Assembly: GCA_021791875.1 (NCBI GenBank)
Contig: JAJYVU010000011.1
Coordinates: 1 to 64,000 of the forward strand
DNA: 64,000 nt
Reading direction: 5' to 3'
DNA from: Acidobacteriota bacterium
GTDB taxonomy: Bacteria; Acidobacteriota; Terriglobia; Terriglobales; Acidobacteriaceae
A program made the position numbers and the translations under genes. A model generated the notes under the pieces. It did no database searches. It was not told the origin of the DNA and saw nothing but the letters and a program-made list of their open reading frames with translations. Numbering within the stretch: the stretch's first letter is position 1; each line of letters starts with the position of its first letter. This document shows, in pieces, positions 1 through 64,000 of the stretch.

Positions 1-1254
1 ATCCTGACGGAAACCTTTCTGCCGAAGATCGACGGAATCGTGACGCGGTTGTGCCATACCATCCGGCATCTGCGGGAATTCGGTCACGAGGTGATGATCA
101 TCGCGCCGAAGGGCGTTACGGACTTTGAGGGGACGCCGGTGACGGGCGTGCCAGGATTCCCTTTTCCTCTTTATCCCGACCTGAAACTCGCGATTCCGCG
201 GTCTTACGTGGGGGCGGCGCTGAACGAGTTCCGGCCGGACGTGATTCATGCGATCAATCCAGCGGTGCTGGCTGTGTCGGCGTTCTTTTACTCGGTGCGC
301 TATCGGAAGCCGTTGGTGGTTTCCTACCACACGCACCTTCCCAAATATCTGAAGTACTACAAGCTGGGCCAGCTGGAACCGCTGATGTGGTGGGGGATGC
401 GGCGCGGGTACAACCGCGCGGACCTGACGCTGGCGACTTCGAGCGTGATGCAGGGCGAGCTGGAGGAGCATGGCATCCAGCGCGTGCAGCTTTGGCGGCG
501 CGGCGTGGATACGCAGACTTTCCACCCGAGCCGGGCGAGCCGCGAGATGCGCGAGCGGCTGACGCAGGGGCATCCCGAAGAAAAGTTGCTGGTCTACATC
601 GGACGGCTTTCGGCAGAGAAGGAAATTGAGCGCTGCAAGGATGTGCTGGAGGCGACTCCGGGACTGCGGCTGGCGCTGGTGGGCGACGGGCCGCACCGCG
701 AGAAGCTGGAACAGTATTTTGCGGGGACGCCGACGTATTTTGCGGGATTCATGCGCGGCGAGGATCTGGCTTCGGCCTTTGCTTCCGGCGATGTGTTCCT
801 TCTGCCCTCGCGCACGGAAACGCTGGGACTGGTGCTGCTGGAGGCGATGGCGGCCGGATGCCCGGTGGTGACGCCGAATGCGGGCGGCACGGCGGACATT
901 GTGCAGGACGGCGTGACGGGCCACCTTTACGATCCAGCGGATGAGATGGGCCATGTGAAGGCTGTGCAGCAGTTGCTGGCCGATCCTGAGCATCATGCGC
1001 AGATGCGAGTGAATGCGCGCAGGGATGCCGAGGAGTGGGGATGGTCCGCGGCGACGCGGCAACTGGAGGACTACTACCGGCGCGTGCTGCTGCGCGAAGA
1101 GCGGCTGGCGATCGAGATCAGGGAAGCGGCGGCCATGGGCGAAACGCCCGAGGCGATCTGCACGCGGCTGGAGATTTCCGGTGCGACCTACCGGCGGCAT
1201 GCGGCGGAAACCGCGCGCGGCGGCAAGCGGAAAGCAGAGCCGGCGGTGGGCTAG
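1..1254 (+). CDS. GT4-family glycosyltransferase (5' partial)
   Basis: This is a retaining GT-B glycosyltransferase that would move a sugar from a nucleotide donor to a lipid or glycan acceptor at the cytoplasmic membrane face. The reading frame is open from base 1 and the first residues (ILTETFLPKIDGIV) match the usual N-terminus of this family, so only a few codons should be missing upstream; the GTG at 40 is internal. Family marks are GRLSAEKE at the start of the C-terminal domain and the donor-site block ETLGLVLLEAMAAGCPVV near 785-870, with the spaced glutamates typical of GT4. The C-terminus carries an extra basic tail of about 50 residues (EAICTRLEISGATYRR) that resembles a short helix-turn-helix-like region. 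The acceptor cannot be told from sequence; it resembles SqdX, PimB and MgtA types. A strong hairpin terminator follows. Confidence 0.85.
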   Translation: MLTETFLPKIDGIVTRLCHTIRHLREFGHEVMIIAPKGVTDFEGTPVTGVPGFPFPLYPDLKLAIPRSYVGAALNEFRPDVIHAINPAVLAVSAFFYSVRYRKPLVVSYHTHLPKYLKYYKLGQLEPLMWWGMRRGYNRADLTLATSSVMQGELEEHGIQRVQLWRRGVDTQTFHPSRASREMRERLTQGHPEEKLLVYIGRLSAEKEIERCKDVLEATPGLRLALVGDGPHREKLEQYFAGTPTYFAGFMRGEDLASAFASGDVFLLPSRTETLGLVLLEAMAAGCPVVTPNAGGTADIVQDGVTGHLYDPADEMGHVKAVQQLLADPEHHAQMRVNARRDAEEWGWSAATRQLEDYYRRVLLREERLAIEIREAAAMGETPEAICTRLEISGATYRRHAAETARGGKRKAEPAVG

Positions 1255-1324
1255 TCCGCTGGCGAGGCCCACTCCAGCCCAAAAACGGGCTGGAATGGAG
1301 CAACATCACTGTGATTCTAAAGAG

Positions 1325-1358
1325 AAAAACCCACTCAGCGAGGACTGAGTGGGTTTTT
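1325..1358. terminator. Bidirectional rho-independent terminator
   Basis: A perfect 14-bp inverted repeat (AAAAACCCACTCAG / CTGAGTGGGTTTTT) has a 6-nt loop and has T-runs on both strands. It lies between the convergent glycosyltransferase and radical SAM genes and can end transcripts from both sides. Confidence 0.9.
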
Positions 1359-1374
1359 GATTTTGCGGCCGACT

Positions 1375-2514
1375 TCAGCTGATTTTTAGCAGGCGCATGG
1401 CGGCCTTGCGGAAGGCGACGGTCGCGGCTCCGGGTTTCTTGCCGCTGGAGCCGCTGAAGAGCGATTGCAAGACGCGTACAGGCGCGGGGATGGTGGACTG
1501 GCCGGTGCTTTCGTCCGGCGGGAAAAGCTGGACGAGCGCCTGGCTGGGGTTCTCGCGAAGCTGGTCGACCCAGGCAATGCGGTGCACGCAGAAGACGGTG
1601 CAGTAGGGCGCGCAGGACTTGGGTTTTTTGGCTTCGCGGACGCAGTCCTCAATGGTGTACTGCTCAAGTGGAATGGCGGGATAGCCGCGCTGCGCCATGC
1701 AATAGTGGACGAGACCGAACTCGCAGATGTAGAGATGGCGTCCGCCGGCGGGGCAATGCCAGTCATTTGGCTTGCCGGCGAGCAGATTCTTACGCCATGG
1801 GTTGTGGCGCGCAAAGGAGAAGGCGGATCGCGTCTTGTCTTCCACTTCCTTGAGGACGCGGCGGCTCTCCTCGTCGATGGGCTTGATTTTGCCGGTTTCG
1901 TCGTGGACGATGCCGGCGGTGCTGAGATGGCCGAGCTCCTTGGCGCGCTTCTGGATGGTGAGCACGTCAGAGGGCTTGCTGGTGCCGGCGCCGACGACCG
2001 AGTGAATGTGGACGGGGAACTCGGCGTACTCGGCGAGCCAGCGAAGGCGGAGGTCGAGGATGCGCAGGCTCTTCTTCGAGACGCTGTCGGGCTCGATATT
2101 GTCAATGCTGATCTGCATGCGGTCGAGGCCGGCGCGATTGAGGCTCTTGATGCGATCGATGGAGAGCAGGTAGCCGTTGGTGATCATGACGCAGATCATC
2201 TTGTAGCTGCGAATGCGCGCGATCACTTTTTCCAGTTCGGGGTGCAGGAGGGTTTCGCCGCCGGTGATGGTGATGGTGGTGGTGCCGAGGGCGGCGAGCT
2301 TATCGATGCGGCGGAGGAGATCCTCGATGGGCACGGGCTTGGAGTGGGTGTCGTACTCGCTGCAGTAGGCGCAGTCCAGATTGCATCGGCGGGTGACGAC
2401 GACGTGGGCGAAGACGGGATGGTCCTTCTCGCGCAGGGCCAGGGCGACGAGCCGCGTCTCACGGTAGAGGCGGTTCCAGCGCCGGAGGGTGCGGCGGACG
2501 GTCATCGGCATCAT
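1375..2514 (-). CDS. Radical SAM protein with C-terminal cysteine-rich (SPASM-like) region
   Basis: The protein has 379 residues. A radical SAM core is shown by C44-x3-C48-x2-C51 (CNLDCAYC), which binds the catalytic [4Fe-4S] cluster, and by GGET at 85-88, which contacts S-adenosylmethionine. The C-terminal third has a second cysteine set (HCPAGG, YIC, HYC, DC, SCAPYCTVFC) that could hold one or two auxiliary clusters, as in SPASM/Twitch enzymes. The start ATG has AAGGAG ten bases upstream. It is convergent with the glycosyltransferase and divergent from an FAD oxidoreductase. The substrate is unknown. Peptide maturases and lipid-modifying radical SAM enzymes both have this layout, and no precursor-peptide gene is visible next to it. 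Confidence 0.8.
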   Translation of the reverse strand: MMPMTVRRTLRRWNRLYRETRLVALALREKDHPVFAHVVVTRRCNLDCAYCSEYDTHSKPVPIEDLLRRIDKLAALGTTTITITGGETLLHPELEKVIARIRSYKMICVMITNGYLLSIDRIKSLNRAGLDRMQISIDNIEPDSVSKKSLRILDLRLRWLAEYAEFPVHIHSVVGAGTSKPSDVLTIQKRAKELGHLSTAGIVHDETGKIKPIDEESRRVLKEVEDKTRSAFSFARHNPWRKNLLAGKPNDWHCPAGGRHLYICEFGLVHYCMAQRGYPAIPLEQYTIEDCVREAKKPKSCAPYCTVFCVHRIAWVDQLRENPSQALVQLFPPDESTGQSTIPAPVRVLQSLFSGSSGKKPGAATVAFRKAAMRLLKIS

Positions 2515-2665
2515 GCGGGTGAGTCTCCTTCGTAACAGGATAACGAATCGCTGTTATAAAAGGCGCAATTTTGGGGGTGGGAGCTGGGAAATTCAGCGTA
2601 AAGTGGTCGGAAAGCCTGCGAGGGCGTCTGCTGGCGGATGACGCTGAGATGACAGGAGCTTTGTG

Positions 2666-4273
2666 ATGGGCACGGGGATGAAGTCAAAGACGGCGGAAGT
2701 GCTGGGCGAGGTGGGCTTGCCGGAGCCGGTGAGGGCGCTGGCTGCGCGGCGCTGGGATGCGATCGTGGTGGGCGCGGGGCATAACGGGCTGGCGTGCGCG
2801 ACTTACCTGGCGCGGGCGGGGAAATCCGTTCTGGTGCTGGAGGCGCGTGCGCGTGTGGGCGGCGCGTGCACGATTGAGGAGCCGTTTCCGGGGGTGAAGA
2901 TGTCGCCGTGCGCGTACCTCGCGGGTCTGCTGCATCCGCTGGTGGTGGAGGAACTGGGGCTGCCGGCGCGGGGATACAAGTGGACTCCCGCGGTGAACGG
3001 GCTGTTTGTACCGTTTCTGGACGGAGGGAGCATTCAGCTTTGGGATGATGACTCGGCGTGCGAGGCGGAGGTGAGGCGGTTTTCGCCCGGCGATGTGGCC
3101 GGATGGAGGGCGATGAATGCGGTGATTACCCGGACACGCGAAGCGCTGCGCCCGGCGGGCGAGCGGGATTTGTGGATTGGGGATGCGCCGTCGCGGGAGG
3201 AGATAGAGCATCGGCTGGGCAACGACGATGAAGCTCGCGGGCTGCTGTTTGAATGGTCGATGGCGGAGTTTGTGACGCGATATCTCGAGGACGAGCGGCT
3301 GCAGTGCGCGTACCTGGGGCAGGGCGTGATTGGAACGAACGCGAGTCCGTTTGATGCGGGCACGGCGTCGATCCGGTTTCATCACGCGTCGGGGCGGCTG
3401 GGCGGAATGCCGGGCATGTGGGGCTACGTGGAAGGCGGCATGGGGATGGTGTCGTTCTACTTCTGCGATGCGGCGCGCGAGGCCGGTGCGGTGGTGGCCG
3501 CGGGGGTTCCGGTGGCGCAGATTGTACCGGGCGAAGGCGTGGTGCTGGAGGGTGGCGAGCGGATCCATGCTGGCGTGGTGATATCGAATGCGGACCCCAA
3601 AAGAACACTCATGATGCTGGGCGATGCGGCGGATGCGAAGTGGCGCGCGCAGGCGGAGGGAGTTCCGATTGAAGGATGCACAGTGAAGCTGAATGTGCAT
3701 CTGCGGGAGCTGCCGGACTTTGCGGCGCGGCCGGGACTCGACATGCCGCACCACTACGGGCAGATCAACGCGCCGCTGACCAAGGATGAATGGAAAGCGG
3801 GATTTGCAGCGGCAAAGCGCGGCGAGTTGCCGGAGCATCTGTGGTGCGAGCTGTATTTCCAGAGCGTGCATGATAGGAGCGTGTGCCCGCCGGGAACGCA
3901 CACCATGAGCGTGTTCGCGCAATATGTGCCTTACACGTTTACAAATGGAACGTGGGAGACGCGGCGCGAAGAGGTGCGGGCCCTGGCGGTGAACTCCCTG
4001 GCTCGCTTCTGCTCGAACATCGAGACGGCGGTGATCGATGCGCAGGTGATGGGGCCCCCGGACATTGAAGAAAAAGTGGGGCTGACGGGCGGGCATATTT
4101 TCCAGGGCGAGTGTCTGCCGGCGTACATGTGGGGCAAACGGCTGGCAGCGCGGACGCCGATGCCCGGGGTGTACCTGTGCGGGGCGTGTACGCATCCAGG
4201 CGGGAGCGTGATCGGGATCAATGGGAGAAATGCGGCGATGGCGGTGCTGGGCGACGAGTCGCATGACCGGTGA
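2666..4273 (+). CDS. FAD-dependent oxidoreductase, phytoene dehydrogenase/PYROXD2-like
   Basis: This flavoprotein of about 535 residues has an N-terminal Rossmann dinucleotide fold: GAGHNGLACATYLARAG followed by VLVLEARARVGG, the beta-alpha-beta plus GG motif of the amine oxidase/phytoene desaturase group. The C-terminal FAD-closing motif is GVYLCGACTHPGGSVIGING. Family members oxidise or isomerise carotenoid-like or other hydrophobic substrates; human PYROXD2 is a relative. No other carotenoid genes lie nearby, so the substrate is open. GTG at 2663 and ATG at 2666 are both possible starts; the ATG is preferred because CAGGAG sits seven bases before it. The end overlaps the start of the APC permease, so the two genes are probably translationally coupled. 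Confidence 0.85.
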   Translation: MGTGMKSKTAEVLGEVGLPEPVRALAARRWDAIVVGAGHNGLACATYLARAGKSVLVLEARARVGGACTIEEPFPGVKMSPCAYLAGLLHPLVVEELGLPARGYKWTPAVNGLFVPFLDGGSIQLWDDDSACEAEVRRFSPGDVAGWRAMNAVITRTREALRPAGERDLWIGDAPSREEIEHRLGNDDEARGLLFEWSMAEFVTRYLEDERLQCAYLGQGVIGTNASPFDAGTASIRFHHASGRLGGMPGMWGYVEGGMGMVSFYFCDAAREAGAVVAAGVPVAQIVPGEGVVLEGGERIHAGVVISNADPKRTLMMLGDAADAKWRAQAEGVPIEGCTVKLNVHLRELPDFAARPGLDMPHHYGQINAPLTKDEWKAGFAAAKRGELPEHLWCELYFQSVHDRSVCPPGTHTMSVFAQYVPYTFTNGTWETRREEVRALAVNSLARFCSNIETAVIDAQVMGPPDIEEKVGLTGGHIFQGECLPAYMWGKRLAARTPMPGVYLCGACTHPGGSVIGINGRNAAMAVLGDESHDR

Positions 4274-5705
4274 GCTGGAGGGCGCAGGGCGCGGGAAAGA
4301 CAGTCACGGGCTGAAGCGGGTACTGGGCTTTCGCGACCTGACGTTCTTTTACATCGTGACGGCGCTGAGCCTGCGCTGGATTGCAACGGCGGCAGCCGCT
4401 GGTCCGGGGACACTGGCGGTGTGGGTGACAGCGCTGTGCTGCTTTTTTGTGCCGCTGGCCTTCAGCGTGATGGAGCTGTCGAGCCGTTTTCCGCAGGAGG
4501 GCGGCCTGTATGTTTGGACGCGCGAGGCTTTTGGCGACGGCGCGGGATTTGTGGCGGGATGGACGTACTTCATGGCGAATCTGCCGTTCTTTCCGTCGGT
4601 GCTGTACTTCAGCGCGGCCTCGGTGCTACCCGTGATGGGAGCCAGAGGCGCGAAGCTGGATGAGGATCCCGCTTATTTTTCCGTGTTCGCGCTGGCGTGG
4701 CTGGCAGTGATTACGCTGGTGAATATTCGCAGCGCGGTGGCGGGCAAGTGGCTGAACAACGTAGCGTCATTTGGGAGCTGGCTGCCGATTGTGGCTCTGC
4801 TGGTGCTGGCAGCCGTGGCGTACGCGCATCACGGATCGGCGACGCGTTTTACGGCGAGCGCCATGGTTCCAAGACCGACGCTGAAGGACGCGATTTTTCT
4901 TTCGACGATCTTCTTTGCCTTTGGCGGCTGCGAGGCAGGCTCGTTTATGGGCGAGGAGATTCGCGATGCGCGGCGCACGATTCCGCGGGCGCTGCTGGTG
5001 AGCGGAGTGGTGCTGGCGCTGTGCTACATCCTGGGTACGGTGGCGCTGCTGGTGGCATTGCCGTCGAGTGCAATTTCCGGAGTGAACGGCCTGGCACATG
5101 GCGTGCACGTGCTGTGCACGGAGGTGGGTGCGCCGTGGCTGGAGAAGGTGCTGGGATTGTTGATCGGGCTGGGGGCTGTGGGCGGCGCGGCTTCGTTCCT
5201 ATCATCGACGGCGCGACTGCCATTTGTAGCCGGGATAGATCGTTATTTGCCGCGGCCCTTTGGATGGGTGCATCCGCACTACCGGACGCCCTGGGTAGCG
5301 ATTGGCTGCTACGGGCTTGCGGGTATGGTGATGACGGTGCTGAGCCAGGCGGGGACGACGGTGCGGGGCGCGTACGATGTGCTGCTTAGCATGACGGTGA
5401 TTACGTACTTTGTTCCGTACCTGTACCTGTTTGCGTCGATGATCAAGTTGCAGTGGAGATCGGCGGGCGAAGGCGTGATGCGGGTGCCGGGCGGCGCGAA
5501 GGTAGCGATTCCGCTGGCTGGGGTGGGGTTTGTAAGCACAGCGGTTACGATTGCATTGTCACTGGTTCCGTCACAGGAAGAGCCGGACAAGGCGCTGGCT
5601 GCGGCGAAGGTGCTGGTGGGGGCGGCGGTGCTGATTGGGTCGGGCGCGGTCGTGTACTGGGTGCAGAGGAAGAAGCGGGTGGCAATCGCCTCGGCGGGTG
5701 AATGA
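4263..5705 (+). CDS. APC-superfamily amino acid permease
   Basis: This is a polytopic membrane transporter of about 480 residues with roughly twelve hydrophobic segments. The first transmembrane region carries the APC substrate-binding signature (ALSLRWIATAAAAGPGTLAVW), and PQEGGLYVWTREAFG is the conserved segment after helix 2. It probably imports or exchanges an amino acid, organic cation or polyamine. I chose the ATG at 4263, which overlaps the upstream oxidoreductase stop by 11 bases; an ATG at 4221 would add 14 arginine/tryptophan-rich residues read out of frame through the upstream gene and is less likely. The coupling suggests the transporter and the flavoenzyme act on related compounds, which is an inference. 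Confidence 0.85.
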   Translation: MTGELEGAGRGKDSHGLKRVLGFRDLTFFYIVTALSLRWIATAAAAGPGTLAVWVTALCCFFVPLAFSVMELSSRFPQEGGLYVWTREAFGDGAGFVAGWTYFMANLPFFPSVLYFSAASVLPVMGARGAKLDEDPAYFSVFALAWLAVITLVNIRSAVAGKWLNNVASFGSWLPIVALLVLAAVAYAHHGSATRFTASAMVPRPTLKDAIFLSTIFFAFGGCEAGSFMGEEIRDARRTIPRALLVSGVVLALCYILGTVALLVALPSSAISGVNGLAHGVHVLCTEVGAPWLEKVLGLLIGLGAVGGAASFLSSTARLPFVAGIDRYLPRPFGWVHPHYRTPWVAIGCYGLAGMVMTVLSQAGTTVRGAYDVLLSMTVITYFVPYLYLFASMIKLQWRSAGEGVMRVPGGAKVAIPLAGVGFVSTAVTIALSLVPSQEEPDKALAAAKVLVGAAVLIGSGAVVYWVQRKKRVAIASAGE

Positions 5706-5792
5706 AACCGCAGGTCCTTCGACTGCGCAGGCCGCCACTTTGTGACGGCCCGATTCGCTCAGGATGACAGCATCTTTTTCGGGGCGAGGCTT

Positions 5793-5909
5793 CAGAGCAT
5801 TTCCCCTATTCCTGTGAAGTTTCTGAATTCAACCGCGCGCAGCTTTTCTTAACGGAAAAGCTGCGTTGAGATTCTCTCTTCGGTCTATACCCATAGGGGA
5901 AATGCTCTA
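5793..5909. repeat. 117-bp palindromic intergenic element, copy 1 (MITE-like)
   Basis: Terminal inverted repeats AGAGCATTTCCCCTAT (5794-5809) and ATAGGGGAAATGCTCT (5893-5908) bracket an inner hairpin CGCAGCTTTTC / GAAAAGCTGCG (5838-5865) with a TTAACG loop. The same 117-bp sequence occurs at 21882-21998 with about nine mismatches by eye. The right end is flanked by TA, which forms part of the TAG stop codon of the minus-strand VPS10 gene. The left end has CA instead. There is no ORF inside. It sits between two convergent genes. A TA duplication would suit mobilisation by an IS630/Tc1-type transposase, but none is in the window. Confidence 0.85.
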
Positions 5910-8900
5910 GTCCACGCCGAGGGATTTTGCCCGGACGAGGAGCTTGTCTGTGGCCTCGTGCAGGTGATCGACGGCGGCGTACTGCGGCTGGGTGGGTGCG
6001 ACGTCGGCTCCCTGCAGGGTGCGGAGCATGCCCCACAGGGTTCCACGCATTCCGAGCAGGGTCTGGGCTACGACGGACGGGCTTTGGCCGTAGTAGCCGG
6101 ATCCGCCGAGGAGTTGCATCAGTTCTTTGCCTGCGCCGGGACGAGCGGCGGCGGTCTGGACTTTTTCCACCGCAGCCTGGATGCGCTGGAGGTCGTGATA
6201 GACGATCAGCGAGAGATCATACTGCGCCTGAAGGCCGGCCGTGGGAGTTTTGACGCGGGGATCTTCCCGTAACAGTAGCGGTTGCGTATAGGATTTGCCG
6301 TCGACCGTGAGCCTGACCGTGTACATGCCGGGCATAGCGAAAGGCGACGTAGGCGCAGGCGCGGTATTGTGGGGCACGGCGGCGATGGGGTAGCGCGGCG
6401 GGATTCCGGCAACGGGCTGCAGGTGGAGATCCCACACGAAGCGATGCAGTCCAGCCTCTGCGGACAAGTGCTGCGCCGGGCGCAGCCAGTAGGACGGGAT
6501 GGGCAGCATCGGGTTGGGTTTGGGCACGGGCGTGGCGCTTGAATAGCTGCGCAGCACGTCGCCCTGGGCGTCGAGAATCTGCATGGTGACGGGGCCTTGC
6601 GCATTGTGGGGCAGCCAGTAGTCGAGGATGGCGCCGTCGGGCGGGTTGGGCGCGGCGGGTTCGTCGGGCGCGAGCGGCGTGTCGGTATTGGTATCCCAAT
6701 GGACGCGATATGCCAGCTCGGGACGGATGAGAGCGGGCGTGGAACCGGCAATCTTCTTCCACTGGCGCAGCGGGGTGATGTCGTCGAGCACCCAGAAGCC
6801 GCGGCCGTGCGTGGCGATGGCGAGGTCGTCATTCTTGATGATGAGGTCGCGGATGCTGGTGGCGGGCAGGTTGAGGCGGAGCGGCTGCCAGTGGTCGCCA
6901 TCGTCAAAGGAAACGTAGACGGTGCGCTCGGTGCCGCAGTAGAGCAGGCCGGGAACCTTGGGATCCTGGCGGACGACGTTGACGTCTTCGTCGTCGGGCA
7001 GGCCGTTGACAATTTTTGTCCAGGTCTTGCCGCTGTCGTGCGTGCGGTAGATGTAGGGGTGCAGGTCTTCGAGGCGAATGGTGTTGATGGCAGCGTAGGC
7101 GGTGCCGGGGTGGAAGTGGCCGGCGTCGAGAATGGAGACCTTTTGCCAGGGCTTGAGTTCGGGCGGGGTGACGTTGTTCCAGTGCTTGCCGCCGTCGGTG
7201 GTGAGCCAGATGAGGCCATCGTCGGTGCCGGCCCAGATTCGGTCGAGTTCAAGCGGCGAAGGCGCGAGCGCGTAGATGACGCCGCGGTCTTTGGGCTGCG
7301 CCGCGGGCTGGTTGCTGTAGACGCCGACGACCGAGGGGATGGGCCAGGTCTTACGCGAGAGGTCGGGGCTGATCTGCTTCCAAGAGTTGCCGCCGTCGCT
7401 GGTGACCCAGAGGGTGTTGGCGGCAAAGTAGAGCAAGTGCGGGTCAATGGGCGAGAACATGACCGGCTCGGTGCGGATGGCGCGGTAGCCGCCATTGCGC
7501 AGCGGTTTGGGGAGCACGTTCTGGACCTGGCCGGTGCTGCGGAACCACTTGGTGAGTTTGCCGCCGTACACGATGTTGGGGTTGAGCGGATCGGGCGCGA
7601 CGTAGCCGTATTCTTCAGCGCCGACAGGGTGCCAGTTGCGGAAGTTGATTTCGCCGTCGTTACCGCGCGTCTGGATGCAAACGGAGCCGCTTTCCTGCTG
7701 GCCGCCGCAGAGGCGATAGGGGAAGGAGTTGTCCGCTTCGACGTGGTAGATTTGCGCGGTGGGCTGGTTGTACCAGGAACTCCAGGTCTGGCCGCCGTTG
7801 ACGGTGACGAGTGCGCCCTGATCGCCGACGAGGCAGATGATTTTGGGATTCGTGGGATTGATCCAGATGTTCTGGTAGTCGTCTCCGCCCGGGGCGCCGC
7901 GCAGGGCATTCCAGGTGTGGCCGCCGTCGGTGCTCTTCCAGGTGACGATGCTGGTCATGTAGAAGACATTGGGGTTTTCGGGGTCGATGGCAGGCATGGG
8001 CAGATCGCCGCCGCCAATGCGCTCCTTGGGGCGGGGATCGTTGGTGACGGTGTGCCAGGTGAGTCCGGCGTCGTCTGAGCGATAGAGCTGCACTTTGCCG
8101 GGCAGGGCGACGGACGCGAAAAGGCGGCTGGGACGGCTGGGCGCGATGGCGATGTAGGCCTGAATGATGTCATCGGGCAAGCCGCCGGAGAGCTTCTTCC
8201 ACGTCGTGCCGCCGTCTGTGGATTTGTAGATACCGGCGTCGGTGCCGTTGAACTGGCCGTTTTCCCACGGACCGAGGCGCGAGTCCCACAGGCCGGCGTA
8301 GACGATGTTGGGATTTTGGGGATCGATGCGGACATCGTTGCCGCCGATATTCGGGTTGATGTAGAGGACCTTCTGCCAGGTTTTGCCGCCGTCGAGCGTG
8401 CGGAAGATGCCACGCTCGGGGTTCGGGCCGTAAGGATGGCCGGCGACGGCGACAAAGACGCGGTTGGGGTCGTGGGGGTCAATGGCCATGGCGGAGATTT
8501 GCTGGCTCTGGCGCAGGCCGATGCGGGTCCAGGTTTTGCCGCCATTGATGGATTTGTACATGCCGTCGCCGATGGAAAGGTCGGGCCGTTGGAGGCCCTC
8601 GCCGCTGCCGACGTAGATGATGTTGGGATTGGAGGGCGAGACGACAAGTGCGCCGATGGAGCCTGTTGGCTCGTGGTCAAAGATGGGGTGCCAGGTGCGG
8701 CCAAAGTCGTTGGTTTTCCAGACGCCGCCGTCGACGGCGCCCACGTAAAAGACATTGGGCTCGCTGGGAACGCCGGAGACAGCGCGGGTGCGGCCGCCGC
8801 GGAACGGGCCGATGAGGCGCCAGTGGAGGTCGTGATCGAAGACCGAAGAATGGATAGCGGACGGCGTGGTCTGTGCTGGGGCTTGGGCCGGGCTTTGGGC

Positions 8901-8960
8901 GAAGCAAGGGAGCGAAACAGCGCAAAAGACGAGGGCGATAAGGGCCGTGAGTTTCCGCAT
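5907..8960 (-). CDS. Secreted VPS10/sortilin-like BNR-repeat protein (paralogue 1)
   Basis: This exported beta-propeller protein has about 1,017 residues. The start is placed at the ATG whose product begins MRKLTALIALVFCAVSLPCFAQ, a clear signal peptide with an Ala-Gln cleavage site and a GGAG site eight bases upstream; an in-frame start 37 codons earlier is not supported. Repeated Asp-box motifs of the form S-x-D/N-G-G-x-T-W (SINGGKTW, STDGGTTW, VNGGQTW, TSDGGNSW) run over most of the length, as in VPS10/sortilin and photosystem-stability-factor-like proteins, followed by a C-terminal beta-rich region with no catalytic motif I recognise. These proteins are abundant in Acidobacteria; a binding or scaffold role is likely but unproven. 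The TAG stop lies in the end of a palindromic element. A divergent paralogue is at 9596. Confidence 0.85.
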   Translation of the reverse strand: MRKLTALIALVFCAVSLPCFAQSPAQAPAQTTPSAIHSSVFDHDLHWRLIGPFRGGRTRAVSGVPSEPNVFYVGAVDGGVWKTNDFGRTWHPIFDHEPTGSIGALVVSPSNPNIIYVGSGEGLQRPDLSIGDGMYKSINGGKTWTRIGLRQSQQISAMAIDPHDPNRVFVAVAGHPYGPNPERGIFRTLDGGKTWQKVLYINPNIGGNDVRIDPQNPNIVYAGLWDSRLGPWENGQFNGTDAGIYKSTDGGTTWKKLSGGLPDDIIQAYIAIAPSRPSRLFASVALPGKVQLYRSDDAGLTWHTVTNDPRPKERIGGGDLPMPAIDPENPNVFYMTSIVTWKSTDGGHTWNALRGAPGGDDYQNIWINPTNPKIICLVGDQGALVTVNGGQTWSSWYNQPTAQIYHVEADNSFPYRLCGGQQESGSVCIQTRGNDGEINFRNWHPVGAEEYGYVAPDPLNPNIVYGGKLTKWFRSTGQVQNVLPKPLRNGGYRAIRTEPVMFSPIDPHLLYFAANTLWVTSDGGNSWKQISPDLSRKTWPIPSVVGVYSNQPAAQPKDRGVIYALAPSPLELDRIWAGTDDGLIWLTTDGGKHWNNVTPPELKPWQKVSILDAGHFHPGTAYAAINTIRLEDLHPYIYRTHDSGKTWTKIVNGLPDDEDVNVVRQDPKVPGLLYCGTERTVYVSFDDGDHWQPLRLNLPATSIRDLIIKNDDLAIATHGRGFWVLDDITPLRQWKKIAGSTPALIRPELAYRVHWDTNTDTPLAPDEPAAPNPPDGAILDYWLPHNAQGPVTMQILDAQGDVLRSYSSATPVPKPNPMLPIPSYWLRPAQHLSAEAGLHRFVWDLHLQPVAGIPPRYPIAAVPHNTAPAPTSPFAMPGMYTVRLTVDGKSYTQPLLLREDPRVKTPTAGLQAQYDLSLIVYHDLQRIQAAVEKVQTAAARPGAGKELMQLLGGSGYYGQSPSVVAQTLLGMRGTLWGMLRTLQGADVAPTQPQYAAVDHLHEATDKLLVRAKSLGVD

Positions 8961-9003
8961 GATGGCAGCTCCGGAACAGGAAGAATGGGAACAGCGAAGT
9001 TTA

Positions 9004-9464
9004 TCAGGGAAGGCGTACGGAGTGGATGGGGATCGTGTGGGGCCGGTGCGCCAGGCGGACGCGTGCTTCACGCGTGAAACCCCAGGGGCGCACGGTCAGG
9101 ATGACGAGGAAGATGATCGCGGAAGCCCCGATCAGGATGAGGTACAGGCGGTAGCCCATGTAGCCGACGTTGAGCAGAGTACGACGGGAATCGCCGTCAA
9201 TGAAGCTGGAGCGCAGCCGGGAGCGGGTTTCATTGCAGAGGCGGGCGATGATGCAGCCTGCGCCAGCGAGAAGAATGAGGGTGAAGCCCAGGACTATGCC
9301 GAGTCCCGTGGTCGTAAAGTGATAGCGCCCCGTGCGTTGGCGATGGGCACAGCGTCCATCAGGAAAAACAGGCCGATCTGGAAGGCATAGGAGGATGGAA
9401 ACAGACCCTGATCGATGGCTTTTTCCCAGCGTGGACTGGCGTGAACGAGGTAGTCGAAGGTCAT
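9004..9464 (-). pseudogene. Frameshifted small membrane-protein gene between the two VPS10 genes
   Basis: The minus strand opens with an ATG at 9464 preceded by AGGA, and reads MTFDYLVHASPRWEKAI onward for about 46 codons. The frame then breaks at a run of four C (plus strand 9328-9331). In the next frame the sequence continues as RYHFTTTGLGIVLGF, through two strongly hydrophobic segments (GIVLGFTLILLAGAGCIIA and LYLILIGASAIIFLVILTV), to a TGA at 9004. One extra base in the homopolymer would join both halves into a protein of about 153 residues with two or three membrane helices. It is therefore either a recent pseudogene or a base-call error. The function is unknown. It is the only content of this 635-bp gap. 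Confidence 0.65.
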
Positions 9465-9595
9465 GGAGTTCCTCGCGACGCAGTCATTTGGGGCAAAACA
9501 GGCAGGTCTTGCTCGAAAAAAATCGGTGTCGAAGTCTCAGATTTGCGGCGCTTCGCTTTGATCTTTCCCGAGACAAGAGATTAAATCATGTCACG

Positions 9596-12500
9596 ATGAA
9601 TCTGAGAAAATTCCTGCGTTCTGCCGTAGTCTTAGGGCTTTGCGTGCCTGTGATCGCCTCGGCGCAAAGCGTGCCACCACAGCTTTTCGAGGGCCTGCAT
9701 TACAGGCTGATTGGGCCATTCCGCGCCGGGCGCGCGGTGGCGGTGACGGGCGTTCCGGGCAACAACACGACATTCTATTTTGGCGGCGTGGATGGTGGCG
9801 TGTGGAAGACCACGGACGCGGGAACGGTGTGGAAACCCGTATTTGATCACGAGCCGGTGGCTTCGATTGGCGCGATTGAGGTGGCGCCGTCGGATCCGAA
9901 CGTGATTTATGTGGGCACGGGCGAGTCGGATATCCGCTCGGACCTGGCTTCGGGCGATGGCGTGTACAGGTCGACGAACGCGGGCAGGACATGGACGCAC
10001 GTCGGGCTGACGGACTCGAAGCAGATCAGCCGGGTGGTGGTGGATCCAGACAACGCGAAGATTGTGTACGTGGGCGTGCTGGGCGATGCGTACGGGCCGA
10101 GCCCGGAACGCGGCGTCTACAAGTCAGTCGACGGCGGCAGGACGTGGCAGCACGTGCTGTACAAGGGACCGAGCGTGGGCATCAGCGATCTGGCGATTGC
10201 CGAGGACAAGCCCAACGTGCTGTTTGCGGGGACGTGGAATGCGCATCGTCCACCGTGGACGACATATCCGCCGATCAAGGGGCCCGGCACGGGACTGTAT
10301 CGCTCGACGGATGCGGGCAAGACGTGGACGCGGATTACCGGGCATGGACTGCCGGGCGGCGTCTGGGGCCGGCCGGGCGTGGCCGTGGCACCGGATGGGC
10401 GGCTGGTCTATGCGGTGGTGAAGACGAGTGTGCCGAAGCTCTCCGGGGTTTATCGCTCGGATGATGGCGGCAACTCGTGGACGCTGGTGAACAACGATCC
10501 ACGGCTGACGAGCCGGGATTGGTATTTCGATTCGATCACGGTGGACCCGCAGCATCCGGACGTGGTGTACGTGCCGAACGTTGCGATGTACAAACTGGCC
10601 GACGGCGGCAAGACGCTGACGATTGTGCGGGGCGCGCCGGGCGGGGATGACTACCACCAGATCTGGGTGGATCCGAAGAATTCCGATTCGATGATTCTGG
10701 GAACCGACCAGGGAACGACGCTGAGCCTGGACGGCGGCAAGACATGGACGCCCTGGTACAACCAGCCGACAGCGCAGCTCTATCATGTGATCACGAACGA
10801 CCAGTTTCCCTACGTGGTGTACGCGGCGCAGCAGGACAGCGGCAGCGTGGGCGTATACAGCCGGACCAATCACGGGCAGATTACGCCGCGGGACTGGTTT
10901 CCGGCGGGCGGCAGCGAGGCTGGCTACATTGCGCCTGATCCGCTGAATCCGAACGTGATTTATGAGACGGACACCTACGGGACGGTGACACGCTGGAACC
11001 GGAAGACTTCGCTTTCGCAGGATATTTCGCCGGATCCAGGGCAGGGCTTCAGCATTTCGGATATCAATACCTGGAAGTATCGCGATCCGTGGACGCCGCC
11101 ACTGGTATTTTCCCCGGTGGACAAGCATGCGCTGTACCTGGGCACGCAGTACGTGATGAAGACGACGGACGGCGGGCTGCACTGGGAGGAGATCAGTCCG
11201 GATTTGACGGGCGCGGTGACGCCGCGGCCATACGTGAAGCCGGGTACAACGCCGACGCCGGAAGAGGCGATCAAGGCCGGATACGGCGTGGTGAACTCGA
11301 TTGCGCCTTCGCCGCTGGATGCCAACGAAATCTGGGCGGGGAGCAATACGGGGCTGATCCACCTGACGCTGGACGGCGGCAAGACGTGGAAGAATGTGAC
11401 TCCGCCGGGGCTGAAACCATGGAGCTGCATTTCGATGATCGAGGCCTCGTACTTTGACAAGGGTGAGGCCTGGGCGGCGGTGGATCGGCACCGGATGATG
11501 GACACGACGCCGTACCTCTACCGCACCACGGACTACGGCAAGACGTGGACGCTGATCACGAAGGGGATTCCAGCGGGGCATTTTGTGCGGGCCGTGCGGG
11601 AAGATCCCAAGTCGCCAAACCTGCTGTTTGCGGGCACGGAGTTCGGCATCTACGTGAGCTTTAACGGCGGCAACCAGTGGCAGTCACTGCAGTTGAATCT
11701 GCCGGTGAGCTCGGTGCGCGACATGGTGGTGCACGACAACGACCTGATTGTGGCGACGCATGGGCGGTCGATGTGGATTCTGGACGACATGACGCCGCTG
11801 CGGCACCTGAGCGCGGAGACTTCGACGGCGAAAGCGATGCTGTTTCCGCCGGAGCCGGCTTACCGGATTGACAATGATTCGTTTCCGGGCACGCCGCTGC
11901 CGCCCGAGGTGCCGACGGCGAAGAATCCGCCAAACGGGGCGATTCTGGACTATTACCTGCCGGCCAACGAGAATCGGGTGACGCTGACGATTCGCGATGC
12001 GGAGGGCCAGGTGGTGCGGCGCTTCTCCAGCAACGAACCGCCGCCGCCGCCGCGGCCGCCTCTGCCGATTGCCGCGCGGTGGTTCCCAAAGCCACAGCGC
12101 ATTGTGAGCACGCCGGGCGAGCACCGGTTTGTGTGGGATCTGCTTTGGGGTGCAACCGGCAGCAAGAAGAAGGATGCTGACGACCACAGCAGGCGCGCAC
12201 CGAATGGTCCGCATGTGCTGCCTGGCAAGTACGAGGTGACACTGACGGTCGATGGGGTAAGCCAGACGGAACCGCTGACGGTGGTGATGGATCCGAACAG
12301 TCCGGCGACACCGGCCGAGTTGCAGGCGCAGTTCGACGCGGGCACGCGGGCATGGAAGCAGACGCTGGTGAGCCGCAGGGCGCTGGCGGAGATCAATTCC
12401 GTGGAGGTGAAGCTGGCGGAACTGGCGAAGTCGCAGGATGTGGCAAGCGCCGGTCTGCTGGCGCAGGTGAAGGCGGTGCAGGGGAGCGTGGAAGATATCC

Positions 12501-12775
12501 TGCACGGCAACGAAGGCAATCCGGGGCTGGCGCTGGCCAACGGGGATCTCTTTGCCGCGCTGGGCGCCATTGAAGGCGGCGACCGCACACCAACGGACCA
12601 GGCGTTGGCGCTGAGTGCCAGTGCTTCACGCGAAGTGACGGCACGGGCAGCCGAGTGGGAGCAGTTGAAGCATGGTCCGTTGGCGAAGTTGAATTTGGCA
12701 CTCAAGAGCCATCAACTGCAGCCGGTGGCGATTGCCGAAATCGAGCAGCAGGTGCATTACCTGATGACGCGGTAA
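9596..12775 (+). CDS. Secreted VPS10/sortilin-like BNR-repeat protein (paralogue 2)
   Basis: This protein of about 1,059 residues is a paralogue of the gene at 5907-8960. Both begin, after the signal peptide, with the same kind of block (LHYRLIGPFRAGRAVAVTG here, LHWRLIGPFRGGRTRAVSG there) and share GVDGGVWKT and VIYVGTGE-type segments. The start chosen gives MNLRKFLRSAVVLGLCVPVIASAQ, a signal peptide; upstream in-frame codons lack one and overlap the neighbouring frameshifted gene. Asp-boxes (STNAGRTWTHVG, SVDGGRTWQHVL, SLDGGKTWTPW, TTDYGKTWTLI) mark the propeller blades. A proline-rich stretch (NEPPPPPRPPLP) links the propeller to a C-terminal beta domain and a helical end. No catalytic residues are evident. 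The Shine-Dalgarno site is weak. Confidence 0.85.
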   Translation: MNLRKFLRSAVVLGLCVPVIASAQSVPPQLFEGLHYRLIGPFRAGRAVAVTGVPGNNTTFYFGGVDGGVWKTTDAGTVWKPVFDHEPVASIGAIEVAPSDPNVIYVGTGESDIRSDLASGDGVYRSTNAGRTWTHVGLTDSKQISRVVVDPDNAKIVYVGVLGDAYGPSPERGVYKSVDGGRTWQHVLYKGPSVGISDLAIAEDKPNVLFAGTWNAHRPPWTTYPPIKGPGTGLYRSTDAGKTWTRITGHGLPGGVWGRPGVAVAPDGRLVYAVVKTSVPKLSGVYRSDDGGNSWTLVNNDPRLTSRDWYFDSITVDPQHPDVVYVPNVAMYKLADGGKTLTIVRGAPGGDDYHQIWVDPKNSDSMILGTDQGTTLSLDGGKTWTPWYNQPTAQLYHVITNDQFPYVVYAAQQDSGSVGVYSRTNHGQITPRDWFPAGGSEAGYIAPDPLNPNVIYETDTYGTVTRWNRKTSLSQDISPDPGQGFSISDINTWKYRDPWTPPLVFSPVDKHALYLGTQYVMKTTDGGLHWEEISPDLTGAVTPRPYVKPGTTPTPEEAIKAGYGVVNSIAPSPLDANEIWAGSNTGLIHLTLDGGKTWKNVTPPGLKPWSCISMIEASYFDKGEAWAAVDRHRMMDTTPYLYRTTDYGKTWTLITKGIPAGHFVRAVREDPKSPNLLFAGTEFGIYVSFNGGNQWQSLQLNLPVSSVRDMVVHDNDLIVATHGRSMWILDDMTPLRHLSAETSTAKAMLFPPEPAYRIDNDSFPGTPLPPEVPTAKNPPNGAILDYYLPANENRVTLTIRDAEGQVVRRFSSNEPPPPPRPPLPIAARWFPKPQRIVSTPGEHRFVWDLLWGATGSKKKDADDHSRRAPNGPHVLPGKYEVTLTVDGVSQTEPLTVVMDPNSPATPAELQAQFDAGTRAWKQTLVSRRALAEINSVEVKLAELAKSQDVASAGLLAQVKAVQGSVEDILHGNEGNPGLALANGDLFAALGAIEGGDRTPTDQALALSASASREVTARAAEWEQLKHGPLAKLNLALKSHQLQPVAIAEIEQQVHYLMTR

Positions 12776-12836
12776 GGTGCTCGGCGCACGGGACTCGCCG
12801 TCCAGGCAAACGCGTGCTGCGCACGCCAATGCAATT

Positions 12837-12875
12837 TCACCCCATATCTCTGACGAGGTATGGGGTGATTTTTTT
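12837..12875. terminator. Rho-independent terminator between convergent BNR genes
   Basis: The stem TCACCCCATA / TATGGGGTGA has a 12-nt loop and is followed by seven T on the plus strand. It ends the paralogue-2 VPS10 transcript and can also act on the opposite strand. Confidence 0.85.
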
Positions 12876-12899
12876 GCGGATGGATTGGTCTGGAGCGGG

Positions 12900-14246
12900 T
12901 TACTTGCGGTTGAAGTTGGCGACGCCGACCTGCAGGAGGGTTCCTTTAGCGCCGGCGGGATGAATGGGCCATGCGCCGTAGACTTTGTTTCCATAAGCGG
13001 CGAGGCCGAGGTAGTCGCCCATGAAGACGCCGTGAGGGTTGAAGGGCTGATCCGTCCAGGCGTAGTTGCGGAAGGTTTTGCCCCCGTCGGTGGAGCGTGC
13101 CAGGACGACGATCTGCTGCCGATTGGCGGGATCTTCGCGACGGTCGTAAAAGACGAGGTTCACGGCGCCGGTGACGGGGTCAACGGCCATCCACTGGAAG
13201 AAATGATCTGCGCCATCGTGGATGGGGTCGGTGTTGACCTTGATGGGCTGCGACCATGTCTGGCCGTGGTCGGTAGAGCGAATGAGGAAGACATCGACTT
13301 CGCCGTTGCGGTAGTCGCTCCACGAGACGTAGATGGGGCCGCCTTGCGGGCCGCCGCGCGGATCAATGGCGATCTGCGGGAAGCCATTGGCACGGTCCAT
13401 GCCCTGCACGGCAAACATGGTGGGCGCGGTGTGGACGATGGGGTGCGAGGTGGTGAAGGTCCTGCCGCCATCGTGCGACTCGGTGAAGTCGATGCGGTTG
13501 GTGTGCGCCCACACGGCGTAGAGCGTGCCGTCGGGGCCGACAGCACCGTCAAAGCCTTCGAGCGCACCGTTGTCATCGCGCGGCAGGCCGCGGTCGTGAG
13601 AGATTTCAATCGGCCTGGACCAGGTGCGGCCATCGTCCGTGGAGCGAGAGAGCAGCATGCGCGAGTCGGTCAGAGTCCAGCGCGTCCAGCCAATGTAGAG
13701 GTTACCGGCATATTTGCTGTGGCTGTTGTCGGCGACGATGTATGGCTTGTCTTCAAAGGGGATGCCGGGCTCGGTGGGCCATGCGCTGACGGTGTGGAGC
13801 GTGGGCTGCCAGATCTTGCCGCCGTCCAGTGAGCGGCGGTCGAAGATGCCATTGCGGGTGGCTCCGTGCGCCCAGTAGTTGAAGGTGCCGAGCTTGTCAA
13901 AGGCGATGCAGTCGTAGATAGCGTGGCCCTGGTTGTCAAAAGCGATGGAGACATCGCCGGACATCTTGTAGTTGGGGGGCGGAACGCCGGTGGCGAGCTG
14001 CCAGGTTTTGCCGCCATTGCGCGTGTAGGCTGCCGCGGCGGTGAACTGGTAGACCACGACAACCTGCGTGGGATTCCTGGGATTGACAGCGACTCCGGGC
14101 TCTGTGAAGTGGCCGGGAGTTGGTGTGAGCGTAAAGACGTGGCCACCGGGCGGCGGCAGCAGTTTTTGCCCTAAAGCGGGCAAGGCGCAGACCGCGATGG
14201 TCACAAGGTTTACGAGCGCAAAACGAAGGCAGCGGATGGGCCTCAT
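12900..14246 (-). CDS. Secreted sialidase-like BNR-repeat protein
   Basis: The 448-residue product starts with a signal peptide (MRPIRCLRFALVNLVTIAVCALPALG) and has AGGAG seven bases before its ATG. Asp-box motifs RNGGKTW, SLDGGKIW, STDDGRTW, SHDGGRTF, STDHGQTW and STDGGKTF give a six-bladed sialidase-type propeller. Between blades are EDKPYIVAD and YVSWSDYRNGEVDVFL, typical of exo-alpha-sialidase-like proteins in environmental bacteria. I cannot identify the arginine triad, tyrosine and glutamate of true sialidases with confidence, so enzymatic activity is not claimed. It is likely periplasmic or secreted and adds a third BNR protein to this locus, convergent with paralogue 2. Confidence 0.8.
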   Translation of the reverse strand: MRPIRCLRFALVNLVTIAVCALPALGQKLLPPPGGHVFTLTPTPGHFTEPGVAVNPRNPTQVVVVYQFTAAAAYTRNGGKTWQLATGVPPPNYKMSGDVSIAFDNQGHAIYDCIAFDKLGTFNYWAHGATRNGIFDRRSLDGGKIWQPTLHTVSAWPTEPGIPFEDKPYIVADNSHSKYAGNLYIGWTRWTLTDSRMLLSRSTDDGRTWSRPIEISHDRGLPRDDNGALEGFDGAVGPDGTLYAVWAHTNRIDFTESHDGGRTFTTSHPIVHTAPTMFAVQGMDRANGFPQIAIDPRGGPQGGPIYVSWSDYRNGEVDVFLIRSTDHGQTWSQPIKVNTDPIHDGADHFFQWMAVDPVTGAVNLVFYDRREDPANRQQIVVLARSTDGGKTFRNYAWTDQPFNPHGVFMGDYLGLAAYGNKVYGAWPIHPAGAKGTLLQVGVANFNRK

Positions 14247-14427
14247 GGAGCAGCTCCTTTGCGGGATGGGTCAATCTCAAACTTAAGTATGAGTTCTTTC
14301 TACAACCGCGGTTTGTTTCTCGAAAAGTGCCGTCATCTTCTGTGTTAGCACGCGTTTTTTCGCATTGCTCGGGGTGGTTGTAATCCTGTACATTCCATCA
14401 CGTTATCCCTCAGCCCGTAAAAACCAT

Positions 14428-16671
14428 ATGCAGTCACGCAGAATCACTTTTCAGGCCATTGCGACGCTCACCATTTTCGCAGGTTGCACCATTTTGTTCC
14501 TGCGGTCGACCCATGCCGGATCAAGACCGGTACCCATCACCGCCGGAGCGGAAAGCGCCTACTCGGCGAAGGTGCAGCAGACGTATCTGTACCCCTTCGG
14601 GAAGGACAAGCCGTTTTTGCCCAGCTATGCCGGCACCTGGAATGGGCAGTTCATCCAGCCGGGGACGTTTCCGACAGCCGAATATTGCGAGCACTGCCAC
14701 ATGGCGACCTATCACGAGTGGCGGCAGTCGCTGCATGCGAACTCGTTCCGCGAGCCGGCGTATGTGAAGAATGTGAACCTGCTCAAGCGGACCAAGGGGG
14801 TTTACTACGCCCGTCACTGCGAGGCCTGCCACAACCCGATTGCGTTGCTGAGCGGAAGCCTGACGCCGAATCCGGTGAGCCACGCCACCTGGTACAACAA
14901 TGAGGGCGTGACCTGCTCGGTGTGCCACTCGATCGTGGAAGTGAAGCCGACGTATGGAGTGGGTTCGTATGTGATGGGCGTGCCAACGGCGCTGCTGGAC
15001 AAGAACGGGAACCCGATTCCGGGCGAAGTGCCCTACAGCGAGATCATGAAGCATGTGAAGCGGCACATCGCGGCAGTGATGAAGCCGTTTTACAAGTCGC
15101 CGCAGTATTGCGCGGCGTGTCATGAGGCGGATATTCCGCGCTCGCTGAACCACTACAAGTGGCTGCCTGCGATCACGCTCTACAACGAGTGGCAGGAGTC
15201 GTCATTCTCGCACCAGTCTCCGCTGCCGTTTTATACCAAGCCGCAGCTGGTCTGCCAGAACTGCCACATGCCGATGGTGAAGGCATGGCGGCCGGATCGT
15301 GCGAAACAGCACGGCATGATCATGTCGCACCGATGGATTGGCGGCAACACGGAAATGCCCTGGTACTACCACTACAAGAAGCAACTCAAGCTGACCGAGG
15401 AGCACCTGGAGGGCAAGGAGCATCCGACGCTGAACGTGGACATCTTTGGCATGCGGCTGAACGGGAGCAAGCAGTGGATTGCTCCGCTGGGCTCGGCGCC
15501 GTTCACGCTGAAGGCGAAGGACACGGTGCAGGTTGCGGTGGTGATTCAGAACCAGGGAATCGGCCATTCGCTGGTGCCGGAGCAGCGGGACATTCTCGAA
15601 AGCTGGGTGCAGTTCGTGGTGAGGGATGCCAAAGGCCGCGTGATTATGAACAGCGGCGGCATCGAGCCCAATGGGTACGTCGATCCACATGCATACACCT
15701 TCCTGGCGCTGCTGCTCAACAAGAACGGCCACCTGCTGGTTCACCATGAGGTGTGGCGCAGCCACACGAAAGCGATCCAATACACGATCCAGTCGGGCAG
15801 TTCGACGCTGGTACGGTACCAGTTCCAGATACCGCCGAATGATCCCGGGCCGTTTACGGTGACGGCGCGGGTGAATTACCGTCATTTCGATGAGGCCTTT
15901 GCCGACTGGGTGTGGGGCAAGAATCACAAGCCGCTGCCGATCACGGTGATGGCTTCGCGGACACGGACGTTCTACCTGGGCGAGAACAAACCGGTTCCAC
16001 CGGAGCCAAGGGATAATCCAGACTGGATGCGGTGGAACGACTTTGGGATTACCCTGATTGCCGAGCAGCAGTATGGCGAGGCGGTGGCGGCTTTTGAACA
16101 TGTGGCAGCCCTGCGGCCAAATTACGATCGTGCGTGGGCGAATATCGGGATTGCGTACTACAACTGGGAGAAATACGGCGAGGCGGCGAAGTATCTGGCC
16201 AAGGCGCTGACGATGAATCCGTCCCCCATCAGCCGCGCGCGGACGCTCTACTGGCAGGCTCTTACCTTCCGGAACCTGGGTAACATGACGGGAGCGGTGG
16301 CGAACCTGGAGAAGGCCGAGAAGCTGTTTCCGCTTTCGCGTGACATTCATCGTGAACTGGGCTTCAGCTACTACCAGGAGCACCACTACAAGCTGGCCGA
16401 GGCACAGTACCTGGAAGTGCAGAAGATCGATCCGGACAGCCTTTCAGCGCACTATATCCTGGGAATTCTTTACCGGCGGCTTGGAGAGGCGGAAAAGTCA
16501 GAGCAACAGGAAGCCATCTTTGCCGATGACAAGGACGATCCGATGGCGGATGTGGAGATGCAGCAATACTATATGCGGCATCCCGACATCTCTGACGTGG
16601 CCGTGCCGTGGCATGTGCATACGGAGGCGGAAGCGATGAAGACACCGTCATCGAAAAAGTACCGGCCTTGA
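14428..16671 (+). CDS. Five-haem cytochrome c with C-terminal TPR domain
   Basis: This exported protein of about 747 residues has five CxxCH haem-binding motifs, at about residues 87 (CEHCH), 131 (CEACH), 163 (CSVCH), 228 (CAACH) and 276 (CQNCH), followed by a beta-rich middle and four or more TPR repeats from about residue 540 (FGITLIAEQQYGEAVAAF; IGIAYYNWEKYGEAAKYL; LGFSYYQEHHYKLAEAQY). The start was set at the ATG giving MQSRRITFQAIATLTIFAGC, a membrane-targeting leader; an ATG-like start 21 codons upstream is possible. It probably carries electrons in the periplasm and docks partners through its TPRs. The next gene, a CRTAC1-type protein 66 bases downstream on the same strand, is probably its operon partner. 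The electron donor and acceptor are unknown. Confidence 0.85.
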   Translation: MQSRRITFQAIATLTIFAGCTILFLRSTHAGSRPVPITAGAESAYSAKVQQTYLYPFGKDKPFLPSYAGTWNGQFIQPGTFPTAEYCEHCHMATYHEWRQSLHANSFREPAYVKNVNLLKRTKGVYYARHCEACHNPIALLSGSLTPNPVSHATWYNNEGVTCSVCHSIVEVKPTYGVGSYVMGVPTALLDKNGNPIPGEVPYSEIMKHVKRHIAAVMKPFYKSPQYCAACHEADIPRSLNHYKWLPAITLYNEWQESSFSHQSPLPFYTKPQLVCQNCHMPMVKAWRPDRAKQHGMIMSHRWIGGNTEMPWYYHYKKQLKLTEEHLEGKEHPTLNVDIFGMRLNGSKQWIAPLGSAPFTLKAKDTVQVAVVIQNQGIGHSLVPEQRDILESWVQFVVRDAKGRVIMNSGGIEPNGYVDPHAYTFLALLLNKNGHLLVHHEVWRSHTKAIQYTIQSGSSTLVRYQFQIPPNDPGPFTVTARVNYRHFDEAFADWVWGKNHKPLPITVMASRTRTFYLGENKPVPPEPRDNPDWMRWNDFGITLIAEQQYGEAVAAFEHVAALRPNYDRAWANIGIAYYNWEKYGEAAKYLAKALTMNPSPISRARTLYWQALTFRNLGNMTGAVANLEKAEKLFPLSRDIHRELGFSYYQEHHYKLAEAQYLEVQKIDPDSLSAHYILGILYRRLGEAEKSEQQEAIFADDKDDPMADVEMQQYYMRHPDISDVAVPWHVHTEAEAMKTPSSKKYRP

Positions 16672-16737
16672 GAGGGGTGCTGCCGCTGACGTATTGTGAG
16701 ACTGACCCAAAAAGAAAATTTTTGTGGAGTAATCCAG

Positions 16738-18555
16738 GTGAACCGTCGTGTATTTACATTGAGTTTTCTTGCGTCATTGATGGGAGCAGGCGTTGACCTG
16801 TCCACCATTCCAGGGCTTGCGCAGCAGGGCGGGATGGGTGGAGGCAATGCCACCGGAGGTGTTCATAAGGCAATTTATGATGCCGAGCACCGGCCGATCA
16901 CAGCCGGCGGGTTTGTGAAGACGGGGCCGGTGGTCTTCCAGAACGTGGCGCAGCAGGCGGGGCTGACGACGTTTCAGCACCACATGGGTACGCCGCAGAA
17001 GACGTTCATCATTGAAGTTCCGGGCTCAGGCGTGGGCCTGATCGACTACGACAATGACGGGTGGCTCGACATCTACATGGTGAACGGGTCGACCTACAAG
17101 GCGATGGACAGCAAAGAGCCGGCGCCGCGGGCGGCGCTGTTTCACAATAATCGCGACGGCACATTCACTGACGTGGCCGAGAAGGCTGGCGTGCTGAACG
17201 AGCGCTGGGGATTCGGGGTTGCGGTGGGTGATTTCGACAACGACGGCTGGCCGGACATGTACGTGACGAACTTCGGCAAGAACCGTTTGTACAAGAACAA
17301 CCACGACGGTACCTTCACCGATATCGGCGAGAAGGCCGGCGTGGCGCTCGGCAACTGGTCGACGGGCGCGACCTGGGGCGACTACAACGGCGACGGGCTG
17401 CTCGACCTTTTTGTGCCCGGGTACGTGCACTATGACCTGAACAACCCGCCGATTCCAGGCACGAAGGCGGTCTCTTATGCGTTCTGCAACTACCGCGGCG
17501 TGGCCACGATGTGCGGTCCGCGCGGGCTGCAGGGCGAACCGGATCACCTGTTCAAAAACAACGGCGATGGCACGTTCACGGATGTGAGCGTGGAAGCCGG
17601 CGTCAGCGATCCGAGCAAGTACTACGGGTTTCAGGGGGTGTTTGCGAACTTTGGAAACACCGGCAGGATGGACCTCGCGGTTTCCGATGACTCGACGCCG
17701 AATTATTTTTACGTGAACAAGGGCAATGGCAAGTTCGAGGACGACAGTTACGCGTCGGGTTTTGCGCTGAATCAGGACGGGCGCGAAACGGCGACGATGG
17801 GCGTGGCGGTGGCCGATTACGACAACGACGGCTGGCTGGACATCGCGACCACGGACTTCTCTGACGACTACTACGTGCTGTACCACAACGACGGGCAGGC
17901 GAACTTCACCGATGTGAGCTACCAGACGGGCATTGCGCGCGACACGATTCCGTTTCTGGGCTGGGGCGTTGGATTCCTCGACTTTGACAACGATGGCTGG
18001 AAGGATCTGCTTTATGTGAACGGCCACGTTTATCCCCAGGTGGACCAGAACAACTGGGGCATGAGTTACGCCGAGCGGCCGCTGCTGTTCAAGAACCTGG
18101 GCGGGAAGAAGTTTGACCTGATGCCGGCGGTGGAAGGCACCGGGCTTGCAGACGTGATTGTGGGCCGGGGCGCGGCGTTCGGCGACCTATTCAATGACGG
18201 GAAAACGGCGGTCGTGATCAATGTGATGGACGGTCATCCGGTGCTTCTGAAGAACGTCTATGAGGACAAGAACCACTGGGTCCTTATCAAGCTGATCGGC
18301 GGCCCGAAAGGCCCGAAGGATGCCATCGGAGCGTCGGTGTACGTGACGGCCAATGGCATGCGCCAACGCTCGGACGTAATGAGCGGCGGAAGCTTTCTTT
18401 CGACGAATGATCCGCGGTTGCACTTTGGGCTGGGCACGGCAGAGACGATTGAACTGGTTGAAATTCATTGGCCGAGCGGGGCCATCGAGAAAGTGCACCT
18501 GCCGGCGGTAGACAAGGTATATACCGTGGAAGAGGGCAAGGGCGTTATCCGCTGA
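16738..18555 (+). CDS. CRTAC1/ASPIC-UnbV family FG-GAP repeat protein, Tat-type leader
   Basis: This exported beta-propeller protein has about 605 residues. I chose the GTG at 16738, which has GGAG eight bases upstream and gives a twin-arginine leader (NRRVFTLSF followed by a hydrophobic stretch ending GLAQQ). Calcium-binding FG-GAP/VCBS motifs recur: DYDNDGWLDIY, DFDNDGWPDMY, DYNGDGLLDLF, DYDNDGWLDIA, DFDNDGWKDLL. The C-terminus has the ASPIC/UnbV domain (GASVYVTANGMRQRSDVMSGGSFLSTNDPRLHFGLG). The in-frame GTG at 16696 would bury the leader. Tat export suggests folding before transport. In Acidobacteria and Planctomycetes such proteins often neighbour TPR/cytochrome genes, as here; the biochemical function is not established. 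Confidence 0.85.
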   Translation: MNRRVFTLSFLASLMGAGVDLSTIPGLAQQGGMGGGNATGGVHKAIYDAEHRPITAGGFVKTGPVVFQNVAQQAGLTTFQHHMGTPQKTFIIEVPGSGVGLIDYDNDGWLDIYMVNGSTYKAMDSKEPAPRAALFHNNRDGTFTDVAEKAGVLNERWGFGVAVGDFDNDGWPDMYVTNFGKNRLYKNNHDGTFTDIGEKAGVALGNWSTGATWGDYNGDGLLDLFVPGYVHYDLNNPPIPGTKAVSYAFCNYRGVATMCGPRGLQGEPDHLFKNNGDGTFTDVSVEAGVSDPSKYYGFQGVFANFGNTGRMDLAVSDDSTPNYFYVNKGNGKFEDDSYASGFALNQDGRETATMGVAVADYDNDGWLDIATTDFSDDYYVLYHNDGQANFTDVSYQTGIARDTIPFLGWGVGFLDFDNDGWKDLLYVNGHVYPQVDQNNWGMSYAERPLLFKNLGGKKFDLMPAVEGTGLADVIVGRGAAFGDLFNDGKTAVVINVMDGHPVLLKNVYEDKNHWVLIKLIGGPKGPKDAIGASVYVTANGMRQRSDVMSGGSFLSTNDPRLHFGLGTAETIELVEIHWPSGAIEKVHLPAVDKVYTVEEGKGVIR

Positions 18556-18770
18556 AGGGTTTTCATTTCGCGCGCGGGCGGACCAATGGCGTTTGGAGTG
18601 ATCTTTTCCTGAGCAAGAAGCCATCGGCGGCGTCCAGGTTGTGAAGACTGGAAGTGTAAGCGCTGTAGCGGGGAATCCGCCAAGGGCAGAGACTGACCTG
18701 GCCGGAAATTGCAAGACGCGCGGATTCACTGGCGCGGGCGTATGATGATCGAAATTCGGGAGGAGTCAAA

Positions 18771-19286
18771 ATGCATTTATTGAGCCGTCGACGCAGTGGG
18801 TTGTTTTTGGGATTACTGACCGCAGGCATGCTGCTGGTCGCGCAGCTTCCGGCGCACGCCGCAACCGCAAAGATCCTGGACAGGACAGCTGCATCGAAGA
18901 TTATGCCGGCGACGGTGTTTTTCCGCGGGCAGACGGCCCCGACGCAGGGGCGGAACTCGTGCGGAGTGCACTTTGCCAACGGCAAATTCATGCTGGCCGC
19001 GCTGGTGGATACCTCCGGCTACTCCACGGAAGTGAAGCAGAAGTACCAGGGCTATCTGCTGACGGAAGTGCCGCTGGATTTTGGCGGGCATCGTCTGGGG
19101 CCGGGTGCATACGGGTTTGGGTTCATCGGCCATAAGCGCTTTGTGGTGCTGAATATCGGCGGCGAGCAGATCATGGAAGCCTCATGGCATGCCTTCGTGG
19201 GCGATCGTCCGGTGCCGCTGGAGATATTGCCCGCGAAGGGCGGTTACCAGCTCTGCTCGGGCCGCGAGTGCGTGGATTTTCACTAA
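18771..19286 (+). CDS. Small secreted protein of unknown function
   Basis: The 171-residue product has a signal peptide (RRRSGLFLGLLTAGMLLVAQLPAHAA) and a mature part rich in beta-forming residues (TVFFRGQTAPTQGRN, GYLLTEVPLDFGG, GAYGFGFIGHKRFVVLNIGG). It contains three cysteines, of which two near the end (LCSGRECVDF) could form a disulphide. A strong GGAGGAG lies six bases before the ATG. I recognise no family. It lies downstream of the CRTAC1 gene after 215 bp and could be transcribed separately. Probably periplasmic. Confidence 0.7.
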   Translation: MHLLSRRRSGLFLGLLTAGMLLVAQLPAHAATAKILDRTAASKIMPATVFFRGQTAPTQGRNSCGVHFANGKFMLAALVDTSGYSTEVKQKYQGYLLTEVPLDFGGHRLGPGAYGFGFIGHKRFVVLNIGGEQIMEASWHAFVGDRPVPLEILPAKGGYQLCSGRECVDFH

Positions 19287-19342
19287 AGGAAGGAAGCGGC
19301 CAGAGCGGCCGCCACTGATTTTTTGACAATGGAATAAGAGCC

Positions 19343-20380
19343 TCAGCCGCCGATGTGAACCATGCTGCGGGAAGGCTTGAGGAAACCGGGCTCGCCGATG
19401 TGATGGCGGGCCTCTTTTTTCAGGATCGTGCGCTGGATGAAGTCAGCGAGGTCGTGGTCACTGCCGCCGCTGTTCATCACGCCATAGAGGTCATGATCGG
19501 ACTGCGAGAAGAGGCAGGTGCGGATTTTCCCATCCGAGGTAAGACGGACACGCGAGCACTGCCCGCAGAAGGCCTGCGAAACGGGCGCGATGATGCCGAT
19601 TTCTCCAAGCCCGTCGTCGAAGGTGAAGCGCACGGCGGTTTCGCTGGCGGCGTTGGGCGTGAGCCGTACGATGGGGCGCAGGGTGGCGAGGCGGTCAACG
19701 ACCTCGAGGAAGGGAATGACGACTTCGGGGCTCCAGAGGCGGTCTTCTTCGAGGGGCATGAACTCGATGAAGCGGACGATGACGCCTTCGCGGCGGGAGA
19801 ATTCGGCGAAGGGCACGATCTGGTCATCGTTGAAGCCGCGCAGCAGGACGCAGTTGACCTTGAGCGGTTCGAGGCCCGCGGCTTTGGCCGCGCGAATGCC
19901 GGCCAGCACCTGGTGGAAGCTGCCGGGCACGCGCGTGATGCGATGAAACGCATCCGGGTTGACGGCATCCATGCTGACGGTTACACGCTGCAGGCCGGCG
20001 TCGCGCAGGGGCGCGGCCATGGATTCGAGCAGGTGGCCGTTGGTGGTGAGCGCCAGGTCGAGCGGTTCACCGTCGAGGGTACGCAGGGCAGCGAGTTCGC
20101 GCAGCAGGTCGAGCAGGCCGTGGCGCAGCAGCGGTTCACCGCCGGTGAGGCGGACTTTTTCAATCCCGAGCGAAACGAAGACGCGGATGAGCCGCAGGTA
20201 GTCGGAGATCGGCAGCTCAGAGTAGAGCGCGCCCTGATTGCCAGTGCGGCAGTAGACGCACTTGTAGTTGCAGCGGTCGGTGATGGAGACGCGCAGGTCC
20301 GTGATGGCGCGGCCTTGGCTGTCAAAGAGGCGCGCGGAACGGGAAGCAGCGTCGACCGGAATGGGGACTTGCGCTGGCAT
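19343..20380 (-). CDS. moaA: GTP 3',8-cyclase MoaA
   Basis: MoaA converts GTP to 3',8-cyclo-GTP, the first step of molybdenum cofactor synthesis, using two [4Fe-4S] clusters. The 345-residue product has the N-terminal radical SAM motif C37-x3-C41-x2-C44 (CNYKCVYC), the LTGGEPLL SAM-binding segment, and the C-terminal cluster ligands CGQCSRVRLTSDGKIRTCLF. It ends in the double glycine that is needed for activity in this family. Length is within the usual range with a slightly long N-terminus. It is the only core molybdopterin-synthesis gene here; XdhC and MocA-like genes at the far end of the window would use its product. No moaC or moaE is adjacent. Confidence 0.95.
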   Translation of the reverse strand: MPAQVPIPVDAASRSARLFDSQGRAITDLRVSITDRCNYKCVYCRTGNQGALYSELPISDYLRLIRVFVSLGIEKVRLTGGEPLLRHGLLDLLRELAALRTLDGEPLDLALTTNGHLLESMAAPLRDAGLQRVTVSMDAVNPDAFHRITRVPGSFHQVLAGIRAAKAAGLEPLKVNCVLLRGFNDDQIVPFAEFSRREGVIVRFIEFMPLEEDRLWSPEVVIPFLEVVDRLATLRPIVRLTPNAASETAVRFTFDDGLGEIGIIAPVSQAFCGQCSRVRLTSDGKIRTCLFSQSDHDLYGVMNSGGSDHDLADFIQRTILKKEARHHIGEPGFLKPSRSMVHIGG

Positions 20381-20461
20381 TGGATAAGGCTACTCTATTC
20401 GATGCAAGGGACGGCCCGCAGTTTCGGGGCGGGATCGAATTCCGGCGGATGAATCGGCGGC

Positions 20462-21331
20462 TCAGCGGCCGGCGGAGGGGTCGGGGGTGGTGCTGGTGTC
20501 GAGATCGACGGCGGTGCGCTCGTTCCGCGGCAGGCCAGGCGGGTAGCAGTTGCCGTCGCGGGCGTAGGTTTCCTCGCAGGCGCGGGTGAACTGGTGACGG
20601 CGCGGCGACTGGGAGAACTGCCAGACAAGGGCGTGCTGAAAGCCGCTTTGCGAGGGCCGAAGGGCGCGGGCGACGCAGCCCGGCGCGGGTGGGCACTGGT
20701 CGTTGGCGATCCAGATGGCAGTGCCCGGGAAGTGGGCGGTGATGTCGTCGGCGGTGGTGAGTGTCTGGCCGCTGTCCCGGAAGGGGATTCCAGCGCAGTA
20801 GACGCCGGCGCGGTAGCCTTGTGCGCGGACCGCGTGGATCCAGGCTCCGATGTAGGCGAGCTGCTCGGGGAGCATGCGGCCGCCTTCTTCGAGATCGAGA
20901 AAGATGATGGCGTTGGGCGGAAAGCCTTCAGTTCTGGCCGCGCGGGCGGCGTCCATCCCGTCGGACTCGCCAAGGGCTGCGGCGTAATTGTGGCGGAGCT
21001 CCTTGTCGAGGCGGCCATTGAAGAGAATGAGAAATCCAAAGCCCGCGTGGAGGACGGCGGCGCGCTTGCCCACCCATTCGTTGGTCGACATACCTGGTGG
21101 GTCATTGAGCCAGTAGCCGAGATAGGCGAACTGCTTGCGGAACTCAGGCAGCATGGCATCGCCCGGGTAGAGGTTCGTGTCGAAGCCGAGATAGCTCCTG
21201 TGCAGATGTGGGGTGGCGCCTTTCTGAGGCGCGGGCCGTTGTGCGGCGGCAGGGCACGCGGTGACGAAAGCGAATGAAGCGAACAGCAGGAAAATGGCTC
21301 CCGATGCCCGCTTCCGGTTGAGGGGGAACAT
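20462..21331 (-). CDS. DUF1906 (Rv2525c-like glycoside-hydrolase-like) lipoprotein or secreted protein
   Basis: The 289-residue product begins with a hydrophobic leader ending VTAC, a possible lipobox, so it is exported and may be lipid-anchored. The body starts YLGFDTNLYPG and contains FLILFNGRLD, IIFLDLEEGGRM and YRAGVYCAGIPF, which match the TIM-barrel-like DUF1906 domain found in Rv2525c of Mycobacterium and related to GH25-type folds. LDLEEGG places acidic residues at the barrel end where catalytic groups usually sit, but activity is unproven. A cell-wall role is likely by family. It lies on the same strand as moaA, 81 bp upstream of it, with no obvious functional link. Confidence 0.75.
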   Translation of the reverse strand: MFPLNRKRASGAIFLLFASFAFVTACPAAAQRPAPQKGATPHLHRSYLGFDTNLYPGDAMLPEFRKQFAYLGYWLNDPPGMSTNEWVGKRAAVLHAGFGFLILFNGRLDKELRHNYAAALGESDGMDAARAARTEGFPPNAIIFLDLEEGGRMLPEQLAYIGAWIHAVRAQGYRAGVYCAGIPFRDSGQTLTTADDITAHFPGTAIWIANDQCPPAPGCVARALRPSQSGFQHALVWQFSQSPRRHQFTRACEETYARDGNCYPPGLPRNERTAVDLDTSTTPDPSAGR

Positions 21332-21334
21332 GGT

Positions 21335-21616
21335 TCAGGCCGATTGCAGGAAGGCTACCGATTGCAGCGAGGTGACCTCAAAGCGCTTGCGGCAGCGGAT
21401 ATTTTTGCAGGCGACCACATCGTCGCGGCGGACCATGTAGGACTGCGCCTTGGCAAAGCGGGCGCGGTCGCGCTCGTCGGCATGACGAGGGAGTGAGGCC
21501 TTTTTACGGCGGACCAGCCAGCCGATCTGGTACTCGTCGGCTTGGCCGCAGTGGGGACAAGTGAGCGTGTGCGTGCGTTGTTCCTGTTTTTCGTCAAAAA
21601 AATCGCGCTCTTCCAT
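21335..21616 (-). CDS. Small zinc-ribbon protein
   Basis: A 93-residue product is read from the ATG at 21616, which has GGAG seven bases upstream; a longer frame exists but its extra N-terminus is low in coding character and crosses the divergent gene. Two cysteine pairs (CPHCGQ near residue 20 and CKNIRC near residue 75) can bind one zinc. The centre is rich in arginine and lysine (RRKKASLPRHADERDRARF), suggesting nucleic-acid contact. It is divergent from a 58-residue very basic protein and only about 90 bp from it. No named family is recognised. Confidence 0.7.
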   Translation of the reverse strand: MEERDFFDEKQEQRTHTLTCPHCGQADEYQIGWLVRRKKASLPRHADERDRARFAKAQSYMVRRDDVVACKNIRCRKRFEVTSLQSVAFLQSA

Positions 21617-21707
21617 GACCGGTCTCCAAAGGGGGAGTTGGGATCTATCACCCGGAGTCAGTATTTCACGGCAGCGGCTGGAAAACGGTGCTAACGTGAT
21701 AGCCACG

Positions 21708-21884
21708 ATGGCAAGACGGGCCAAGAAGCGGGTGTTCTCCAAGGTGAAGGCGGTAAAGGCGACAGCCCGGGAACGGGTGGGGCAGCCAAAACCCGAACGC
21801 GTGATCGAGGGCGAGCCGCGCGACACAAAACGCAAGCGCAAGCACAAGCCGACGCTGCAGGAAATCATCGACCAGATGGATTAG
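21708..21884 (+). CDS. Small very basic protein
   Basis: A 58-residue product from the ATG at 21708 is rich in lysine and arginine (ARRAKKRVFSKVKAVKATAR and TKRKRKHKPTLQEIIDQMD), with an acidic final turn. No Shine-Dalgarno site is clear, and a GTG four codons earlier is an alternative. Composition suggests an RNA- or DNA-binding protein. Its TAG stop codon is made by the first bases of the palindromic element at 21882. It is divergent from a zinc-ribbon gene that is also basic. Confidence 0.55.
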   Translation: MARRAKKRVFSKVKAVKATARERVGQPKPERVIEGEPRDTKRKRKHKPTLQEIIDQMD

Positions 21885-21998
21885 AGCATTTCCCCTATTC
21901 CTGGGAACCTTCTGAAATCAACCAAGCGCAGCTTTTCTTAACGGAAAAGCTGGGTTGAGATTCTCTCTTCGGTCTATACCAATAGGGGAAATGCTCTA
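21882..21998. repeat. 117-bp palindromic intergenic element, copy 2 (MITE-like)
   Basis: Ends TAGAGCATTTCCCCTATT (from 21882) and AATAGGGGAAATGCTCTA (to 21998) form a near-perfect terminal inverted repeat with TA at both outer edges. The inner stem is CAGCTTTTC / GAAAAGCTG with flanking TCAACC / GGTTGA. Differences from copy 1 in the inner stem tend to keep pairing. The left TAG is the stop codon of the small basic protein. As with copy 1, the element lies between convergent genes, here the basic protein and the ankyrin protein. Confidence 0.85.
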
Positions 21999-22034
21999 GA
22001 AAGATGAGGCCCCTTGCAAAGCGCCTCACCGCTG

Positions 22035-22700
22035 TTAATTGGGCGACGAAAGCGCCGCGAGCCGCTCGGCAGCCTGGGTGTGGCCTCGTTCGCGTGCGAG
22101 GTCGAGCGGCAGCTTGCCTTCGTCTGTGCGGGCGGAGGGCGATGCGCCATGCCGGAGCAGTAACTGGAGCATCTCCGTTTTGCCCTGTGCCGCGGTCAGA
22201 TGGAGCGGCGTGATGCCGCCGGACTGGGTCGCGTTCACGTCGGCTCCGCCCTCGATGAGAGCGCGAGCCGAGGCGAGCGAGCCGAAGCGTGCGACGCAGG
22301 CATGCAATGGTTGATTGCCCAGATCGTTGTGGGAACGGGCGTGGGCGTCCGCCCCTCTCGAAAGCAGCAGGTGGACAGTGTCCTCATCGGCGAAGGCGGC
22401 GGCAAGATGCAGCGGCGTCCAACCATCTGTGGAGTGACTGGCGACGAGCGAGGGATCGAAGGAGAGAAGCTGCTCGATGCGTTCGATGTCTCCGACGGAG
22501 GAAGCGTCGAAGATATCGAGTTCGGGCAGGTAGGGCAGGAGCAGGTCGCGAATCGCGGGCTGGTGGTGATAGACGGCGGCGCGGAGAGCGGAGATGCCGT
22601 CAGCGTTCTGAGCCTCGGCCAGCTGCGCGTGGTTGGCAAGCTGGGCGGCGAGCTCGGCCGTCTGGCCGTGCTGGATCATGTCAAAGACGAGGCGTTTCAT
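22035..22700 (-). CDS. Ankyrin-repeat protein
   Basis: About 221 residues from the ATG at 22700, chosen because GGGAGG lies nine bases upstream; a start 18 codons earlier would overlap the next gene's 3' end. At least four ankyrin repeats are visible: DGISALRAAVYHHQPAIRDLL, DGWTPLHLAAAFADEDTVHLLL, LGNQPLHACVARFGSLASARAL and GGITPLHLTAAQGKTEMLQLL, with the TPLH and LLL consensus. No signal peptide or membrane segment is seen, so it is probably cytoplasmic and mediates protein binding. The partner is unknown. Confidence 0.85.
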   Translation of the reverse strand: MKRLVFDMIQHGQTAELAAQLANHAQLAEAQNADGISALRAAVYHHQPAIRDLLLPYLPELDIFDASSVGDIERIEQLLSFDPSLVASHSTDGWTPLHLAAAFADEDTVHLLLSRGADAHARSHNDLGNQPLHACVARFGSLASARALIEGGADVNATQSGGITPLHLTAAQGKTEMLQLLLRHGASPSARTDEGKLPLDLARERGHTQAAERLAALSSPN

Positions 22701-22782
22701 TCTTGCAAGCCTCCCGGCCTGATTGTAGCGCCGGTTGGGGGAGTTCGGCTTCAAACTTCCAGATGACCGCCAGCCTGCGGGA

Positions 22783-23331
22783 TTACTTTTTCGCGAGGTG
22801 CCGGGCGAGGCGGTCGAGAAAGGGAATTTGTGCGGGGAGGATCTTGTTGCGGGCAGCGGGCATGGCGAACCATTCGGCTCGGTCGATTTCCGGGACTTCG
22901 ACTTCGCGGCCCGAGCGGGGTGGCCACTCGATGGGCGAGGTGTTGCTGACCAGGCCGGCAGGGTCGAAGTCGCCCTCGAACGCCCATGCGCTGACGATTT
23001 TGCCGCTCAGCTGCTGGATGTCTCCGAGCGGGAAGTAGCGGCCGGGTTCCTCGGAGGGGGGCGTGAGGCCGGTTTCCTCGCGGAATTCGCGGCAGGCGGC
23101 GGCGAGAAGGTCTTCGCCGGGGACGACGCTGCCTTTGGGGATGGTCCAGGCGCCGAGGTCGCGGTGCGTCCAGAAGGGGCCGCCGGGATGGGCGAGCAGG
23201 ACTTCGAGATGGGCGTTGGGTTTGCGCCGATACAGGAGGAGTCCGGCGCTGTGTTTCTGGGGTCGAGGATGGGTGCGGGTCGTTTTCAGGGGGATGCTGC
23301 CGGGTAGAGTTCTTCTTTGACAGGATAACAA
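22783..23331 (-). CDS. Nudix hydrolase
   Basis: The 182-residue frame contains a perfect Nudix box at about residues 67-89: G-x5-E-x7-REFREETGL, which binds the metal and cleaves a nucleoside diphosphate linked to another moiety. SAGLLLYRR and [19 protein letters not shown] upstream are typical of diadenosine-tetraphosphate-type or related housecleaning members. The start is uncertain: TTG at 23331 gives about 27 residues before the domain, which looks long, and a later non-ATG start is possible. The upstream 70 bp contain two imperfect copies of ATAACAAGNGGGGA, which may be a promoter-region repeat. Confidence 0.8.
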
Positions 23332-23401
23332 GCGGGGAGCCGCCCATCGTTATAACAAGTGGGGACCCGGCAATCGATGATTTCACCGATGGGCATGTCG
23401 C

Positions 23402-23884
23402 TCAGGCGGGAATGGCGGGAGTGCTGTTCCGGAGGACGGCTTTGCTGACGAGGGCGATGGGTATGCCCATGCAGAAGACAAGGGCCAGAACTGCATTTGC
23501 GAAAACGGGGAGGCTGAAAACCGGGTGGGCTATGACGCGGGAAAGCGGCAGAACCAGGTAGTTCATGACAAGGTAGATGAGAGCCCCATAGGCAGCTCCG
23601 GCGGACAGCGCGTGGCGCAGGAGCCCGGAGAAGCGCCGAGTCATGACGAGAAAGAGCGAGGCCCAGAACGCGGTGATGGTGTAGTGGATAACGAGGCCGA
23701 GCAGGGCGGCGAAGAGGCCGAGATGGAGGGCCAGAGGGCCAAGGAGTCCGCTGGCAATGACCTGGAGGAGCAGGCGAGGAGGTGTTCCGCGCAGGCCGTA
23801 AAAGAGCAGGGCGTCGGAGATGTCGAGTGATCCGGCGATGAGGACCGCGAGGCCGAAAGCCTTGAGATAGATATGCCGAGGCAT
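23402..23884 (-). CDS. Small integral membrane protein
   Basis: About 160 residues from the ATG at 23884, with four hydrophobic segments (AFGLAVLIAGSLDISDALLF; LLGPLALHLGLFAALLGLVI; AAYGALIYLVMNYLVLPLS; FANAVLALVFCMGIPIALVS). The longer frame upstream of this ATG lacks coding character and overlaps the rplM promoter region, so it was cut. No family with a defined role is recognised; the pattern resembles uncharacterised four-helix acidobacterial membrane proteins. It is divergent from the rplM-rpsI operon. Confidence 0.7.
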   Translation of the reverse strand: MPRHIYLKAFGLAVLIAGSLDISDALLFYGLRGTPPRLLLQVIASGLLGPLALHLGLFAALLGLVIHYTITAFWASLFLVMTRRFSGLLRHALSAGAAYGALIYLVMNYLVLPLSRVIAHPVFSLPVFANAVLALVFCMGIPIALVSKAVLRNSTPAIPA

Positions 23885-24107
23885 AGTGTGCCCGCGTAGA
23901 GAGACAATCCTGGCGGGGGCCATGATAGCAGAGACTGCCGGAAGGCGATGTCTGGATTCGGTGCGAGGGTGCCGAGACTTGCCGTCAGGGGTTCGAGCCA
24001 GGGTTGGTTGTGTGGGGCAGGGGTACTCCGAGAGATCTTCCCGCGTGGAAGTCGTCACAGGGCCGATCCCGGCGGCGCAGAGGGCTGAGACGACGCCTCC
24101 TCTTTCA
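23885..24107. other. Non-coding spacer between the membrane-protein gene and the rplM promoter
   Basis: No ORF with a ribosome binding site is convincing here. A GGTTCGAGCC stretch near 23995 recalls a tRNA T-arm but cannot form the stem. The region probably holds the promoter of the minus-strand membrane protein. Confidence 0.5.
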
Positions 24108-24136
24108 TTGACTCGGCCCTGAAATTCTCGTATTCT
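24108..24136 (+). promoter_or_regulatory. Predicted sigma-70 promoter of rplM-rpsI
   Basis: TTGACT (24108-24113) and TATTCT (24131-24136) are separated by 17 bp. Transcription should begin near 24143, about 330 nt before the rplM start codon. Confidence 0.7.
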
Positions 24137-24142
24137 AAAGTC

Positions 24143-24474
24143 CTTGCGCAGACTTCTGTCTGCCCGCCTTTGTTGTGTTTCGAGGCTGGGGAGACGGAAT
24201 CCCGGAAGCTCTAACCCGGAAATGTTGGAAAGACCGGCTTTTAAGGGTCGGACGGGTGAAAGAGAACGCTGCGCGCACTCACGCGAAAAGCTGTGGTGAA
24301 CCGCGGGATAAACGGAAGTATCGCGGAACGCTTTGGCGCGAGCCTGGGCCCGATGCGAAACCCGAAACAAGGGGTTCTTCGGGAGCGGGGACGGGCGCGC
24401 GAAGAGTGACGCGGGCAGGATTTTGAGCAGAGCGCCGCAAGGCAAGGGCCGAGTGCCTGAGGAGAGAAGGAACG
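24143..24474 (+). promoter_or_regulatory. Long structured leader of rplM-rpsI (candidate cis-RNA)
   Basis: About 330 nt separate the predicted start of transcription from rplM. The leader opens with a hairpin GCAGAC-TTCT-GTCTGC (24148-24163) and has further inverted segments, for example ACCC / GGGT and CCCGAA / TTCGGG around 24360-24382. Frames within it lack a convincing start and look like stray basic peptides. Ribosomal-protein operons are often autoregulated by leader RNAs bound by their own product, and L13 leaders are known in Firmicutes; whether this RNA is related is not shown. It could also be an independent small RNA. Confidence 0.5.
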
Positions 24475-24909
24475 ATGTCGACGTATTTCCCGAGCTCGCA
24501 CGATGTCAGCCGGAAGTGGTATGTGGTGGACGCCAGCGGCAAAACGCTGGGGCGCCTGGCCACCGAGGCGGCGAGGGTGCTGAGCGGCAAGAACAGTCCC
24601 AGGTACACGCCTTTTATGGATATGGGCGATCACCTGATCGTGATCAACGCTGAGAAGGTTCGGCTGACCGGGCTGAAGAGCCAGCAGAAGATGTACCGCC
24701 GTTACACGGGTTTCCCGGGCGGGTTGCGCGAGGAATCGTTCGTGCGCCTGCTGCAGCGCAAGCCCGAAAAGATTGTGGAAGAGGCGATCAAGGGCATGCT
24801 GCCGAAGACGAAGCTGGGCCGGAAGATGGCATCCAAGCTGAATGTATACAAGGGCGATCAGCATCCGCATGCCGCGCAGCAGCCGCAGCCGCTTGAGATC
24901 AACGCATAG
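24475..24909 (+). CDS. rplM: 50S ribosomal protein L13
   Basis: The 144-residue product is the early-assembling large-subunit protein L13. Hallmarks are [19 protein letters not shown] near the N-terminus, the central [23 protein letters not shown] and the late [10 protein letters not shown] motif. A GGAGAGAAGG site precedes the ATG. rpsI follows after 19 bp, the standard L13-S9 operon. Expression is probably set by the promoter at 24108 and the long leader. Confidence 0.97.
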
Positions 24910-24928
24910 TTAAAGAGACCGAGGATTC

Positions 24929-25324
24929 ATGGCAGATCTGATTCAGTATTACGGAACGGGACGGCGCAAGTCGGCGATCGCCCGCGTCTTTCTGCGTCCG
25001 GGCAGCGGTAATTTCACCGTGAACGGCAAGCCGTTTGAGACGTACTTTGTGACCGAGCAGCAGCGGGTTTCGGCAAAGAAGCCGCTGGCGCTGACCGAGA
25101 CGCTCTCGACCTTTGACGTGGTCACGACGGTGGCCGGCGGCGGGGTGGCCGCACAGGCCGACGCAGTGAAGATGGGCGCGGCGCGCGCGCTGCTCGAGTT
25201 CAACGCCGAGCTGCGCAAGACGCTCAAGGGCGAAGGTCTGCTGTCGCGGGATTCGCGCATTAAGGAGCGGAAGAAGTACGGACAGAAGGGCGCCCGCAAG
25301 CGGTTCCAGTTCAGCAAGCGCTAG
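24929..25324 (+). CDS. rpsI: 30S ribosomal protein S9
   Basis: The 131-residue product contains [19 protein letters not shown] at the N-terminus, the [19 protein letters not shown] core, and ends in the S9-specific basic tail [17 protein letters not shown], whose final arginine reaches the P-site tRNA in the ribosome. It lies 19 bp after rplM in the same operon, with GAGG upstream of the ATG. Length is normal. Confidence 0.97.
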
Positions 25325-25332
25325 CGCGTTTG

Positions 25333-25378
25333 CAGTCCGCAGTTTTCAGTCCGCAGTTTTCAGTCGACAGTCCTCAGT
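25333..25378 (+). repeat. Three 14-bp tandem repeats downstream of rpsI
   Basis: CAGTCCGCAGTTTT occurs twice in direct succession (25333-25346, 25347-25360), followed by the related CAGTCGACAGTCCT (25361-25374) and a partial CAGT. This lies in the rpsI-rpsB gap. The origin is unclear; it may be slipped-strand expansion of an intergenic repeat. Confidence 0.75.
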
Positions 25379-25450
25379 GGTTTTACTGGGGACTGGCAAC
25401 TGACAACCGGCACAAGTTTTGGAAGCAAATCTTCCCTGATTTGGGAATCA

Positions 25451-25490
25451 ATCCCGGTATCGCCGGGATGCAGTTCAAAAAGGAGGCTGT
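25451..25490 (+). promoter_or_regulatory. Hairpin and strong Shine-Dalgarno site before rpsB
   Basis: ATCCCGG-TATCG-CCGGGAT (25451-25469) ends about 12 nt before AAGGAGG, which lies four bases before a TTG start. The hairpin is placed where it could modulate initiation on rpsB mRNA; S2 is autogenously regulated in other bacteria. Confidence 0.5.
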
Positions 25491-26420
25491 TTGGCCAACA
25501 TCACCATGAAGGAGCTGCTCGAAGCGGGTGTTCACTTCGGGCATCAGACAAAGCGCTGGGATCCGCGGATGAAGGAGTACATCTTCGGCGAGCGGAACGG
25601 CATTTACATCATCGACCTGCAGAAGACCCTGAAGATGTTCAAGGACGCCAGCAAGTATGTGACGGACCTGTGCGCCGAGGGCAAGGTGATTCTGTTTGTC
25701 GGCACCAAGCGCCAGGCACAGGACGCGATTGCCGAAGAGGCGACGCGCTGCGGGATGTACTACATCAACAACCGCTGGCTGGGCGGCCTGCTCACCAACT
25801 GGGTGACGGTGCAGAAGTCGGTGAAGCGCCTTCAGGAACTGGATGATATGGCCACGGACGGCCGGTACGACCTGCTGACCAAGAAGGAAGTGATTCGGCT
25901 GGAGCGGGAGCGCAAGCACCTGCAGGCGAACCTGGCCGGCATCAAGAGCATGCGCCGCCTGCCGGACGCGATCTTTGTGGTGGACTCGAACAACGAGGCG
26001 ATCGCGGTGAAGGAAGCCCGCAAGCTGGGGATTCCGGTGGTTGCCGTGGTCGACACAAACTGCGATCCGACGGTGGTTGACTATGTGATCCCGGGCAATG
26101 ACGACGCGCTGCGCGCGATCCGCCTGTTCACCTCGAAGATTGCCGATTCGGTGGTCGAGGGCGTGCAGATGGCCGGCGACAAGCGGTTTGCCGCGGAGAT
26201 GGGCGGCGTCGCGACGGATATTCAGGCTGAGGCCGGCGAAGAGGCCGCGGAAGGCGAGATGGCGGAAGCGCCTGAAGGTGAAACCGTGGAAGCTCAGGCA
26301 GCGGAAGCCGAAGCCGAAGGTGAAGACGTGGATCTGACCGCAGCTCTGGGCGACGTGATCCGGAAGTCGCCCTCGACGGTGAGCTCGCTGGATGACAACG
26401 AGGCAGCCAACAGCCGGTAA
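25491..26420 (+). CDS. rpsB: 30S ribosomal protein S2 with acidic C-terminal extension
   Basis: The 309-residue product starts at TTG, supported by a full AAGGAGG site and the conserved N-terminus [25 protein letters not shown]. Core motifs include [21 protein letters not shown] and [12 protein letters not shown]. From about residue 245 there is an extra tail of roughly 65 residues made mostly of Ala, Glu and Val ([18 protein letters not shown]) that the shorter 230-260-residue homologues lack. The tail ends in a less acidic segment. The rare start codon, strong ribosome site and upstream hairpin suggest controlled initiation. tsf follows after 143 bp. Confidence 0.96.
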
Positions 26421-26446
26421 GGCAGTTGAGAAGTTTCCGATAGCAG

Positions 26447-26484
26447 GAAAGCGTGGCTTCGGAACAGGGGCCACGCTTTCTTTA
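26447..26484 (+). terminator. Terminator or attenuator between rpsB and tsf
   Basis: GAAAGCGTGGC / GCCACGCTTTC is a perfect 11-bp stem with a 12-nt loop, followed by a short T-rich tail (TTTATG). It may lower tsf expression relative to rpsB. Confidence 0.65.
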
Positions 26485-26563
26485 TGTCAGTTTGATGAAG
26501 CGCCGCCGCGGCGGCGGCGAGAATGAAAGAAGCGCGCGGGAGCGCGAAGAAGGATAGGAGTCG

Positions 26564-27220
26564 ATGGCGACTGTGAGTGAGAAGATCGATGCAAAGCTCG
26601 TGAAGGAGCTTCGTGACAAGTCTGGCGCGCCGATGGGCGACTGCCTGAAGGCTCTGCAGGAGTCGAAGGGCGACATGGAAGAGGCGTTTGTGATCCTGCG
26701 CAAGCGGGGCATGGCCTCGGCGCAGAAGAAGGCCTCGCGCACGACCAACGAAGGCGCGGTGGGGAACTATATCCACGCCGGCGGCAAGATCGGCGTGCTG
26801 GTGGAAGTGAACTGCGAGAGCGACTTTGTGGCGCGCACCGAGGACTTCCAGGAGCTGCTGAAGGACATCGCGATGCACATTGCGGCGACCGATCCCCGGT
26901 ACATCCGCCGGGAAGACGTGACGACCGAAGATCTGGAGCGCGAGAAGGAGATCTACCGTGCGCAGGCCGCGCAGACGGGCAAGCCCGCGCCGGTGGTCGA
27001 GAAGATTGTCGAGGGCAAGATGAGCAAGTTCTACGAGGAGGTTTGCCTCCTGGAGCAGCCGTTCATCAAGGACCAGTCGCTCTCGATCAAGGACCTGATT
27101 GCGCAGAAGGTGGGCAAGCTGGGCGAGAACATCACCGTGCGGCGCTTTGCGCGCTTCAAGGTGGGCGAGCCCACGTGGACCGTGGCGCAGGTGAAAGCCG
27201 CGGACGAAGCTTCGGCGTAG
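26564..27220 (+). CDS. tsf: Elongation factor Ts
   Basis: EF-Ts recycles EF-Tu by exchanging GDP for GTP. The 218-residue product has the N-terminal UBA-like domain ([23 protein letters not shown]) and the core [16 protein letters not shown], which contains the conserved residues that displace Mg2+ from EF-Tu. It is shorter than the E. coli protein (283 residues), in line with the compact type of several phyla. The ATG has GGATAGGAG upstream. It is followed by a strong terminator. Confidence 0.96.
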
Positions 27221-27248
27221 TCGTAACTTCAGTCATTTGAACCCGAAG

Positions 27249-27273
27249 AGCCCGGCGAGATGCCGGGCTTTTT
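27249..27273 (+). terminator. Rho-independent terminator of tsf
   Basis: AGCCCGGC-GAGAT-GCCGGGCT followed by a run of T. It separates tsf from the tricorn-like protease gene. Confidence 0.9.
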
Positions 27274-27397
27274 GTATTCTGCCGGCGGCGGGGCGCGCCG
27301 GCTTGCAATGAGGAGTTCATGCTTCGCCACTCGGCCGTTGTGCTAAAACTAAACGTTCCGCAGAAGTTTATTTCTTTTGTCGCCAAGGGAGATGACC

Positions 27398-30300
27398 TTG
27401 AAGCTCCGTCATTTTGCCGCCTGTTTCGCAGTGGCGTTTGCCGCATCGCAAGTTTTCGCCGCTACTGAGCCTGTTCCGCCAAAGCCTTCGCTGGTGCAGC
27501 CTTCGCTCTCGTCCAACGGACAGGAGATTGCGTTTGCCTCGGGCGGAGATATCTGGGAGGTTGCGGCCAAAGGCGGCGACGCGCATCTGCTGGTGAGCAG
27601 TCCGGCGAACGAGTCGCGGCCGCTGTGGTCGCCCGATGGCAAGAGACTGGCGTTTATCTCAACGCGCACCGGCGGCGGAGATATTTACGTCCTGACGCTG
27701 GCGACGGGCGCGCTGAAGCGGCTGACCTACGGCGACACGCTGGAGCAACTGGATGCATGGTCGCCGGACGGGAAGTGGATCTACTACTCGTCGGTGGATG
27801 ACGATATCGACTACAACACCGATGTTTTCCGTGTGAGCACGGACGGCGGCACGCCGATGCAGGTGAGCAAGGAACAGTACCTGGCGGAGTTTGAGAGCGC
27901 ACCCTCGCCGGACGGCAAGGCGATCGTGCTGATGGCCAAAGGCATCAGCGACATGCAGTGGTGGCGCGACGGGCACAGCCATATCGATGATACGGAGCTG
28001 TGGTGGAAGTCGCTGGCGCCGGACGGGAAGTATCGCGTGCTGCTCCAGGACAATGCCAAGCATGCGTGGCCGATGTGGTCGGCAGACGGCAAGACGATCT
28101 ACTACATGAGCGACAAGACCGGCCCGGAAAATATCTGGAGTTTGGCGGCGGCGGGCGGCCAGGAGACGCAGATTACGCACTTCACCAACGGGCGTGTGCT
28201 GTGGCCGACGATCGGCGATCACGGTCAGGAGATTGTCTTTGAGCGCGACCTGACAATCTGGAAGCTCGACCTGAAGACGGGCAAAGCCGAGGAGGTGCCG
28301 ATCACGCTGATCGGCAGCCCGGCAGGCGCGGACGTGCGCGAGGTGACCACGTCGAAATTTACCGATATGGCGCTTTCGCCGGACGGCAAGAAGCTGGCGT
28401 TGATTGCGCATGGCGACGTCTTTGTGACGACGGAAAAGAACGGCGGGCGGGCGATCCAGATTACGCACACGCCGCAGATGGAAGGCAGCCTGCACTGGTC
28501 GCCGGACAGCACGAAGCTGATCTATACGTCGATGCGGACAGGCGTAAGCAAGATTTTCGAATACGACTTCAAGACCGACAAGGAGACGCAACTGACGCAC
28601 GGAACGGGGATGGACCGTGATCCGCGATGGGACCCGAACGGCAAGGCGATTGCGTTCATCCGCGGCAAGCATGAGGTTCATCTGCTGACGCTCAAGAGCG
28701 GCAAGGATGTGGTGCTGGCGCACGACAACATGTGGTTCCCGGAACTGAAGTTTTCTCCGGCGGGGGACTGGCTGGCGTACACGTATTACGGCGTGGACGG
28801 CTTCATCAATATCAAGGTGGTGCCGGCCACAGGTGGCGAAGCCAGGCCGGTGAGCTTCCTCGCGAATGGGGAAACGGCGCAGCAGATTGCGTGGTCGCCG
28901 GATGGCAAATACATGCTGTTTGCGACAGCGCAGCGCAGCGAGAACTCCGAGATGGCGCGCGTGGACCTGGTGTTGCGTACGCCGGTGTATGCGGAAAACG
29001 AATTCTACAACCTGTTCAAGCCGCCGGCACACCCCAAGCCGAAGACGTCGAGTGAGTCTGCGTCGAAGGGGCAGAAGACAGCGAGTGCGGCGTCCGGCGG
29101 CGCCGGGGAGAGCGGAAGCGGTGTGGTGCAGGCCAAGCCGGTGAAGATTCTCTTTGAGGGCATTCGCAACCGCCTCTCGCTGCTGCCGCTGGGGTTGAGC
29201 GCGACGCAGCCGGTGATCAGTCCGGACGGCAAGACGCTGGTATTTGCCGCGCGCGTGGCGGGCGAGGAGAACCTGTACAGCTGGTCGCTCAAGCCGAACC
29301 CCAAAGCTCCGCCGGTCGCGAAGCAACTGACGGCGACGGATGGGGACAAGTCCGACGTGCAGTTCATGCCCGACTCGAAGTCGATTGTGTACCTGCAGGG
29401 CGGTCATGTGATGACGCTTTCGCTGGCTGGGGATAAGGCCAAGCCGATTCCGGTGACGGCGGAGTACCGCGTGAACTTCAACGTGGAGAAGAACATCGTC
29501 TTCAATGAGGCCTGGAGCGACCTGAACCGCTATTACTACAACGCGGACATGAACGGGCAGAACTGGAAGGCGATCCACGCGGAGTTTGCGCCGTTTATCG
29601 CGGGGGTGCAGACCGGCGATGAGCTGCGCAGCGACATCAACCTGATGATCGGGCAGCTGAACTCATCGCACTCGGGTATCTACGGGCCACAGCACGAAAA
29701 GCCGACGGTGGGGCGGCTGGGCGTGCGCTTCAGCCGCACGGCCTACGACGAAGGCAAGGGGCTGGTGGTTTCGATGGTGTTGCCGCTGAGTCCGGCGAAC
29801 GTGGGCGGCATCCAGGTGGGCGACCGGCTGCTTTCGGTGAACGGGCATGAGATTGGCCCGCACACGGACCTGAACGCGCTACTGGAAAACACCATTGGCC
29901 GCAAGACGGTGCTGATGGTCCAGACCGGCGACGCGGCGCCGCGCAAGGTCGATGTGAAGCCGGTGGATCTGGGCGTGGAGAAGAACCTGATGTACCGTGC
30001 GTGGGTCGAGCGCAAGCGCGCCTATGTGAGCAAGATCAGCGACGGCAAGCTGGGCTATGTCCATATGGGAGCGATGGAGGGAAGCTCGCTCCGGAACCTG
30101 TACCTGAACCTGGATGCGCAGAATGAGTCCAAGGAAGGCGTGGTGGTGGACGTGCGCAACAACGATGGCGGCTTTGTGAACGGTTACGCCATTGACGTGT
30201 TTGCGCGCAAGAACTACATCATGCTGACGCCGCGCGGGCTGCCTTCGGCTCCGGCGCGGCAACTGCTGGGGCAGCGGGCGCTGGGCAAGCCGACAGTGCT

Positions 30301-30619
30301 GGTGACCAATCAATCGACGCTGTCGGACGGAGAGGATTTCACCGAAGGCTACGAGGCGCTGCACCTGGGCCAGGTGGTGGGCACGCCGACCGCCGGATGG
30401 ATCATCTACACGGGCGGAACGACTCTGATTGACGGCTCCTACCTGCGGCTGCCGATGATCCGCGTCCAGACGATGAGCGGGCAGACGATGGAGATGCATC
30501 CGCGACCGGTGAACGTGGAAGTAGTGCGCAAGCCGGGCGAGACAGAGGCTGGTACCGACTCGCAACTGGAAGCGGCGGTGAAGGTGTTGCTGGCGCAGAT
30601 TGCCAAGGAGAAAAAGTGA
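27398..30619 (+). CDS. Tricorn-type S41 peptidase with N-terminal propellers
   Basis: This exported protease has about 1,073 residues. I chose TTG at 27398, six bases after AAGGGAG, giving MKLRHFAACFAVAFAASQVFA as signal peptide; the ATG at 27392 touches the ribosome site. Residues about 40-330 form a TolB/WD40-like propeller (SPDGKRLAFIS, SPDGKWIYYSS), then a second propeller to about 680, a PDZ domain (LPLSPANVGGIQVGDRLLSVNG) and a C-terminal S41 domain. The catalytic elements of tricorn match: NSSHSG (His758) and STLSDGEDF (Ser976-Asp977). Tricorn protease is cytosolic in archaea; this homologue has a signal peptide and would act outside the cytoplasm. It interrupts the tsf-pyrH order. Confidence 0.88.
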   Translation: MKLRHFAACFAVAFAASQVFAATEPVPPKPSLVQPSLSSNGQEIAFASGGDIWEVAAKGGDAHLLVSSPANESRPLWSPDGKRLAFISTRTGGGDIYVLTLATGALKRLTYGDTLEQLDAWSPDGKWIYYSSVDDDIDYNTDVFRVSTDGGTPMQVSKEQYLAEFESAPSPDGKAIVLMAKGISDMQWWRDGHSHIDDTELWWKSLAPDGKYRVLLQDNAKHAWPMWSADGKTIYYMSDKTGPENIWSLAAAGGQETQITHFTNGRVLWPTIGDHGQEIVFERDLTIWKLDLKTGKAEEVPITLIGSPAGADVREVTTSKFTDMALSPDGKKLALIAHGDVFVTTEKNGGRAIQITHTPQMEGSLHWSPDSTKLIYTSMRTGVSKIFEYDFKTDKETQLTHGTGMDRDPRWDPNGKAIAFIRGKHEVHLLTLKSGKDVVLAHDNMWFPELKFSPAGDWLAYTYYGVDGFINIKVVPATGGEARPVSFLANGETAQQIAWSPDGKYMLFATAQRSENSEMARVDLVLRTPVYAENEFYNLFKPPAHPKPKTSSESASKGQKTASAASGGAGESGSGVVQAKPVKILFEGIRNRLSLLPLGLSATQPVISPDGKTLVFAARVAGEENLYSWSLKPNPKAPPVAKQLTATDGDKSDVQFMPDSKSIVYLQGGHVMTLSLAGDKAKPIPVTAEYRVNFNVEKNIVFNEAWSDLNRYYYNADMNGQNWKAIHAEFAPFIAGVQTGDELRSDINLMIGQLNSSHSGIYGPQHEKPTVGRLGVRFSRTAYDEGKGLVVSMVLPLSPANVGGIQVGDRLLSVNGHEIGPHTDLNALLENTIGRKTVLMVQTGDAAPRKVDVKPVDLGVEKNLMYRAWVERKRAYVSKISDGKLGYVHMGAMEGSSLRNLYLNLDAQNESKEGVVVDVRNNDGGFVNGYAIDVFARKNYIMLTPRGLPSAPARQLLGQRALGKPTVLVTNQSTLSDGEDFTEGYEALHLGQVVGTPTAGWIIYTGGTTLIDGSYLRLPMIRVQTMSGQTMEMHPRPVNVEVVRKPGETEAGTDSQLEAAVKVLLAQIAKEKK

Positions 30620-30729
30620 TCAGGGCGTTTCGAGGTTGAGTTTTGCGGGTTTCGGGAGCATGCGCGGCTGGGAGGGTTTCCAGCAAACAGCGTGGCGCGG
30701 GTGCTGTCGGTGATTGACCCGACGGCGGC

Positions 30730-30755
30730 GGAGGACTAAGGCGGTCCTCCTTCAT
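30730..30755 (+). terminator. Hairpin after the tricorn-like gene
   Basis: GGAGGAC-TAAGGCG-GTCCTCC followed by TTCATCT. It has a weak T-tail and may end the protease transcript before pyrH. Confidence 0.45.
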
Positions 30756-30896
30756 CTGGGTACTTCTCGATTTATGCCGTGCGGCGTTTGATAAGGGAAA
30801 ACCGCGTGAGATTCGGCCTTCGGCATACATCCGAAGGAGAACCGCGTTGGCGGCGGGATTCCAGCGGATGCGGGCGGTATGCGATACTCCATTTAA

Positions 30897-31601
30897 ATGT
30901 ACAAACGCGTCGTTCTGAAACTCTCTGGCGAAGCGCTGGCCGCGGGCCGCGGCTTCGGAGTGGACTCCGTTCGCGTGCATGAGGTGGCCAAAGAGGTTGC
31001 CGAGGTGCGCGCGCTGGGTGTGGAAGTGGCCGTTGTGGTCGGCGGAGGGAATTTTTTCCGCGGAGTGGCCGAGCAGGCGCGGGAGATGGATCGGGTTTCC
31101 GCCGATCAGATGGGCATGCTGGCGACCGTGATCAACGCGCTGGCGCTGCAGGATGCAATTGAAAAGCAGGGCGTTCCATGCCGGGTCATGTCGGCCATAG
31201 AGATGAACCAGGTCTGCGAGCCGTATATCCGGCGGCGGGCCATCCGGCACCTGGAAAAAGGCCGAGCGGTGATTTTTGCCGCCGGGACGGGGAATCCATA
31301 CTTTTCGACCGATACAGCAGCTTCGCTGAGAGCCATGGAAATCAAGGCCGATGTGCTGCTGAAGGGCACCAAGGTGGAGGGCATTTACGACGCCGACCCG
31401 GTGCTGATCAAGGACGCGGTGAAGTTTGAGCAGATTACCTACATGGAGATTCTGCGGCTGGGGCTGAAAGTGATGGACCTCACAGCGGTGAGCCTGTGCA
31501 AGGATAATAATCTGCCGATGATCATCTTCAACATGAACGAGCCGGGGAATATCCGGCGGGTGATCATGGGCGAGCGGGTCGGTTCGCTGGTAACGGCCTA
31601 G
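30897..31601 (+). CDS. pyrH: UMP kinase
   Basis: UMP kinase phosphorylates UMP to UDP in pyrimidine synthesis. The 234-residue product is of the bacterial amino-acid-kinase fold: LKLSGEAL at the N-terminus, [32 protein letters not shown] and the ATP-site [17 protein letters not shown]-type segment. No Shine-Dalgarno site precedes the ATG. A GATACT hexamer 8 bases upstream looks like a -10 box, so a leaderless or near-leaderless transcript is possible. frr, which normally follows pyrH, is at 56783 on the other strand. Confidence 0.96.
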
Positions 31602-31747
31602 ACGCCCTGAAATAAAGAATTCTGAATGCAATTTGGCCGCATCCTATGGTAAGAACCTGTAGCATGGGCCTCGTCTACCGCGTCCTGCCAAAGGCGGCGG
31701 CGCATCATCCCTTTGGTTTGTAACTTCACCGCAGGCAGTCCGCCTTT

Positions 31748-32908
31748 ATGGCATCCACCGCATTTTTAGAAACTCCCTCCGTCGTCGCCGTAGAACAGAA
31801 GCCGGTCAAACTCAAGAAGGAACGTTTGCCTGCGCTGAGCGGGCTGCGGTGCCTCGCCGCTCTGAACATTGTTTTCTTCCACTTTTCCAACCCGAAGTGG
31901 TTTGGCCCGTTTGCGCCAATTGTGGCCAATGGTTACACGTCAGTCAGCTTCTTCCTGATGATGTCCGGCTTCATCCTCGCCTACAACTACGAGGAGCGGG
32001 CGCGGGCCGGCAAGCTGAAGGCCAAAAACTTCTGGATTGCGCGTTTTTCGCGGCTCTACCCCGTGTACGTGCTGGCGCTGGTGGTTTCGCTGGGGATGCT
32101 GGTGGATGAGTGGCATGCCCGGACGCACGCCCAGTTTGCGCTGGGCATGATTTTGACGCCTCTGATGCTGCAGGGCTGGAGCCCGTCGCTTTCGACCTTC
32201 TGGAATACGCCGGCGTGGACGATGTGTACCGAAGCATTTTTCTACCTGATCTTCCCGGTGGTGATCCTGTGGCGGCGGCCGACGCGGTTGAGCCGGCTGC
32301 TGCTGTGGATGGGAGGACTGTGGGCCGCGGGGATGGTGCTGCCGTCGTTGTATATGTACTTCCATCCGGACGGCGTGATGCATGTGAACCGCTATACAGA
32401 TGGGTTCTGGATTCGGGCGTTGAAGTTCACGCCGCCGCCACATATTCCATCGTTTATGTTCGGGATTGCGCTGGCGGACCTGGATGGGCGAATCCGGCGT
32501 GATGCGCGGCTGAGGCTGTGGCTGGGTCTGGCCGGGTGTGCAGCCATTTACGCGGTGCTGTACTACGGCGACTATATGCCGTTCCCGATGATGCACGACG
32601 GGCTGCTGATGCCGCTCTTCGGCTTGGCGATTCTCGGGCTGGCCGGTCACAATTTTCTGGCGCGGATCTTCGGGTTTTTCCCCCTCGCCGTGGCCGGGCA
32701 GGCGAGCTATTGCCTGTACATTCTGCACTTCAACCTGTGGATTTTGATCCACCGCTGGCATCTGTGGAATGATCTGGGGCTGGCGCGGTTCGATCCCTGG
32801 ATCAGTTACGCGACGCTGGTGCTGGTGGCCGTGCTGGTGATGACCTTCTTCGAGAAGCCGGTTCAAAGGTATATTCGCACAAAATTTCTACCCAACTACG
32901 GGCGATAA
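31748..32908 (+). CDS. Acyltransferase family 3 (OafA/YrhL-type) membrane protein
   Basis: The 386-residue product has about ten hydrophobic segments and the acyltransferase-3 signature: LPALSGLRCLAALNIVFFHFS at the first helix with the conserved H, SVSFFLMMSGFILAY, and RFSRLYPVYVLALV. These enzymes move acetyl or other acyl groups across the membrane onto surface glycans or other acceptors. The target here is unknown. The ATG has no strong ribosome site. It stands alone between pyrH and a non-coding gap. Confidence 0.85.
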   Translation: MASTAFLETPSVVAVEQKPVKLKKERLPALSGLRCLAALNIVFFHFSNPKWFGPFAPIVANGYTSVSFFLMMSGFILAYNYEERARAGKLKAKNFWIARFSRLYPVYVLALVVSLGMLVDEWHARTHAQFALGMILTPLMLQGWSPSLSTFWNTPAWTMCTEAFFYLIFPVVILWRRPTRLSRLLLWMGGLWAAGMVLPSLYMYFHPDGVMHVNRYTDGFWIRALKFTPPPHIPSFMFGIALADLDGRIRRDARLRLWLGLAGCAAIYAVLYYGDYMPFPMMHDGLLMPLFGLAILGLAGHNFLARIFGFFPLAVAGQASYCLYILHFNLWILIHRWHLWNDLGLARFDPWISYATLVLVAVLVMTFFEKPVQRYIRTKFLPNYGR

Positions 32909-33288
32909 AAAGGCCGGTTCGGGACCAGGATGGTGCACCGCGGCAAGATGCCAGGAGGAAAACTCCTCGCCGTCGGAGCTGCCTGCCGCTAGTCCAGCCC
33001 GGTCTGGGAGTGCTTTTCCGATCTGCGAGATCTGCGGGCATCTGCCCGGCGAGGCTGGCTCTCTGAACGAGGCGACGGAAGCTTCCTGCAGCCTTGGAGA
33101 GCGTTCGAGGTCTGTGCGGGTGGCCTGAGAGTGGATCTTTCGCTCCGGGGAGCCTGGAGGGCGATTTTTGCGCCAATTGGGTACGGGCAGGACCGCTGCG
33201 GGAAACTGCCGAGAGTATCGGGGTGACTTTCTCGGGGAAAAAACAGAACCACGCCTGCGGGAAGCAATACGAACTGTAAAGGGAATAG
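32909..33288. other. 380-bp gap without a convincing gene
   Basis: Frames on both strands are short, lack ribosome sites and use unusual codons. The only structure seen is AGGAG-GAAAA-CTCCT near 32951. It may hold the end of the acyltransferase transcript or a degraded gene. Confidence 0.4.
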
Positions 33289-33314
33289 AAAAGGCCCGCC
33301 GAAGCGGGCCTTTT
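33289..33314. terminator. Rho-independent terminator of the propeller lipoprotein gene
   Basis: AAAAGGCCCGC-CGAA-GCGGGCCTTTT has a tetraloop and short T/A runs on both sides, 24 bases after the stop codon of the minus-strand gene. Confidence 0.85.
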
Positions 33315-33337
33315 GTGTGGAATGATACAGCTTGATT

Positions 33338-34618
33338 TTAGATGTTACCGGTGGGAGCCACGGTGACATTCTGCGTCGAGTGGTTGCCGTGCGGTACAGC
33401 GGCCACACAGGTAGGCTGCGCTGAGGTCGGGTACGGCGAGTTCTGGTCCGTGGTGAGGCTTCCGCTGACGGTATTCAGCTCGGCGCTGCTGACTTCGTTT
33501 TCCAGGAAGTTGGCCGTGAAAATGAAGCGGGCGAGCGCCGGTTCCACGATCACGCAGAGGGCGCCCGGTCCAGCCTTGAGGGTGGGCGTGGCGTTATCGG
33601 TGAGGATACCGTTGGCGGTGTTGACGTTGTAGGTGGAGATGGTGCCGTCGGTATAGTTCGTGACGTAGACGAACATGCCGCGCGGGTCAACAGTAATGCC
33701 GTTGGGGAAGTTGCCGGTCTGAGCCAGGCCCTCATTGATGGGGTTGAGCTGGCCGGTGGACTGTATGGTGTATTCGATGACCTGATTCTGCGCGCTGTCT
33801 GTAACGTAGAGGAAGCGACTGGTCGGATCAATTGCCATGGCTGTTGGAGCGGTGCCGGCAGAGAATGGGCTGTTTGGCAGTGCAGCCAAAGTGCCGTTGC
33901 TGTTGACCTTGAAGCCGGAAATGGAACCCGCACCGGTCGTGGGTGGATTCACCGGCACGCCCGCAGTGGGCGGAGTCGTCGTGGTGACGATGGAGCCTGT
34001 GTTGACCGCGTAGACGTAGGAACCGTTATCCGTGACCCCTACGCCGCCCGGGTAGTTGCCGAGAGGCCAATAGGACTGGCTGCCGTTGGCGATCGGTGTG
34101 CAACTGCTGAACGTCTGATGGGTGGGATCGAGCTTGAACGCGACCAGTGCTCCGGGACCGGGGTTGGTCTGCGAATAAGGCGCCTGGCCGCTGGGGGCCG
34201 GAGCATAGGTGTCGACGATGAAAAGCTCAGTGCCGGTCGAGTTGATGGCAATGGCTTCAGGATCCGTGCCGGGAGTATTGCAGGTCTTCTGGGGATAGAT
34301 CTTGGCGTCGGTGCCGATAGCGAACTCGACGATCGCATTATCGTCATGGTTGACGACATAGAGGAACTTGCCATTGGGTGAGGCCACTTCCGCAACGGGG
34401 TTTTCGCCGCCGGAGGGGTATGGTGAATCCGGAATGGGAGAAATAGCGCCCGATTCCTGATCGACCCAGTAGACAGCGATCTGTCCCGTGGCGTTTTTAT
34501 TGGCCGTGACGTAGAGAAAGTCGATGGTATTACTTTGGCCGCACGACGTAAGGCCGAGTCCTACGATGGCGGATGCAGCGATAGCCAGTAGAATCTGGCC
34601 CGGTTTCCTGAACTTCAT
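33338..34618 (-). CDS. Lactonase-type beta-propeller lipoprotein (copy A)
   Basis: The 426-residue product has a lipoprotein leader (MKFRKPGQILLAIAASAIVGLGLTSC, lipobox LTSC at residue 26). The mature part holds seven propeller blades of the YVTN/6-phosphogluconolactonase type: FLYVTANKNATGQIAVY, KFLYVVNHDDNAIVEF, RFLYVTDSAQNQVIEY, MFVYVTNYTDGTISTY. True 6-phosphogluconolactonase activity is doubtful because such lipoproteins are numerous in Acidobacteria and exported. It pairs with copy B at 34785; the leaders start MKFRKPGQ and MKFRNFGQ, so they arose by duplication. Confidence 0.85.
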   Translation of the reverse strand: MKFRKPGQILLAIAASAIVGLGLTSCGQSNTIDFLYVTANKNATGQIAVYWVDQESGAISPIPDSPYPSGGENPVAEVASPNGKFLYVVNHDDNAIVEFAIGTDAKIYPQKTCNTPGTDPEAIAINSTGTELFIVDTYAPAPSGQAPYSQTNPGPGALVAFKLDPTHQTFSSCTPIANGSQSYWPLGNYPGGVGVTDNGSYVYAVNTGSIVTTTTPPTAGVPVNPPTTGAGSISGFKVNSNGTLAALPNSPFSAGTAPTAMAIDPTSRFLYVTDSAQNQVIEYTIQSTGQLNPINEGLAQTGNFPNGITVDPRGMFVYVTNYTDGTISTYNVNTANGILTDNATPTLKAGPGALCVIVEPALARFIFTANFLENEVSSAELNTVSGSLTTDQNSPYPTSAQPTCVAAVPHGNHSTQNVTVAPTGNI

Positions 34619-34681
34619 GCGCTTCCTTCATCCTCGTCATTGCCGGGAACGGACGAGGTTCGATGATAAATGGGTATCCCG

Positions 34682-34694
34682 GATTGCATTGTAA
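34682..34694 (-). promoter_or_regulatory. Promoter-like motif shared by both propeller lipoprotein genes (copy A)
   Basis: On the minus strand TTACAATGCAATC contains TACAAT, close to a -10 box, 64 bases before the start codon. The identical 13-mer lies 62 bases before the start of copy B. No clear -35 box is seen. Confidence 0.45.
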
Positions 34695-34750
34695 TCGTTC
34701 AAACGCCCTTTAAGCTAGACGGCAGATGACGGGGATTTCGCTGACGGGAC

Positions 34751-34776
34751 ATGACGGCCTCCGAGGAGGCCGTCAT
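34751..34776. terminator. Hairpin downstream of propeller lipoprotein copy B
   Basis: ATGACGGCCT-CCGAGG-AGGCCGTCAT forms a strong stem eight bases after the stop codon. The T-tail is poor. Confidence 0.55.
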
Positions 34777-34784
34777 GGTTTCCA

Positions 34785-36116
34785 CTAGTCAGTGTGTGAG
34801 TCGATGACACCCCAGGTCGGGAGATCTACTGTCTTGAGAGTGGATACGACGTGGAGATCGGTCAGAACACCGGTATTCGGGTTGTAGAGACGGCCGGTGA
34901 TTGTCCCTCCGACGTGGTCGACGGTGTAGATGAACTGGTTGGTCGGATCCATCAGGATGGTGATGGGGCCGGAACCGGTACCAAACGGAGAACCGGCATC
35001 TTCTGCCAGGGTCTTGGTGGTGGGATCGATGGTGAAGAACGATATCTCGCCATTCGACGAGGTGAGCGATCCGGATGACTGGGCGTTCGCCACGTAGAGG
35101 AAGCGCTGACTGCTGCCGGAACTGACCATGAGCGCGTCGGGATCCGCCACGTTGGGGTCGTTCTTGAAGGGGCTTCCGTTGATGGCCGTCAGCGAGCCGT
35201 TGTTGCCGGGCTCGTACGCATAAATTTCGTTGGTGGAACCATCGAGCATGAAGACGTAGTTGCCGGCCGTGTCGCCCGAGATGGTATTGATCGCCACGGC
35301 GCCGGGGACGGAGATGGGGCCGTTGGTGGTCAGCGTCAGCTGGCCGGTGCCTGCACTGACGAGGTACGGGAAAACAGTTTCGATGTCGCCATTGCTGGAG
35401 CTACCGGCGTCCATGGTGTAAAGGACGTTCCCGGCGATGTGCATGTCCACGGGGAAGCAGCCTACCGGGAAGTAGGTGATGCCGTTCAGCTGAGCATTCT
35501 GCAGAAGGGTGAAGATGCCGGTGTTGGAGTTGACCTGGAAGGCCGTGACGGCGCCCACCGGCCGATATACCTTATCGGCGCTGTCGTAGCAGGGGAATGC
35601 CGCGCTCTTTGTGGGCGAGGCGTTCGCGATCGTCTGGGTACCAGGCAGAACAGCGGGCGCATACTCATCGAGCACATAAACGTACGAGCCCTCGTACTCG
35701 AGGATGCGAATGTCACCTGTACCAGATGCGGAATAGCCCTGCTGGAACGAGACGGCTCCGTCGCCGCCGACGCTGAAGACGGCGATGCCGTTTCCGGTGT
35801 AGGTGATATTTCCGCTGCCGCTGGTGCTCTTGACACCGTGGTTCAACACGAAAATGTAACGGCCAGTCTGATCGGCAATCACGCGAATGGGGTTGCTGCC
35901 GTCGGACGAAAACGGCTGGCCGGGGACCTGAAACAGTGCACCATCGGTGCTGTTGACTTTGAAGGCTCCGATTTCACCAGAGGTCGTGGCTGTCTTCACT
36001 CCGGTGACGTAAAAATAGCCGGTGGAGTAATTCTGCTTGCACGCGGAGACCCCAATGGTGGCCGCCAAGGTCGCCAGTATAGCCAGAGAGGCCTGGCCGA
36101 AATTCCTGAACTTCAT
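34785..36116 (-). CDS. Lactonase-type beta-propeller lipoprotein (copy B)
   Basis: About 443 residues from the ATG at 36116, chosen because AAGGAAG lies directly upstream and the product then begins with a lipoprotein leader (MKFRNFGQASLAILATLAATIGVSAC, lipobox VSAC). Propeller motifs include YFYVTGVKTATTSGEIGAF, RYIFVLNHGVKSTSG, RFLYVANAQSSGSLTSSN and QFIYTVDHVGGTITGRLYN. It is the tandem paralogue of the gene at 33338 and has the same upstream motif, suggesting shared control. No enzymatic residues are claimed. Confidence 0.85.
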   Translation of the reverse strand: MKFRNFGQASLAILATLAATIGVSACKQNYSTGYFYVTGVKTATTSGEIGAFKVNSTDGALFQVPGQPFSSDGSNPIRVIADQTGRYIFVLNHGVKSTSGSGNITYTGNGIAVFSVGGDGAVSFQQGYSASGTGDIRILEYEGSYVYVLDEYAPAVLPGTQTIANASPTKSAAFPCYDSADKVYRPVGAVTAFQVNSNTGIFTLLQNAQLNGITYFPVGCFPVDMHIAGNVLYTMDAGSSSNGDIETVFPYLVSAGTGQLTLTTNGPISVPGAVAINTISGDTAGNYVFMLDGSTNEIYAYEPGNNGSLTAINGSPFKNDPNVADPDALMVSSGSSQRFLYVANAQSSGSLTSSNGEISFFTIDPTTKTLAEDAGSPFGTGSGPITILMDPTNQFIYTVDHVGGTITGRLYNPNTGVLTDLHVVSTLKTVDLPTWGVIDSHTD

Positions 36117-36177
36117 GCGCTTCCTTTCCTGGCCATGTCGGGGAGATGGCGCAGGCAAACTGGTAGGGATGACTCCC

Positions 36178-36190
36178 GATTGCATTGTAA
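36178..36190 (-). promoter_or_regulatory. Promoter-like motif shared by both propeller lipoprotein genes (copy B)
   Basis: The same TTACAATGCAATC as at 34682, at nearly the same distance from the start codon. A second TTACAATG occurs further upstream near 36235. Confidence 0.45.
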
Positions 36191-36268
36191 AGCAGAGATT
36201 TTACATCTCGCATCCATCAAGATTGCCGGTGTCTCATTGTAAGGTTCTCTGCGGCTGAAGGAAAGTGA

Positions 36269-36292
36269 AGGGCCGCCATAAATGGCGGCCCT
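36269..36292. terminator. Hairpin after the M13 peptidase gene
   Basis: AGGGCCGCCA-TAAA-TGGCGGCCCT lies 20 bases after the stop codon. The T-tail is weak. Confidence 0.6.
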
Positions 36293-36311
36293 GGAAAGAA
36301 TAGGGATTCAG

Positions 36312-38375
36312 CTACCAGACGCGGCAGCCATGGACCGGCATCATGGGGTCACCTTTTTTGCAACTGAAGGCCTTGCCGAAGGCCGGGAAATTCTGCACGG
36401 TGCCATCGGTGCGGAATCGTCCCGGGGAGTGGGGATCGGTTTTGGCCGCGAGCGCGGCGGCCTGTGGCGTCTGGCTTCCGCACCATATCTGCGCAAAAGC
36501 GATGAAGAAGCGCTGGGCCTCTGTGTAGCCGCCGATTTTCTCGTCGATGCTCTTGTGCTCGCTGGCGAGCGTTTGGAGCAGTGCCGCGTAGGCGATGCGC
36601 AGGCCGCCGTTGTCGGCGGTGTTTTCGCCCAGAGTGAGGCGGCCGTTGAGGTGGACGCCGGGGATGGGCTGGAAGGCAGAATATTCCTTCACTTCGCAAC
36701 TGGTGCGCTCGTCGAAGGCCTTGCGGTCCTGCGGTGTCCACCAGTTGCGGACGTTGCCGTGGGCGTCGTAGCGGCTGCCTTCGTCATCAAAGCCGTGGGT
36801 CATTTCATGGCCGATGACGACGCCGATGCCGCCGAAATTGACGGCCGGGTCCATGCGGTAATCGTAGAAGGGCGGCTGCAGGATGCCGGCAGGGAAGTTG
36901 ATGTCATTCTGCGGTGGGTTGTAGTAGGCGTTGACGGTGGGTGGGGTCATGCCCCATTCCTTTTCATTGACCGGCTTGCCGATCTTGTTGAGCTGGCGGT
37001 CGAACTCGAAGCGAGCCGTGTGCTGCAGGTCGACGATGAAGCTGGCGCGGGACACTTTGAGTTTGGAGTAGTCGCGCCAATGGTCGGGGTAGCCGATTTT
37101 CTGCCGCATGGCAGCCAGTTTGATCTCCGCCTGTTTTTTGGTGGCTTCGGTCATCCAGGGGATGTTCTGGATGTCCTGGGCGAGCGCCTGTTTAAGGGCG
37201 GCGACCATCTGCTCGGTGTTCTGCCTGGCGCTGGGTGGGAAGTGCTGCTGGACCCAATCCTGCCCAACGGCGAAGCCGAGCGCGCGATCGGTAAGCGCGG
37301 TGCAGCGCTTCCAGCGGGCGGACTGCTGATCCTGGCCGGCGAGGGTGTGGCGGAAGAATTCGAAATGGGCCTGCGCAAAGGGCTCTGAGAGCCAGGGCGC
37401 GGCGTCGCTGATGGTGTGGAAACGCAGGTAGCTCTTGATGGCTGCCAGGTCCTGCGTGGCGAGCTCCTGGTTCAGGGCCGTGAAGAAGCCGGGCATGCCG
37501 ACGTTCATGACCGGAATCGCCGGCGCGTGGATGTCCGCGAGGAATTTCTGCCAGGCGAACTCGGGCGCGAGTTTATCGAGACCGGAAACCGGCATGGGGT
37601 GGTAGCGGTTGGCCGGATTGCGCAGCGCGACGCGGGGCAGCGAGCCCCTGGCCAGCGCGGTCTCAATGGCGAGGACATGCGCTGCCTCGGTTTCTGCCTG
37701 CGCATCCGAGTCGCCGACCAGCTTGAAGAGAGTTACCACGTATCGGTGATATTGGGCGCGGATGGCGGTGGTGCGAGGCGAGTCGTCGAGGTAGTAGGAG
37801 CGGTCCGGCATGGTGAGGCCGCCCTGCCCGGCATAGGCGATCTGGCTGGCCGAATTTTTCTGGTCCTGGACGACGCCGAAGCGGAAGAAGACCGGTACGC
37901 CGTCCTGCGAGATGAGGCGGGCGACGAGCGGAGCAAGCTGCCGCTTGCTGTGGATGGCGTCAATGGCATGAAGCGCGGGAAGGATGGGCTGGTCGCCCAG
38001 GTCGTTTGCGCGGTCGGTGTCCATGCAGGCGGCATAAAAGTCGCCGTATTTCTTTTGGAGCGGCGTGGAGGGATGGTCGGCCGCCTGCTTGAGGTCGAGG
38101 TAGAGCAGGTACTGGTTGCGCTCGTAGAGCTCGTTGAAGCGTCCCCAGCGGGACTGGTCAGCGGGGATGGGATGATTCTTGATCCAGTTACCGCAGGCGA
38201 ACTGGTAGAAGTCGTCGCAGGGATTGACGCTGGTATCGAGAGCCCGGAGGTCAAAGCTGTGCGGGGCCTTCGGTTCAACAGGTACCGATGAGTGGGTGGC
38301 AGCAGGCTTTGCCTGTTGCGCCATAGCCAGGCCTGTGCCCAGCAGAAGCACCGAAAGAATACGAGTGACTTGCAT
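36312..38375 (-). CDS. M13-family (neprilysin/PepO-like) zinc metallopeptidase
   Basis: About 687 residues from the ATG at 38375 (AGAGGA site upstream); the product opens with the signal peptide MQVTRILSVLLLGTGLAMAQ. The catalytic zinc motif HEMTH is at residues 523-527, the third ligand and aspartate in ENTADNGG at about 584, and the family-typical C-terminus is CRVW. The N-terminal SVNPCDDFYQFACGNW is also diagnostic. It would cleave short peptides in the periplasm. It is monocistronic with a hairpin downstream. Confidence 0.93.
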   Translation of the reverse strand: MQVTRILSVLLLGTGLAMAQQAKPAATHSSVPVEPKAPHSFDLRALDTSVNPCDDFYQFACGNWIKNHPIPADQSRWGRFNELYERNQYLLYLDLKQAADHPSTPLQKKYGDFYAACMDTDRANDLGDQPILPALHAIDAIHSKRQLAPLVARLISQDGVPVFFRFGVVQDQKNSASQIAYAGQGGLTMPDRSYYLDDSPRTTAIRAQYHRYVVTLFKLVGDSDAQAETEAAHVLAIETALARGSLPRVALRNPANRYHPMPVSGLDKLAPEFAWQKFLADIHAPAIPVMNVGMPGFFTALNQELATQDLAAIKSYLRFHTISDAAPWLSEPFAQAHFEFFRHTLAGQDQQSARWKRCTALTDRALGFAVGQDWVQQHFPPSARQNTEQMVAALKQALAQDIQNIPWMTEATKKQAEIKLAAMRQKIGYPDHWRDYSKLKVSRASFIVDLQHTARFEFDRQLNKIGKPVNEKEWGMTPPTVNAYYNPPQNDINFPAGILQPPFYDYRMDPAVNFGGIGVVIGHEMTHGFDDEGSRYDAHGNVRNWWTPQDRKAFDERTSCEVKEYSAFQPIPGVHLNGRLTLGENTADNGGLRIAYAALLQTLASEHKSIDEKIGGYTEAQRFFIAFAQIWCGSQTPQAAALAAKTDPHSPGRFRTDGTVQNFPAFGKAFSCKKGDPMMPVHGCRVW

Positions 38376-38529
38376 GCGTTCCTCTTGCATTCCCGGGCAG
38401 CATTCAGAAGTTGGGGGGGGCTGCCCGCCAACGATGATGGGTGTTCTGTGCTGAAAGACAGTAGCACGATTCCAAACAAGAACTGAAGCCGAAGGAAGCC
38501 CTCCGGCTTTTGTTTTGGACGGGAGTCAA

Positions 38530-39606
38530 TCAGAAAATATGCAGTTTGATGGAGAGATATTTCTTGGGGTTCTTGCGGATGGCCGTAACAAGCTCGCTAC
38601 TGCTCACGCTGACTTCGTCGAGGTGGTCATAGAGCGCGGGATTCTTAATGAGCTGACCGATGGTGCCTTTACCCTCATTGGCCTGGGCGAGAATGGCGTT
38701 GAGCTGGGTGACGGTGTCGTTCAGCTTCTTTGCAAAGGCCGGGTCGTTGAGCAACATGCCGACGGCGCCGTGTCCGTTGTTGGCCTTGGCCAGCACCTGG
38801 TTGAGCTGCGTGGAAGATTTCTCGAGGTTGTCGTAGAGGGTGGGATCCCAGATAAGCTTGCCTAGCGTTCCCTTGCCGCCGTTGATTTCTGTGGCCACGT
38901 TGTCCAGCTTGGTGGCACTGTCGTTGAGGTGGTTATAGAGCGAGTCATCGGTCATGAGCTTGCCGATGGTGCCTTTGCCGCTGTTGATCTGCCTGGCAAT
39001 GGAGCTGAGCTGGTTGACTGCCGTCACGGCGCGGTCGTAGAGCGTCGGGTCATTGATGAGTTTGCCAATGGAGCCCTGGTTACTGTTCAGCTTATCTACC
39101 AGCAGGCTCAGCTGATCCAGGATGGTGTTCAACTTCTGGATCGTGGTCTGGCTGGACTGGATCACATCCTGCAGATTGGGTGTCTCATTCGTGGGCAGGA
39201 CGGCGTTGTTCTGTACGGGCTGGCCGTGGGCCTGGCGGTTGTCGATGTCGACGACGGTGTCACCTAGGACGCCGACGGTGGTCAGGCTGGTTCTGGAATC
39301 CGTGAAGAGCTTGTTACGGTACTGGTCGCTGACGCCCATGATGACTTCGACCGGCGTAAGGCGGGGCTCTGACACGATGTGAATGGCCTTTACGTTGCCG
39401 ATAGTGACGCCGTCCAGGTTGACCGGCGCACCCACCTTGAGGCCGGCGGAGTTCTCAAAATAGGAGCGAACGGTGATCTTGCCGGTAAAAAAGCCGCCCC
39501 GATTCCCCGACATCAAGAAGATGAGGGCAACCACAGCCGCCAGCGCGACGATGATCAGGACGCCGACCTTCAGCTGCGACCATTGAACTTCCTGACGACT
39601 AGGCAC
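38530..39606 (-). CDS. MCE/MlaD-family protein with tandem C-terminal repeats
   Basis: About 358 residues from GTG at 39606, which has GAGGGGG just upstream; a longer frame adds a tail without coding character. One N-terminal membrane helix (VGVLIIVALAAVVALIFLM) is followed by the MCE domain (TVRSYFENSAGLKVGAPVNLDGVTIGNV). The C-terminal half consists of about five repeats of 40 residues built on G-x-G-T-I-G-K-L-I-x-D-P-x-L-Y-D, for example SGKGTIGKLMTDDSLY, GGKGTLGKLIWDPTLY and EGKGTIGQLIKNPALY. MCE proteins form hexameric lipid-transport tunnels between membranes. No permease or ATPase gene is adjacent, so its partners lie elsewhere. Confidence 0.85.
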   Translation of the reverse strand: MPSRQEVQWSQLKVGVLIIVALAAVVALIFLMSGNRGGFFTGKITVRSYFENSAGLKVGAPVNLDGVTIGNVKAIHIVSEPRLTPVEVIMGVSDQYRNKLFTDSRTSLTTVGVLGDTVVDIDNRQAHGQPVQNNAVLPTNETPNLQDVIQSSQTTIQKLNTILDQLSLLVDKLNSNQGSIGKLINDPTLYDRAVTAVNQLSSIARQINSGKGTIGKLMTDDSLYNHLNDSATKLDNVATEINGGKGTLGKLIWDPTLYDNLEKSSTQLNQVLAKANNGHGAVGMLLNDPAFAKKLNDTVTQLNAILAQANEGKGTIGQLIKNPALYDHLDEVSVSSSELVTAIRKNPKKYLSIKLHIF

Positions 39607-39757
39607 GGACCCCCTCAACGATGCGTCGGACTTGTGCAGAGGATACCAAATCGTGCGCCCGGCACCGGCTGTAAATGACAGCAATAGGTTTTGGATGAGT
39701 GGTTTGTGCAAGTCGTTGCAGGCTTTTGCGGCTCTTCGGCAGAGGAATTGCGCGCAA

Positions 39758-40216
39758 GTGACAGAAACGGGGCGAATTTCCTCGTCCGCAGTAAACAACA
39801 CAGCGTTTTCGTCCGATCAAGAGAGTGTGCTGATCACGCAGAACGATCTGTTGCCCGAGTTGCGGCTGATTGCCCGATCGGAGGATGCGCCGGAGAAGAC
39901 GGTGTGTTTTCTGACGGGAGCGATCGCGGCCTGCGGCGGGCAGATGCTGAGCCGGAGATTCCACTCCGACGGGTCGGCGGGGCTGGAGTGCGAATTTCCG
40001 CGGGCGATCTGCGTGGAAATGTATGGCGTGCTGCTGGCGGCGGGCCTGCATCTGAGCCGGAGCTCGCACCTCAAAATGGCCGAGCTGTGCCGCTGCACCC
40101 ATGCGCTGCCAAGGGATTTCGAGCACCAGGTGGTGATGCTGGAAGTGGAAGTGTTGAAATCGACCGCCGCCGACGAAGCCTTGCGGCAGCCTCTGGAATG
40201 GCGGCAGATTGCTTGA
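39758..40216 (+). CDS. Conserved-looking protein of unknown function
   Basis: About 152 residues from GTG at 39758, with AGGAA about ten bases upstream. The body LLPELRLIARSEDAPEKTVCFLTGAIAACGG has a smooth hydrophobic-polar pattern, with no signal peptide or membrane helix. Several cysteines occur (VCFLTG, AACGG, LECEF, CVEMYG, ELCRCTH) but without a recognised pattern. It is divergent from the MCE gene. A paired terminator follows. Confidence 0.6.
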   Translation: MTETGRISSSAVNNTAFSSDQESVLITQNDLLPELRLIARSEDAPEKTVCFLTGAIAACGGQMLSRRFHSDGSAGLECEFPRAICVEMYGVLLAAGLHLSRSSHLKMAELCRCTHALPRDFEHQVVMLEVEVLKSTAADEALRQPLEWRQIA

Positions 40217-40242
40217 TGCGGCGCCGTTGCGCGGAAACACCA

Positions 40243-40266
40243 AGGCCGGTCCCCATGGACCGGCCT
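40243..40266. terminator. Bidirectional hairpin terminator
   Basis: AGGCCGGTCC-CCAT-GGACCGGCCT lies between the convergent hypothetical gene and the GH3 gene. Confidence 0.75.
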
Positions 40267-40285
40267 GAGATGTGAGAGTGGAAAG

Positions 40286-42826
40286 CTACTGCACCTGGAA
40301 GGACTGCTGCAGCGGCAGATGCTCGGAAGAGTCGCCGACGTAAACGATGAATTTGCCGGGGTCGACTTCCCATCCGTGTTTCTGATCGCTCCAGTAGGCC
40401 AGATCGCTGTGAGTGAGGTGCAGCACGACGTGCTGCACCTCGCCGGGCATCAGGCGGACTTTCCGGAAGCCTTTCAGTTCTTCGACAGGCCGCTTGATTT
40501 TTGCCGAGGGGTCGCCCACGTATAGCTGGGCAACGTCGGCGCCTTCGCGCTGGCCGGTGTTGGTGACATCGAAGGACACGGTGATGTCACCGGCCGTGGG
40601 GGCATTTTCCGGCGTGACCTTCAGGTTGCTGAAGGAGAACGTCGTGTAGGAAAGGCCGAAGCCGAAGGGGAACAGCACGGGCTTGTGGAAGGTGGTGTAG
40701 TACCGGTAGCCGACGTAAACACCCTCGGCATACTTAACCGGCTCGACGGTGCCCCAGGGAACCTTGGGTCCGTAATAGTTGTGGTAAGTCGGGTTCTCGC
40801 TCCAGTTGGCTGCGTAGGAGGCCGGCAGGTGGCCTTCCGGGTCGTGCTCGCCGAAGATGATCTGCGCGAGCGCCGGGCCGCCTTCCTGGCCGGGATAGAA
40901 GGTGTCGAGGATGGCGGGGACGTCGTGGATCCAGGGCTGCATGTCGACGTTGCCGCCGGCGCAGATGGTCACGATGGTGTTCCTGTTGGCCGCGGCCACG
41001 GTCTGGATGAGCTCGTTCTGGCCGAAGGGCAGTTCGAAGGAGCGGTCAAAGCCTTCGCTCTCGCTGTGCTCATTGAAGCCGACGGAGACCACGACAGCGT
41101 CAGCCAGGGCCGCGATCTGCTTCACTTCCGGATCGACGATCTGGTCTGCGGCCTCGATGCCCATGCCGAAGCGCGGGGAGTTGCCGGTGGGCCAGTACTT
41201 GACTTCGATGTGCGCGGCCTGCCCGGCCGGAAGCTGGATCTCGGTGGAGTGCGGTGCCTGGCCTTCGTGCGTGTCCTCATGCAGCACTGCCTGGCCGTTG
41301 ATCATCACCTGGTAGCGATCGGACCCGCCGGCGGCAGCCACAACGATGTAGCTTCCAGTGGTTTTGGGCATGAAGGTGGCGGTGTAGCGAATGCTCTTCG
41401 GATGTTTGGTTTCGGGGGTCCACTCGGCCGGATGGTAGCCCGCCATCTTCGGCGCCCAAGTGACGGCCGGGGTGCCCTGAAAGTTGGGATTGTTGTAGGT
41501 TTCGATCTTCACGGCCCTGGAGAAGTAGGGATTGCTGCCCGGAGACGCCACGAATTTCGTGTGCTGGAAGAATTCCTCAGTGGTAGGCAGGCCGCGCACG
41601 TAGAGGACCTTGATCTTTGCGCCGCCGAAGCGAACGAGGCCGGTGAGGAAGCTGGTGGAGTTGTAGGGCGTCACGTTCGAGCTGCCGCCGGCTTCCGGCA
41701 TCGGCCATGCGTCCGGGCCGACGATGGCGATGGTCCGCACGGCATCGGGGTTGAGCGGCAGCAGGTGATTCTGGTTCTTCAGAAGCGTGATGCTTTCGAG
41801 CGCTTCGCGCAGGGCGACCTGCTGATTCTGAAAACTATCCTTGGGAAGGCCGGGCACGAGCTGCGGCCGGTCCAGGAAGCCGAAGCGGACGGCATCGCGG
41901 AGAATATCGCGCACCTTGTCGTTGATGGTGGCGACGGAGACCTGGCCGTCCTTGATGGCGGGCATCAGGTTTTTGGGATTCATGTACTCGCCGAAGGGCA
42001 TTTCCAGGTCGAGGCCGCCGTTCGCCGCGCCCACCGCGCTATAGGTGGCAAACCAGTCGGACATGAGGATGCCCTTGAAGCCCCAGCGCTTGCGAAGGAT
42101 GTTGATGTTGAGTTCCTTGTTCTGGGTGGAGTGTTCGCCGTTGACGAGATTGTAGGAATCCATGACGGCGCCGGCGTGACCGATCTCGACGGCATCCTTG
42201 AAGGCGGGCAGGTAGATCTCGTGCAGGGCGCGCTGGCTGATGATGGCGTTGATGTTGTGGCGGTTGTATTCGGCGTTGTTGGCGTCGAAGTGCTTGACCG
42301 TCGCGATGACGTCCTGGCTTTGCAGTCCAAGAACAAAGTTGGCGGCCATGTGTCCGGCCAGATAGGGATCTTCGCCCATGAATTCGAAGTTGCGGCCGTC
42401 GACCGGCGCGCGGTAGATGTTGACGCCGGGGCCGAGCAGGAAGTTCACGCCGCGGGCGCGGGCATCGCGTCCAATCGCTTGGCCGACCTGGCGGGCCATA
42501 GACGGATCCCAGGTTGCGGCCAGAGCGATGTTGGCCGTGTAGGAGGTGTCAGGTCCCCAGGTGCGGACGCCGAGCGAGTCGTCGGACATCTTGAGGCGTG
42601 GCAGGCCGATAGAGGGTTCTGCGCGGATGTACATGCTGTCCACGCCGCCAATGAGCTCCAGCTTTTGCTGGAGCGTGAGCTTGTTGACCATGGCGTCGAC
42701 CTTCTTTTCGACGGCAGGAGTATCGGGCAGGGGCCACTGGGCCTGAAGCGCAAGGGGCGCGCCCAGAAAAAGCAGCAAGGCGAGCACAACGAAATGAATC
42801 GATTTATTTGAGGCTGTTTTGGACAC
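40286..42826 (-). CDS. Secreted GH3 beta-glucosidase with PA14 domain
   Basis: The 846-residue product starts at GTG (AAGGAG seven bases upstream) with a signal peptide (HFVVLALLLFLGAPLALQAQ). The GH3 N-terminal domain has KHF at 178-180 and the catalytic nucleophile Asp257 in MSDW. A PA14 insert occupies about residues 400-540 (AVTWAPKMAGYHPAEWT, TATFMPKTTGSYIVVAAAGG), followed by the GH3 C-terminal domain and a fibronectin-III-like end (VTVSFDVTNTGQREGADVAQLYVGD). GH3-PA14 enzymes cleave beta-linked glucosides or related oligosaccharides. The next gene upstream, on the same strand, is a GH42 enzyme, suggesting joint plant-glycan use. Confidence 0.92.
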   Translation of the reverse strand: MSKTASNKSIHFVVLALLLFLGAPLALQAQWPLPDTPAVEKKVDAMVNKLTLQQKLELIGGVDSMYIRAEPSIGLPRLKMSDDSLGVRTWGPDTSYTANIALAATWDPSMARQVGQAIGRDARARGVNFLLGPGVNIYRAPVDGRNFEFMGEDPYLAGHMAANFVLGLQSQDVIATVKHFDANNAEYNRHNINAIISQRALHEIYLPAFKDAVEIGHAGAVMDSYNLVNGEHSTQNKELNINILRKRWGFKGILMSDWFATYSAVGAANGGLDLEMPFGEYMNPKNLMPAIKDGQVSVATINDKVRDILRDAVRFGFLDRPQLVPGLPKDSFQNQQVALREALESITLLKNQNHLLPLNPDAVRTIAIVGPDAWPMPEAGGSSNVTPYNSTSFLTGLVRFGGAKIKVLYVRGLPTTEEFFQHTKFVASPGSNPYFSRAVKIETYNNPNFQGTPAVTWAPKMAGYHPAEWTPETKHPKSIRYTATFMPKTTGSYIVVAAAGGSDRYQVMINGQAVLHEDTHEGQAPHSTEIQLPAGQAAHIEVKYWPTGNSPRFGMGIEAADQIVDPEVKQIAALADAVVVSVGFNEHSESEGFDRSFELPFGQNELIQTVAAANRNTIVTICAGGNVDMQPWIHDVPAILDTFYPGQEGGPALAQIIFGEHDPEGHLPASYAANWSENPTYHNYYGPKVPWGTVEPVKYAEGVYVGYRYYTTFHKPVLFPFGFGLSYTTFSFSNLKVTPENAPTAGDITVSFDVTNTGQREGADVAQLYVGDPSAKIKRPVEELKGFRKVRLMPGEVQHVVLHLTHSDLAYWSDQKHGWEVDPGKFIVYVGDSSEHLPLQQSFQVQ

Positions 42827-43085
42827 GACGAGGCTCCTTGGAATGATGCGGAAACAATGTACCAGACCGAAGCTTCCATTGAACAGGATGAGACAAACGT
42901 GTGTCTAGTGAGTTATTGCCGAGAACCGGCAGGGCGGAGAAAAAGGCGCCGGGAATTCAGTGAATCCCCGGTGTCTGGGAGGACAACAAGCCTGATCGGG
43001 AGAAGGCTTTCTCCTGGAAATGTTCTGAGGCGCCTTGCGGGCCGGCGTTACGGTGCGGCGGCCCGCGGGGGTGTCTGCGGTGAAT

Positions 43086-45185
43086 TTATCGCGGCGAGGC
43101 CTCCAGCACGGCGACGCCATACTTGGGAAGCGTGACCTCGCCGACGCGCATGGATTTATTGCCGAGCAGGTTGAACATAGGACGCCGAAGCATGATGGTG
43201 TGCGTCACCGTGTCGTGGTTGATGAGGATGAGGATGTCCTTGGCGGCGCTGGAGCGCTGGCAGACTTCAACCCCCATGGGCACGTTGGGCAGGATGGGAC
43301 GGACCCCTGCGTCATGCAGAGCCCAGGCAGCAAATTTCTGCATGAGCGGCGGGTTGAGCCAGGCGCCCACGTAGGTGATGGAGCCTGTGCCGTAGCGGCG
43401 GGTCACGATGGCGGGCTGGCCGTCGAGCCATCCATTGCTCTTGCCATAGCGCTCGAGGACGTGAATATGGTCCGCTTCCGGATCTTTCGCGGTGACGGTG
43501 AGCTGTTCGGCCCAGATCTTGGCTCTGCCGGGGCCGAAGAAGCCGTCGAGGGGGACGTTGTTGGCGAGCGCGTAATACTGCAAGACGCGCGCACCCAGGA
43601 ATGGTTCGAGCGGACCGGGCTGCCCCTGCGGGTTGAGTCCGTTGTACTCGTTCTTCATACCGCTGCGCGGCCCGAGGATGAGATGGCCGCCATTGCGGAC
43701 ATAATGCATGAGGTGTTCGGCTTCGACCGGGGTGAGGACGTTGAGCGCAGGCGCGACGACCAGCTTGTAGCTGCTGAGCGGCGCTTGTGCGGAAACGATA
43801 TCGACGGCCTGCGACATGGTGCGCAGCGGATCGTAGAAAGCCAGCATTTCCTTGACGGGATCGAACCTGGCGCTCTGACGTTGGAAGTTGATGGCCCACC
43901 GGCTGTCGTAATCATTGATGATGGCAACCCTGGAGTGGGGAGAAGTGCCTTCGAGCGCGCTGCCGGTTTCGTCGAACTCCGCGCCGAGTTTCTGGATCTG
44001 CCAGTAGACGGGGACCGGTTTGCCGTCCGCGCCGATGAGCGTGCCGTGGTATTCCTCCTGGCCGTTGGGCGCGCTGCGCCATTGCCAGTACTCGACGGCG
44101 TTGGCGCCGTGGCCGATGGCCTGCCACGCCATGTCAATGACCTGTCCCTTTTTGAGAGGCGTGTTCGTTTTGCGCCAGTCCACGAAGACCGGCTCGGTTT
44201 CCATCACCCAGAAGTCCTTGCGCTTGTAGCCTCGGGTGAGGTCGTGGCGGGCACCATTGTCGAGATAGTCATAATGGTCGGAGGAGATGTAGTCATCCCA
44301 CGCAGCCATGTCGAGGATGGAGTGGAGTTCGTACTCGTTGAAGCCGTCAAACCAGCCCATGGTGTTGGTGGTGATGAACTGGCGCGGGTCAATGTTGGGG
44401 CGCAACGCATTGATCTGGTTCTGCGCGTAGCTCTTCCACGTGTCGGTGACAAAGCGCTTCCAGTCCAGCAGCAGCGCGGGGTTCTCGTTGTCGGCGCGGA
44501 CTGGAATTTCGTCGAAGTTGTCGTAGGTCTGGCTCCAGTAGGCGGTCGCCCACTTTTCATTGAGGTTGGCGATGGTGCCGTAGCGCTTCTGAAGCCAGGC
44601 GTGGAACTGGGCCTGCGCGGTGGGTCCGAAATCAGGCTCGGCGAACTCGTTGTCGAGTTGCCAGCCCACGACATCGGGATTGTGACCGTAGCGTCTGGCC
44701 ATCTGCAGCACGATGTTGTAAACGAATTTGCGGTAGAGCGGGTCGCTGAAAGAGAACTGTTGTCGATTGCCGTGCTGGGCGCGCACGCCGTTCTCGCTGA
44801 CGCGCAGCGTCTGTGGATACTTGCTGGTGAGCCATGCAGGCGGCGCGGCCGATGGCGTGCCGAGCACGACGCAGATGTGGTGCTGGGCGGCCATGGCGAT
44901 AGCCTTGTCGAGCCAGCCGAAGTTGTACTTGCCTTCGGAGGGTTCCATGCTGCTCCAGGCGAACTCGCCGATGCGGACCAGGTGGATGTGGGCCTTTTCC
45001 ATGAGGTCGAGGTCGGTGTTCCAGCGGGATTCTGGCCACTGCTCGGGATACCAGGCAGCGCCGAGCAGGATGGGAGGCTTGTCAGGGAAGTTGGTGGCCT
45101 GCGCGTGGCCGGGAGTTCCGGCTGAGCTTATGAAAACGATGCCAATTGCGGCAGCAGAACAAAGAATGCGGCGAAGAAGCGGCAT
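43086..45185 (-). CDS. Secreted GH42-type beta-galactosidase
   Basis: About 699 residues from the ATG at 45185 (GGAG upstream); the product starts with a signal peptide (MPLLRRILCSAAAIGIVFISSAGTPGHA). The GH42 barrel shows LGAAWYPEQWPESRW, the acid/base in LDNEF (Glu180) and the likely nucleophile in VMETEP (Glu329). The trimerisation-like domain follows (LKLVVAPALNVLTPVEAEHL region) with a short beta domain at the end. It would release galactose from plant or microbial galactans. Export is unusual for GH42, which is often cytoplasmic. An in-frame region upstream of 45185 is not coding. Confidence 0.9.
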   Translation of the reverse strand: MPLLRRILCSAAAIGIVFISSAGTPGHAQATNFPDKPPILLGAAWYPEQWPESRWNTDLDLMEKAHIHLVRIGEFAWSSMEPSEGKYNFGWLDKAIAMAAQHHICVVLGTPSAAPPAWLTSKYPQTLRVSENGVRAQHGNRQQFSFSDPLYRKFVYNIVLQMARRYGHNPDVVGWQLDNEFAEPDFGPTAQAQFHAWLQKRYGTIANLNEKWATAYWSQTYDNFDEIPVRADNENPALLLDWKRFVTDTWKSYAQNQINALRPNIDPRQFITTNTMGWFDGFNEYELHSILDMAAWDDYISSDHYDYLDNGARHDLTRGYKRKDFWVMETEPVFVDWRKTNTPLKKGQVIDMAWQAIGHGANAVEYWQWRSAPNGQEEYHGTLIGADGKPVPVYWQIQKLGAEFDETGSALEGTSPHSRVAIINDYDSRWAINFQRQSARFDPVKEMLAFYDPLRTMSQAVDIVSAQAPLSSYKLVVAPALNVLTPVEAEHLMHYVRNGGHLILGPRSGMKNEYNGLNPQGQPGPLEPFLGARVLQYYALANNVPLDGFFGPGRAKIWAEQLTVTAKDPEADHIHVLERYGKSNGWLDGQPAIVTRRYGTGSITYVGAWLNPPLMQKFAAWALHDAGVRPILPNVPMGVEVCQRSSAAKDILILINHDTVTHTIMLRRPMFNLLGNKSMRVGEVTLPKYGVAVLEASPR

Positions 45186-45342
45186 GTGCAGTCTCCGAAA
45201 GCGGGGAAAAGTCGCGATGACAGCGTAAAGGAAACGAGGTGCGGATGGGAACCGGAGATTTCTCTGCGGGCATCGCAGACGCAGCGCAAAGGCTCGCAGG
45301 TCTGCGCCATCGTGGCGCAAGAAATGTGTGCTACGAGCAATT

Positions 45343-46311
45343 CTACTGGACGGATTCGGGGAATGCCTGTGGGGCTTCGACGATGCAGAGCTGCGTGGCG
45401 AGCAGGAAGACGGTGACCCAGAGGACGTCCGCGCCGAAGAGGTGTGCGAGCTGAATCCAAGTGGGTGCAAGGAGCAGAACGTCTGTGATGCCCAGCGTGT
45501 ACTGCAATCCGAGCAGAGCGACGACAGCGATACCAAGGCTGCGGAGCGCAGGCTTTTGCACGGCGCCATAGACAAGCCACAGCAGGAAGACTCCGGCAAT
45601 CAGTGCGCAGGCCGGATGCAGCCAGCGCAGGCGCACGAGCCAGGAGCCATGGCTGGAAAAGTCGGCGACGATGGCGGCGCGCAGGTTACTGGAGGGGTAA
45701 ATCATGTCGCCGAGTTCGGCGACGGAGCCGCTGACGGCCACAATGAGCAGAGCGATGAGGCCGGGAAGGCCAAAGCCCAGTGAGCGGAAGCGGATTTCCC
45801 CGCGCAGGTAGCCGCGCCTGCGCGAGAGGAAATGCGCGGTTCCGGCGACGGCGCCGAGCAGCAGAAATGTGTTGGTGAAGTGGAGCGCGAAATAGAGCAG
45901 GCGCTCAAGCGTGACCCCGCCGGTGGTAAGGCGCAGCAGTACGAGCCCGGCGCCGAGTAGTGCTTCATTCATGACGAGAATCATGGCCGCCACGGAAAAA
46001 ATGCGCGCCATGTGGCGTCGGGGCGTGGCGAAGAACGTCCAGACCAGCAAGCCGAGGATGGCGAAGAGAACGATGCCGCTGCTGAGGCGGTGCGCGTACT
46101 CGATCATCATCTTCATGTGCGGATGGTTCAGGACGACCTGGCCGTCGCACAGCGGCCAGTGGTCGCCGCATCCGTTGCCCGAACCCGTGGCCGTTACCGC
46201 GCCGCCCCAGACGATGACGAGGACCGTGTAGATGGTGACGATCCAGGCATAGCGGCGCAGCAGGCGCGGAACCGGGGTGGTGCTGGATGGTGCGGTGTGG
46301 GTGGTGGCCAT
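45343..46311 (-). CDS. ctaA: Heme A synthase (CtaA/COX15)
   Basis: CtaA oxidises the methyl group of heme O to a formyl group, giving heme A for aa3-type cytochrome oxidase. The 322-residue product has about eight membrane helices in two homologous halves. It shows WGGAVTATGSGNGCGDHWPLC with the conserved cysteine pair in the first extracellular loop, and conserved histidines in EYAHRLSSG, ALHFTNTF, RWLHPAC and QLAHLFGADVLW. No ctaB or cox genes are in the window. It is on the same strand as the following hydrolase gene. Confidence 0.92.
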   Translation of the reverse strand: MATTHTAPSSTTPVPRLLRRYAWIVTIYTVLVIVWGGAVTATGSGNGCGDHWPLCDGQVVLNHPHMKMMIEYAHRLSSGIVLFAILGLLVWTFFATPRRHMARIFSVAAMILVMNEALLGAGLVLLRLTTGGVTLERLLYFALHFTNTFLLLGAVAGTAHFLSRRRGYLRGEIRFRSLGFGLPGLIALLIVAVSGSVAELGDMIYPSSNLRAAIVADFSSHGSWLVRLRWLHPACALIAGVFLLWLVYGAVQKPALRSLGIAVVALLGLQYTLGITDVLLLAPTWIQLAHLFGADVLWVTVFLLATQLCIVEAPQAFPESVQ

Positions 46312-46373
46312 GGGCTTTCTTCTATTGTACGAATCGGGACGGGCGATGGGCGATCGGGTCCGGGTTCGCTCAG

Positions 46374-47612
46374 CTACTCCGTGGCGAACTCGCGGTCCGC
46401 GGCGGGTAGCGGCGGGCGTGAATTCTGTGCCAGATTCTTAAACGCTGAGTATACAAACGAGCCGAGATACCAGCCGTCGAGGTAGTTGAAGGGGAATTCG
46501 CCGGTGGTGTAGTGGCCACAGGGCAGGACTTTCGACACAAAGTCGATGCCGGAGGCGGCGAAGCTGCGCAGTACTTCCTGCGAAAATTCGCGCAGAAAGG
46601 TGAGGTCGTAGGTGGCGTGGACGACGAGAACCTTTTTCGGGTTCGCGGCAAAACGGTCGATGTAGGAGATGGGGCTGATGGCGCGCCAGAGCGCGTCGAG
46701 CCGTGGCTGGGTGAGGCCTTCATTCTCCAGGGCGGCACGAATGTGGCGCGTGCTCTGGCCGGTCCAGACGACATCGCCAAAGCTCATGGAGGCGTGGTTG
46801 AAGGCGTTGACGCGCAGGCGGGCGTCGAAGGCCGAGGCGATGAATGCGTAGCAGGAGCCGAGGCTGGTGCCGAGGATGCCGAATTGCTCGTAGCCCTGCG
46901 CCTGTAGCCAGTCCAGGCAACAGCGGATATCGACGACGGCCTGACGGCAGGCGGCGATGGTTCGGCCGATGTTGGCGCTGACCGCGTAGTCGGAGCGCTC
47001 GAGCTCGGCCGGGCGGCGAATGTCGTGGAACGGCTTGCTGAGGCGCAGCGCGGAAATTCCAAAGCGATTGAAGAGCGTGCAGAGCGCGTTGTGACTGAAA
47101 GCGTCGGCGTTCCACTGCGGCATGACGATGATGGCCTGTTTCGGCTTGCCGGCCTGGCGCTCGGGCGGTGCGGGAAACCAGCGCGCGTTGACGAAGTCGT
47201 TTTCCGCGTAGGGCGTGCGGACCGGCGAGGTGAATCGGAGGAATTCAGCGGGTGGCAGCTTGCCATCCTCGGCGTCCTGCTTGAGTTTGGCATCCTGCGC
47301 GAGAGTTTCGGGCCGGACGTTGGTGGGGAAGAGCTGCGGAAATCGAGTTTCGAGTTGATAGTCGGACGGAGGCTCGTAGTCGAAGAACGAAGGCGTGCGA
47401 AGGATTGCCTCATTCAGCGCGAGAAAGGCGGCTTCTTCGGCCCGGGCATTGCCGGCAGCGGCGGCCACATGCGGCGCGAGCCCCGAGGACTCGACAAAGT
47501 CCGCGAGCCAGTCGAAGCCCCACTCCAGCGGGCGAACGACGCGGTTTTCATCGCGGGTGGTCAGGGCGGTTTCCCAGGCGTACATCCAACGTGCATAGCG
47601 CTTGGCAAGCAT
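46374..47612 (-). CDS. Alpha/beta-hydrolase family protein
   Basis: About 412 residues from the ATG at 47612. The nucleophile elbow GTSLGSCY and the preceding IIVMPQWNADAFSHNALC (oxyanion strand) support an alpha/beta hydrolase fold; KVLVVHATYDLTF and LPCGHYTTGEFPF near the end provide the acid and histidine. The N-terminal 100 residues are helical and lack similarity I can name. There is no signal peptide, so it is cytoplasmic. The substrate is unknown. Upstream in-frame sequence overlaps the phosphoesterase gene and was excluded. Confidence 0.75.
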   Translation of the reverse strand: MLAKRYARWMYAWETALTTRDENRVVRPLEWGFDWLADFVESSGLAPHVAAAAGNARAEEAAFLALNEAILRTPSFFDYEPPSDYQLETRFPQLFPTNVRPETLAQDAKLKQDAEDGKLPPAEFLRFTSPVRTPYAENDFVNARWFPAPPERQAGKPKQAIIVMPQWNADAFSHNALCTLFNRFGISALRLSKPFHDIRRPAELERSDYAVSANIGRTIAACRQAVVDIRCCLDWLQAQGYEQFGILGTSLGSCYAFIASAFDARLRVNAFNHASMSFGDVVWTGQSTRHIRAALENEGLTQPRLDALWRAISPISYIDRFAANPKKVLVVHATYDLTFLREFSQEVLRSFAASGIDFVSKVLPCGHYTTGEFPFNYLDGWYLGSFVYSAFKNLAQNSRPPLPAADREFATE

Positions 47613-47650
47613 GCTTCTATGGTATCCGGTGTGAGGGGATGAGGGGACGA

Positions 47651-48403
47651 TCAGCGGCCATCGCGCAGGCGGATGGCAAGGCGGTCGGGCAGGCCGGCGC
47701 TGAGAATGCGCATCTGCGCGAGGCGCACGTCGTAAGGCACGCGATAGTAAGTGACGGTGCGTGCCTGGTCGTCGTAGATCGCGAAGGCGGCGCGCCAGTC
47801 GCCGTCGCGGGGCTGGCCCACCGAACCGGGATTGAGCATGTAACGGCCGCCGTCGCGCAACTGCAACTCGTAGGAGTCGACATGGTCGCGGGAGCTGTAT
47901 TGCGGCGTGAGCCGGAACCACTCTTCGCCGTTGGTGGCGAAGCCGCCCTGTACATGGGTGTGGCCAAAGAAGTTGATCCGTGTCTCGATCTGGCAGAGCG
48001 GTTTCCAGGCATCGCGCACGGTGAGCAGGTACTGGTCTTCATCGAGTGGCGATCCATGCACGCAGCTTACGGCGGGGCCATCCGGCATGATGGGGCCGGC
48101 GGCCAGATTTCGCAGCCAGATCGTGTGCTCCTCGGTGAGCACGGCCCGCGTCCAGCGTGCGGCGCGGCCAGCGATGGGGTTGAAGTCAGAAACGTCAGAG
48201 AGGCCGCTGCAGGCGCGATCGTGATTGCCGCGAACAAAGGTATCGCCGAGTTCGCGTACGCGGTTGATGACTTCGTTGGGGTTGGCGCCATAGCCGACGA
48301 CGTCGCCCAGGTTCCAGACTGTGTCATACGCAGGCGCAGCCGCGAGGACCGCCGTCAGGGCTTCCAGGTTGGAGTGAATGTCGGAGAGAAGCAGAACGCG
48401 CAT
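47651..48403 (-). CDS. Metallophosphoesterase (YfcE/MJ0936-like)
   Basis: The 250-residue product carries the calcineurin-like metal-binding motifs in order: LLLSDIHSN (D8, H10), WNLGDVVGYG, RGNHDRA, CVHGSPLD and FGHTHVQGG. These place two metal ions for phosphoester hydrolysis, most likely cyclic or nucleotide phosphodiesters. It lies 38 bases upstream of the alpha/beta hydrolase start, in the same direction, and the two may be cotranscribed. Cytoplasmic, with normal length for the group. Confidence 0.9.
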   Translation of the reverse strand: MRVLLLSDIHSNLEALTAVLAAAPAYDTVWNLGDVVGYGANPNEVINRVRELGDTFVRGNHDRACSGLSDVSDFNPIAGRAARWTRAVLTEEHTIWLRNLAAGPIMPDGPAVSCVHGSPLDEDQYLLTVRDAWKPLCQIETRINFFGHTHVQGGFATNGEEWFRLTPQYSSRDHVDSYELQLRDGGRYMLNPGSVGQPRDGDWRAAFAIYDDQARTVTYYRVPYDVRLAQMRILSAGLPDRLAIRLRDGR

Positions 48404-48504
48404 GACAAGCCGTTTTCTAATTTACCCACAACACTCATTGGATTCCACTCAAAGGTTTTCGTCACCAGCGGGAGTTCCGGATTCGGGACCGGTGGGCGCA
48501 CGCA

Positions 48505-49953
48505 TTAATCCCCTGCGGAAAGTTCCGGGAAGAACGGCGTGAGCTGCTCGCGGCGCGGCGGACGCGTGACGGCGCTGACGATGACGAGGCAGAGAAGCGC
48601 GGCGGCCAGCGCCGGGAAGATGGCGTCCAGTTGTGTCCACGTGGGCGGGAACAGGCGATGTGCCAGGGGAGTCTCCCAACCAACGGTGACAATGGTGCCG
48701 GCTGCGATGGCGGCGACGGCGCCGGCTGCGTTGGCGCGCTTCCAATAGAAGGCCGCGAGGATGACCGGCGTGAGCGCCGCAGAATACACCGTGTACGCAT
48801 AGAGCGCCTGTTTGAGTACGGATTGCGTGTGCATGGCCTCGTAAAGCGCCCACAGACCAAGTACGGCAACCATGAGGCGCGAAACGATGAGCGCGAATCG
48901 GTTGGAGGCGTTGGGCGCGACGTAGCGTACGAAGACGTCGTTGACGAGATTGGTAGCGGGTGAGAAGAGGTAGTTGTTCGCCGTGGAGATGATCTTGGCG
49001 AAGACGGCGCCGACCAGCAGCGAGCCAAGCAGCGGAGGAACACCATGCAGGCCAACGTAGGCGATGATTTCGCGGGGACGTCGCTCCACTTCTCCGTGTG
49101 GGAACATCGCCGAGCCGAAGACCGCGAGCGCGACGATGACGGTTTCCAGGATCACTGTGCCGATCACCCAGCCAACCACGGCGACGCGGGCATCGCGCTC
49201 GGACTTTGCGGAGAAAAACTTCTGGTACATGGACTGGTTGCCGAGCATGAGCAACATCGTGGGGATGAACAACTCCATTGCGTCCGCCCAGGTGAAGTCG
49301 CCGAAGACCTCGAAGTGGGTGGCGGGCAGCCGATGCGTGACTACCGCCCATCCGCCGACGGTGTGCAGGACGACGAACATGGCAACGATGAGCGTGAAGG
49401 TTGCAAGCAGGCCGATGACGACATCCATGTAGGCAACCGAGGCCATGCCGGCAATCGCAGTGAAGACGACGACGAAGGCCGTGATGATGTATTTGCCAAC
49501 GGTGGCGTTGAGCGTGGGGAAGATGAGGTGCAGAATATCTCCGCCGCCGATGATCTGGTAGCTGGTGATGGCGGTGTAGGCAAACAGGATGGCGATGACG
49601 CCGAGGATACGCGCGGTCTGGTTGTAGCGGGTTTCGAGCAGGTCGGGGATGGTGAACTGGGCGAAGTGGCGCGCGCGCGGCGCGATGAAGTAGATGAGCA
49701 CCAGCCCGGCCCAGCCGCCGGCGGCCTGCCACAGTGCGGCAAAGCCATGGCGGTAGGCGTTTTCCGCGCCGGCCAGCAGCGAGCCGGAACCAATCCAGGA
49801 GGAGAGCAGCGTGAAGACGAGCACGAAGGCCGGCAGGGTACGACCGGCGACAAGGTAGTCCGCGCGGGTTTTGATGGTGTGCAGGCGGCCGAGCGAGACA
49901 GACAGCAGAGCAATGACGATCGCGCCCAGCACCATGGCATACAGAGGAGACAT
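48505..49953 (-). CDS. Sodium:solute symporter (SSS family)
   Basis: The 482-residue product has about 13 hydrophobic helices and SSS motifs: TRADYLVAGRTLPAF, WIGSGSLLAGAENAYRHGFAALWQAAGG, and RFALIVSRLMVAVLGLWAL late in the protein. It imports an organic solute (sugar, amino acid, vitamin or organic acid) with Na+. The substrate cannot be read from sequence. Upstream on the same strand are yggU, yggS and rsmE, but the 106-bp gap suggests an independent promoter. Confidence 0.9.
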   Translation of the reverse strand: MSPLYAMVLGAIVIALLSVSLGRLHTIKTRADYLVAGRTLPAFVLVFTLLSSWIGSGSLLAGAENAYRHGFAALWQAAGGWAGLVLIYFIAPRARHFAQFTIPDLLETRYNQTARILGVIAILFAYTAITSYQIIGGGDILHLIFPTLNATVGKYIITAFVVVFTAIAGMASVAYMDVVIGLLATFTLIVAMFVVLHTVGGWAVVTHRLPATHFEVFGDFTWADAMELFIPTMLLMLGNQSMYQKFFSAKSERDARVAVVGWVIGTVILETVIVALAVFGSAMFPHGEVERRPREIIAYVGLHGVPPLLGSLLVGAVFAKIISTANNYLFSPATNLVNDVFVRYVAPNASNRFALIVSRLMVAVLGLWALYEAMHTQSVLKQALYAYTVYSAALTPVILAAFYWKRANAAGAVAAIAAGTIVTVGWETPLAHRLFPPTWTQLDAIFPALAAALLCLVIVSAVTRPPRREQLTPFFPELSAGD

Positions 49954-50059
49954 CGAGAAGCCTCAACCGGGATTGAGAGGTTGCGATTCACTCCAAGGCT
50001 CCAAAGGGAATCACAGCCACTAAGGGTAAGCGACAGTGTACGGGAGCGGAGCGGGGTTG

Positions 50060-50398
50060 TCAGGCGGAGTTGGGCAAGAGGCGCCGGAGAATGGGGAGCA
50101 ACGCGGTGCTGAGCTCGTCCGCGCTGACGCCGATGGTGCGGACCAGCTTCTCGCGGGACTGCATGCCGCGGATGATCTCGAGTGAGGAATGCGGCAGGTC
50201 CAGCTGGCGCGACAGGAAGGCGAGCAGTTCCTCATTGGCGCGGCCGTCAATCGGTGGGGAGTGCAGCGCGATACGGAGCATGGGCTGGTCTTCCTTGACC
50301 AGCACCCCCTGAAAGGTCGACCGGCTGGCGCGCGGTGTGACACGCACGGCAAGCACGGCGCCGGAAGGTGTGTCGCGAATCAACCCTTCCGGAATCAT
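50060..50398 (-). CDS. YggU/DUF167 family protein
   Basis: The 112-residue product has the DUF167 core [12 protein letters not shown] and [22 protein letters not shown], which match YggU of E. coli, a small protein of unclear role. Its start overlaps the yggS stop by four bases (ATGA), so translation is coupled. The same yggS-yggU neighbourhood occurs in many bacteria. Confidence 0.88.
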
Positions 50399-51129
50399 GG
50401 GCGGGCCTCGCGCGGGCCGAAGAGTGCCGTTCCAATGCGCACGCAGGTCGAGCCTTCTTCGATGGCGATTTCGAAGTCGCCGGACATGCCCATCGAAAGC
50501 TCGGAAAAGTCGAGACGCGGATGCGCGGCGGCGAGCGTGTCGCGCAGGCGGCGCAGCGACTGGAAGCAGGCGCGCGTGATGGCTTCGTCGCCAGTGAAGG
50601 GAGCGATGGTCATGAGGCCGCGCATCTTGAGATGAGGCAAATCCGGAAGGCGCGCGAGAAGCTCGCGCAGTTCGTCGCCCTCGGGCGCGAGGCCGGTCTT
50701 CGCCGCTTCCTCGCTAAGCTTGATTTCGACCAGGATGGGCAGCGTCTTGCCGAGTGAGGCGGCGGAGTTCTGGAGCCGCTCGGCGAGGTGAGGGGAATCG
50801 ACAGTGTCAATAGCGGAGAAGATCTCAGATGCTTTGGCGCATTTGTTGGATTGCAGGTGTCCGATGAGGTGAACCTGGGCGCTGGTGACGCCGAGCGCGG
50901 CCAGATCCTGCGACTTGGCCTGGAATTCCTGCACGCGGTTTTCGCCGAAGAGCGTGACGCCGGCGGCAACGGCTTCGGCGATGGCTGAGGCGGGATGGGT
51001 TTTCGAAACGGCCATCAGGCGCACGGATTCGCGCGGGCGTCCGGCGCGGCGGCACGCAGCGGCGATGACCTCTTCGATATGCGCGAGGCGGGTAGCGAAG
51101 GTTTCCGTGGAGTGGGCGAGCGAGGACAT
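50395..51129 (-). CDS. yggS: PLP homeostasis protein YggS/PROSC
   Basis: The 244-residue product is a single-barrel pyridoxal-phosphate-binding protein involved in vitamin B6 balance. The PLP-binding lysine is in LMAVSKTHP, and [20 protein letters not shown] and [28 protein letters not shown] are the expected phosphate- and cofactor-contact motifs. No catalytic domain follows, as usual. It is coupled to yggU downstream; rsmE lies 62 bp upstream on the same strand. Confidence 0.94.
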
Positions 51130-51143
51130 TCCTGAATGGATGT

Positions 51144-51160
51144 TAGAGCATTTCCGGGGG
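51144..51160. repeat. Partial match to the end of the 117-bp element
   Basis: TAGAGCATTTCC matches the outer end of the palindromic elements, but the following bases diverge and no partner end is seen within 200 bp. A weaker TAGAGCAGTTCTCCT occurs at 51929. These may be decayed elements or chance. Confidence 0.35.
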
Positions 51161-51191
51161 TGCGTAGTACTCGCACCAGGATGTACGCAGG

Positions 51192-51923
51192 CTACTCGAG
51201 CAGCGCGGCGGCAATCGCAGTCGCCGCCATGGCGGCGGTTTCCGCGCGCAGAATGCGCGGCCCCAGGCTGACGGCTTTCCAGCCTTCGGCATCAAAGAGC
51301 GCTTCTTCTTCGGCGGTCCATCCGCCTTCGGGACCAACGGCAATTCCGATGGGCGGCAGTTCATCGCCCGCGGTGGCGAGTGCTTCGGTCAATGCAAAGC
51401 GAAAAGTCGTGGAGCGTTCCTGTTCAGCAAGCACAAAGCGCAGCTGTTCGCCCGGCCGGCGCACGGCGGATTTGAGCGGCATGGGTTCCTCGATGGCGGG
51501 AACATCGGAGCGGCGCGACTGTTTTGCGGCCTCGCGGGCAATGCGGCGCCAGCGTTCCACGCGCGCGGCGGCGGCCTGCGCCAGATGTTTTTCCGAGCGG
51601 CGCGCAATGACCGGCTGGATGCGTTCGACGCCCAGCTCGGTGGCTTTTTCGATGGCCCACTCCATGCGGTCGAATTTGAAGACGGCGAGCAGCAGGGTGA
51701 TGGGCAGCGCAGGGTCGGCGGTGACCTCAGCAATGAGATTGAAGCGAACGGAGTCGCCGCTGATGCCGGCCACGACACCGTGCCAGACGCGCGGTCCGGC
51801 GACGATGTCGAACTCCATGCCGGGCTGCGCGCGCAGTACGCGAATGAGGTGAGAAGCCTGTTCTCCAGTGAGGGACGCGGTGGCTTCGTCCCAGGTATCG
51901 GCGATCCAGCGGCGGCGTGTCAT
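51192..51923 (-). CDS. rsmE: 16S rRNA m3U1498 methyltransferase RsmE
   Basis: RsmE methylates U1498 of 16S rRNA with S-adenosylmethionine. The 243-residue product has an N-terminal PUA-like domain (HLIRVLRAQPGMEFDIV) and a C-terminal knotted SPOUT domain with IAVGPEGGWTAEEEALF and LGPRILRAETA, the SAM-binding knot. ELGVERIQPVIARRSE links the two. Length is normal. It heads the rsmE-yggS-yggU set. Confidence 0.95.
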   Translation of the reverse strand: MTRRRWIADTWDEATASLTGEQASHLIRVLRAQPGMEFDIVAGPRVWHGVVAGISGDSVRFNLIAEVTADPALPITLLLAVFKFDRMEWAIEKATELGVERIQPVIARRSEKHLAQAAAARVERWRRIAREAAKQSRRSDVPAIEEPMPLKSAVRRPGEQLRFVLAEQERSTTFRFALTEALATAGDELPPIGIAVGPEGGWTAEEEALFDAEGWKAVSLGPRILRAETAAMAATAIAAALLE

Positions 51924-52008
51924 GCGGCTAGAGCAGTTCTCCTGAGCCTATAGAGTAGTTCAGATCTTTGAAGTGTGGCTGTGTTGCAGATGCGGGCCGC
52001 AGAAACTA

Positions 52009-52039
52009 CGAAGGGGGATGCGGATTGCATCCCCCTTCG
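52009..52039. terminator. Strong hairpin downstream of the Lys/Ala peptide gene
   Basis: CGAAGGGGGATGC-GGATT-GCATCCCCCTTCG is a perfect 13-bp stem 27 bases after the peptide stop codon. The T-tail is short; it could also stop rsmE-region antisense transcription. Confidence 0.65.
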
Positions 52040-52065
52040 TGTTGCCTTTTACTGCTGAAGATCGC

Positions 52066-52134
52066 TTACTTCTTAGCGGTCTTTTTGGCGGCCTTCTTGG
52101 CCGGCGCTTTCTTGGCTGCCTTCTTGGTTGCCAT
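52066..52134 (-). CDS. 22-residue Lys/Ala-rich (histone-H1-like) peptide
   Basis: A 23-codon ORF (ATG at 52132-52134 read on the minus strand) has GGGAGA seven bases before the start. The product is almost only lysine (10) and alanine (8) in AAKK/PAKK units, such as ATKKAAKK and PAKKAAKK, with one proline. Such composition resembles the C-terminal tail of histone H1 and of extended bacterial HU proteins, and would bind nucleic acid. It has a near-consensus promoter, two 5' hairpins and a downstream hairpin, so it looks like a complete, well-expressed gene rather than chance. It is shorter than most gene finders report. The function is inferred only. Confidence 0.65.
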   Translation of the reverse strand: MATKKAAKKAPAKKAAKKTAKK

Positions 52135-52149
52135 TGTCTATTCTCCCTT

Positions 52150-52189
52150 TTTCGACTGACGTCGAAACTGCAGCTTGTCTGCTGCAGTT
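52150..52189 (-). promoter_or_regulatory. Two hairpins in the 5' untranslated region of the peptide gene
   Basis: AACTGCAGC / GCTGCAGTT (52166-52189) would lie at the extreme 5' end of the mRNA, and TTTCGAC / GTCGAAA (52150-52167) directly after it. 5' hairpins often protect mRNAs from decay. Confidence 0.55.
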
Positions 52190-52196
52190 AACCGAA

Positions 52197-52225
52197 TGTA
52201 TAGAGTTGCGCGTGCGCGGTGTCAA
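52197..52225 (-). promoter_or_regulatory. Near-consensus sigma-70 promoter of the peptide gene
   Basis: On the minus strand TTGACA (52225-52220) and TATACA (52202-52197) are 17 bp apart. A-rich and T-rich tracts upstream (52226-52275) resemble an UP element. Expected transcription start near 52190. Confidence 0.75.
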
Positions 52226-52297
52226 GAGAAAAATAGAAAATTTCGAGCAAAGTTTTTTGCAAAAAATCGGCGAGTGAAATTTGTTCTCGACCTGAAG

Positions 52298-53098
52298 TCA
52301 GAGACGATGCATATGTTGCAGCACGGCGATGGCGATACCGGTAAAAAAATCCTGCCAACCGTGCGCGATCATCCCGGGGACAAGGCTCTTGCTCTTGAGC
52401 ACCAGCAGGCAGAAAAGAACGCCGTAAACAAAGATGACAATCATGACGGCCATACCTTCATAGCCGTGACTGGCGCCGAAGACGAGCGACGAGAGCACCA
52501 CGCCGATCCAGATCTTGCCGCCGATCGAAGAGAACTGGCGCAGCAGGTAGCCGCGGAAGACGAGCTCTTCACAGATGCCGGCGCTGAGGCAGACGAGGAA
52601 CCACATCAGGAAATCGAGCGGAGTCGTCGGCGCCAGCGCAATGACCTTTTGCGGCGGACCAGGTTTGCCGACGTGCAGAGCCTTGAGCAGGAGCGAGCTG
52701 CCGGCGAGGACGAAATAGGCGATCACCCAGAAGACGGCCGCGTAGGCAAGATTGCGTCCGAATCCGCTCCAGCCCTTGTGGTGCTCGCCCAGCAGGGATT
52801 TCATCGGCACCCGGCGCATATGCAGCCCCCACCACACAAAGGCGAGCAGGATCCATTCGAAGGCAATCGTGAAGATGTAGGTCGAGAGCTGGTGGCCGGC
52901 CAGTTGCTGCTTCTTGGTGCCCAGGCCGCCGAGCGTCGATATGCCGACAAGGATGAAGAGCAGCAGGGCGGTGTGCCACCAGGGAGCTACCTGTTTCCCG
53001 GAGCCCAGCGGATTCGACGGCGAGGGCGGGAATTCGGGAGTCGCAGCGGCATCAGGCGCGAGGGGCGTCCCGGACGGATTCAATTCAGGCTCGTGCAT
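52298..53098 (-). CDS. CPBP-family intramembrane glutamic endopeptidase (CAAX-like)
   Basis: About 266 residues from the ATG at 53098 (GAGG upstream). Eight or so hydrophobic segments follow a proline-rich N-terminus. The abortive-infection/CAAX motifs are AGICEELVFRGYLL (Glu-Glu-x3-Arg), FGASHGYEG and AHGWQDFF, which line the intramembrane active site. It may process membrane peptides or bacteriocin-like substrates. A longer frame to 53254 overlaps the thiolase region and was rejected. It is divergent from the thiolase gene. Confidence 0.85.
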   Translation of the reverse strand: MHEPELNPSGTPLAPDAAATPEFPPSPSNPLGSGKQVAPWWHTALLLFILVGISTLGGLGTKKQQLAGHQLSTYIFTIAFEWILLAFVWWGLHMRRVPMKSLLGEHHKGWSGFGRNLAYAAVFWVIAYFVLAGSSLLLKALHVGKPGPPQKVIALAPTTPLDFLMWFLVCLSAGICEELVFRGYLLRQFSSIGGKIWIGVVLSSLVFGASHGYEGMAVMIVIFVYGVLFCLLVLKSKSLVPGMIAHGWQDFFTGIAIAVLQHMHRL

Positions 53099-53281
53099 GA
53101 AAACCTCATGGTCTGGTATCTTCACTGGTTCGACTTCTGAGTGTAGCGGCTGGTTTGCGGCAGCGGACACAAAAAACTCGCGGGAGTGACGGAGTACATA
53201 CGCCGCGGCGTTCCGGAACGGGACCATTCCGCGAGTCGAACAGAATGCATCCATGAGATTGATGAAAGGGATGGAGGAGCA

Positions 53282-54466
53282 ATGGAACAGATCGTGATCG
53301 TATCGGGCGTGCGGACGGCGGTGGGCAAATTTCAGGGTTCACTGTCAGGATTCACCGCGCCGCAGTTGGGCGCCATCGCGGTGCGCGAAGCGGTGAAGCG
53401 CGCGGGCATTGATCCAAAGAGCGTGGACGAGTGCATCATGGGCAACGTGATTTCGGCCGGACTGGGGCAGAACCCGGCGCGGCAGGCGGCGCTGTTCGGC
53501 GGGCTTGGTTCCGGGGTGAGCGCGATGACCATCAACAAGGTGTGCGGCTCGGGACTGAAGGCGGTGGCGCTGGGCGCGCAGTCCATCATCGCGGGCAATG
53601 CCGAAGTGGTGGTGGCCGGCGGCATGGAGTCGATGACCAACGCACCGTACCTGCTGCCGCAGGCGCGCGCCGGCTACCGCATGGGCAACGGCACGCTGGT
53701 GGACTCAATGGTGCATGACGGCCTGTGGGACGTCTACAACGACTACCACATGGGCGCGACCGCGGAGAATGTGGCCGAAAAGTACAACATCACACGTGAG
53801 GAGCAGGATGAGTATGCGCTGAACTCGCATAAAAAAGCGGCCGAAGCGCAGGCGGCCGGGCGCTTCAAGGACGAGATCATTCCGCTGGAGATTCCAGGCG
53901 CCAGAGGACAGTCTGCAACGGTGTTCTATGCGGATGAGTCGGTGCGGCACGATACCAGCATGGAAGCGCTCGGCAGGCTGAAGCCCGCCTTCAAGCAAGA
54001 CGGCACGGTGACAGCGGGGAATGCTCCGGGTGTGAACGATGCGGGTGCGGCCTTCGTGGTGATGAGCGCGAGCAAGGCCGCGGCGGTGGGCGCGAAGCCG
54101 ATGGCGCGCATCGTGGCGCAGGCGTCGAGCGGGGTGGAGCCGAAGTGGGTGATGATGGCCCCGGTGACCGGCGTGCGCCGCGTGGTGGAGCGCGCGGGGT
54201 GGTCGCTCGACAGCGTCGAGCTGTTTGAGCTGAATGAGGCTTTCGCCGTGCAGGCGATCGCCGTCACGCGCGAGCTGGGTGTTCCGCTCGAAAAGGTGAA
54301 CGTGAACGGCGGCTCGGTGGCCATCGGGCATCCCATCGGCGCCAGCGGAGCGCGTATTCTGGTGACGCTGCTGTATGCCATGCAGCAGCGCAACGCAAAG
54401 CGCGGAGTGGCGGCTCTCTGCCTCGGCGGAGGCAATTCCGTCGCACTGGCGATTGAACGGGGTTGA
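53282..54466 (+). CDS. Acetyl-CoA C-acetyltransferase (thiolase)
   Basis: The 394-residue product has the nucleophilic cysteine in [11 protein letters not shown] (C88), the catalytic GHPIGASG (H350) and [10 protein letters not shown] (C380), the full set of biosynthetic thiolases. It joins two acetyl-CoA to acetoacetyl-CoA, or the reverse in fatty-acid breakdown. The ATG at 53282 has GGAGGAG upstream; 32 further codons in frame are not coding. A methyltransferase gene starts four bases after the stop, so they are cotranscribed. Nearby genes do not tell if it serves polyhydroxybutyrate, isoprenoid or degradative metabolism. Confidence 0.93.
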
Positions 54467-54469
54467 TGC

Positions 54470-55234
54470 ATGCTTCAAACGGACAGCAAGGCGCGCTTCA
54501 CCACGCGCGTGGAGACTTATCGCAAATTCCGGCCGAGGTATCCGGCAGCCGTGGTGGAGTTGCTGGCGCGGGAGTGTGGCTTGAGCGCGGACGACACCGT
54601 TGCCGATGTGGCGGCGGGCACCGGGATTCTGACGGAGCGGTTTCTCGCCGCGGGTTATCGCGTCATCGCCGTGGAGCCCAACGCGGCCATGCGCGAGGCC
54701 TGCACCGCGCTCGCGGCAGAGTATCCAAAGCTGGAGTGTGTTGACGGCAGCGCCGAGCAGACGGGGCTGGCGGATCATTCCGTGGCGCTGATTACGGTGG
54801 CGCAGGCGATGCACTGGTTCGACCTGGAACGGACGCGGTGGGAGTTTGTGGGCATTCTCAAGCCGGGCGGCTGGTGCGCGGTGCTCTACAACCATCGCCG
54901 CATGGAGGGGGACACGTTTCACGCCGGGTACGAGCAAATTCTGCGCGAGTTCGGCTCGGACTATACCGCCGTGCAAGGCAAGCATCTTGGTCCGGAAAAG
55001 ATCGCGGCATTCTTTGCGCCCTCTCCGGTCAAGACCGCGACGTTTGAAAATTTTCAGGAGTTTACGCTGGAGGGCCTGATGGGCCGCGCGCTGTCATCGT
55101 CCTACATGCCGCAGCCGGGGGACGAGCGTTATCCGGAGATGGAAGCTGCTGTCGAGGAGTTGTTCGCGCAGCATCAGCAGGACGGGCATGTGCGCATGGA
55201 GTACGAGACGGTGGTGTGCTGGGGGCAGCTGTAG
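54470..55234 (+). CDS. Class I SAM-dependent methyltransferase
   Basis: The 254-residue product has the Rossmann-like SAM fold: VADVAAGTGILTERFLAAG (motif I), VIAVEPNAAMREAC (motif II acidic residue), GSAEQTGLADHSVALITVAQAMHWF and LKPGGWCAVLYN (motif IV). This is the UbiE/methyltransferase-11 type; the acceptor is not identifiable. It starts directly after the thiolase gene, on the same strand. Confidence 0.88.
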   Translation: MLQTDSKARFTTRVETYRKFRPRYPAAVVELLARECGLSADDTVADVAAGTGILTERFLAAGYRVIAVEPNAAMREACTALAAEYPKLECVDGSAEQTGLADHSVALITVAQAMHWFDLERTRWEFVGILKPGGWCAVLYNHRRMEGDTFHAGYEQILREFGSDYTAVQGKHLGPEKIAAFFAPSPVKTATFENFQEFTLEGLMGRALSSSYMPQPGDERYPEMEAAVEELFAQHQQDGHVRMEYETVVCWGQL

Positions 55235-55240
55235 CGGCCC

Positions 55241-56653
55241 TCAGCACTCAATCACATTCAGCGCGAGGCCGGCGAGGGACGTTTCCTTGTAGCGCGACTG
55301 CATGTCGAGGCCGGTCTGGTACATGGTGCGGATGACCTGGTCGAGCGAAACCTTGTGGCCTTCGGTTTCGTTCATGGCGATGCGGGCGGCCTGCACCGCT
55401 TTGACGGCGGCGGTGGCGTTGCGCTCGATGCAGGGAATCTGGACGAGGCCGCCGATGGGGTCGCAGGTCATGCCGAGGTTGTGCTCCATGGCGATTTCGG
55501 CGGCGTGCTCCACGGCTTCGTTGGCGCCGCCCAGCGCGGCGACAAGGCCGCCGGCGGCCATGGAGCAGGCCACGCCGACCTCGCCCTGGCAGCCGACCTC
55601 CGCGCCGCTGATGGAAGCATTCTCCTTGTAGAGAACGCCGATGGCCGCCGAGGCGAGGAAGTAGCGGATGAGCCCTTCTTCGTCCGCGTCCTCGTGAAAC
55701 TCGAGGTAGTAGCGCGCCACGGCGGGGATGACACCCGCGGCTCCGTTGGTGGGCGCGGTCACGACGCGGCCACCGGCGGCATTCTCTTCATTCACGGCCA
55801 TGGCGTAGACGGTGATCCAGTCGAGCGGCGCCAGCGGATCGACCGAGCCCTGGCTGCGCAGCCGGTGCGCGAGACGTGGCGCGCGCCGGCGCACGTTGAG
55901 TCCGCCGGGCAGAATTCCTTCGGTCCGCATGCCGCGCGAGATGCAGCCGTTCATCACGTTCCAGATGCGCAGGATGTCGCGCCGCACCTGCGTAGCAGCT
56001 TCGTCGCGGGCGATGCCGGTCTGCTGCATGCGCAGCGCAGTTTCGTTTTCGAGCATCAGTTCGGTGATGGTGAGCTTTGCTTCATTTGCCATGGAGAGCA
56101 ATTCAGCTCCGCTTGCGAAAGAGTACGGGACGGGCGTGACGGCAGCGGCCATCGTGGCGGAGTCTTCGCCGTCATTCACGATGAAGCCGCCACCTATGGA
56201 AAACATGGTGGCCGAGAGCAGTTCGCGGCCATCGGCGTCGAACGCGGTGAAGCGCACTCCGTTGGGATGCTGCGTGACGGCGCCGGGCGGGTAGATCGTC
56301 TCGCGATGGAAGAGCAGATCGTCCGGCTCGTGAAAAGGAATCGGCGCCAGGCCAAGCAGTGCGAGCGAATCCGTGGAACGAATGCGCGCCAACTTGTCTT
56401 CGATGGTGTCGGGGTCAAGCGTAGCGGCTTCTTCGCCGGTAAGCCCCAGCAGGATGGCGCGGTCAGTGCCGTGGCCGATGCCGGTGAGGGCGAGTGAGCC
56501 GTAGAGATCGCACTGCACGCGCGCGGTTTGCGGCAGCAGATTCGTCTCTGCGAGTTCTGCGGCAAAGCGGCGCGCGGCGCGCATGGGCCCCATGGTGTGA
56601 GAGCTGGAGGGTCCGACGCCGATCTTGTAGAGGTCGAAAAGGCTCGTTTTCAC
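55241..56653 (-). CDS. sdaA: L-serine ammonia-lyase, iron-sulfur type
   Basis: The 470-residue single-chain enzyme converts L-serine to pyruvate and ammonia using a [4Fe-4S] cluster. It starts [23 protein letters not shown], the signature of the beta domain, and has the cluster cysteines in the alpha domain ([36 protein letters not shown]). [14 protein letters not shown] is the conserved substrate segment. It is convergent with the methyltransferase gene, with only six bases between the stops. Confidence 0.94.
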
Positions 56654-56710
56654 GACTGGCTATTGTAAGCTCTGCCGGGGAGCGCAGCCACTGGGCAGGC
56701 GCAAAAGAAA

Positions 56711-56759
56711 GCGGCCGGAAAAAGGCAGCGGTGCATTCGCCACTTTCTTTCCCGGCCGA
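56711..56759. terminator. Imperfect hairpin between frr and sdaA
   Basis: CGGCCGGAAAAAGG and CTTTCTTTCCCGGCCG form an imperfect stem 24 bases after the frr stop codon. Confidence 0.5.
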
Positions 56760-56782
56760 TTGGTTTTCCATGAGCTGCGAGC

Positions 56783-57370
56783 TCAGACCTGCATGATTTC
56801 GGCTTCCTTCTTGCGGCCGATCTCTTCGATGCGCTTGATCTCCTCGTCTGTCAGCTTCTGAATCTCTTCGAGGGAGCGCTTTTCCTCGTCCTCGGAGATC
56901 TGCTTTTCCTTTGCGGTTTTCTTGATGGCGTCGTTGCCGTCGCGGCGAATGTTGCGGATGCCGGTGCGGTGCTCCTCGAGCACTTTGTGGAGATGTTTGA
57001 CCACCTCGCGGCGGCGTTCCTCAGTCATGGGAGGCACCGGGATGCGGACAATCTTGCCGTCGTTCTGGGGATTGAAGCCGAGGTCGGAGGTGCGCAGCGC
57101 GTTTTCAATTTCCTTAATCACGCTGGGGTCCCATGGCTGGATGACGATGGAGGTGGCATCGGGCGCGTTCACCTGCGCGATCTGCTGAATCGGCGTGGGC
57201 GTGCCGTAGTAGTCCACGCGGATGTGATCGAGCATGTGGACGGACGCGCGGCCGGTGCGCAGGGAAGTGATCTGGGCCTGGAAATCCTTCACCGCCTTGT
57301 CCATGCGCGCCTTGAGCTGAGTGTGGGTATCTTTGAGTGCGGGGATCGCCGCCATGACGGATGCTGACAT
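56783..57370 (-). CDS. frr: Ribosome recycling factor
   Basis: RRF, with EF-G, splits the post-termination ribosome. The 195-residue product has the SLRTGRASVHMLDHIRVDYYG motif, VIQPWDPSVIKEIENAL, and the helical KLTDEEIKRIEEIGRKKEAEIM end. A second ATG six codons in is a possible start and would give the usual 185-190 residues. Unlike in most genomes it is not next to pyrH (30897, other strand). Confidence 0.96.
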   Translation of the reverse strand: MSASVMAAIPALKDTHTQLKARMDKAVKDFQAQITSLRTGRASVHMLDHIRVDYYGTPTPIQQIAQVNAPDATSIVIQPWDPSVIKEIENALRTSDLGFNPQNDGKIVRIPVPPMTEERRREVVKHLHKVLEEHRTGIRNIRRDGNDAIKKTAKEKQISEDEEKRSLEEIQKLTDEEIKRIEEIGRKKEAEIMQV

Positions 57371-57451
57371 TGCTCTGTTTCCCTTCTGGTCCTTTTCGAT
57401 TCTGTATTTTACATTCGCGCCGCAGATGCGGGCGGGCCCACGCCGGGCGGT

Positions 57452-57655
57452 TCAGCTGTCCTTGCGGTAAAGCATGTCGCGGATGGCCTTGCGGCGCTCG
57501 GCGTCCAACTCGCTGTTGCCGCTGGAAAGATCGTTGGGGCCTTCTTCGCCTTCCGGATCGCTGCATGCAGGGCAGCGATTGGCAAAGCCGGGCTTGTCCG
57601 GGCGCAGCTCAAACTCTTCGCCGCAGACCACACAGGTTTTGATCGGGAATGCCAT
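57452..57655 (-). CDS. Small CxxC zinc-ribbon protein
   Basis: The 67-residue product from the ATG at 57655 (GAGG upstream) has two cysteine pairs, CVVCGEEF near residue 8 and CPACSDPEG near residue 28, enough for one zinc, then an acidic/helical tail ending RKAIRDMLYRKDS. It probably binds a nucleic acid or protein; no named family is recognised. It lies between frr and the sirtuin gene. Confidence 0.75.
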   Translation of the reverse strand: MAFPIKTCVVCGEEFELRPDKPGFANRCPACSDPEGEEGPNDLSSGNSELDAERRKAIRDMLYRKDS

Positions 57656-57728
57656 AACAGCCTCTATGGTAGCCGGGTTGAGCACCTGCGTCATCTGCCC
57701 GGAACGGGTCCAAACATGGGATGCAGAT

Positions 57729-58433
57729 TCAGACGGAAGCGAACAGTTCCGGCAGCGTTTCTGCCGCCGTGCCGAGCAGGATTTCGCTGAATGAAGAGGC
57801 GTTGAGCGGCTTTTCCGGCCCAACGTAAACGGTGTGGATGCCGCGGCGGCGGGCGATCTGCACAAAACCCGCGGCGGGATACACGGAACCGGAAGTGCCG
57901 ACGACCAGCAGCACGGTGGCGCGGTCGAGCTGGCTGTAGATGCCGTCCATATCGAGCGGCATTTCGCCAAACCAGACAATGTGGGGGCGCACGGCACGGC
58001 CACAGACGGAGCAGGCGGGTAGGGCCTTGACGGACTCGTAAAAGGCGCGGTCGGCAAAGGGCCGGTTGCAGCGCACGCAGCGCGAGGCGAAGAGCGTTCC
58101 GTGCATGTGATGCAGGCGTTGCGAGCCAGCGCGCTCGTGCAGATCGTCCACGTTTTGCGTGCAGAGATAGAAGCGGTCGCCGAGTTGTTCTTCGACGGCG
58201 GCCAGCGCGAAATGGGCGGCATTGGGCTCGGCAGCCATGGCGTCGCGGCGGCGCATGGAATAAAAGCGCCACACCAACTCGGGGTTGGCCATCCATGCTT
58301 CCGGCGTCGCGACTTCTTCCACACGATGACCGTTCCACAGGCCGCCCGAGCCACGAAAGGTGGCCAGCCCACTTTCGGCGGAAATCCCTGCGCCGGTGAG
58401 CGCGAAGAGGTGATCCTCTGCAGTCAGCCGCAT
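57729..58433 (-). CDS. cobB: NAD-dependent protein deacylase (sirtuin, CobB-type)
   Basis: The 234-residue product has GAGISAESG, TFRGSGGLW, the TQNVDDLHERAG ribose loop and catalytic HG (His111). Two zinc-binding cysteine pairs are at 119/122 and 141/144. YSMR (Tyr58-Arg61) matches the Tyr-x2-Arg pair that gives sirtuins of the SIRT5/CobB class preference for succinyl-lysine. It removes acyl groups from lysines of metabolic enzymes in the cytoplasm. It is divergent from folK. Confidence 0.93.
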   Translation of the reverse strand: MRLTAEDHLFALTGAGISAESGLATFRGSGGLWNGHRVEEVATPEAWMANPELVWRFYSMRRRDAMAAEPNAAHFALAAVEEQLGDRFYLCTQNVDDLHERAGSQRLHHMHGTLFASRCVRCNRPFADRAFYESVKALPACSVCGRAVRPHIVWFGEMPLDMDGIYSQLDRATVLLVVGTSGSVYPAAGFVQIARRRGIHTVYVGPEKPLNASSFSEILLGTAAETLPELFASV

Positions 58434-58510
58434 GGCTTCATTGTAGGACGCAGCAGAGAGGCGACGCTGCTTGTGTATGCTGATGGCATTGCGTCAGGCG
58501 CACGGGATCC

Positions 58511-59047
58511 ATGACAGCAGAAACCACGATTGCACGGCATCGCGCATTGGTCGGCCTGGGCGGCAATCTCGCCTCCAGCTTCGGAACGCCGCAGGAGACC
58601 GTCGCGGCGGCGATGCACGCGCTCAAAGAAGTGGGGAGGGTCACGGCGCAGTCGTCGCTGTATGAAACCGCGCCGGTGGACTACGCCGTCCAGCCGCCGT
58701 TTATAAACGCGGTGGTGTGCGTGGAAACGGCGCTGGAACCGCAGTCGCTGCTGGATGCGTTGCTGGCAATCGAGCGCCGCTTTGGCCGCGAACGCGCAGG
58801 GAGCATCCCGAAAGGGCCGCGGGTTCTCGATCTTGATCTGCTTCTTTTTGACGATCAGATCATCAGATCAAATGGGCTGACGGTTCCACATCCGGAACTG
58901 GCGCGGCGCAGGTTTGTGCTCGCTCCGCTGGCTGAGATTGCGCCGGCGCTGCGTCACCCGCTGTTGGGGAAGACCATGGCGGAGCTGCTGGAAGCGCTGC
59001 CGGATGAGGGCGCAAATCGACGCGGTGCCGTCAGAAGGTTGTCATAG
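58511..59047 (+). CDS. folK: 6-hydroxymethyl-7,8-dihydropterin pyrophosphokinase
   Basis: FolK transfers pyrophosphate from ATP to the pterin in folate synthesis. The 178-residue product has ALVGLGGNLAS, SLYETAPVDY with QPPFINAVV, and RAGSIPKGPRVLDLDLLLFDDQ with VPHPELARRRFVLAPLAEIAP, the binding signature. folP and folB are not adjacent. It is the first gene after the divergent sirtuin promoter region. Confidence 0.95.
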   Translation: MTAETTIARHRALVGLGGNLASSFGTPQETVAAAMHALKEVGRVTAQSSLYETAPVDYAVQPPFINAVVCVETALEPQSLLDALLAIERRFGRERAGSIPKGPRVLDLDLLLFDDQIIRSNGLTVPHPELARRRFVLAPLAEIAPALRHPLLGKTMAELLEALPDEGANRRGAVRRLS

Positions 59048-59104
59048 CATCCTAATTGCCGGAGTGCTGCAGGAAGTTTTTCCATTGTCAGAGGGGGCAC
59101 GGAA

Positions 59105-59653
59105 ATGCAGTTCACTTATTGTGCGCGATGGTGGGTGTGGACGCTGCGCGGGGTATTTGCCATTGTGTTCGGCCTGCTGGCATTGGTCATGCCCGGGCTG
59201 ACACTCGCGCTACTGATCCTGCTGTTTGGCATATGGGCGTTCGTGGATGGCATCACGCACCTTTCTCTCGCGTTGCAGGCGGAAGCCGTGCATCCGTGGA
59301 TCCATGGGCTGGAAGGACTCATTGGCATGGCCGTGGGGGTGATTGCCTTTTTCTACCCGATGGCGACCGCTCTGGCGCTGGTTTACGTTATTGCCGTGTG
59401 GGCGATTCTCACCGGCATAGCGCGCGTGGCGCTGTCGTTTCAGCTGCGTGACCTGCCCTCGCGGGAATGGCTGATCGGCCTGAGCGGCGTGCTGGCGGTG
59501 ATTTTTGGGCTGATCCTGGTATGGGCGCCGGAGGCGGGTGCGACTGCGATTTCCTTCTGGATCGGGATTTTCGCTCTCGTGGCCGGCCTGGTCTTTGTGG
59601 GGCTGTCTCTGCGCATGCGTCGGCTGCACCGGTTGCTCACCGACGGACTGTAA
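59105..59653 (+). CDS. DUF308/HdeD-family membrane protein
   Basis: The 182-residue product has six hydrophobic segments in three pairs (GVFAIVFGLLALVMPGLTLAL, LLFGIWAFVDGITHLSLAL, IGMAVGVIAFFYPMATALAL, LSGVLAVIFGLILVWAPEAG, AISFWIGIFALVAGLVFVGL), the layout of the HdeD family. E. coli HdeD is linked to acid resistance, but the function of homologues is mostly unknown. ATG at 59105 has GGGGG upstream. It is convergent with rpsA. Confidence 0.85.
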   Translation: MQFTYCARWWVWTLRGVFAIVFGLLALVMPGLTLALLILLFGIWAFVDGITHLSLALQAEAVHPWIHGLEGLIGMAVGVIAFFYPMATALALVYVIAVWAILTGIARVALSFQLRDLPSREWLIGLSGVLAVIFGLILVWAPEAGATAISFWIGIFALVAGLVFVGLSLRMRRLHRLLTDGL

Positions 59654-59693
59654 GGCAGCCGAGGGCCTCGCCGCCGCGGATCAGAATGACAGA

Positions 59694-59723
59694 CAAAAAA
59701 GCGCCATCCCGAAGGATGGCGCT
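59694..59723 (-). terminator. Rho-independent terminator of rpsA
   Basis: Read on the minus strand, AGCGCCATCC-TTCG-GGATGGCGCT is followed by a run of T, 35 bases after the rpsA stop codon. Confidence 0.9.
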
Positions 59724-59757
59724 GAGGTGTGGTTACAACCGAAGAGTCTGCGGCAAA

Positions 59758-61662
59758 TTACTGGTCGCGCTTCCAGTTGACCAGATCGCCGAGGGTGGTG
59801 GTCGAGCTGGAAACGGGGGCCTTGTAGGCTTCCACATCAGCGCGGCTGGCTTCTTCGCCCACGGCGCGGATGCTGAGGCCGACCTTCTTCTCATCGGCAT
59901 TCATCTTGATGATCTTGAAGTCGTGCTCATCGCCTTGCTCCAGCTTGACCGGGACGCCGTCCTGATCGGTTGCCTCGGAGACATGGCAGAGGCCTTCCAC
60001 GCCTTCGGCAATCTCGATGAATGCACCGAACTGCGCCGTACGAAGCACCTTGCCATGCACCACATCGCCGACGCGATGCTGCGCAAAGAAGGTATCCCAC
60101 ACATCGGGCTCCAGCTGCTTGATGCCGAGCGAGAGGCGGCGATTTTCCGGTTCGACGCCCAGAACCACGGCGCGAACCTTTTCGCCCTTCTTCAGGACTT
60201 CAGAGGGATGCTTGACGCGCTTGGTCCAGCTCAGGTTGCTGACGTGGACCAGTCCGTCGATGCCGTCTTCGATTTCGATGAAGGCGCCAAAGTCGGTCAG
60301 GTTGCGGACGCGGCCTTCCACCGTAGCGCCGGCAGGATACTTGTCGGTGAGGCTCTCCCAGGGATTTTCCTGGAGCTGCTTCATTCCGAGCGAGATGCGG
60401 CGGTCGGTGGGGTTCACGCTGAGGACCACGGTTTCAACCTCGTCGCCTGGCTTTACCAGCTTCGAGGGGTGCTTCATGCGCTTGGACCACGTCATTTCCG
60501 AAACGTGTACCAGGCCTTCGATGCCCTGCTCCAGTTCGACGAATGCGCCATAGTCGGTCACGCTGAGCACGCGGCCGCGGACATGCGCTCCGACGGGGTA
60601 CCGCTCGGCGGCGTCCAGCCACGGGTCCGGCGTCAGTTGCTTGAAGCCGAGCGAAACGCGCTGCTTGTCGCGGTCGAATTTGAGAACCTTGACCTGAATC
60701 TCATCGCCCACGTTGACCAGATCGCGCGGATGCGTCAGGCGGCCCCACGACATGTCAGTGATGTGCAGCAGGCCGTCAATGCCGCCGAGGTCGACGAATG
60801 CGCCGTAGTCGGTCAGGTTCTTGACGGTGCCAGTGAGGATCGAGCCTTCTTCGAGGTGCTCAAGAGTCTCAGAGCGCTTCGAGGCCTGCTCCTCTTCGAG
60901 AATCTCCTTGCGGGAAACCACCACATTGCCGCGCTTCTTGTTCAGCTTGATGACGCGGACTTCAATCGGCTGGCCGATATATGCGTCGAGGTTGCGCACG
61001 GGGCGAACCTCAAGCTGCGAGCCGGGGAGAAACGCCTTGATCCCGATGTCGACCGTGAGACCGCCCTTGACGCGGCCGGCGACAATGCCCTGAACCGGAG
61101 TCTTGCTATTGGCCGCCGCTTCGATGGTGTCCCATACCCGCATGCGCAGAGCCTTCTCGTAGCTGAGCAGATAGCCGCCTTCGGCCTCTTCGCGCTCGAT
61201 GATGACTTCGATGCTCTCGCCAGGATTCACCTTCGGCTGCTGGTTGTGGTCCAGCACCTGCTCGATCGGAATCAGTCCTTCGGACTTCATTCCGATGTCC
61301 ACGACGACATGCTTGTCCGTCAGCTTGATGACGGTACCGGTCACCACATGGGTGTCGTCGAAGGACTGAGCCGCGGCTTCCGCCGCCTGCTCATTCTCAA
61401 AGGACTCGAGCACGGCGCCAAAGTCCATGCTGTTGAGGTCGCTGTTGAGATCAATCTCGTCTGCGGAAGGTGTAGAGGCTTCCTGGGGTGCAGCTTCGGC
61501 GGTCGCCTGAGCTTCGGCCGGCTGTGCTTCGGCAGCTTCCGGGTTAGGGGTGGTTTCGAGGGACGGGGCTTCCTGCTCCGCCGCGGTTTCCAGCGTTGGG
61601 GTTTCCAGTTCGGTGTTCAGAGGTTTGCTCTCGGTTTGATCAGGATTGAGGACGTTTGACAT
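59758..61662 (-). CDS. rpsA: 30S ribosomal protein S1
   Basis: S1 unwinds mRNA and helps the 30S subunit bind it. The product has about 634 residues from the ATG at 61662. It contains six S1 domains, with motifs GTVIKLTDKHVVVDIGMKSEG, GIVAGRVKGGLTVDIGIKAF, TDYGAFVDLGGIDGLLH, TDYGAFVELEQGIEGLVH, TDFGAFIEIEDGIDGLVH and AQFGAFIEIAEGVEGLCH. Before them lies an acidic, repetitive stretch of about 90 residues (PNPEAAEAQPAEAQATAEA). It has its own promoter and long leader, and a strong terminator downstream. Confidence 0.95.
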   Translation of the reverse strand: MSNVLNPDQTESKPLNTELETPTLETAAEQEAPSLETTPNPEAAEAQPAEAQATAEAAPQEASTPSADEIDLNSDLNSMDFGAVLESFENEQAAEAAAQSFDDTHVVTGTVIKLTDKHVVVDIGMKSEGLIPIEQVLDHNQQPKVNPGESIEVIIEREEAEGGYLLSYEKALRMRVWDTIEAAANSKTPVQGIVAGRVKGGLTVDIGIKAFLPGSQLEVRPVRNLDAYIGQPIEVRVIKLNKKRGNVVVSRKEILEEEQASKRSETLEHLEEGSILTGTVKNLTDYGAFVDLGGIDGLLHITDMSWGRLTHPRDLVNVGDEIQVKVLKFDRDKQRVSLGFKQLTPDPWLDAAERYPVGAHVRGRVLSVTDYGAFVELEQGIEGLVHVSEMTWSKRMKHPSKLVKPGDEVETVVLSVNPTDRRISLGMKQLQENPWESLTDKYPAGATVEGRVRNLTDFGAFIEIEDGIDGLVHVSNLSWTKRVKHPSEVLKKGEKVRAVVLGVEPENRRLSLGIKQLEPDVWDTFFAQHRVGDVVHGKVLRTAQFGAFIEIAEGVEGLCHVSEATDQDGVPVKLEQGDEHDFKIIKMNADEKKVGLSIRAVGEEASRADVEAYKAPVSSSTTTLGDLVNWKRDQ

Positions 61663-61923
61663 GACGCTCAGTGTGGGGATTTTCCGGCGGCCTCCCGGTT
61701 CCGCCACTGCTTGCCGTAACAGGCAGCTCTCCCTCGCAAATCTGCAAGCGACTGCAGTTGTAGGGAATTGGAGATCGCGCTGGCTCTGACAGTGCCCGCG
61801 ATGCCTGTTGCTTCCGAGAGAAGTTGCTGCCCGAACCGCAGACAGTCTTCTCGCGAACTCGGCGTGTGGGAGTCAGAGGGCGGATCGTAAACTCGCGCGA
61901 CTATCCCGAAAGCGCGAGTCCAC
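61663..61923 (-). promoter_or_regulatory. Long structured leader of rpsA (candidate cis-RNA)
   Basis: About 260 nt lie between the predicted transcription start and rpsA. The leader starts near the perfect hairpin ACTCGCGC / GCGCGAGT (61891-61919), with further short inverted segments downstream. S1 represses its own translation through the rpsA leader in E. coli; a related mechanism here is an inference. Confidence 0.5.
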
Positions 61924-61929
61924 ACCTTA

Positions 61930-61959
61930 ACTATAGGACTGTTTTCAGCCAGTCGTCAA
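61930..61959 (-). promoter_or_regulatory. Predicted sigma-70 promoter of rpsA
   Basis: On the minus strand TTGACG (61959-61954) and TATAGT (61935-61930) are separated by 18 bp. Transcription should start near 61923. Confidence 0.7.
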
Positions 61960-62367
61960 ACATCGCAGGTGGGTGAAATCACTGCAAAAGCAGCATTTTT
62001 ATGTTGCTGCAATGAAGCCTCGCCACAAGTCTCCGTGCCAGTGAAAAGTACGGCGAAGAGACGATGAAATTACCTCATACCCGTGACCAATCCGGTCCAT
62101 CCCGGGTGAACCATGCTCAATCTCATCGGTTGGCCGTGAGTGGACCGCGCAGGTCAGTTTTCCGCTGGGGGGCGATGGGTCACGCGTTGAATGCCTGCTT
62201 CGTGGCGAAGGGAGAGCAGGCTTATCCTGATTGGGGGGGTGCATGGACCACGCGGGCGCACAGAGCGACATAGCAGTCGATCCGCAGATGGATTTGTGCC
62301 CGTTACCGGAATAGGTGTGCGTCAACGCCCGATTTCCATCGCAGAACGGCTGGGGTCAAGCTCGAAT
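61960..62367. other. 408-bp non-coding gap between rpsA promoter and xdhC
   Basis: No frame here has a ribosome site and coding character. A run of seven G occurs near 62235. The promoter of the XdhC gene must lie within it. Confidence 0.5.
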
Positions 62368-63504
62368 ATGCCAGAACTGGAAGCCATCCTCGAACTCTCC
62401 ACACTCGCCCGCAGGCGGGGCGAGGAAATATGCCTGGTCACCGTCGTCGGCGTCGAAGGATCGTCCTACCGCAAGCCGGGCGCGCGCATGCTGCTCACCC
62501 GCGGCGGGCGGCGCGCCGGCACCGTCAGCGGAGGCTGTCTGGAAGGCGAAGTGAGCAAAAAGGCCTGGTGGCTTACCGAAAAAGGGTCGAGCCTGCAGCG
62601 CTACGCCAGCTTCTTTGATGAGGACTCCGGCGTTCCTTACGGTCTGGGCTGTGGCGGCACGGTGATTCTGCTGATCGAGCGCGGCCCCGCTGCCAATGCG
62701 GTCATCGACGCGGTGCGGCTCGCGGTGCAGGATCGTCGGCCCGCGGCCGTGATCACCGCGGTCGACGAAGATTCCCCGGGCACGCGACTCGTGAGGAATG
62801 CCGCTGGCGACATTCTGTACTCCTCGCCCGACCTGGCCGAAGCCGACAAGGCAGCTCTCGAACGCTTTGCCCGCGAGGCGCTTTCCAAAGGCTCGACGAG
62901 CCGCGTGCTGGCGCGCGAAGGGCGGCCGGATCTCCTGCTCTTTTGCGAGCGCATCATGCCACCGCCGTCGCTGTGGATTTTTGGTGCGGGCGATGATGCG
63001 CAGCCGCTGGTGGAATTTGCCTACGACCTGGGCTGGCACGTCACCGTTGCTGATGGCCGCTCGCACCTGGCGCGGCCCGAGCGGTTTCCGCACGCACGCC
63101 GCGTGCTGGGGATGACACCGGAAAATCCCGTCGATCTGGCGCAGGAAATCGGCCCCGAAGACGCCGTGGTCATCATGACCCACAGTTATGAGCAGGATCG
63201 TGCGCTGCTCGGCCGGCTCCTGCCGCAGCCGCTGGGCTATCTCGGCATTCTTGGCCCGCGCCGCCGGACCATGCACATCCTGGAGCAGCTGACGCACCCC
63301 AAGACCGGCACCGTGCGCATGACGCTCGACGAGGCCGCGGCCCGGCTCTACTCGCCGGTAGGGTTGGATATTTCCGCGCACACGCCGGCAGCCATCGCGC
63401 TTTCTATCGCCGCCGAGGTGCAGGCCGCACTGGCCGCACGCGCTGCTGGCGTCGATCACCAGATCGTGCGCACAGCGGCATCCATTTCGAGTCATGCTTC
63501 CTGA
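62368..63504 (+). CDS. XdhC/CoxI-family molybdoenzyme maturation protein
   Basis: About 378 residues from the ATG at 62368. The N-terminal XdhC/CoxI domain has EGSSYRKPGARML and VSGGCLEGEVSKKAWW, and the C-terminal Rossmann domain has LWIFGAGDDAQPLVEFAYDLGW with TVADGR. XdhC binds the molybdenum cofactor, protects it and inserts its sulphurated form into xanthine dehydrogenase-type enzymes. The following MocA-like gene overlaps it by 11 bases. No xanthine dehydrogenase gene is visible in the window. Confidence 0.9.
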   Translation: MPELEAILELSTLARRRGEEICLVTVVGVEGSSYRKPGARMLLTRGGRRAGTVSGGCLEGEVSKKAWWLTEKGSSLQRYASFFDEDSGVPYGLGCGGTVILLIERGPAANAVIDAVRLAVQDRRPAAVITAVDEDSPGTRLVRNAAGDILYSSPDLAEADKAALERFAREALSKGSTSRVLAREGRPDLLLFCERIMPPPSLWIFGAGDDAQPLVEFAYDLGWHVTVADGRSHLARPERFPHARRVLGMTPENPVDLAQEIGPEDAVVIMTHSYEQDRALLGRLLPQPLGYLGILGPRRRTMHILEQLTHPKTGTVRMTLDEAAARLYSPVGLDISAHTPAAIALSIAAEVQAALAARAAGVDHQIVRTAASISSHAS

Positions 63505-64000
63505 CGTTCACCATGCTGGCGCCGGCGCAATGTCACCAGGGCGGTCCGCCATTCTGCTGGCTGCCGGTGCATCCACTCGCCTGGGCCAGCCCAAGCAACT
63601 CGTTCAGCTGGAGGGAAAGTCGCTGCTCAGGCGCGCGGCGGAGGCGGCGACCCACTCAGGGGCCTCGCCGGTGATCGTCGTGCTGGGCGAGCCCGCGGAA
63701 ATACTCGCGCAGGAACTCAAGGGGCTGGCCGTCTCGGGCATCGTGAATGAGGCCTGGCAAGAGGGGATGGGCAGTTCGCTGCGCTGTGGCGTCGAAGCTC
63801 TGCAAAGGCAAGCACCGGAGACCGCCGCTGTTCTGCTGATGGTCTGCGATCAGCCCCTGATTACTGCCCTGCACCTGAAAAGCCTCTGGGATCTCTATGA
63901 TGCCACCGGCAAAGTGGTCAGCGTCCGGCACGGAGATCGCCCCGGCGTGCCGGCGATTTTTCCGGCCAGATATATCCCAGAACTGGCCAGAATCTCTGGA
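63494..64000 (+). CDS. MocA/MobA-like molybdopterin nucleotidyltransferase (3' partial)
   Basis: The frame starts at the ATG at 63494, inside the end of xdhC, and runs past the window end; an ATG at 63530 is an alternative. The N-terminal NTP-transferase motif is ILLAAGASTRLGQPKQLVQL, with EGMGSSLRCG and VCDQPL further on, the marks of molybdenum cofactor cytidylyl- or guanylyltransferases. With XdhC it makes the dinucleotide cofactor of xanthine-dehydrogenase-type or CO-dehydrogenase-type enzymes. 169 codons are present of an expected 195-210. Confidence 0.88.
   Translation, partial: MLPDVHHAGAGAMSPGRSAILLAAGASTRLGQPKQLVQLEGKSLLRRAAEAATHSGASPVIVVLGEPAEILAQELKGLAVSGIVNEAWQEGMGSSLRCGVEALQRQAPETAAVLLMVCDQPLITALHLKSLWDLYDATGKVVSVRHGDRPGVPAIFPARYIPELARISG

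Follow-up and report, generated by a model that had tools for sequence, protein, structure and literature searches.

Does a 22-codon reading frame made up almost entirely of lysine and alanine codons, preceded by a strong-looking promoter and followed by a stable hairpin, represent a peptide gene, an RNA gene, or both? This frame lies within a 64,000-nucleotide stretch of an Acidobacteriota contig (JAJYVU010000011.1, positions 1 to 64,000; hereafter the window), where it had been picked out from the sequence as a complete mini-gene too short for most gene callers. Comparison with its relatives makes it moderately probable that the locus encodes an RNA of ~180 nt, transcribed independently from a single-copy gene, that would be functional at both levels, as a peptide and as an RNA.

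Architecture of the transcription unit

All structural claims of the original prediction are correct: the ORF, with 10 Lys and 8 Ala among its 22 residues, the TTGACA-17-TATACA promoter, the two 5' hairpins, the ribosome site, and the downstream hairpin are all found in the window (Table 1). The terminator-like hairpin has 14 bp, or 16 bp when the scan allows G-T pairs, and the predicted fold of the transcript region is far more stable than those of its shuffled versions (z = -8.7). The promoter scanner listed no promoter here because it demands T as the last base of the -10 element, which TATACA does not have. With its own promoter and an intrinsic terminator, the unit has the sequence features of an independent short transcript.

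Table 1. Features of the mini-gene, with positions counted from the first letter of the window
Feature	Position	Strand	Remarks
-35 element TTGACA	52220-52225	minus	T-rich tract (conserved TTTTT) just 5'
-10 element TATACA	52197-52202	minus	17-nt spacer to the -35 element
5' hairpin AACTGCAGC/GCTGCAGTT, 9 bp	52166-52189	minus	at the predicted transcript start
Second hairpin TTCGAC/GTCGAA, 6 bp	52151-52166	minus	mainly Acidobacteriaceae
Ribosome site AAAAAGGGAGAA	52141-52152	minus	
GGGAG inside the ribosome site AAAAAGGGAGAA	52143-52147	minus	invariant in alignment A1; also present in non-coding forms
22-codon ORF MATKKAAKKAPAKKAAKKTAKK	52066-52134	minus	homologous intact ORF in relatives
AAAAGGCAACA motif 5' of the terminator	52040-52050	minus	prominent in non-coding forms as well
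Terminator-like hairpin ACGAAGGGGGATGC/GCATCCCCCTTCGT, GC-rich, then a short T run	52008-52040	minus	

Relatives were gathered by DNA search, supplemented with rsmE loci taken from named genomes. TTGAC is present 5' of the ORF in 52 of the 53 collected mini-genes, and the spacer between the -35 and -10 elements is 17 nt in 49 of 52 units and 18 nt in three units from a neighbouring family. Across an alignment of 35 sequences (A1), the T-tract (T6-T9), CTTGAC, TATAC, GGGAGAAT, and ATGGCA are invariant. The two 5' hairpins together contain 19 double-change cells versus 4.1 in shuffles, and their pairing is destroyed when the partners are slid; in the second hairpin, 95% of cells are paired and double changes occur in three of the five pairs. 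A strong stem is found 3' of 93 of the 94 coding units, and the arms of the terminator stem show paired variation between species.

A genome-wide promoter pattern (TTTTNCTTGAC-17/19-TATA) was run on four genomes, with the unit's own promoter being the sole match in two of them and one of two promoters in a third; the pattern misses the unit in the window's own genome, where the T-tract is TTTTTCTC. The near-uniqueness of the combined T-tract, -35, and -10 pattern in these four genomes is consistent with an unusually strong promoter, as had been predicted, and the promoter, hairpins, and ribosome site suggest that the product is probably abundant.

Distribution and genomic context

An identical layout occurs in dozens of Acidobacteriaceae. 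R1, a covariance model spanning the promoter through the start codon, matches 352 of 398 genomes of this family (236 of the 256 good genomes), representing 76 of 79 genera, nearly always with a single copy per genome. The ORF is intact in 49 of 52 sampled genera, and all 20 new genera picked by the position of the RNA model without knowledge of the ORF contain an intact lysine-rich ORF. Outside the Acidobacteriaceae, genomes of six other families of the order and class, and one genome from outside the class (L264), share the architecture and have their own lysine-rich ORF in the same place (e.g., MKTATKKAAPKKKAAPKKKK and MPTKKAPAKKKPAAKKKK). Base pairs were left out of a further model (R2), whose hairpins failed to align, and among 13 fetched R2 matches outside the class, a K/A-rich mini-ORF was found in L264 only.

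As judged from these sequences, the recurrence of the unit with an invariant -35 element, -10 core, and ribosome site is far above chance, and its spread across the Acidobacteriaceae supports the claim that a real and complete mini-gene was sitting below gene-calling limits. No credible match to the mini-gene or its peptide was obtained in Pfam, NCBIfam, Rfam, or PDB sequences, none of the Rfam covariance models matched at gathering score, and literature searches returned no description of the mini-gene. A near-universal, single-copy, and probably abundant gene of an important soil family appears to have gone unnoticed, since the ORF is too short for gene callers and a lysine-rich peptide does not survive the trypsin treatment of proteomics.

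The unit usually lies between a gene for a CPBP-type membrane protease and rsmE. Some genomes show no protease gene upstream but still have the unit; in the closest relatives, rsmE is downstream on the same strand, with the terminator in between.

Selection on the peptide

The peptide set comprises 95 distinct genes with ORFs of 12-37 codons, amounting to about 1,900 residues, of which 994 are Lys, 620 Ala, 134 Thr, and 75 Pro. Not one Asp or Glu is present among them, although 994 lysines are available and AAG becomes GAG by a single transition. Among 33 genes of equal length, third codon positions differ at 0.46 per site versus 0.20 and 0.14 for the other two positions, and the same peptide is encoded by several nucleotide versions among relatives, so that the silent changes proposed as a check on the reading frame are present. 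The spacing between the ribosome site and the ATG is also conserved. The lack of acidic residues and the high variability of third positions therefore argue for selection on the peptide, which is near certain to be real on this evidence; such selection points to a translated and functional small ORF. The peptide might compact DNA or bind RNA, as the original prediction suggested.

Two candidate RNA-level features of the coding versions were rejected: a constraint on repeated GGCA within the ORF was dropped, as the enrichment of these repeats is weak, and a translational switch through pairing of GUUGC in the 5' arm with GCAAC at the start codon was discarded, as hairpins of other sequence (e.g., L032) keep the same start when inspected by eye.

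In one subgroup (L017, L022, L167, L328, L331-L334, and L336-L341) the peptides are very short, at 12-19 aa, and have a C-terminal His (e.g., MATKKKAKKKKH), indicating that length is free and that the Lys-rich end is kept. Several loci (L033, L037, L005, and others) have an in-frame upstream ATG within the second hairpin (MSHRKGRI...), which could mislead automatic annotation into calling a longer ORF that includes the ribosome site.

Loss of the reading frame and retention of the RNA

The ORF has been lost and the unit kept in all 19 genomes of group g32, in 27 of 28 genomes of g53, and in four genomes of g57. These non-coding forms have kept the promoter, a 5' hairpin, GGGAG, and the terminator but have neither the ATG nor the frame. 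The Terriglobus albidus sequence (L070) is the same as L186 of g32, and that of Acidicapsa dinghuensis (L064) is the same as L224 of g57; g53 is presumably Granulicella, and g1 is taken here to be Acidobacterium. The genera with ORF-less units are accordingly named Terriglobus, Granulicella, and part of Acidicapsa, with genus names beyond the named records being presumptive. An RsmE tree (FastTree) implies that the ORF was lost twice, once in the common ancestor of g32 and g53 (local support for this clade, 98) and once in g57.

All 27 g53 genomes compared share the 18 nt with which the core begins, GGGAGCGCAGGCAAACGC, and the identical fractions of rsmE codon positions in the same genomes are 0.79/0.87/0.48. 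The stretch that follows, AACCA(A)GGCAAAGC, is nearly invariant and differs in length by one base between species, so that none of the reading frames is preserved; the use of other start codons or frames by the non-coding forms was likewise rejected because no frame survives the 1-nt indels. The GGGAG...GGCAA core of these forms is largely unpaired in folds. A 20-nt antisense search of five Granulicella-group genomes revealed no long antisense targets of the core beyond the gene itself and chance, and a search of the ORF-less genomes with one exact DNA pattern for a replacement mini-gene elsewhere returned only longer K-rich proteins. Five K-rich proteins of 79-130 aa from ORF-less genomes (L290, L291, L294, L295, and L296) share a C-terminal domain (YSPAAGK..VE.EM..MK.G.LKSG..GK.VT..KQAIAIGL..ARK.GKKVP) behind a histone-tail-like N-terminus. 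This domain presumably resembles DUF6496.

The unit is absent upstream of rsmE in at least nine further g57 genomes, and is therefore dispensable and can be lost outright. At two Acidicapsa-like g57 loci (L308 and L309), only a short distance separates the end of the protease gene from rsmE, with the unit cleanly missing. A broken ORF in close relatives, which the original prediction had named as its own refutation, does occur in three genera, but the RNA survives there, and what is retained is therefore not simply a peptide gene.

On comparative sequence evidence, the transcription unit is conserved, selection acts on the peptide, and the RNA is conserved where the peptide is gone. Transcription from the near-consensus promoter would start at the 5' stem-loop and end at the intrinsic-terminator-like hairpin. 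The unit of most lineages carries an ORF of 12-37 codons selected for an acid-free Lys/Ala polycation; in two lineages the ORF was lost and the transcription unit stayed, with the GGGAG...GGCAA core nearly invariant in one of them. The survival of the RNA in three genera without the peptide suggests an RNA with a job of its own, and a function independent of the peptide, making this a dual-function RNA, is likely. The RNA may act in trans, probably through the GGGAG/GGCAA core, and the peptide would be a short, probably disordered polycation binding electrostatically to nucleic acid or ribosomes, with rRNA, mRNA, or DNA as potential polyanion partners. The function of the RNA could instead have arisen only after the ORF was lost, a possibility that is weakened because the loss happened twice. 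More tentatively, the unit may be an ancient core Acidobacteriota RNA that brings along a polycationic peptide of its own, the two perhaps forming an RNA-peptide unit, and that changed from coding to non-coding in two lineages with the RNA function continuing. If true, this would constitute a natural experiment in which the two functions of such an RNA have come apart over an entire branch of the phylum. The paired coding and non-coding lineages offer a direct test of which half works, the peptide or the RNA, and of the way in which a messenger becomes a regulatory RNA.

An unlikely alternative is a gene for a microprotein only, with an H1-tail-like peptide coating DNA or RNA, hairpins that just stabilise and insulate an abundant mRNA, and ORF-less forms that reflect later reuse of the promoter and terminator. 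Peptide-level selection, the presence of an unbroken ORF in almost every genus as well as in further families, and the identity of codon 2 (GCA in 83 of 85), which fits an ordinary initiation-region constraint, agree with such a gene; two separate ORF losses, both keeping the promoter, 5' hairpin, GGGAG, and terminator, and a near-invariant non-coding core in 27 genomes argue against it. A minimal ribosome-associated protein on small-subunit rRNA is improbable. The model here would be bTHX, a very short and very basic small ribosomal protein, which the mini-peptide resembles in these two respects; the tiny, highly conserved, single-copy gene with its strong promoter and the nearby rRNA methyltransferase gene in many genomes would also fit. 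However, the mini-peptide has no sequence match to the bTHX family in Pfam, NCBIfam, or PDB sequences, and its length of 12-37 residues, its lack of fixed sequence positions, and its loss from three genera are unusual for a structural ribosomal protein.

Regulation of rsmE by a leader peptide or attenuator, compatible with the same-strand, downstream rsmE of the closest relatives (terminator between), was rejected on synteny and is highly improbable: the unit is intact where rsmE is convergent on the opposite strand (L009, L012, and L013) or not detected downstream (L015, L017, L020, L022, L023, and L025), and is therefore not an rsmE leader. The fixed, co-directional position upstream of a regulated gene that marks leader peptides is lacking, and rsmE belongs to neither the lysine nor the alanine pathway. 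Equally improbable is a pure non-coding RNA with an accidental ORF, which would account for the RNA kept in three genera without the ORF but not for the codon-position pattern, the absence of acidic residues, the conserved spacing from ribosome site to ATG, or the K-rich ORF that seven other families have in the corresponding position. The antimicrobial-like role offered in the original prediction, or a toxin-like one, is the least credible of all, as the cationic composition of MATKKAAKKAPAKKAAKKTAKK comes without bulky hydrophobic residues, a hydrophobic face (helical hydrophobic moment, 0.10), or an export signal, no antitoxin or immunity gene was seen, and the unit is near-universal and single-copy.

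For a dual-function RNA, the closest functional parallel is SgrS/SgrT of enteric bacteria, which likewise combines its own promoter, an intrinsic terminator, and a small ORF on a regulatory RNA, and is also kept without the ORF in some species (Yersinia; the sgrT start codon is altered in E. coli O157:H7; PMC4021124). The likeness is one of arrangement and not of descent, since the mini-gene belongs to a different phylum and has no sequence relation to SgrS; its product is a 12-37-aa Lys/Ala polycation whereas SgrT is a 43-aa transporter inhibitor, and base pairing and targets have been demonstrated for SgrS (PMC4021124), whereas for the mini-gene RNA both are hypothetical. PMC8672173 describes a Vibrio cholerae RNA, VcdRP, that encodes the 29-aa small protein VcdP and also acts as an RNA with known targets, an arrangement resembling the one proposed here (where the RNA role is inferred) in an unrelated sequence.

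PMC2848022 and PMC9239181 describe the H1-like bacterial proteins Hc2 (Chlamydia) and AlgP (Pseudomonas) as Lys/Ala-rich and basic, with Hc2 ranging from 165-237 aa by repeat number. The mini-peptide resembles these proteins and the Burkholderia H1-like family NF038053 in composition, and Hc2 in its variable length; all three are much longer, and the mini-peptide corresponds to the K/A element alone. The predicted likeness to histone H1 tails thus stands for composition and does not extend beyond it: curated H1-like, Hc1, and AlgP family models gave no match, and NCBIfam scores fell far short of the cut-off (10.2 bits on a 37-aa relative, against 80). The window's own genome contains an H1-like tail protein (L227; contig 47, 84300-85800) of 234 aa, whose N-terminal part is acidic and whose long Lys/Ala/Pro tail is of the mini-peptide type. 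A genome of another family of the class encodes a 57-aa protein of pure Lys/Ala/Thr without the conserved promoter (L014 in G060, 1459-1632, minus strand).
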